Shown here piece by piece: positions 1-36,953 of a stretch of DNA of 36,953 bases; within the stretch, counting starts at the first letter, position 1, and every line of letters starts with the position of its first letter. The DNA comes from Paraglomus occultum. Taxonomy: Eukaryota > Glomeromycota > Glomeromycetes > Paraglomerales > Paraglomeraceae. Position numbers and translations under genes: made by a program. Under the pieces are notes generated by a model. It did no database searches and was not told where the DNA came from. It was given only the letters and a program-made list of their open reading frames with translations. Where the stretch lies: the NCBI GenBank assembly GCA_910592205.1, contig CAJVPJ010000184.1, forward strand, positions 1-36,953, given 5' to 3'.

Positions 1-1591
1 GGTCGAATAGGCGGAAGCTTTAGATTGCTTGGGGTAATTTCTATGATAGGGGACGAGAACAAAATTTTCCTTGATGACATGGACGGTAGCATTGAATTGG
101 ATTTGTCTCCGTATGTGCGTTATCAAAATTCCGATTAAGCCATCACACATGTTGTAGAATTAATGCCGATGCAATTATTTTTAGTCTGGAGAAATGGAAT
201 TTGTGCTTGAGGATACCTTCGTTGTTGTTGACGGAACTTATTCTGAAAACGATGAAGATGAAATTTTTCTGGTAAAGGATGTCCGCAGTCCGCCTCATGA
301 AAAACGGGAAATCACCAAGTAATCTATGTATAACAACTATTAATGTCTTTCTACACAAGTTTTTACATATAATGACACGCTTTACGTCATTGTAGGGACG
401 AGTTCGGATATGAAGGCTACTGGACACCTAAACATCCAATAAGAGATTTGGTTAGTATATATATGTTATTAGTGTCGTATTTTTTGAAATTCATCAAATG
501 ACAAATATCTTATAAAGGACGTTATAAAATCATACGAAGCCAAACTGATGCAGACTCAGTTCGTGATATTATCTAACGTTGAACTGGACAATCCAAAGGT
601 TTGTATCGATGCAATGTTGCTGACAATTAAAACGAATGTGTTTCCTCATCAACATCGCTACAATAATAGACACTACGAAAGTTATCGATGCTGTTCAAGA
701 AATACCAATCAGAGGCACAGAAAGGGCGCGTGTTTCCATTTTTTGTGTTCATAGGAAATTTTATTTCATGGAAGTTCTCGTATGAAGACCATAACACTAA
801 AACTTATAGAGGTGAGCAGGATTGTATAAATGCTAACTGCCCCTTATCGTTTTAATTCATGTTAACAATGGTAATGCTGCAGATTACATGACCTCTCTTG
901 GAGTTTTAATCTCTCGATATCACGACTTGGCACAAAATGCATATTTTGTGTTTGTGCCAGGATCAAACGATCCTAGTTTGGGTCCTGAATCGCTTCCAAA
1001 ACCAAAAATACCCGACATATTCACTGACAGACTGAGAGCGATGGTTTCCAACGCTTCATTTGTCAGCAATCCTTGCAGGTTAGAAAGTTTAGTACGCGCG
1101 CACTTGTACTAGTGTTTGCATATCCTGACACGTTATCGTTGTCACACAGGCTTAAATATTTTACCAAAGAAATCGTTATATTTCACGAAGGTGATCGAAT
1201 GTTGCTGCAGACAGTACCTCTACATAAAACCAAAGAGATCACCAAAGAGAGTTTGAAAATGCAGGCAAGTAAGCACAGCAAGTATCATGTTTTCGAATCA
1301 AAACATTTACCTATCAATTCTATTTTGTTTATTCAGAAGATAAAAACAATTTTGCGTCAATGTCATTTAATTCCCTGCTCAACAAAAATGAAACATATTT
1401 ACTGGCCATTAGATTATACACTAAGATTGTATCCCACACCTGATGTTCTGATTTTAGCTGCTGGCAATGAAATGTGGAAGTCACATCTCGATGACTGCCT
1501 TTGCTTTAATCCTAAACCATTTGCCACTGGCTGGGGTTACTATCAACCAAACATAAATGAATACAAGTCAAAAGAACATGGAGAGGATTAA
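1..1591 (+). CDS. DPB2: DNA polymerase epsilon subunit B (DPB2/POLE2), 5'-truncated by the window edge
   Basis: Non-catalytic second subunit of the leading-strand replicase; acts in the nucleus with Pol2, and in yeast links the polymerase to GINS. Exons read as 1-114, 185-318, 396-450, 518-598, 670-811, 883-1078, 1150-1264 and 1337-1591, with all phases consistent. The encoded part carries recognisable B-subunit blocks in order: an OB-fold segment (FLDDMDGSIELDLS), a calcineurin-like phosphoesterase region (FVILSNVELDNPK, FVFIGNF, YFVFVPGSNDPSLG, FVSNPCRL) and the C-terminal block (LDYTLRLYPTPDVLILA, CLCFNP). The phosphoesterase domain is catalytically dead in this family. Introns are 67-77 bp. 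Intron 7 (1265-1336) would start with GCAAGT, a GC-AG intron; it is also 72 nt and stop-free, so retention would insert 24 residues. The N-terminal part lies outside the window. Identification is firm; the last intron is the main uncertainty. Confidence 0.93.
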
Positions 1592-2283
1592 AAATAAAAT
1601 GGCGATCCAATCAAATAGCAAGAAACCAATTAATATGCCCATTCTGACAGTCGGATTTTCCAGGCATCACATGTGGATCGCGACATGTATGAATATACAC
1701 GATGCTTGCCAAATACTTTATGTACTGTTTGGTCAAGCTTGTTCGTGGTCATAGGACTTTAACCATCAGAAGGATTTGACCCAAAAGCTACTAATTTGGA
1801 CCAAGCCAACATATGGTTCATATGAGTCTGAGCAATCCACTTCATTTTAATAGAGAAAAAAAGATAAACAGATTTGCGACACTTCTCACGGTATCTGTCA
1901 TAGTTGAAATGGATACAGAAGGAATACGAAAAGTATCAACCAATCGGATACGACCTGGACTCTTACCACCTTACGAGTGACGGGGTGATAACGTGTCAAC
2001 ATACCAACCTAAATTAAACGTGAAATTCCTCTCCGCCAACGATTATTGTTAGTAATCGTTTAGTCTGCGTCAAACAGAGCCAACAGTTGGAGATTTTTGT
2101 TGCGTGCTTAGCTGTCTTTTCATAATTCAACTCATGCTCAAACATCGTTTTGATTAAACCCTTGTAATCACGGATCATGATCATCAGCTTTGTCAGAAAA
2201 CCAGTTATTAGACGATGTTCAGCGATTGATGTCTATACAAAATTAAGGACAGTATAGTTTTATCATTTAGTTCATAAATAGTA
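1592..2283. other. Intergenic, nothing recognised
   Basis: Follows the DPB2 stop. Short open stretches exist on both strands, for example one starting at the ATG near 1911. None shows family similarity or a convincing exon structure. Confidence 0.5.
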
Positions 2284-2648
2284 ATGGGCAGCCAAAGTGT
2301 AATTAGAATGTGCACCAAAATTTTTATGTTCACACGATATTCCTATCTGCAAGTCTCAGACCCGGGTCGGCGTTGGTTACAAAACCATACAAAAATTCAA
2401 CGATTTGATTATATGTCTCCCTTCTGGATTGATATGTTTAAACGCAATGAGCGTTACTTCAAGAATGAAAAGCTTAATGAGATAATAAATACTTGCACTA
2501 CACACACTTGGTCCTACAAATGTAGGTAGGTCAATCAAATTCCAAATATTATTTACATCTCTCTCTCAATAGGCATTACGCGATTAAGACGAGAAGAGCT
2601 CCCTATTATCTAATTGCGGCTTCCCTGGAAAAGCATTACATTTTTTAA
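2284..2648 (+). CDS. Hypothetical protein, possible two-exon gene
   Basis: I do not recognise this protein. An ATG at 2284 opens 80 codons ending THTWSYKC. A donor (GTAGGT at 2526) and a pyrimidine-rich acceptor (AG at 2571-2572) would define a 47-nt intron, shorter than its neighbours. Joining gives a basic/aromatic tail (RHYAIKTRRAPYYLIAASLE) and a stop at 2646-2648, about 105 residues in all. No signal peptide or membrane segment is evident. The stretch SPFWIDMFKRNERYF looks protein-like rather than random, which is the main reason for listing it. It could be the end of a longer gene with exons upstream, or noise. Confidence 0.33.
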
Positions 2649-2973
2649 GAATGTTTTAACATCCCTACTCCGCCACACTTGCTATACTACATTTATATGC
2701 TCTACTACATTACGCAAACGATATACAATTATTAAGAAAAAACGAGTAAATTTGCAGTACTGTGTACCTTCAACAAAGAGACTTCTTTTCATGCTATGCA
2801 ACAATTCTTACGAAATCACAAGGCCACTCGCCCTCTGATGGTACAACGTTAATTATGAAAGAAAAAAAATATTATTGATGCATGTGTATATATAAGCAAA
2901 TTGTCATAATTACAAAGGTTCAGATTGAAAGCAGACGTAAAATACAGTAATCGTAACCTAGTAAAAAGAGTTC
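2649..2973. other. Intergenic, nothing recognised
   Basis: AT-rich spacer between the weak 2284-2648 model and the convergent 3' end of the 4E-T-like gene. A 74-codon open stretch here has no support. Confidence 0.45.
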
Positions 2974-5900
2974 TTATCGACCACCGAGTCCGCGCCTCTC
3001 AATCTCCTCCAAAGTCATCATACTACGTTGTTGAAGACCAGTATTTGATGGCATTCCTAAATAGTCATGCACCTCATTAGGTTGTCGAATATTACTCTTG
3101 TAAGAGAAACTGATAAATAGCAAGCACGCTAACCTGATAGAGAATTAGGTCCTAAAGTACTATTGACAATATTCGGTATGAAGTGTGTATATCCATGCAT
3201 ATTTGCAAATAAAGCTTCAGCGCCTGGGTGCAGTATATTAGGTTGCGAAGGAACAGCAAACTGTTGCGGTATAGCAGGTCCTGAGAATTGTTGTTGATGG
3301 GGGTGATGCGGGTGATGCGGGTGCTGTGGCTGTTGATGATGCTGATGTTGATGTTGATGTGGTTGATGTGATTGATGTGATTGATGATGTTGCTGTTGAT
3401 GGTGTTGATGTTGCTGTTGATGGTGTTGATGTTGCTGTTGTTGTTGTTGTTGCTGCTGCTGCTGCTGATAACCAAAAGGTGGATGCAGTGATACTGGAAT
3501 GGACGCTTGCTGAAACTGAGACTGAAGTTGTTGAGGGTTCCGTGGTGGTGCCAAGTTAAACAATTGCTCTACTGGAATATTACGCCCTAATTGTGGCGGA
3601 GGTGGAGGTTGTGGGGACGGTTGCGGATAGTCACGTCCTAACGACATATTCGGTCCATTAGAATAGGGAGGATGAATGCCGTGGTATGGGGATGGGTTGA
3701 AATTACCCTGCGGAAGACCTGGCGACCTTGGAGGCCCTGCAGCCTTGAAATCAGATCCATGGAAGTCTGAGATCGTCGGGGATTGAGGTATAATCGGCGA
3801 ACGTGAAAAACTAGACACCAAAGGCTTCGCGGCATTAAATTTAAGGGCAGGCGAAGAGGCTCCAGATGACTCCCTAGAACCATTATCGGACCTAGAGCTC
3901 AGCTGCCTATAAACGGATGTCGGTACATTCCCTCCAAGCAACATATTATTAATCTTCTTGACGGAATCTGATGGATTCGCGTCAGGAATAATCATTCCTC
4001 TATTCGACGTTTCAAGTTTAGGAGGCTTGTTTCCCATGACCGGTTTCTGAGCAATGATAATAGAAGGGTCATTAAAGGGAAGCCCTTGATGAGCTAATCC
4101 TGATTGATAAGCCGGTAGTGCGTGAACAGATGGGGGTACTGAAAAGTTCGAGGGTGACTCCATCGCATTCTACAAAACGGTTTAACGGTAAGACTTTAAG
4201 TTGTTCCACAAAAGTACAAAAATCTGACTATTCAGGACGCCAATAAAAGTTAAAGCAACGTGAATAGGAGCTTACATTGCCTTTTTCCAAAGCTGCAAGA
4301 ATTTTCTTGAATCCCATGACATCATCAACACTGGTGTCATCGAAATCATGAGACTTCGAAGAAGGCCTGGCGCCAAGGCGTTGCAGTACTTCTGCTTCTG
4401 AAAGCATACGTTTACCATCATTAGTAGTTGTCCTTGGCGACAGTGGGGTAGAGTGGTTAGTTGTCGTCTGATTTTGAAACAAAGTCTCAAACTTTATCGA
4501 TGCTCCCGATTTAGGTACATCGTTAGACGTAGATGTGGCTTGTGTCGGCATAGAGTTTGTCTTCGATTCGTCAACATTGTCCATATTAGAAGTACCTTTA
4601 TCCGTGCTGTGGGAAAAGAACCTTGCAAATCGTGACGTTTCTTGTTCGCGAGATGGACCCTCCAGCTCTTTAACGTTATTAGTCTTCCCTACATTCTCTT
4701 CAGCAATGGCAAGTCTATGTTGGGAAAGAAAATTATCAAACGCTGAAGAATTGGGGTCTAAAGGAGCGTTAATATCTAAGCCACCCAGGCCAAATAGTCT
4801 GTCAACATTGGGCACATTGCTCGTGCTCTTTGACGGTTTCACTATTGAAAATTAGAATAAGTCGTTTTCCCAAGTAACATCGTACGACATGAAAACAAGA
4901 AAATGATTACCATCAATATCAAACGTTGTATCTTCTTTTATGATATTCTCTTTGTCATTTGAAGTGCCGACTGTCGCCGTCATATGCCCTTCTATTGCGA
5001 CGAGTTTACTATCCGCTCTCCATGAGACGCTGCTATCAGCACGAGACATACTACGAGGTCTACTTCTTTCATTCGGATCCTTGCGATCCTTTTCCACACG
5101 CTGCTTATGTTTTTCCTGTTCTCTCATTTTCTGCTTCCATGCTTGAATATCATCAATAAATGCTTTATTGTCATCATCATTCTTCTTTCCTTTCTTCATG
5201 GTTTCGTCCGTTTGCGGATTATAATTCATCCATTCTGGTGTCTCCGAGCGCTCTTCTTGGTAATTATGATGCCGCGAATTGCTCGTTTTGTCTTTATGGC
5301 CCATTCCAACTAAACGCAGGTATACGGTAAGACATAAGATTTTCCAACATTATTAATACTTGTGCGACAGTCATGGCGCAACATGACTCGAAACATCATC
5401 TTTCCTATTACCTCTAGTGGTTTCATGTGGTCTTGCGCCTGCTGTTAATCGTCCGTTTGTATTACTTGAAAAAGTATTAACTTCTTTAGACGCCTTTTCG
5501 GCAAGATTTCGCTCACGCAAAGCCTCCCTGCCAACAAACCCTCGTCCGCCAGTTGGACCTCGCGGTGCTCGTGGTTCAAATTCTTTATTGGAAGGTTTCG
5601 TGTATATTAAATCATCTGTCTGCCAAAATTGGAGTTAGTATAATAAATAAACAGATGCAAAGACAGTGGCTTAACGTACTCACTTGTCGTCGCGATCCAT
5701 CGGTTCTGTTTGATCTTGTAGATAACTTTTCCCCGGAAGCTTTCAGCCCTACCAGTGAAGTTGAAGCAAAATTCATCTTCGGGGGTCCTAAGACAATCTT
5801 TTCTTGAACTGAGAATACAAAGTAAGAAGTCGCACACTCGTATACTATAAACTGAAATACGTTGAACGTCAAGCTTACCTGCAGGACGCGGAGAAGTTGG

Positions 5901-6553
5901 TGCCGAACCATTTGGACTTTTCGAAACACTTGATGCAGGGCTCTTTGGAATCCCTAGTCCTATCACATCGTCTTTCAATTTACTCGAGCCCTCTCCATAA
6001 GTTTTGCTAAATAAAAAGACGCAGAAAATCAGAATCTCTACTCGGCCCAACGTCTTCACTGAGTTTAAAGCATGCATTTGGCTACCTTTTATTATCACCC
6101 TCTATTCCATCTCCGGTCAATTTCTTGTTGTCTCGTTTGATGTGTTCGCTGAGTTGACAAGAAACAACGCTGATTAGTTTTGTTAGAAGTAGATCTTGGT
6201 AGTAACCAGGCTAGTTATAATGAGTTGCATAGTTGAAGCTTTGAGAAACTGGATTAACTTCGTTGCATATGCCAGAATCCTTACCCAAACCAAGAGTTCA
6301 CGGGAGGCAACGCATCTGGCCTTTTTACTAGTGGGCTGTGGCTTAATGCCAGTAGTTGCTCTTGAGTATAACGTATTCTCGGTCGAGACGGAATTATGTC
6401 TTCTTTCCTATCAACTATCGCGTCATCTGAGTGCCTTTCTTTACTAACATCTTTTGACATATCCAAATAGCCTATTTCTGACGCCGTCGTTGCGTGTGCG
6501 TCTTTGTCTGCGGCGTCATTAGACTCTACATTTGCGAATTCGGCGTCAGACAT
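2974..6553 (-). CDS. eIF4E-transporter (4E-T)-like eIF4E-binding protein
   Basis: Probable translational repressor that binds cap-binding eIF4E and links mRNPs to decay factors and P-bodies (known of 4E-T/EIF4ENIF1). Exons on the minus strand: 6285-6553, 6086-6148, 5879-6006, 5684-5808, 5412-5619, 4911-5309, 4276-4841, 3168-4169 and 2974-3096, giving about 960 aa. The canonical eIF4E-binding motif Y-x4-L-phi is at residues 62-68 (YTQEQLL), followed by SPLVKRPDALPPVNSWFG. A TPEWMNY block near residue 289 resembles the EPEW segment of 4E-T. The rest is low-complexity and disordered-looking, with Ser/Pro runs and a Gln/His tract near residues 820-880. It ends in a conserved-looking segment (SMMTLEEIERRGLGGR). 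The last intron is least certain: the best phase-matched donor is GTCAAT at 3167, giving 71 bp. The more obvious GTTAGC at 3133 gives only 37 bp and the wrong phase. Confidence 0.86.
3287..3474 (-). repeat. CAG/CAT-type triplet-repeat tract encoding a Gln/His run
   Basis: On the plus strand this reads as runs of TGC/TTG/ATG-type triplets, including a nearly pure TTG/TGC block at 3437-3467. In the 4E-T-like frame it encodes about 12 consecutive Gln, then QHQHHQQQ-type repeats and finally HPHHPHHPH. The tract lies in a predicted disordered region and is likely length-polymorphic. Confidence 0.9.
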
Positions 6554-7537
6554 TTGGAAATATTGCTAGTAAATATGAGGTTGGTAAATATATGTTGAAT
6601 TTTTATAATGATTAGTTGTCAGATGCTCATCATGTGATCATTAATATGAAGTTACAAATAGACACAATGACAATTGTATTAATATGGAACATAACTAAAC
6701 TTGCTGAACGCTACAGATTTGGCTTACCCATTTTATTCATTCGATTGACTATTATATTTGCGCTTACTACCTTCAAGCACACCATATGAACAATCTAAAC
6801 GAGACCCATTTCTTAAATCAATCACGTGATTTCCCGATTGAGATGAAACGCAGGTTCCGTTTGATAGACAGTGTTTCAAGTCCATGGCCGTAACGAACGC
6901 TTATAATGGTTAACTAGGAGATGGATTATTACTTACTAAAGATAAATAATTAAATAAAAAACAAATCTTAGTGCGACTGATGCGATGCAATAAAACATCG
7001 ATAATAAAGACGCGTTTTATCAATAATTTTAGCATTATTGAACCATAAGGTGGCACTAAAAACTAACTTATGAGAAGTAATTAGAAGTGGGCTGATAAAG
7101 AAAGGACTCGGGAAAATACATTAATAATAGCACCAATGATATGTACAGTGCGCGCAGAAAGCAATGAGAAGAAAGTGAATCACCATTGTTATTTATGAAT
7201 GGTGCAATTTACTTTAAATTTTAACTTTGATTACGTAAGTTGCATTTTTAATGATAACAAATGTTCTAATAACGCAACGATCGGAAATCATGAAACTTCT
7301 CATACAAGGTGCCCGGATATCTTTATGATTGAAATGTTGATGATAGGTTCGACACGAGTCAAGGTTAAAATAGAAATAAAATAGAATATGGTGCACGATA
7401 TCAATGCGGTTGATCGACTTAAAGACAAACTAGAGGAGATAACAGAATTAATATATTCTCGAAAATTATCTCAATATACTGTAGGTACATAAAACGTAGG
7501 GGGAAAGCTGAAAAGTTTTGCGCGTAAGCCTTTATTT
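6554..7537. other. Intergenic; possible 5' UTR intron of the 4E-T-like gene
   Basis: AT-rich. On the minus strand a GGTAAG donor (near 6725) and a TTTACTAG acceptor (near 6569) could bound a 5' leader intron just upstream of the 6553 start. Nothing else was recognised. Confidence 0.4.
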
Positions 7538-8062
7538 TCAGAAAATTTCATAATAATTATCGATTCGACTATTTAACTTCCTCAAATACTCTTCATTAAT
7601 ATCCATGCAACGTTGCAGAGGATTCTGCCGACTCTGGAAAGACTTCTCATAGTCGGCTTTTGGTATGGTTCCAGCAACTGCCTGAACGGCCTTTGCCAAA
7701 TTTCCGACCTTATCAAACTTACTTTATTCGAGAAAATAATAAAAAAATTACAAGGAATATGGTCCGGACTGTATGGTAAGTGGGGAGAAAGTTTCAACAT
7801 CCGTTATTAAGATACTCTGTCATGTTATGACGTCTGTTCTCTGGAGGCTCACTCACTATGCAAAACAAAGGAGATTTTTTTCAGGATCTTCGCTGGCTAA
7901 ATTTTTATAAAAATGTGCGGGGTTATTGTAAACAAGACCCTTGACATTGGCAATTTATTCTGATGTCACTTCTTCGCGAGGACGTCTATAACAAGCCTTT
8001 TCTTTAATTTCTTTCTTACTCGTCTTTGAATGTAACAATCCAACGTCTAATTGTGCTGGTAG
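7538..8062 (-). mobile_element. Degenerate Tc1/mariner transposase relic
   Basis: Reading the minus strand, pieces of a mariner transposase appear in order but in shifting frames with internal stops. First come helix-turn-helix linker-like fragments (RRPREEVTSE, stop, IANVKGLVYNNP, around 7910-8020). Next is the catalytic-core end, SPHLPYSPDHIPCNFF (near 7735-7795), and last the C-terminal helix (KAVQAVAGTIPKADYEKSFQ, then CMDINEEYLRK) up to a TGA at 7538-7540. In active mariners the third catalytic Asp lies in the YSPDxAPxD block; here that position reads Asn (PCN). Terminal inverted repeats were not identified. This is a dead copy. Fungal mariners are known; whether it came by horizontal transfer cannot be judged here. 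Confidence 0.75.
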
Positions 8063-8956
8063 ACAATGTTAGTTTTTACGGCTTATTTTTTTTCAGCTGT
8101 TTTACTACGCTTTACAAAAAAAAAGGTTTCTCGACAATGAAATGGAGAATTTTGCTTCTACTTTTTTTCATTTGTTACATGAAAGTATGCACATTTTATG
8201 ATTATTCCAATTTTGCTTAAACTGTTGCAATCTCGAGTCGTCACATGCAAACTTTTCAGCCTCCCCCCAACGTAAATAGCCCAGATATTTGAAATAAAGC
8301 TTACTGTCCATTGGTATTTAAGAGAGCGCTTATTATATTTTTTTCTTGAGATATTTCGAACGAATTCTAAACAAAATTTAGCTCATAGCATGTCAAAGAG
8401 ATTGGTAATTACACGTAACCATAATTAGATAAGATATTGGGTAGTCTTAAGTAGATTTGATTATCGTATAGCATTAGTATGCAAGTAGAAGTTGTTCTTG
8501 TACAGTAAATAAAATATTATTTCCTTTACTTGTTCTTAAATTTACTAGAATAGTCAACTCATCAATTTGAGTATTTTCTTACTCTAATGAATTTATAAAT
8601 GTATTTATTATAAATTTTGCGTAATCTAATACTAATGCTAACCGAACCTTGTCAAAAAAGCACGGGACACAGCACCAAGACGGAAAAAGAAAGAGATCCT
8701 TATCGGAGCATTCTGTGTCAACGTTCAGTTTATCACTAATTTACATTTCTAAAAATCGGATTAGGGCATGAATGATAGCAGCTTTTACTGGTGATGGAAT
8801 TAAACAGGTAAATTGAAATAAAATTTAAATTAGTCGGCAAACGGTTAATTCCAATACGTGATTATGTAAACTAAACTATTATTAGCTCACATGATCATTT
8901 AATGTACAACCCCATGTTGAATGTTTGACGCGCATGAAAGATCCTATTTTTGCAAG
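8063..8956. other. Intergenic, nothing recognised
   Basis: AT-rich spacer between the mariner relic and the PMS1 start; it includes the PMS1 promoter region. No coding structure or RNA gene was seen. Confidence 0.5.
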
Positions 8957-11900
8957 ATGACGACAATAAAAGCGATCGATAAATCCTCAGTACATCGCAT
9001 CTGTTCAGGTCAAGTTATTGTAGATCTGAGTACAACTATTAAGGAGCTTGTCGAGAATAGTTTGGACGCGCAGGCTACGTCCATAGGTAACACGTTTTAG
9101 CGTATGCTGTAATATGCGAATTCGTTTACTCATGTACTCTTACTCAACGCAAGCAGAAGTGAGGCTCAAGAATCACGGGCTCGAGCTCATAGAAGTTATC
9201 GATAATGGAATTGGCATACCAGAACAAAATTATGAATTTCTTGGTAAAGTATCATAACTAACGCGCGACATATATTTGAAGCAATAAAACGTTGCTAACT
9301 TTAGCTTGTTGAATGCATAGCTTTGAAACACCATACTTCAAAGTTGTCTTGTTTCGAAGATTTGACAGTTATCGAGTCATTCGGTTTTCGTGGAGAAGCT
9401 CTCAGCTCACTGAGCGCTTTATCAAAACTTACGGTTATCACCTCGACTGAAGAACAGGCGCCATCCGGCAGAAAACTTGAATATGACGCGAATGGTCGGC
9501 TTGCAAAGACAATTCCTACTGCACGCGAGGTGCATTTGTAGAACGATCCTTTAAACATTTGTTCATCGTTTTCTCGGAACTGTTATCATCAATGAGCTCT
9601 GATACAATCAACATTCCTTTGTCTAGCGCGGAACAACTGTCAGTGTACAAAGATTATTTGAGTCATTGCCTGTCAGACAGAAAGAGTTTAAGAGAAATGT
9701 CAAACGCGAGTTTGCAAAAGCTTTGACATTGTTGCAAGCTTATGGAATTATATCAGAAGGCGTGAAAATTACATGCACTAATCAGACAGGCAGAAGGTAT
9801 TTATTTCTGTATGTATTTAGATTCGTAGTATAAAAATCAATACTTACTCGCTGTTTTTATAGCGAGAGAACCACGATTCTTGCAACTAGCGGCAATAAAT
9901 CTATACGTGAAAATTTTGTAAATATATTTGGTGCCAAACAATTACCCCAAGTGATGGCTATAGACTTTCAGCTGAACATTGAATCAGAGAGATCGATGAT
10001 GGTTGATGCCACAGAATCCGATGACAATTCACGGTGAAGTAGATTACTTCGAAGTCTTCGTCACACTATAAATATACATCTAACGCCGTGTTTGTAGGAT
10101 AGAGACTGTTATTCAAGTGGTTGGCTATATCTCCAAGCCGATCCATGGATGTGGCCGAAATACTACTGATAGACAGTACTATTACATAAACGGACGTCCT
10201 TGTACATTACCAAAGGCATGTATAATTGGATTGCCAATAGAAGTTCTATTACGAGATTCTTACGATCATTTACCCGCTCCCATTAGATTTCCAAAGTCTT
10301 TAACGAAGTATACAAGACTTATAACTCCAATCAGTTGCCCTTTGTAATCGCGGATGTTCGTCTAGATAAATGTATTTGAAATGCGAGTCAATTGTTGTTC
10401 CATGTATTCTCGATGAACTTTGATTAACAAATATTTTTTATAATAGCAAGATATGATGTCAACGTGAGTCCAGACAAACGTACAATATATATTCATGATG
10501 AAAAGAAAGTTGTTGACGCCATGAAGGTTAAGATGATTATTTCTTTGTCTGACAGTCGTGCATTTGTCTTGCAAATTTTACTAATTAGTTATAATACGAA
10601 TATAGAATCAACTGATCCAGGTATTTGAGCCGTTTCGATCGACCTTCTCCGTTAACAGTAATTCAAGTCTTGTCTTTGACTCTGAAAATTCCAAATGCCA
10701 AAACCGTCAACCGTATGAGGATACGGTAGGATCACTTGCCAATAAGAGCGTCGATAGACAATTATCCAGATTGCCGAAAGACGACGCAGAAGTAGATTCT
10801 ACTACATCAGGGATATCCGAGATTGATCCTAAGGAAAAAAACCAGGTCACGCAAGTGGTGTCATCAAAAATCGCGTCCACCGAGAAATTAAGATCTGCGT
10901 GTATTACCGAGACGCCAAAGATATGTTTGCAAGTAAATCAAACTGCATCCGACAATGAATATTCACTGAAGCGCCAGAGAATCAACGTAGACATTGCAAG
11001 TGATGATATCGTGAAAAGGAACTCTAACTCTAGACCTGTGTTGAACCCAGCACTTGAGACGATTTCGATAGAGTACGAGCCAAACGAACCTGCAAACCGA
11101 ACTGAACTAAGTGTGCAATTTGACATTAACAAACTTAAAAATAGAAAGAAGAACAAAAAAGCTACACTGATACGAAAATTACCCGACAAAACTCACCTTG
11201 TCGATGCCGGACTCGACGCAGAAAGCAACGCAATAGCTGAACGTGAATTGAATAGAGTTATATCAAAGGAAGATTTCATTCGAATGAAGGTCGTGGGTCA
11301 ATTCAATCTTGGTTTCATTATAGTGAAGCTAGATAGTGTATCTGGAGGTGACTTGTTTATAGTTGATCAGCATGCTTCTGACGAGAAGTATAACTTTGAG
11401 ACTTTACAACGTCAGACGAGGCTGCATTCTCAACAGTTGATTAGGTTGGTGCTCGATTCTTATCACTCCCACAAAAAGTGAACACACTGTTGACTGAGTT
11501 CGTTGGGTATTTCTAGTCCTATGCAGCTGCAATTTACTGCCGCTGAGGAGTTAGTTGCGATTGAAAATATTGACGTTTTGAAAGCCAATGGATTTGAACT
11601 GCAAGTTGATGATAAAGCTCCACCAACAAGGAGATTGAAATTAGTAGCGCAACCGATAAGCAAGAACACCGTATTTGGCACTAAAGGTTATTTACGCTCA
11701 ATGTATTTTCTTTCCATGTTTTGGTAACTATGCGTATTACAGTGCTGACGTTTGTTATATAAAAGACTTGGAAGAGTTGATTTTTTTATTAGCTGAGCGG
11801 CCTGGTGAAATGGTTCACTGCTCGCAAGTACGCAATATGTTTGCATCTCGCGCATGTCGTAAATCTGTGATGATAGGAGACCCATTGAACAAGCGGCAAA

Positions 11901-12224
11901 TGAAACAGGTAAGTATCTTAGTATGTTCATCGGCTGTTACAATCATGATAATGACGTGATCTCCGTTCAATTATATAGATCGTAAACAATATGGGCACCA
12001 TAAGTCAGCCTTGGGTAGGATATTCAGTTACTATATAATATGCTCAAGTTTACTTGTCAAGATCATTCACCGCATTCGCTTATTGATCCATTTTACATCA
12101 GAACTGTCCGCATGGGAGACCGACAATGCGACATCTGTTTGACCTGTCACAGACTTGGGACATTAAAAATCATAAGCGGCGTCTGGATAAAGGCAGCTTG
12201 GTCAATTCTTTACTTAATTCATAA
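8957..12224 (+). CDS. PMS1: DNA mismatch repair endonuclease PMS1 (PMS2 orthologue of fungi)
   Basis: MutL homologue that pairs with MLH1 and nicks the strand during mismatch repair in the nucleus. Thirteen exons: 8957-9086, 9157-9243, 9321-9529, 9627-9796, 9863-10033, 10098-10215, 10287-10371, 10447-10526, 10606-11444, 11517-11686, 11766-11908, 11979-12014 and 12102-12224, giving 786 aa. The N-terminal GHKL ATPase has ELVENSLDA (30-38), DNGIGI (59-64) and GFRGEAL (94-100). The transducer domain has [12 protein letters not shown]. The endonuclease metal-binding motif DQHA-x2-E-x4-E is intact ([12 protein letters not shown], from residue 604). C-terminal [10 protein letters not shown] and NCPHGRPT (746-753) match the zinc/metal site. 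The linker in exon 9 is charged and unconserved. Intron 6 (10216-10286) starts GCATGT, a GC-AG intron supported by perfect alignment of the flanking protein. Exon 12 is only 36 nt. The gene appears intact. Confidence 0.96.
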
Positions 12225-15156
12225 CAATAAATATTTTGTTTACTTCTTATCTGGTAACAAAGAATGCAACGTCATTATGAATTGTATGAAGTCATGAATA
12301 GGAAGCATTCTTCCATATTGAGATTATAGAAATTGGACATCTACTGTTACAACGTTACTACGTTTAATGGATTTTTAGGAAACAGCATAATTGTTTACGC
12401 ACTGCGCGAGCTTGCATCAACACGCATTTGTTGATGCAAGAAGTTATTACAAATCACGTGAGCTTGAAGCTGATAACGTTTATTATTATGATAACCTAAG
12501 CGGTTAATAGACAACTCAATATTATGGTGTCTCCTCTAGCACTTGGTTGGGACCTTCCCTCTACCTTCCCCAATTTATTGCAAAATTCTTACTACTAATC
12601 ACGGTAGGTACTGATACAATATTTACCGATGAAGGCTTGTAAAGAGCAAATATCATTGGTTAACATATACCCACGCCTTATATTTAGATACCGTGATGCC
12701 ACCGCGTCACTGAGAAAAAGCAACCGAAGTTAGGATGCATTGGAAAACTAACAATTGTTTTATATCAAAAAAAGCATTACGTGAACTGATTGTACCCGGG
12801 TATACAATGAGAACGTCGCAAAAAACTTCTAAATTGTACCCGGGTCTAATTTTGGGGGAGGTATTGTATTCAATGATCTACGGTAATATTAAGCCGCGTT
12901 CCAAAAACGGGTATCGTTTAGTATCACAGCGACATACGTGTTTTCCAATTCCTTATAACAATAGAATAACAGAATTTTCGTTTGCTAGTAAAACTAGATA
13001 AATAGTTCATTTTTGCGAAGGTCGAGACATGGTTGAGGGAAAGCCCATTGCGAGCATACTTTGTTAAGAAATGCGGCAAAATCAATTGGTGTACTGTAAC
13101 ATCAATAGTAGCAAGTGTGTTATATACCATATAAATTAATAATATTGTCAATAAATAAAAACCTCTTAACTTAGACTTACAACCAGCTCGTCATGTTATT
13201 GATTGACTGTCATTGGCTCATATCGAATATTACATATGTACAGATTATCAAGCATATCCGTTCTCTATTTAGTACAAGAAAGGGCGAAGTCCCCTAGAAT
13301 TTATACAGTATCTAGTTACTTCGAAAGGACAATCGTAGTTATCTGACTCCTCAATTAAGTTAACTGATTCAAGCCGATGCAACGAAGACCGTTAACTGTA
13401 TTGGGTTGTTGCCGATGATACTGAATATGTATTTTCCAATGGCAATCGAATAGATACGTCCAAAAAAGCCATAAAATAAAATTGCTTATTTTTATTATTA
13501 GTGTAATATTAATATTGAGAAACTCTTTACTGTTAGTGACATCGAGCATCATGATTTTAGGAAAAAGTTTCAGAATGGGATGTTTGTCAAGATGTCTTTG
13601 TTCTGGGTGACTTTCAACATAATCTAACCACTTATTATTATTATATGGCTGAAAAAGTTCCCGTATATTAATATTTTATATGATTCCAGTGTGATTAAGA
13701 AATTGTTGAGAATGAAACTGACTTCAATACTTTCTGCTGTCATGTGTTCGTACAGTGTGTTAATTTTTGTTAACAGCGTAATTGGGTAGAAAAGTCTGGG
13801 AAGCTGAAAGCAACAAAATGGTTTTGCAAAAAGGTTAAATTTACTACTGAGTTTACTCAATATCAAAATTTGTTAATATACTATGGAACATTCTGATACA
13901 ATACCAGAAAAAAATCATGGTGGTACTGATCAGATGCAAAGCTTTATATTACATATAAGTTAAACACTTGGCAGTAATTAATGTCATTCACAATAGCAAA
14001 TTGCACGTGATGACAAATTCCACAAAATTTATCAAAAAACAAAACTCAGTTTTGCTAATATTAATATTAATGTATTAGTAGAATATAACAAATATTAACT
14101 GAGTAGCTCTAAATTATCAACAAAAATTGTAAATAAGCTAGCATTTGTTATTGTAAATAGTTTTTCATTAGCATTAGTCTAAAAAATTAATTTTTTAGTA
14201 AAAAAGATATATTAATATGGCAACCGTCTTTATCAAGTTATTATACTTACTAAAAGTTTAAATTTTAAAATTCTATCATTGCATAATAATAAGATATTGA
14301 AGTAATTTAATTTCATATTAATATAGGGTTATGAAAGTATGGATGTTATTTATAATGATAACTGTAAGTAAAATGTTTGCCTCACCACTTTACATTGACA
14401 CCAATTAATACAGATTTTAAAATTTAGTCATGAACTCAGACATGGTCACAGCTGTGCCACTAATACTAATACCGAGAATTCAATCACTCTAGCCAGTTCT
14501 TCAGCCCGGTTACAATTCTTGATTCACTTAATAAAATGTTTACTTCGTTTCGTTTGTTGCGGTCTGCTCCAAACTACAAAGTAAAAGTGTGAATTATTGT
14601 TGTTGAACATAATATAATAATAATTAACTATAGTAATGGCATTAAAATGTGACAATTAATAAACTACGGTACTTAAATCATACATTTAATACAAAATTGT
14701 TTACGCCCAAATTATTTTTAGACGTTCGCCATACATCATACATTGGGAGCAAAACTATAACAAAATTACCGTTGATTAAACTGCTATGAATTTTAATTTG
14801 ATGTGATGCATCCTAAATCTACGCGACACGATATCAACAAATAATGAACATTTTTTAAATTACTGTGCTATTGTGCATATACAGTCACATAACTTATGAT
14901 TAAAATTATTAGTATCACAAAAATGGATTCCAAATATTAGGTGTATTAGTTTAAGATAAAGTTTAATTAAGAAGTGGTAAAAACATTTTGCTATTAGTGG
15001 TATATTAATATTGTTTTTTGTATGTTGCAGGCATGGAATTGTATACTACAGTGTATATAATAACCACAGAGATCAGAAAGATTCTACACAAAACAAAACA
15101 GCACAGTCAATTTACATTATTTCTCTAACTCTAGCTTCATTGTTACTATGTCTGAA
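12225..15156. other. Long AT-rich intergenic region
   Basis: About 2.9 kb without a recognisable gene. It holds a perfect hairpin at 12411-12440 and two copies of a TTGTACCCGGGT word (about 12790 and 12836). Otherwise it is AT-rich with many TTAATATTAA-type palindromes, for example near 14058 and 15003. The ORFs at 12735-13001 and 13624-13866 show no family signature. Confidence 0.5.
12411..12440. repeat. Perfect 12-bp inverted repeat (hairpin)
   Basis: The arm CTTGCATCAACA at 12411-12422 and its exact complement at 12429-12440 are separated by a 6-base loop (CGCATT). It lies about 190 bp past the PMS1 stop, so it could sit in the 3' UTR or just beyond. Confidence 0.85.
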
Positions 15157-16098
15157 CTATTTGATCTGCCCGACCATCTGATATTGAGTCTGTCCAGTAG
15201 TCATCGTTTGATTCTGCCCGACCAATTGATTCTGCCCAACCAATTGATTCTGCCCGACCAATTGATTCTGCCCAACCAATTGATTCTGCCCCACCAATTG
15301 ATTCTGCCTCACCAATTGATTCTGCCCAACCAGTTGATACTGAGACTGCCCAGTAGTCATCATTTGATTCTGCCCCACTAATTGATTCTGTGTAAAAGTC
15401 TGCGTGCCAGCCATTCGAGGCTGTCCGACCATTTGAGTTTGCCCAACCATTTGAGTTTGTCCAACCATCTGATTATTCCCACCTGCAAACACCCCGCTTG
15501 GGATAACCTCCATACAATAAGGACACTTTCGAACCGTTGCGACACACACTCTCCCGCACGCATATCCAATGCCCGGTATGACGATACACATGATGAATCC
15601 AAACAAATATCCTAGCGGTGTTTGACTCGTTTCCTCAAGAGGTAGAACAGACGTCTGACAATTTGAGCAAAAATATTGTTGCAGGGCACCAGAGGACATA
15701 CCGGTCATCATTGCTTGTTGATTTTGAGCCAACGGAGTCTGTTGCGGAAACGCTGTTTTCTGTTGGTTAGCAACTGGGACTAATGTACTATTAACTGGCT
15801 GCAACATAAATGATTGGGTATTCGATGATTGAAGCGTGGGCGAGATAGGAACGGTTGGGCTAGTGCTCTGTACTCCTGGAGAATTCAATGGTGAGAATTG
15901 GGGATTGTTGACTACATAAACACTGTTAGCGTTTGCGCCTGTAGAATTATTTACTCCATTTTGATTGTAAATAATTGTGGATTGCACTGATGTTACTTCT
16001 TCATCGGGCGCATGAGGAGGTGCTTCATAGTGGGTTTCTCCATTAGGAGGTATGGAGAGAGGTTGTAACAGAAGGGTTGGTTGTGACGGATTTGACAT
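15157..16098 (-). CDS. LITAF-domain zinc-ribbon membrane-associated protein with VGQNQL repeats
   Basis: Predicted 313 aa, single coding exon. Residues 144-195 form a LITAF/SIMPLE-type domain: CSNC at 144-147, a hydrophobic insert (LGYLFGFIMCIVIPGIGYA) and KCPYC at 191-195. LITAF domains bind one zinc through the two CxxC knuckles, and the hydrophobic loop inserts in the cytosolic face of late endosome/lysosome membranes. The N-terminal 140 residues are Pro/Ser/Gln-rich and disordered-looking. Unusually, about 118 residues follow the domain, dominated by a Q/N-rich hexapeptide repeat (VGQNQL). Start chosen at ATG 16098; the frame stays open upstream to a splice-acceptor-like TTTACAG near 16137, so a 5' leader intron or an extra short coding exon is possible. 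Family identity is good; the function here is inferred. Confidence 0.82.
   Translation of the reverse strand: MSNPSQPTLLLQPLSIPPNGETHYEAPPHAPDEEVTSVQSTIIYNQNGVNNSTGANANSVYVVNNPQFSPLNSPGVQSTSPTVPISPTLQSSNTQSFMLQPVNSTLVPVANQQKTAFPQQTPLAQNQQAMMTGMSSGALQQYFCSNCQTSVLPLEETSQTPLGYLFGFIMCIVIPGIGYACGRVCVATVRKCPYCMEVIPSGVFAGGNNQMVGQTQMVGQTQMVGQPRMAGTQTFTQNQLVGQNQMMTTGQSQYQLVGQNQLVRQNQLVGQNQLVGQNQLVGQNQLVGQNQLVGQNQTMTTGQTQYQMVGQIK
15205..15342 (-). repeat. 18-bp minisatellite encoding (VGQNQL)n
   Basis: Tandem 18-bp units of the type CCAATTGATTCTGCCCRA on the plus strand encode about six or seven near-identical hexapeptides in the LITAF-domain protein. Looser copies (VGQTQM) lie at 15420-15475. Unit-to-unit variation is mostly single bases, which suggests recent amplification. 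Confidence 0.88.
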
Positions 16099-18952
16099 TT
16101 TATGGGTAACCACTCGTTTATGACTGATTTTCTTCTGTAAAATAAAATGATTCGAACAATTTGTTTATATTATCTTGTAGTTGTATCAAGTGTATATTAT
16201 AAAAATCAAGAGGGGGCCGGCTCTTGATAAAAAATGAATTTTGCATAATACCCGTTCGTCCAAGTTTTTAAATGTTTTCGAATTCATGTAACCAATCTTT
16301 ATTATTCATTTCTAAATTTGGATTTTCTATGGTATTACTACATCTTGCAGAACAGACGTAGTCTGTTAATTTAAAATTTCTTCGTCTTGTAGTCAGTTTA
16401 CCTGGATCAAAGTATGGCAAGACATTGTTTATGAGAAGGAACTACATGATATCAAAACAGTCACAACGTTGTATTGACGCTTTACTCGGTGATCGATAAT
16501 TTTAGGGTCTTTTTAAAGTTATTTTAGAATGGTGAATTTTGAAACTCCCGATATTATACAAGTGTAGCTGTCTTTGAAACAAACCCTACTGGCTGCCCCT
16601 TGCTGACTGATGGTGTTACTTTAGCCAATTGGTTCGTCATGTTTACAAAAATTCTTTGCAGGTTACATCAAACATATTTTTGGCAACGTTGCTGATTCGA
16701 CCTGATGGACTTACTTTATTTTTGCGCTTACGAACAAATGGTATTAGTATAGGTTATGTATGCCCACGATTTTCGCACTCTTACACTCATATTTATTTCA
16801 GTGCAAGAGGATCGGTACATGAGCACTACACTAGTCAACGTTAGGTACACGATTTAGCACTACACGCAAACGTGCGTAAGAGAATGCTACGAGTACACAA
16901 TATTATGTAGATGAGAATGTTGATGCACCGTAATAATTATAATAAGACTCTTCTATACTTTAGATATCGTAACGATAACATCACGTCATTTACTAAAATA
17001 AGCCAATTGTACGCCAAGTAAAAACGTGAGACTTATTAATTGAGCGGTGGGGACACAAAAATCACCGTAACAAAGGCGTTAGGAAATGCCTTTACGCCCA
17101 TTACAAAAACGACAGCTAAGATCCAATTCTTTGAATGGTCTGGCGAGTGTTGTCATACATTGTTAATAGATATTAATATGTTGTAATAAATAACAATACT
17201 CAACCGCACCTCCTTCTTGTAAACGGAACTACTGTACATATTAATATTATAAATGTGTTATAAGGCAATAGTAAAACAATGTCCTATAATGACCAATTAA
17301 ATGATTTACTAGTGTAACAAATGGGAATATCAAAACTGTAAAAGGCAAATATAATATTCTTACGTTTATATGTTGAGGAGCAGCTGATGCTGAGAACGAG
17401 AATTAAAAGGCGCGCAGATTAACAGTCTGTTCTAAATATTAACATCTTTAGCAAGAAACTTTTGAAGTCCACTCAAGAAAAACAAACATAATTAGTGAGT
17501 TTGTACTCTTGGTAGACTGAACAGCATGAGATATTCGATGTCTTTGTCTTACAGGCATCGCCTTGCCGGCTGGATTTAAGTGTAAACTTAATATTTGTTT
17601 TCAGAAGACTGCGAAAAACATCATCCCTTGGAGTTATACTCTCTTTTTAAATTGCAATGCTTTTAACGCTTCATTCATGAGTAATAAACAATTTATCCAT
17701 AGAGAAATACGTCAATAGAATGGATGAAATATCAAGTCAATAGGTTAAGCCAGGCTTCACCTTTCAGTAAATTATATCCGAACCCCATCATCGTTTCAAT
17801 AGTTAGCTTTTTCTGTCGCAACATTGATAAAATTACGTTACGTACAGTTTAAATGCTCTCTAGATGTAATCGACAATGTGCTTGCCCTTATTATTATGGA
17901 GAGTACATGGAGTATGTTAATCATGTCGTTTTCCGCATAATATATACTATTACTATGCCCTACAAACCATTAATAATTTTTCGTGACGCATTTGATCAAA
18001 TTGCATTTGCATAGAACACGCACTCCCACCATAAGCCCTTCACTGTATAACTGCGGGCAGGTGTCAATGTGTCGGTACGACGGAACTCCTGCATCGCATA
18101 CATTATGCAGAGAAATATGCATTGAGGAGTTTGTAATAGTTGAATCATGCAATAATATTTTAGAAACTTCTCTACGGAAAAGCGATGCCAAACAATTTTA
18201 GACATGTCTCGGGAGCTGTTACAAGCATTGAGGGAAATGTAAATTAGCTTTGAACAAGGAATAATTTTTTCAACGAGATGCAGTTTTTTACGCTCTGGAA
18301 CTTGAATTTGGACTATTAGCTTGTGAGTTCACGGCGATTAGATTTGCGCTATTACTATGTGATGTAATCGAGGTCTTCCAGATATTTGAAATTCTTAAAC
18401 TTTTATCGACGTTACCATTTGAACTTGCTTTAACAAAATTACCGTAATTCAATGCATAAGTTTGATTCTTTGATTAATTTGTATAAGAAAACCAGCAACG
18501 CCATTCTCATTATCATCGAAACCCCTACACTTTTTAATAATATACCTTGACATCTTCCTGGTATCGCGTTGTGAAATTCTCCTCGCTATTTTGATCTAAT
18601 TACAATGACAGTTGCTTACTCAAAGAGATCTCGCGCGTGTGTTAATTTTTAGCAGGAACGTAAAATCGGAATTTGGGGGCGAGAACATGTACGGTTATGA
18701 GTCAGTCTTGTAAAATAGCGTTTACTTTATTGACCCGGGTCGAGCTTTTTTGAAGTGATCGGGTCGAGAGTGAGAACGATCCAAGAAAATGCATGGATGT
18801 AAATGCATGCATGCATTAGCGAGGGTCGTTTTGGAAACGGCAAGGAATCAACATAGGGGAAATGCATGTGGTTAAAATGTGGTGATTGGATAAACTCTTC
18901 GCTTGTCCACACCACCAGTAGATCCCATCAAAGTGTCTTCTCTTCTACAGTT
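16099..18952. other. Intergenic, nothing recognised
   Basis: About 2.85 kb of AT-rich DNA between divergent genes (LITAF-domain protein leftward, thioesterase rightward), so it should contain both promoters. Open stretches near 16629-16844 and 17970-18205 overlap in several frames and have no family signal. Confidence 0.5.
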
Positions 18953-19613
18953 ATGGCATTAAAAGTGGACCCCAAACGCTCCGTAGCAGAACGTCTACAA
19001 AACTACCTTCGTAGCGCAAACAGACGGGGCCAGTTTTTATCCTCACTTTGGCCGCGGGTGTCTGTCATTGAGGTTTCACCGACCAAGTCCGTGTTCGAGT
19101 TGACTGTTACTGGCGATGATTGCAATGGATTGGGAAGCTTGCATGGTGGATGTACTGCTAGTATTATCGATGTTTGTTCTACTGGTGCTATAATCGCAGC
19201 CGGTGAGTCATGATAAAGGATCAATGTGCATTACAGAGAAGAAAGGGCAAGCAACTGTACAAGTTTCGAGTTCAACTACTTGCTCAGAATCTCTTGTATT
19301 TTTCTTCAATTAGCGACAAAGTATTTCGTACATGGAGGCGTATCTAATGACTTGACGATAAGTTACGTTTCAGCTGCCAAAGAAGGTGACGTGGTATTGA
19401 TAGAATGCTCTATTATCAAGCTGGGTAAATCACTAGCGAATACCCATACTGTTATACGGAATAAAAATACTGGGCAGGTCGTCGCCATGGGAAGTCACAC
19501 AAAGTTCAACAGTGAGTAGAGGAGTTGTTGTGTTTACATCAAATGATGGTACCAGGATCGTATGTAATGACGTTATTTTCCTTTACGATCTTGTAGTTGA
19601 TTCAAAGATATGA
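18953..19613 (+). CDS. Hotdog-fold (4HBT) acyl-CoA thioesterase, ACOT13-like
   Basis: Predicted to hydrolyse acyl-CoA thioesters. Exons 18953-19202, 19314-19511 and 19597-19613 give 154 aa, the usual length for this family. The PaaI/ACOT13-type active-site loop is visible as NGLGSLHGGCTASIID, with the HGG helix start; the second half has DLTISYVSAAKEGDVVLIEC and GQVVAMGSHTKF. The first Met of MALKVDP is used. The frame is open further upstream, but that part is preceded by an acceptor-like CTACAG, suggesting a leader intron. The last intron is optional: reading through gives FNSE and a stop at 19519, while splicing GTGAGT (19512) to TTGTAG (19596) gives FNIDSKI. The ending SKI resembles a peroxisomal targeting signal. 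The gene converges on the antizyme gene. Confidence 0.85.
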
Positions 19614-19776
19614 GTTTGACAGTAGGTGTTACCCGTCAGAGGAATGCCGAACAATTGTTATCACAGAACAATACAGTTGTATATCACAATATTTATTCAA
19701 AATTGGCTTGCCGGAGTGCGAAAAAAATAATATATATATATATAGAAAAATATTATACGAAGAATATTATATTTCC

Positions 19777-21359
19777 TCACAATTCCATCCCAAGAAGCAC
19801 GTAGTTTTCTGTAGAGTGCCCCAACACGGAGGGCTTGACATGCTCAAACCCGATGTACAGGTATACGCGTAGTAATTCGACTGCAGATTAGATAATGTAA
19901 TGGAAGCAGAGTGTAGAAAAGCAAAGAGGAACATATGGAGGGAGTGACGTTAGTGACTTGTATTGCTTCTTGTATCCCGCATCGCCAAACAATACGTCCT
20001 ATATTAATTAACACCCAATAATCACCCACTTCATATTCAACTTCGAGCCTTACCTAAATCACATTTTTTCTCCAAGCAAACAATCAGGTAACGACAGTCA
20101 AAACACTCTTCAGCTAGTTCCATCATAGAAAGCAAGCTGTAAAATGCGAATAGTCCGGTTAGTTTGTGCAAACTATTTAGAAATTGAAAGTATAGTCACT
20201 TGTACAGAGCGTAAATGAATCATCCTGCAAGCCTTTCATCGTCACTACATTCCGTTTTGTCAATAGCTGTTTCAAACCTCGCTCATAACCCTCTAACTAT
20301 AACAGTCGACCATCTCTCCATAATTCATAACACAATTCAAAAGTTTGTCTACCTTTCACGTAAGCCTGCCTTCTCAAGACCGTTTCCTTTCAAAAAGAAC
20401 ATCTCGTTCAGGACAAACCCGTCCGAAATGTATTGATTTCCCATGAAGATCTGCACCGTTTGGTCAGGCTTTTTATCAGCAAAGACTTGGGCGCTAAAGG
20501 AGCTTTCTATTGGAGTCTGCGAGAGCGTTACGCAAGAGGGTGTACTCGAAGGCGTACTCGAAGGTGTACTCGAGGGTGTGCTTGAGGGTGTATTGGAGGG
20601 AGTATTGATAGGAGATGCTGAATAGAAGTCTGTGGCCAAGTTGGTATTTGTAGTATTGTTGCCCTTCGGGGCAAGTAAACCTCCTGAATTCTCCGTAATG
20701 CTGCCACCATCACGGGTCAGGAGGTTTGGTGTCATATTCCGGGTTGCCTCGAGAGTCATGTCCTGTAAGATTAAAGGCAACAAGCAAGGTGAACGACGTT
20801 TTGCATCAAGATTAGGTTGTAGAGCGAAGAAACGTATAAAAAAAAAAGGATGGAAAAGTGATTAGAAACTTACAGGAGCGCCACTCAGTCTTCTTACCCA
20901 CTGTAAAAGAAGATGATGCATATTAGACAGCCGTTTGTTGGTTGGATTACGTTATTAGGAAAATATAATGAAAGGTATAAAAAGTATGCATATAATTATG
21001 TAGACTTAAATTCTAACTCTTATAGAAAATATAATAGCAATGGGGGGAAAGTATGTATATAATTGGGTCGGTTTATATATGCATTATGCGTCGTTAAAGC
21101 CTCACTATAATTGTACAAACACTATCTTAAACTCTTCCCCTCGCTCTAGCCCCAACCTCAAATCCCAAACGCTTATCCTTCACGTACGGGTAGAGTAATA
21201 ATAGCATTCTCCACTGTTCGTAGTACTCTGGTGGGAATATTTGGTGCAGACAGCTCGAAATGGCTCACCACTATTAATGCCAGCAATACTATTGCTGTTA
21301 CTACTACTACTACTATTAAAATTACTACTAAAGACTTGTAACTGGATGGTGGTCGCCAT
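19777..21359 (-). CDS. Ornithine decarboxylase antizyme, expressed by +1 programmed ribosomal frameshifting
   Basis: Polyamine-feedback inhibitor that binds ornithine decarboxylase monomers, targets them for ubiquitin-independent proteasomal decay and limits polyamine uptake (family knowledge). Exons on the minus strand: 21188-21359, 20874-20900, 20353-20762, 20054-20136 and 19777-19880. ORF1 (66 codons, Ser/Asn-rich) ends TGG-CGC-TCC-TGA. A +1 shift at TCC continues as D-M-T-L in ORF2, giving 264 aa. The antizyme core is clear: FVLNEMFFLKGNG, LLSMMELAEE, YLIVCLEKK, LLRVYLYIGFEHVKP. Human antizyme 1 uses TGG-TGC-TCC-TGA in the same place and reads W-C-S-D. The intron at 20763-20873 falls between TCCT and GA, so the stop codon exists only after splicing. 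Intron 1 is unusually long (287 bp). A TPSS repeat lies between the shift site and the core. Translation is probably regulated by polyamines. Confidence 0.92.
20538..20606 (-). repeat. 12-bp minisatellite encoding (TPSS)n
   Basis: Five to six degenerate 12-bp units (plus strand GGTGTACTCGAA and variants) encode repeated Thr-Pro-Ser-Ser in antizyme ORF2, downstream of the shift site and ahead of the conserved domain. It is an in-frame, probably flexible linker. Confidence 0.9.
20762..20876 (-). promoter_or_regulatory. Antizyme +1 frameshift site (UCC-UGA), split by an intron
   Basis: In spliced mRNA the site reads UGG CGC UCC UGA C. Exon 2 supplies UCCU (ending at 20874), exon 3 supplies GAC (from 20762), and intron 3' and 5' borders are canonical (GTAAGT, TTACAG). 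The ORF1 frame meets UGA; the ORF2 frame continues GAC-AUG. The coordinates span the intron. I saw no obvious 3' pseudoknot, as far as hand reading allows. Confidence 0.9.
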
Positions 21360-22074
21360 TCGAGTATTTATCTCTGAGAATCAGGTTGTTTGGTAATGAA
21401 GAGAAGGCCAGTGGTTCGTATGTGTGACTTTCGCAAAAATTTTGCTTAGTTAGCGGATGTTGATTGTAACGACGACGAAAACTGGATAGTATAATGACAG
21501 GTTTGGGTTTGTTGTTTCTTTCTTCTTATAGCACAAAATAGCTAGCGTATTGGGTGGATGTCAGTTTTGTAGCTTGACAAGAATGTTGCAGTACTGAATG
21601 TGGCTGTAAGTTGGTTCGCTCTTCAAGCAGATAAAGTTGTGAGTGTGAAAAACGCACAAATGGGGAGGGGCTTTGATGTAGATGTTTGTTATATGGCAGT
21701 TATTGGCAGGGGATGATGTGATGTGTACCACGAGAATTATTTGTCATTATGTATGAAAATAATTAATCTCACTGTTAACGTTACTCCCGATCAGGCCAAG
21801 ATTAAGCTTAATACAGTTAACGGAATGTGGCACAAGCGTTCCGAAGTTCCAATTTTCCATGTTCTTGATGTTCGGAATTGGACGATAAGATGGATATAAA
21901 AAGTCGATGGTTGTCGATACTGGTTTGGCCAACCAGAAACAAGAAATGTATTTGAAGACTTTTCTTTGAAGCAGCTTAAGCTCGAGCTGTCAAAACACAG
22001 ATGATTGTTAACCGAGTGTTGTATTTCACTATGTACTATGAAAATACTTATCAGTCAGTTTGACTTTATTACTA
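21360..22074. other. Intergenic, upstream of antizyme
   Basis: Should contain the antizyme promoter and 5' leader. No other feature was recognised; the open stretch at 21747-21932 has no family similarity. Confidence 0.45.
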
Positions 22075-22269
22075 CAAGTGAAACTCGATATAAGAAGCTC
22101 TCGATATAAGAAACACTAATTAAAATTTGATATAAGAAAGTTGAGCTGAAAAACAGTCTATATAAAATCATCTCCATATAAGAAAGTTACTAATAAACTC
22201 TCAGTATAAGAAGGATTCTAAGATTTTTACTATGGCTCCCGATCACTTTCTTATATCGAGTGCCACTTG
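22075..22269. mobile_element. Pogo/Tigger-like MITE with TA target-site duplication
   Basis: 195-bp non-coding element. Terminal inverted repeats begin CAAGTG and agree at about 22 of 24 positions, reading CAAGTG-NN-ACTCGATATAAGAA from each end. TA dinucleotides flank it at 22073-22074 and 22270-22271. The termini resemble the CAGTGGAACCTCGATATAA-type ends of pogo/Tigger elements (Tc1/mariner superfamily). Inside are several further TATAAGAA words in direct orientation. No transposase is encoded, so it would be mobilised in trans. Confidence 0.8.
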
Positions 22270-23694
22270 TATTATTATTACAAATCGGTTATTTTCCTCA
22301 AAGTTGATGAACGGCTTGTCACAAGCAATGTATGTAGTCTAATAGCCTGAATCCTAATAGTGTCGGTAAAAGAAGGTGCAAATAAAAATACATAGTCGAA
22401 TCAGTTAGCAGCAGTTAATCGTACAATACTCATAAATAAAAATGTTATGTCTCAACTGAAAGCAAGACACCTTAACGAACAAATCAAGGCTATCGAACCT
22501 TTTTCATAATGCGCTTTTGTTACCATCGTTTGAGAACCAATAACTTACTATGCTGACAAGCGCTACATGACGGAGATGTTCCTGAGCGAACAATCTAAAG
22601 TCGTGTTGTAGGTGAAGGACGCTGTGTTGATTCTGACTGTCAATTAAATTTGTTCACTCGAACGTGGTCAACTTGGAAATCGTCAATTATAAGGGTGTTT
22701 GTGGAGAGACCTTGCTTTCTAATTTATACTCGCGCGTCTTTTTACCTTTAATTAACAGTTGTTAACAAAATGTTGCAGCAGTTTACGCTCACAACTTTAT
22801 TTAAAGTGCAAAAGTGCATCAAACGTTATTTGTAAACTTGTATATGCTTACTACATTCTTATTAATCTCGTGAATAGATATGGAATCTGTCACTTGAAAG
22901 CAAATCTTGCATCTTTTCTATCTACTTAAAGAATAAGAGTCCTTTCAACAACAAAATGGATTATTAATTTCAGGCATTTTAAAATTGCATTGACAATCCG
23001 ACATACATCATTATAACTACTGTCAATTTATGATCCCTGTGCAAATGTATTCTGTCTTATGGTTAACAGACTAGCTGTCACTCTTTGCTTCTCTCTCCAC
23101 ACATTTTCCATATTAAATTCCTATTCTGGCAACATTTTCATCGTCATCATCATCATCCCAAAAAAGGTTGTATTAATGTCCCCCATGACTTGTGTTCAAT
23201 GGCGAATTTTTTGGAAGTTGAGATCGCCATAATGATAGTGCCACAGAAAACGGGATTTTGTTGAAACAACAGAAAGTGAGATAATAAGAGTATTAGTATG
23301 GGTTACTCTTCTTTTACTAAAACAAAGATTGTATGATATGGCTTGATTTACACATTTAAATATATTTGTTCTCATTCTAGGTATGTGGCGTTTATCCGAG
23401 TCACTGCAATTATGTATTTACAATCGACGAACAGATTCAATTATCAAAAGATAATCATTGTTTGTTTAGCCATTTTACTATAACGAAAATGTTACACGAA
23501 GCGCTGTTGGTAGTAGTAGTACAATACAATCCTTTTGCCTAAAAAAATAATCTAATCTGTATTAGTATCCTTAAATGAAGCCTTTAACATCGATATTAAT
23601 ACAAGTAAAGTGAGTGCTATTCGTCAAGAATAAAAATATTGATATGTTTGTATTTATTACGCTGGCAAAATACTTGATAATCAGATACAAGGAA
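22270..23694. other. Intergenic, nothing recognised
   Basis: AT-rich with simple ATC/CATCAT runs near 23140-23157. No coding exon or RNA gene was recognised on either strand. Confidence 0.5.
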
Positions 23695-23770
23695 TAATGT
23701 AGTGTCTGAGTTTGAGACCCTGTCTCTGTTCAGGATCCAGTCACTCCTGTCAAACTCAGACACTACATTA
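23695..23770. repeat. Perfect 21-bp inverted repeat, 34-bp spacer
   Basis: The arm at 23695-23715 (starting TAATGTAGTGTCTGAG) is exactly complementary to 23750-23770. The spacer holds CCTGTCTCTGTTCAGGATCC. Outer ends are TA, so it could be a very small TA-flanked foldback element or a hairpin RNA precursor. No second copy was seen in the window. Confidence 0.88.
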
Positions 23771-25439
23771 GAAATAACAAAACTATTAATATGTCAATAA
23801 ACCCTAATATTTCACAACAATAAACAGTATAGGAATTGGAAAACGGTGATATGATATTGAAATGCCATCACGTCTTCCAGGGTAATGACTAAACTTTGCT
23901 GTCTTGAAAATTACTTTTGAATGATGTAATCATATTAGAGTGAGCGTGCGTTGGCTCCAAAAAGAGTTTGCAGCTTTAAAAAAAAAATTACCGTCTCAAC
24001 TGTTTGGCTGGATTAATACGTGCATAATAAAACACCCCACTAAACAATTTGCAAAATGGGTCATGTTTTTAATTTGTATCACAAATATCTAAACTCGGGT
24101 CCCGTTGGATTTTACGGTAACTGTGATTATTATAGAACTATTTTTTTTTATCAAACTGCAGATGGAAATTGCATATAAACGGCGTTGCAAAAGATATTAT
24201 ATCATCATACCCATTGATATGTTAATATTTATTTAATATATGTAACTATGCATTTTATTTTATAATAATAAACCATTGACTATGGCCACTTATTCGGCTG
24301 TCATATATTTTTAGCAACACAGTTATGAATATAATTCATATGAGATATAGTATTAATTGTTAGAAAGATAGAATGCGGTCAAACAGTCTTTAAACAAAAC
24401 ATTAGTCTACCACAATAATATTAAATATTTTTTAGTCTTGCTCGTATCGTAATATTATTTATTGTAAGATGTTTATTTCTAGAATAAAATTTTAGCAACT
24501 GCTTTTCTATTTACAAGTCTAAAGAATACTTGTACATCAAGATTTTTCGATATCGTCTGTGCGGTTAGCTTATTGAATAGGAAGTTAGATAACTGTCCAA
24601 TATTTTGAGAAATGTTTAATTAGACCAAAATTAATTCAACAAAGCTTAGCAACTCGGGATTGCGTAATTGCTCATAGAAAATCAGAGAATTTTAGAAAGT
24701 ACTATCATTGACCGTTAGACTACTGTCATTCTATAACAAACTTTGACAAACATACGCGGAAAAAATTTTATCAAGATCTTATCATTCCATTAATGTAACG
24801 GGCCGATGAATGAACGCATCGATTTCTGGTTAAAACATATTCAAACATTTAGATCTTTTACTTAAAGCCGTTTCCGTTATTGGAAATCGTATGTTCACAT
24901 AAAAAACCATCTGAACATTCCAATCAGAAATTTTGATGAATTTAAATACGACCAATTTTAGGCAATTAATTAACACGTGTCGCGATATCTAGAAACTGTT
25001 GATTGAAAGCAATCCTTTATCGCGAGATAAAGGCGATCGATTAATGTGGCGTTTAGAACAATCTCTCCCTGCGTAAAACGAATTAACAAAGACGACTTAC
25101 AAGTCATTTGCACAACCTCAATGGAAGCAACGTCTGACTTTGTTGTGACTATCGCGGCATTTGAATGAGATATCATACTCGATAATTTTATGTAGGACTG
25201 AATGAATAAAAGAGACTGCGAGAGTAGAAAGAAAAACGCCAGCCGATCAAAAAAGTAGAAACTATTGTTATTGACAATGATAAGTCTGGCCCCATCTTTT
25301 TTTTCGTGTAAGGTTATTCTTGTAAATGGCTCATAGTCAAGTTCGGAAAACACTTCCGCGTGTAATAAATTTGTTTATAGAACGAACGCATTGATATAAA
25401 AAACTACTTTATCTATAGAAATGCCGGATTTTCGAAAGA
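23771..25439. other. Intergenic, nothing firmly recognised
   Basis: AT-rich. A 127-codon open stretch on the minus strand (24970-25353) has no recognisable domain and is not called as a gene. The right end is the promoter side of the secreted-protein gene. Confidence 0.45.
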
Positions 25440-25447
25440 TATAAAAG
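25440..25447 (+). promoter_or_regulatory. TATA box of the secreted-protein gene
   Basis: TATAAAAG followed by a GC-richer GTGGGCC. Transcription would be expected to start roughly 25-35 bp downstream, after the ATG at 25464. This supports using the ATG at 25569, which leaves a leader of about 90 bp. Confidence 0.6.
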
Positions 25448-25568
25448 GTGGGCCAACTTCCCCATGGCTCAACAGTGCGAACAGATCTTGGTCACATACA
25501 TACTTACGAAAACAACAAAGAGAAGCACCTTACGAACTCAAAACAGCCACCGCAAAACGCATTCTAAA

Positions 25569-26105
25569 ATGAACCGTCTAACCCACGTCTTTTACCTTTG
25601 CCTGCTTTTGGTCTTTTGGTCAGCAGTCCATGCCACGCCTCTTCAAGAAAGGGCACCCCAACAACCGCCAGAGCCCGCACCGCCCTGTGCTCCCGTCAGC
25701 ACCTGCACCTTCGTTACTGGTAAAGCCCAAAATAACGTTACGCCGACATTCGACGGCGCAATTACGTTTGTGGAGACAAAGGGCTCGTTAGCCATTAATG
25801 GGTTCTTGCAGATTATTGGTGTGGGTGCAGGACCGAACCCTCTTGGATTTGACATTCACGTAGCTCCATGTACTTCTGCCGACCCTAACCAACAGGGCGA
25901 CCCAGCAACCATTGATTTGGATGGTCTCGTTACGTTTGGTTCAGCCTTCGCCGGAAACAGCAAAGATTTGTCACCAACACCTGTCACTACCGTGGCCGCA
26001 GTCAATGGTCAGTGCTGTTTCGTGATAAACGAACTTGTTAAGGGGCAAGCTGAGAATGTTTTGGGAGTTGCTACTATTAATTCTGTTGTGACATGTGGGT
26101 CATAA
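25569..26105 (+). CDS. Small secreted protein, 178 aa, function unknown
   Basis: Single exon. A clear signal peptide opens the protein (MNRLTHVFYLCLLLVFWSAVHA, cleavage likely after the VHA), then a Pro-rich linker (APQQPPEPAPP). The mature part of about 150 residues has seven Cys (two adjacent) and alternating beta-strand-like segments (GAITFVETKGSLAINGFLQI, GFDIHVAPC, GQCCFVINEL). An in-frame ATG at 25464 would add 35 basic residues and hide the signal peptide; the TATA position argues against it. Codon use and GC content are clearly higher than the surrounding DNA. The GFDIHVxPC segment faintly recalls the GFHxH strand of Cu/Zn superoxide dismutases, but no full set of metal ligands is visible, so no function is assigned. 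AATAAA at 26315-26320 may be the polyadenylation signal. Confidence 0.85.
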   Translation: MNRLTHVFYLCLLLVFWSAVHATPLQERAPQQPPEPAPPCAPVSTCTFVTGKAQNNVTPTFDGAITFVETKGSLAINGFLQIIGVGAGPNPLGFDIHVAPCTSADPNQQGDPATIDLDGLVTFGSAFAGNSKDLSPTPVTTVAAVNGQCCFVINELVKGQAENVLGVATINSVVTCGS

Positions 26106-27572
26106 ACGAGTGGAAAATACAAATCTCGCAGAGGTTCGCATAATTATTTGTATTAGTTTATATTATTTTTATAGTGAGTAAAGACAAATTTGTAATTCTT
26201 AGTACTTATTTCGAGATGCAATGTTTTTGTCTTTGTTATTTTAAGAAGTCAAATTATTGTTATATTATTATATAATACTTGTTTTAATATGTACGGATCA
26301 TTTTCTGCATTAACAATAAAACAAGTTTAAAGTATATATTGTGATTCTTTTAGTGCAAATCTTTCTTCCAGTGCGAACATCGATCTTCTGACGAGATTAA
26401 TATTCAATTTGATGTATATATTTGCTATTACGCTCTCGTTATTCCGGAAGTCCTTATTTTGATCGACTGTTTGTTGATAGGTAATTTGTGTGCGCGCAAG
26501 TAGAAGTAAGCATTAGCTTGTTAAAGGTTAATATTTTAGTAATCGTTGTCTTATAACATTTAATTACTAACAAAAATTGTGTTTACTTTTTTCGTAAACG
26601 AAATTCTCGAATTCTAAGTGACTATTCCGTTGTGTTAAAAAAATTCTCACTTTCTCCAAACTCTATTAGCATTAATAACCGGTACTCCGTTACTATTAAC
26701 CCTCTCTAATATCCACCCCAACATCTCTCTCAGCTGTTACAGAACGGATTTCCCTATATATAAATTCATCCGCATATATCACATCCTTGCTTAATACTCT
26801 ATGCTTCTCGCTGATATCAATATTAATATTAGTATACAATTTATATTGTCTTTCTATAATACGGATTCATAGACAACAAAAGACTTAACATATTTTTATC
26901 AAAGAGAGAGAGAGAGAACCACAATTCATACGAGAGTAAACAAATTAATTTTAATTTAGTTTTGCAAAAAGTTTTATTATGAATAAAATTTAAAAGCGAT
27001 AGTAATTCTGATTGCTCATATTACTTAACTCGAGATACTGTATGCTAATATAATTAGTGTCATTATTTAATCGTAACCCCAACTCCCATCCTCGCATATC
27101 ACCGGTCCCGCGAGGTGAGGGTTCACTAGTGTATATAATTTTAAAGGACTCCTCCTCGGCCGCGGCGCAACCCACATCGAGACAGCCTTAACCACGACTT
27201 CAGCGCGTCGAAATCGAGCTGCAATACCGTGGTAACTTAAACTACAAGCTTCGATGTTCTCCACACAAAATGTCTTTGTAATTTAATAATAATAAACTTT
27301 TGGAAAATTTTGTCTAACTATTATCGACCGTATTTTTTGTCATGTTTGTATTGGTGGTTCTGATCAATTTATTATTATTTGTTGTCAAATTTATCAATCT
27401 TTTGAGCACGAGTTCATACGGAATGCTGAATAATATACCATGGCACATTAAATTTTAAACTGCTTACGTCATTAAATATCACGTAGTACATATTCATCCA
27501 ATAGCATATCAAATACTCAGTTTTCGAAACGGTTTCCTTCTCTGCATCTTAGCAACTCGATCGGAATTATAC
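26106..27572. other. Intergenic with a GC-rich island
   Basis: AT-rich spacer. It holds a GA microsatellite near 26905-26917 and a conspicuous GC-rich block at about 27070-27255, listed separately. Nothing clearly coding. Confidence 0.5.
27070..27255. ncRNA. Candidate structured non-coding RNA or relic (strand unknown)
   Basis: About 185 bp whose GC content stands well above its AT-rich flanks. It contains potential stems, for example TCACC paired with GGTGA around GGTCCCGCGA (27100-27120). Several frames are open at once, typical of GC-rich non-coding sequence. It does not match U1, U2, U5, U6, SRP, RNase P or RNase MRP signatures I can recall. It could also be a fragment of a decayed gene. 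Confidence 0.25.
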
Positions 27573-29883
27573 ATGGTCAAACCCGTTAGACAACAGGATC
27601 TCGACTTCATGAAAGTCGAGCACGGATGGTGGGAGGCTGAAAAGATTGCGCAGACACATCAACGTGTACAGGTATGTCTGACCTGGAACCACGGCTTTTG
27701 ATTAGTATGGCTACGAGACTACTTATCTAGCAGTCTGATCTATCGCTTGTAGGAAGCAATCAAAAGGGCCGAGCAGGAATTTGTAGAACAAGAGAAACAG
27801 GGCTGGGAAGAGGGTCAGAGATTGTACGTGCAATTGCAACGAAATCGTGCAGAACAGATAGCAGAACTTGAGTATATGCGCAGTCATAAATTTAATAAAA
27901 GGTGAATCGACAGTGTAACTCTATGGCCTATTTTAAAGGCGAGGATGAATGATTGCTAACGAATGCTGTGTTTGATGAGTATAGGCAGCAAATGGTAGAT
28001 GCGTATTGCCAAAAGTTTGATCAACAGCTTGATAAAGTTTTAGAAACATTTACCTCTGCTTATGAAGTAAACGTTTTATGTACCTTCGTGTTGATGTCGT
28101 GTAATCCTCTATCACTTTCATATTCACATCTCGAATCGTTTACATCGTCATCTCCTCCGTTACAGGCAGAGGAAAGAAAAATCGCGGCTGCGCGGGAAGC
28201 AGCCGAGCATGCTCGTCGCGAAGAGGAGGCTAAAAAAGCGGCTGCGGCCGCGGCTGAAATCCGTAGAAAGGCCGAAGAGGAGAAAAAGCGAGCTGCGGAA
28301 GCAGCAAGAAAGGAAGCTGAAGCAAAGCAGAAGGCATTGCAGTTGAAAATGGAACAATTACAGCAACAACAACAGAAACAGGCAGAAGCCTCTGTGTCAG
28401 AAGAAGTGTTAAAGAAAGAAAAGGAATACAAAGATTTTATAAAAAAATGTAAAAATGATTTGAAAAATGATCCTAAACTGAATGCCGAGAGATCCACAAT
28501 AAAACAGCATTTCACATTGCGGTTGAACCAGTTGACGAATAAAAAGGATCATATTATGACGACGGTATGTTATGAAAGTTTTAATTCATGTACATCTTGT
28601 CATCGAATGTGCTGAACGATTGTGTACCATCTAGGCAAACGAGCTTTCTGCCCAACTTACTGGAGCGGGCATGTCCACAGAGCAGCATTATTACAGGCTC
28701 AACATGTTGGCCAAGACAATTGTCGTACGTAGATGTCTTCAAATTTCTGACATTGTCTTACGCACATTTCGCGTTGAAGCGGCGAAAAAGAGTGTTGAAT
28801 TTTCTTCCGATATTCTCTAATCAACCTTGTTACACTTTAAGGATCAAATCGGCATAACAGTCCTCGATAGACCGGAGATGGCTTTTGCTTTCGGTCACTT
28901 GTGCATTCTTTTGTACTCAAAGTATGCCGAGTTTAGGAAATTCGTAGATGCTCGTCTGGCAAAGAAATGCCCTTACGTACTTCCGAGATACTATGACAGA
29001 TCACAGGTAAGATGGGTTAAAACAGTTGCGGTCGCTTTTGTCTGTACCGATCATATCATGTACCGGTATTACCACATTGGGTAATAATGTGCTACACACT
29101 TCATCCTTCGGTATGGACAGAGTCGATTGTATGATCATATTCATCAAAGTGATATTTAGAAAAGAAATCATATTGAGAAGTGAACAGTCTTTAGAATGGA
29201 AGGCGCGACAGATAACTAATATGTTGAGACCATAACAGGGCCAGAGTGCAGACGAATACGACAAGTTGATTGGAAGGCAATCAAACGAAACCGAAGAAGT
29301 TTACCGAAAGCGAATGTTGGCATACGTCAGATTCCATCTTGCTGTCTTACAGACTAAGCCCTGGATTCCTAGTAAGTTTGGTATATTGAGCTTTTTCATG
29401 TTCATTTCGTATTCACATTCAATCCTAAATACATACAACACGACAGACATTCCGTACCAAAAATTAATTGAGGAAGCATGGATATGGATTGCAGAAATTT
29501 TGAATTTGAAACAACGGTCGATAACCCCGGCAATCCTTGATGTTTTCATAGAAGTAATATCATACTTTCTTTTTCGTTCTGTGCAAACCTGAATGGTCGT
29601 TTTTTCTATATTTCAGAGCGAAAAACCTTTGATTATTCTTATTCTTTCAACCTTTTTTTCTTCTCTCTCCAAGGTCGTTGCACACAGATTCTATGAAGCC
29701 TTCCAACGGGATGGCTTGAAAATTCTGAATACAATCTATCGCAGGTACTACGTTGAAGATACGGAAGAATTAAAACAATTGAAAAAGCTAGTTCCAGGCG
29801 ATGTAGCAGTATTACAGAACAGGCTTCAGGAATGTTTCTCGAAGCAAACATTTGCAGAGCCTCAAGGGAGGACTCCGTTGTGA
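27573..29883 (+). CDS. GLE1: mRNA export factor GLE1
   Basis: Nuclear-pore cytoplasmic-face protein that, with inositol hexakisphosphate, activates the DEAD-box ATPase Dbp5 to release exported mRNPs. Exons: 27573-27671, 27753-27901, 27985-28066, 28166-28564, 28635-28724, 28842-29006, 29239-29371, 29447-29553 and 29674-29883, giving 477 aa. The N-terminal half is a long Ala/Glu/Lys-rich coiled coil (about residues 30-190: ERKIAAAREAAEHARREEEA and onward). The C-terminal half is the GLE1 HEAT-like domain: YRLNMLAKTIV, RPEMAFAFGH, LAKKCPYVLPRYY (human has KKCPY-VPFY), EEAWIWIAEILNL with ITPAIL, and YEAFQRDGLKIL, ending GRTPL. Two acceptors are AAG rather than CAG/TAG (28841, 29673). The exon 9 boundary was chosen after a long pyrimidine tract; an earlier in-frame acceptor would add residues. 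It lies upstream of, and co-oriented with, the ARMT1-like gene. Confidence 0.93.
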
Positions 29884-30302
29884 TAAATAGTTAAAGAGAA
29901 AAGATATGGAAGGACTTTTGGTGATGGGAGCGTGCATGGAATGAGTGAAAACGATGGACAATTGGTAGTGGGTTGGGAAGTATTTTAGAAGATTAACATA
30001 ATTATGAACAAGGATTTTGTCAAAGCAATTCGATTTTTATTAAAATTCGTTTTTCGCCAAATATATTTGTTAAAATGCATAAAAATTGTCCCAATCTTTT
30101 CAACTAGCATTTATGTTAAGCACTCTCATCAGGAAATACTCGCCTGCTTCCTCCTCTTCTTCCAATTACCTGATCCATCCAAAAACTATAGCGTGGTGGA
30201 TTTTTACGTGTTTTAAAATAGCAACACATGATTTTCTTGAAGCACGTGCTATAAATTCCGATAGCAGGTGACTTTCAATCTGATTATCTTCTGCTACAAG
30301 TC
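29884..30302. other. Short spacer between GLE1 and the ARMT1-like gene
   Basis: About 420 bp, AT-rich, holding the GLE1 3' end and the promoter of the next gene. No gene seen. Confidence 0.5.
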
Positions 30303-31828
30303 ATGTCATCAATCAATCCTGCAAACCCACCACGCCCTGCTTTGATTGCGACAGATAAAACGGGTTTTGCCTATACGACAACACGTATTCGATGGCCGGT
30401 AATAGTTACAAAAATAATCGATGCTTTGTTTCAAGTCTGTCATGCTTTAGATGATGACGAGAAACGGACAGAGGGGAAGGCCATTATATCATCTATTGGC
30501 GCTTTAAAGTATGGAATGGAAAGAGACAAGCCCCTTACGTGAGTTACTCTCTCGTTTAATTAGTCGCGGGGAAACCTATTAGGGGACGATTAATCATCTC
30601 TTCATTACATATTTTCTTTACTAGCCCAATAGCCGACGACTCGAATCCAGATATTGCCACATGGAACAATATCTACAACACCTATTTCTCGAGCTCTACC
30701 TGGTATACTGCACCGTGGCTCTTTACCGAATGCTATCTCTACCGACGCATTTATACCTACTTTGCTCGCTCGACCTACTGGAATACATATGATCCTTTCT
30801 GTCAACAAAAAGAAGCTGCATTCAAAGCTTCTCAAGTTGCGATGCTTGCTCTTGCCGAGAGAATCGACGAACTAATTTCTTCAGAGGGATTGCGTCTGGA
30901 TCACCGAATAGTCTTTCATGAATTAGTCCAGATATCTCTCTGGGGAAATGCGAGTGATTTGAGCTTGCTCTCTACTTTAGATCCGCGTGAATTGGGTAAA
31001 TTGCAGAGTACTGGAGCAGAGGAATTGGAAAAAATCGAGAAGAATATTTTACGGAATGATATAGATTTGTTTTGGCACAGAATTAAAGATTCGAAAGGAT
31101 CAAGAATAGATTTCGTGTTGGATAATGCCGGTGAGGAATTCGTTTGTTATCTATTTATACGAGTTTTTTTTTATCGAGTTTGTGAAATCGAAAGCGACTA
31201 ATTATTATGCCGAACTCGCTACTTGTCCAAAATATTTGCAGGCTTTGAACTTTACGCTGACTTGATATTTGCCGACTGGCTTATCCAATCAGGCTATGCA
31301 TCTTCAGTTCACTTTCACGCAAAGCCGATTCCTTGGTTCGTTTCTGACACCACACCCACAGACTTTTATAATCTTCTTTCTGCTCTTACATCGAACCTTC
31401 TCAACCAGCCTTCTCAGTCTCTTATCACTAAATTAGCCCAACGCTGGCAAGGATATGTAGACTCTAACATATGGATAGTAAAAGCGGACTATTTCTGGGT
31501 TTCGCCATATGCATATTGGCATTTACCAGAACAGAAAGAGTTGTTTGATGACATTAAGCAGGCAGCTAGTGTAGTGTTTAAAGGTGATTTAAATTTTAGA
31601 AAGTTGGTTTATGATTGCAAGTGGGATTTCACTACACCATTCGAGGAAGCAATAGGGCCGATGGCAACCGAAGAAGGTGTGCCATCTGTTGTAACATTGA
31701 GGACTTCTAAGGCAGATGTCATTGTCGGGCTACCAAAAGGGACAGCAGAGAGGCTATACGCTGTTGAGGATGATTGGCTATATTCTGGCAAGTATGCTAT
31801 CGTTGAATTTTCAAGAGGGACCAAGTGA
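30303..31828 (+). CDS. ARMT1-like damage-control metal-dependent phosphatase (DUF89)
   Basis: Cobalt/manganese-type phosphatase of the DUF89 family, known to hydrolyse damaged or excess sugar phosphates such as fructose-1-phosphate; human ARMT1 was also reported as a carboxyl methyltransferase. Exons 30303-30538, 30625-31130 and 31242-31828 give 442 aa, essentially the size of human ARMT1. The helical N-terminal part has WNNIYNTYFSSSTWYTAPWL and the YLYRRI segment. The catalytic core has DFVLDNAGFELYADL (metal ligands expected at D245 and N246), VHFHAKPIPWFVSDTT (D283), GDLNFRKL (substrate/phosphate loop) and LRTSKADVIVGL. All expected motifs are present, so the enzyme is probably active. Substrate preference cannot be read from sequence. 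Confidence 0.94.
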
Positions 31829-32211
31829 AAATTCAACGGAATAAGGCAGAATCGGATGTGTGATAATCGAGAGAGAACTGTCTTTGAAATGGTTTGATAT
31901 ATAGAGAAGCGTGAAACATTAAATAGAATTGAAATGTTTATAGAGTTTCGTTTTGTTAAAGGATAAGTTTTAGTGTGCAAGTTATCGAATTGTCAACATA
32001 GAAAACATCGTTAAGAACCAGACATTGATTGTAAATTGTTAAAGGTAGCGTTGGTATTGTAAAAATGAGAAAGATCCTATTTCCAAGAGAAACCATTTGA
32101 CAGAGATTCTTGTTGGGGGGGAAATTGTATCGGTTCATGTGCTGTTTGCAGCCCAGGATCCTCATTCGCTTGTTTTGTTGGATAGAAATGAAGACAATTC
32201 CACGAGCCTTT
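31829..32211. other. Convergent 3' spacer between the ARMT1-like gene and RPB10
   Basis: Both flanking genes end here, so it holds two 3' UTRs. No gene or terminator hairpin was recognised. Confidence 0.5.
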
Positions 32212-32646
32212 CTAATTAAGACGGCGGAATTGAGCTCTATACTGTTCGCGCGCTCTTTCTTGTGCTGTCCTCCAGAAAACCACTCAAGATCGTTAGTGTT
32301 TCATTCGTACGAAAAGCGAGAGTGAATTCGAACAGGCAAGCATATTGAATCAGGTATGAAAAAGAACTTACGGTTATACTGTAACAATTTCTCAATAAGA
32401 TCCGAGTGTGTGAGCATCATGCGTCTACAGCAATATCGCTTTAAACCCACCACGTCCATAGCATCACTACACATATATGAGAGAGAATTGGATCAAAGAA
32501 TTAGTTACATGTAAGTTTACAAAAGTAAAGAGAACATAAATACACACGTACCATTCGGTATAGTCGTTAGAGAGAAGCTGTTGGTACAACTCCCATTTGT
32601 TGCCAATGAGTTTTCCGCAAGAGAAGCAACGGACAGGGATAATCAT
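32212..32646 (-). CDS. RPB10: RNA polymerase subunit RPABC5 (RPB10), shared by Pol I, II and III
   Basis: Small zinc-binding assembly subunit common to the three nuclear RNA polymerases. Exons on the minus strand are 32552-32646, 32372-32466 and 32212-32264, joining in phase to 80 aa. The family signature is unmistakable: [12 protein letters not shown] at the start, GNKWELY, then [13 protein letters not shown] and [13 protein letters not shown]. Zinc ligands are C7, C10, C44 and C45. Each exon is too short to stand out as an ORF. Oddities: the near-universal Gly after YTE is Cys32, produced at the exon 1/2 junction, and the C-terminus runs about 13 residues past the YNP-QER point with a basic tail ([12 protein letters not shown]) where many orthologues end within a few residues. 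Exon 3 depends on choosing the acceptor at 32265-32266. Confidence 0.92.
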
Positions 32647-33479
32647 TTTTTTGGTTTTTTGGGTGGAGTTTGGGGGTTTGAGCAGTCGGTGGTAAATCGA
32701 AATTACTGCGTTCACATGATTAGCATGTCACCAATCATTTGCAATTATAGTAACGCATATTAGTATAACAATTATCGTGGATTTTTGAACATATCACAAC
32801 AACACAGTGGATCAGAATGCCAAATCTTCATATCCAAATATGCATTATAGTTAATTATTTAATAGCATTAGTATTAGTGAGAACCATGTGATCAAATGCT
32901 TGTCAATATCTATCTTTGTTGTAATAACCAAAATTCAACTCTCATCAACAACTGTTATTTATATGAGGAGTGCTGCAACAAAACCAGACAAAGTGAACAA
33001 TCGGTACCACTCGGATTCTGATATCAAACTTTCAAAGTTATAGAGTGAGCGCTGGATTTATTTGTGAACTCACCAGATTTCGGTAACCGATTCTATTGGT
33101 AGGCTTAGTGATAATGGTTTTAGTTTATACCAATAGCTTAGATCGTCCGGAATATTCCGATTCTTAATAGTATAATTCTCGGCGCGATTATTCTGAACCG
33201 TTTGGGTAACTCTCAGATTTGGGGACTAGAAAATGCCTTGACTAAGCTTAACATGCCCACTAGCAAGATTGAATAGAATTTCGGTATCCGATCTCATTGT
33301 AATTATCAGTGCGATTGTTATGTTATATTTTGAAACGCAAAAGGTCAATTGTTTAATGCCGCAATTATAGAATGAACGATAGTCACATAGTGCGAAGTCT
33401 ACAATAGATCGATGCCCGTAATGGAATAAGACTTCATCGATTCAGTCCGACCGCAAAGATTTGATACTCACTACAAGAA
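32647..33479. other. Intergenic; RPB10 promoter region
   Basis: About 830 bp. Contains a 9-bp inverted repeat (CTATTGGTA at 33093-33101 with 33128-33136). No gene recognised. Confidence 0.5.
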
Positions 33480-35019
33480 TCATTGGCGTTTGAATCTCTT
33501 AACGCGTCTGGATTTGGTAGGATCTTTAACAACACCAATTTGACTCTTGATAATGGATGCGATGTGCTTCAGCATCTGCTCTGCTCCATCGACATTTGGG
33601 TCATCGAATTTACACGTAAACTCGGTAGAGATTTGCAAGGTAGGATCCGCTTCAGGTCCCGCCCATTGAAGGAACCGCCATCTTGATGCATTGGATACAA
33701 TACCGTACATAAGAATTGGCACTTCATCTTGCGCCATTGATGATAGCGACTCCGATTCCGATTCTAAAAGTGGACCCAACACATCTGCCTTGCGTTTTCC
33801 TAGTTTCTAAGAATCAAACTGTCAGTCATATGTAGAATACTATAATCTAACGGATAACTTACCTCCACGGCAGTATGCATTTGTGCTATATTCTGCGCCA
33901 TCCCCTTCTCAAAAGTTTCTTCCTTTTTCACCACTGTGACACAAACGATTAACCCTTCTGATAAGATCGTATAATCCACAGAACCATAGGCACGAGTTCC
34001 ATTAAGTTCGTCTTCAGCATTAAGTTGAAGGTTTCCTTCTTCACTTTGAAGATGTCTGACGGCTGCAGTTAGAAAGGGAGATATAAATTCTCTGCAGGTC
34101 ATTTCATTTCTCATGACATGTTTGAATGCGGCCTTGTTTTTCTTGAGTTCATCAAGCATTAACTTAATCTCCTGAGTACTCAAATCTACTTGTGGGAGTT
34201 CGTCTTTGGGAAAATGAGATAAAGCCATAAACATTGTAATCGCGAAGTCTACTTGTAACGAAAAATACTTACCCAACGACATATCAGGTGCATCGGTGTA
34301 AGATGACCATCCAACCTTCATAAGCCCTTGAATATCCACCCAACTCCAGTCACTAAATGGCTTTTTATCTAACGCAATGAAAAAGAATAAATGACTCTGC
34401 ACAATAGATCACTCTAATCAATCCACTAACCTCTCATTTGGACGGAGAAACTGAATTCGTTTTTTCCATCATTTGTTTTGAGATACGCGAGAAGCCCAGA
34501 ATCATTAATAATTTCCACTTTGTCGCTCGCCAATTTGACGTTTTCAGTGAGGTAGATCCTGCTAGCTCCAATAATGCTAGACCACCTATCAGAAATTTCT
34601 TTGTTTATGGTGTCCCAAAGCCCGGTTTCGTGCGGGAAGTCCATTTTGAACCACTTCTGTGCCAGATTGATGCGTAAACGGAGCGTGCGGTCTGACAACG
34701 GATAGCGAATGACGAGGGGTGCCTTGGCAGTCGTGATGAGTTTCAAAAGCTCGGTGTCTCCAGGAAGAGATCGCCCATCGAAAAGGAATTCGAGTTGCAG
34801 CGGATCGGTGTTTTTGAGCGCGGTGAACGTTTGACAGAGCTTGAGCGCGAGAAGATCCAAGTCGGAGCACGATAACAACTCATCAGGAACCTTCGTAGCA
34901 CGACGTGTCCCTTCAATGTAGATCCACAGTCGCTGTTGTGTAGGCATAATCGTTCCAAAGGTCAAGGGCGTTTGCCGCTTTTTTTGTTTGGGTACACGAG
35001 CAGGCGTTGGCCACTCCAT
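33480..35019 (-). CDS. Crinkler-like protein with a degenerate PD-(D/E)XK-like C-terminal domain
   Basis: Exons on the minus strand are 34431-35019, 34273-34368, 33863-34203 and 33480-33806, in phase, 450 aa. The N-terminal region (about residues 28-125) reads like the ubiquitin-like header of Crinkler/CR proteins (RLWIYIEGTRRATKVPDELL, LQLEFLFDGRSLPGDTELL). The C-terminal region matches a layout I associate with an expanded Glomeromycotina family: GSVDY (D305), a hydrophobic strand, VVKKEETFEKG and AQNIAQMHTAVE, then a KRK basic stretch and a beta-rich tail. This resembles a PD-(D/E)XK nuclease core, but the Glu expected two before K321 is Val319. Intron 2 (34204-34272) is 69 nt and stop-free, so it may be retained. 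No signal peptide is seen; the basic tail (KSRRVKRFKRQ) suggests nuclear location. Function is unknown. Confidence 0.68.
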
Positions 35020-35311
35020 CGTTTAGCTTGATATTCATGCTAGGGCTAGTGGTAGGAATTTTGGTTGGTTTGTGCTATGGTGCAGGACACCTAAAGACGG
35101 AACAGTGGAAATTTTGTTCTGCAGATCACTTATCAATCACATGACATTTGTCCAATAAATTCTTTAAAAATTTCGCTTTATTTTGACAATTATAACACTT
35201 TTGTCTGTGATATTTTAAACTCCGGGTCAAAATCATCTCTGTGTAAGAACAAAACTTTAATATTGAACTCGGCTCGGAATTAATGTTGCAGATTGAACAG
35301 CACATACATAC
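35020..35311. other. Spacer upstream of the Crinkler-like gene
   Basis: AT-rich; should hold the promoter of the minus-strand gene ending at 33480. Nothing else seen. Confidence 0.45.
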
Positions 35312-35473
35312 TTATATAATGCATTTAAGAAAATTGATCGAACTAATTTCCTCCCATGCATTTTCTGGGATTCTTTGCGATTTATATTTTCTAGCGGCAT
35401 ATTCTTTAATAAACTTGCCTCTCTTATCTCGAGACACTTGTTTATGTGCGGCTTTTCTTTTTGGTCGAGGCAT
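35312..35473 (-). CDS. Small basic ORF, 53 aa, possibly an N-terminal exon or fragment
   Basis: ATG at 35473 to TAA at 35312-35314. The start MPRPKRKAAHKQVSRDKRGK is strongly basic, like a nuclear-localisation or DNA-binding arm, and is followed by FIKEYAARKYKSQRIPENAW. The non-random composition suggests a real N-terminal exon. Whether it stands alone, splices onward or is a broken repeat copy cannot be decided. No family is assigned. Confidence 0.35.
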   Translation of the reverse strand: MPRPKRKAAHKQVSRDKRGKFIKEYAARKYKSQRIPENAWEEISSINFLKCII

Positions 35474-36102
35474 ATTAAAACAATAAAGAATGTTACGAAA
35501 ACAATAATGCTAAACTTTCACTTATTGGATAATGGAATGTTACACAAATAGCTGCACAAACTTGGACGTCCGAAATTTTCATTTTTTTCTTGAGAAACTT
35601 AAGAAAAACTTAAGAAAACTGTTGCTTTTCAAATGCCTAAAACTCGAAACTTTTTTAGTTAATTAAAATTTTAAACCGTAACTTTTATTCTACTTCGGCT
35701 GCTCTATCATTCTTACGGATTAATTTTTCTCTAAATCCTCTAATATAAAAGCCTTAGTATTAGGGTTTTGAAAGTCGGGTATTTTATTTCCGGTTTTAGG
35801 TTTTTTTTTTGCTTTGTGCAACTTTTTAGGGTAGGCATTACATAGTATCACAATAGCATCATAAAACGAACTGGTAAAGTCATCGAGAGCAAAGAAGTAA
35901 AATTTCAATGAAAAAACTCATAACCTCTCACCACTAACCTCCGCTTCTATAGTTACCAAACATGACTTATAGCATTAGCACTATATCTCGAATAAATTTT
36001 ATGCATAAGCTATGGCATAAGCATATAGGATTATCCCTCCCTATAACGACCATCTTATTTCTCTATTTTTCTTTTTTTTCCTTGGCTTCTGAAATGGTTC
36101 CG
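35474..36102. other. Intergenic; weak minus-strand ORF at 35720-35908
   Basis: AT-rich. A 62-codon minus-strand ORF ends with a Lys-rich stretch (KKLHKAKKKPKTGNK) and FILEDLEKN. It could be an exon of the same unrecognised gene as its neighbours, but there is no family support. Confidence 0.3.
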
Positions 36103-36285
36103 TCAACGTCCGCTTAAGAACATTTGCTGATCTTTCCTCTGGTAAATTTCATAGACAATTCCCTCCTTGTCTAAATATTGTTTAATAGTTTTGCTGTCAG
36201 ATATTTTAAAAATATATGGCGCAATTTTTTCGCCTTGCTCTTGCTTTAAAAGAGAGCGTAAAGTGCTATAATCTTTTGGTTCCAT
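36103..36285 (-). CDS. Hypothetical small protein, 60 aa
   Basis: ATG at 36285 (MEPKDYSTLRSLLKQEQGEK) to the stop at 36103. Composition is protein-like and mixed charged, with no signal peptide or membrane segment. An upstream in-frame ATG at 36312 would add nine residues. The family is not recognised. It is divergent to the repeat-family ORF at 36436, with only about 150 bp between them. Confidence 0.3.
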   Translation of the reverse strand: MEPKDYSTLRSLLKQEQGEKIAPYIFKISDSKTIKQYLDKEGIVYEIYQRKDQQMFLSGR

Positions 36286-36414
36286 GGTAGATCTAATGTA
36301 GATAAGTTTCATATATTTACTTTTTATATGCGGATACCCCTATGTATAATACGCAATAAGTACACGATATTATCAAAATTTTACAAAATCAGACAAACTG
36401 TGCGTAATATATAT

Positions 36415-36437
36415 AAAATATATATATATATATATAT
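36415..36437. repeat. (AT)n microsatellite
   Basis: A TA dinucleotide run immediately before the ATG at 36436, so it lies in the presumed 5' leader of the following ORF. Its length is likely variable. Confidence 0.85.
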
Positions 36438-36953
36438 GGTAGACGACATAATTATGAACGAATACGAGAGAGCTCTCCAGTTCTTGGAAGTGGGATGCGG
36501 TTGCGGTTGCTCGACTAGGCTACCTAAAGAAGGATTTGCTGAACTGCGAGAAGACTTTCAAGCGCTAACAAAACCCGAACAAGACATTTTCTTAATGGCC
36601 CAACTCAGATCTATGGATGGAGGAGCGATCAGTACTAGTCGACGTCTCAAGAACAAGACTCGCGTCAACAAGAGAACTATCTACTGCTGAAATCGTAATA
36701 CCCCTATTTGTCAAAAAACCTACCTTAATATGCTTGGTATTGGCCGCAATTACTTTGAAAATGTCAGAAACCATCTAGCAACGAATGGTATCATACCGCG
36801 CGTTCATGGTAACATCAAACGAATGCCACGATGGAAAACCAAAATAACCATTGATATAAACGTTGCTACTACCGTAAAGAATTTTCTCGAAAACTATGCG
36901 GAAATTCATGGACTGCCAAGTCCGGGTAGAAATGTCAATCGCATTACTCAATC
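36436..36953 (+). pseudogene. Repeat-family (transposon-associated) ORF interrupted by one in-frame TGA; runs off the window
   Basis: From ATG 36436 the frame stays open to 36953 except for a single TGA at 36688-36690. The N-terminal part has a Cys/Gly cluster (GCGCGCSTRLPK), then GFAELREDFQALTKPEQDIF, MDGGAIST and TRVNKRTIYC. After the stop the same frame continues NRNTPICQKTYLNMLGIGRN, GIIPRVHGNIKRMPRW, NFLENYAEIHGLPSPGRNV. From memory this layout belongs to a high-copy family found in Glomeromycotina and many animals, probably part of a DNA transposon. As I recall it, the residue after YC is Trp, so TGG to TGA is the likely lesion. The rest looks undecayed, implying a recent hit, a sequencing error or readthrough. 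The 3' end is outside the window. Confidence 0.6.

Follow-up and report, generated by a model that had tools for sequence, protein, structure and literature searches.

How can a programmed +1 frameshift site operate in an antizyme gene when its two halves lie 111 nt apart in the DNA? The question is raised by a gene on the minus strand (21359 to 19777) of a Paraglomus occultum contig, which belongs to an assembly of 32.3 Mb in 1408 contigs and was analysed over its whole length of 36,953 nt (the window). Our best explanation is that the shift site of the only antizyme gene found in the genome is laid down in two pieces, TCCT and GAC, which are very probably joined by the constitutive splicing of a predicted microexon.

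The gene was divided by conceptual splicing into five exons, and all four introns are of the GT-AG type. Its features are as follows:

21188 to 21359, minus strand: exon 1, with the start of ORF1 (ATG at 21359) and a putative end at a GT donor
20901 to 21187, minus strand: predicted intron 1, 287 nt, GTACGT...TTTTACAG
20874 to 20900, minus strand: predicted microexon 2, 27 nt, based on splice signals and a match to the OAZ1 5' element as given in the excerpted text of PMC11818727
20874 to 20877, minus strand: TCCT, the 5' part of the shift site, read from the sequence
20763 to 20873, minus strand: predicted intron 2, length 111 nt and divisible by 3, GTAAGT...TCTTACAG
20760 to 20762, minus strand: GAC, the 3' part of the shift site, which a shifted ribosome would read as its first ORF2 codon, read from the sequence
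20757 to 20759, minus strand: an AUG that shares the ORF2 frame and is a possible reinitiation start, read from the sequence
20677 to 20727, minus strand: stem-loop with two perfect 11-nt arms and an inner stem, obtained by folding
20353 to 20762, minus strand: exon 3, ORF2, 410 nt, by conceptual splicing
20137 to 20352, minus strand: intron 3, 216 nt, spanned by antizyme homology
20054 to 20136, minus strand: exon 4, antizyme domain, by conceptual splicing and homology
19881 to 20053, minus strand: intron 4, 173 nt, spanned by antizyme homology
19777 to 19880, minus strand: exon 5, end of the antizyme domain, with the stop codon TGA at 19779-19777, by conceptual splicing

Going upstream from 21359, the next ATG is found at 21747, beyond an in-frame TGA at 21383. 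An alternative donor of exon 1 at 21268 would leave the frame and the shift site unchanged and give an ORF1 of 39 codons. The candidate microexon (20900-20874, minus strand) reads TGGGTAAGAAGACTGAGTGGCGCTCCT (27 nt) and lies between TTTTACAG on its 5' side and GTAAGT on its 3' side; it carries the codons through TGG-CGC-TCC and also the T that opens the ORF1 stop codon. The sequence from 20762 begins GACATGACTCTC and is preceded on the minus strand by TCTTACAG, whose AG is the sole AG of intron 2 past position 5.

When 21359-21188, 20900-20874 and 20762-20353 were joined, ORF1 comprised 66 codons and ended with TGG CGC TCC TGA C. TCCT, GAC and the 27-nt candidate microexon were thus found where the original prediction had placed them, and its proposal that the ORF1 stop codon is split across an exon junction agrees with the predicted splice of TCCT to GAC. 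After conceptual splicing the layout is that of a +1 shift site, with two ORFs, the second in the +1 frame, and a shift-prone codon followed by UGA. A putative 5' stimulatory context is present beside the site, where 11 of 12 bases are identical to the OAZ1 element in the excerpted text of PMC11818727. Since the site is split by a predicted intron, the ORF1 stop codon probably exists only in spliced mRNA. The heptamer as such was also said to exist only there; this would hold for the in-frame site but not for the heptamer, because an unspliced TCCTGAC lies in exon 3 (20722-20716) out of the ORF1 codon phase, and only the in-frame site therefore needs splicing. The exon 3 copy was rejected as the true shift site, as a +1 shift there would read GAC-CCG and then stop at UGA.

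Skipping one base at the junction of exons 2 and 3 (the +1 shift) gives a conceptual product of 264 residues, of which residues 166-263 matched the PF02100 ODC_AZ profile (E 3.8e-10, 40.1 bits, cut-off 24.2), in support of the earlier identification of the gene as an antizyme. Antizyme-1 structures also matched the product, with an E of about 0.002. With the predicted splice, the open frame leads into the antizyme domain only by a +1 shift. Exon 3 alone, translated to its apparent stop, had no antizyme match; exons 4 and 5 were therefore assigned to the antizyme gene, and the homology thereby supports introns 3 and 4. A genome-wide profile search returned a single ODC_AZ match in one exon, which at 18.9 bits stayed under the cut-off because the search was run exon by exon. 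Ornithine decarboxylase is represented in the genome by one Orn_Arg_deC_N locus with two exon matches (best E 2.1e-45), so that an antizyme feedback loop has its target in the same genome. The chitin synthase N-terminal domain, present at two loci here against 0 of 14 control genomes, led us to take the genome for that of a fungus.

Homologues of the whole protein were absent among 7989 scored candidates, a list that was probably swamped by repeats in the query, and residues 163-264 had no homologue among 16 candidates. None of eight pattern-matching stretches in viral contigs encodes a relative. The 44 candidate stretches from genome contigs gave one match (L079), which was rejected as a cytochrome P450 fragment. 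Elsewhere in the window, on the plus strand, a MutL C-terminal dimerisation domain was seen in the ORF 10606-11478 (E 2.7e-6) and an ARMT1-like damage-control phosphatase domain in the ORF 30560-31198 (E 3.7e-32).

The chance expectation of the motif was estimated by Markov simulations of the 796-nt region (n = 20,000), in which the motif was counted spliced or unspliced. TCCTGAC occurred in 13.6% of the simulated regions and TGGNNNTCCTGA in 1.4%. The bare hexamer TCCTGA occurred in 34.6%, and the argument from it was dropped. The 12-mer TGG[CT]GCTCCTGA, a pattern written post hoc with the sequence in view, including its C-or-T choice, occurred in 0.015% (3/20,000). Since the bare hexamer is so common, it is the 12-base context that carries the case. 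For the 425 nt between exons 1 and 3, TGG[CT]GCTCCTGT was found in 1.5e-5 of the simulations (3/200,000). In the genome (32.3 Mb) TGG[CT]GCTCCTGTAAG occurs once, at the shift site, and a reversed control pattern occurs twice; the genome-wide count is thus unremarkable, and it is the place of the motif that is notable.

Splice-site strength was scored with a matrix built from 41 introns that were predicted in chaperonin, HSP70, actin-family and ODC genes of the same genome. From 76 exon matches 71 were entered, after L017, L047, L061, L068 and L073 had been excluded by hand (one overlapped another match, and the remaining four lacked a usable neighbour). These gave 54 neighbouring exon pairs, three of which were unused owing to distance or a profile gap; 46 of the 51 tested pairs had a candidate splice, and 41 of these introns were kept, the other five being dropped for a length mismatch of more than one residue. 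The choice of introns is influenced by the canonical matrix from which it started. By this measure donor 1, of exon 1, scored 2.4 and donor 2, at the shift site (CCT|GTAAGT), scored 4.0, with 4 and 7 of the 41 leave-one-out donors as low; the acceptors of introns 1 and 2 scored 4.4 and 4.7, with 11/41 and 12/41 as low. Donor 2 has a regular intronic side (GTAAGT) and is weak on its exonic side, where CCT stands in place of the usual AAG because it is dictated by the shift site. GT sites scoring at least as high as this donor make up 12.8% of the 4134 in the window. A second donor, TGG|GTAAGA, lies within the microexon (20896-20898, minus strand) and scored 5.7 against 4.0 for the donor used. 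The alternative donor at 21268 scored 4.5 against 2.4 for the modelled donor of exon 1. The summed score of the shift model was 15.5, or 17.6 with donor 21268, and among two-intron models in any frame 1036 of 45,698 reached at least 15.5, so the shift model was not at the top. Splice-site strength is not decisive and is no proof of the shift model.

Under the preferred model, removal of the predicted intron 2 would join TCCT to GAC and so assemble UCC-UGA-C. A ribosome would read 66 codons and, with UCC then occupying the P site and UGA the A site, would pause and either terminate or, at high polyamines, slip by +1 and continue from GAC. The slipped ribosome would yield an antizyme of 264 residues; this protein, a brake on polyamine synthesis, would bind ornithine decarboxylase and render it inactive. 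Polyamines would thus act at the ribosome, as with other antizymes, on an ordinary spliced shift site. We infer the way the exons are joined, the frameshift itself and its response to polyamines. In our view the intron is removed constitutively, and its position is more an oddity of structure than a switch. As a speculation, if exon-junction-dependent decay exists in this organism, ribosomes that stop after ORF1, ahead of introns 3 and 4, could make the mRNA less stable when polyamines are scarce.

Downstream of the site, the arms of the stem-loop lie at 20727-20717 and 20687-20677, and the structure starts 33 nt past the UGA. A 70-nt piece folds at -28.1 kcal/mol (shuffled mean -16.2, z -4.27; stability equalled by 0/200 shuffles), a stretch of 110 nt from exon 3 gave z -4.49 (0/200), and a 131-nt piece that includes the shift site gave z -3.03 (1/200). 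In a scan of the contig with 70-nt windows, 8 of 7378 folded equally well or better, two of them being the stem-loop itself, one per strand. Its role as a standard 3' stimulator is doubtful, because 33 nt is a long way for a stimulator at the entry channel, and it was therefore not named as one. The region of its 5' arm repeats CTCCTGAC of the assembled shift site, and the 3' arm could pair with either copy. Such pairing was calculated at -12.8 kcal/mol with the assembled shift site and -17.4 kcal/mol with the arm's own partner; the former may be a coincidence.

The model has to be weighed against two other ways of producing ORF2. Another splice could place an upstream exon and ORF2 in a single frame, with no shift and with UCC-UGA as a coincidence. 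The scores give some room for this, since 11 of 1579 two-intron no-shift models score at least as high as the shift model and the best of them, with a 21-nt exon at 21177-21157, reaches 17.8 against 15.5. With donor 21268, however, the shift model is level with the best no-shift models, and a single-frame splice leaves the 12-base antizyme context unexplained despite its rarity in the simulated regions; we consider such a splice very unlikely. One-intron no-shift models (n = 79) reached a maximum of 8.6, a sum over two sites that is not comparable with one over four. It is quite unlikely, too, that ORF2 is additionally made without frameshifting, either by reinitiation at UGA-C-AUG or through transcription that begins within intron 2. 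The AUG at 20759-20757 is in the ORF2 frame, one base past the ORF1 stop and with G at -3, and the ORF2 frame is open upstream to 20861, within intron 2. However, efficient reinitiation after an ORF of 66 codons is unusual in eukaryotes, both routes leave the shift context unexplained, and they may supplement frameshifting rather than take its place.

A different matter is whether regulated splicing of microexon 2 adds a second layer of control, which would be compatible with the best explanation. Skipping or retention would then remove UCC-UGA and alter antizyme output, in a manner either independent of polyamines or responsive to them. In this respect it is relevant that the entire 5' element and UCC-U sit in microexon 2, and that the donor in use, weak in its exonic part, faces the stronger competing donor at 20897. 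Conceptual skipping of exon 2 gave an ORF1 of 74 codons ending with CCG-UGA-U, retention of intron 2 gave 86 codons ending with UAA, and retention of intron 1 gave 59 codons ending at a UGA upstream of the shift site; in none of these forms was UCC-UGA met in frame. The expectation that exon 2 skipping or intron 2 retention would lose or replace the shift site is thus borne out at the conceptual level. As a +1 shift at CCG-UGA-U would also enter the ORF2 frame, loss of exon 2 may leave some frameshifting in place, at a lower level. Short exons and weak splice sites occur in constitutive splicing too, and regulated splicing of the microexon is considered unlikely. The stronger form, in which microexon 2 is a splicing-controlled recoding cassette whose inclusion decides whether the mRNA senses polyamines, appears equally improbable. 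If it were true, antizyme output would be set twice, by the nuclear choice of exon 2 and by the ribosomal frameshift. The 11-nt arm in exon 3, by pairing with its partner or with the assembled shift site, would then couple the two layers.

Constitutive joining of a split shift site remains the preferred reading. Outside the large antizyme surveys, the excerpted open-licence literature gave no account of an antizyme shift site interrupted by an intron. The split site is at most a variation on known antizyme frameshifting, and it may have been described earlier. Should the junction prove real, it would be splicing that produces a programmed frameshift site here. As the genome would then lack the in-frame site as a single piece, programs that look for frameshifts in unspliced DNA would overlook it, and annotation would be likely to get the gene model wrong. 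A real junction would also provide a test of whether alternative splicing toggles translational recoding in a conserved metabolic feedback loop, and would make a survey of fungal intron positions near shift sites worthwhile.

In human OAZ1 the shift site lies whole within one exon, whereas in the Paraglomus occultum gene it is split by the predicted intron. The 5' element of human OAZ1 is given as UGG-UGC-UCC-UGA in the excerpted text of PMC11818727; the two genes have in common UGG-NGC-UCC-UGA at the end of ORF1 and a +1 shift into an ORF2 with the ODC_AZ domain, and they differ in CGC here for UGC there and in the base after UGA, which is C here and U there. The same excerpt gives the yeast and fungal shift site as UUU-UGA-C and not UCC-UGA, and the absence of UUU-UGA-C from the P. 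occultum gene counts against our reading. According to the excerpted sections of PMC5009743, a pseudoknot lies 3 nt 3' of the shift site in many antizyme mRNAs, whereas the stem-loop here lies 33 nt downstream. The Ganoderma lucidum antizyme GlAZ, as described in part of PMC9604110, likewise has a short product of 66 residues and a GT-AG intron, but its shift sequence is TTTGA. The two-ORF layout and the +1 shift are common to the fungal antizymes in the excerpted sections of PMC5009743, where the shift sites are GCG-UGA-C in S. cerevisiae and CCG-UGA-C in K. waltii and the shift codon of Agaricomycotina is UUU; those sections make no mention of a split shift site for fungal antizymes. The K. 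waltii site given there resembles CCG-UGA-U, the end formed when exon 2 is skipped. With UCC as its P-site codon, the P. occultum site would thus combine an animal-like codon with the C after the stop that is seen in S. cerevisiae and K. waltii in the same excerpts.
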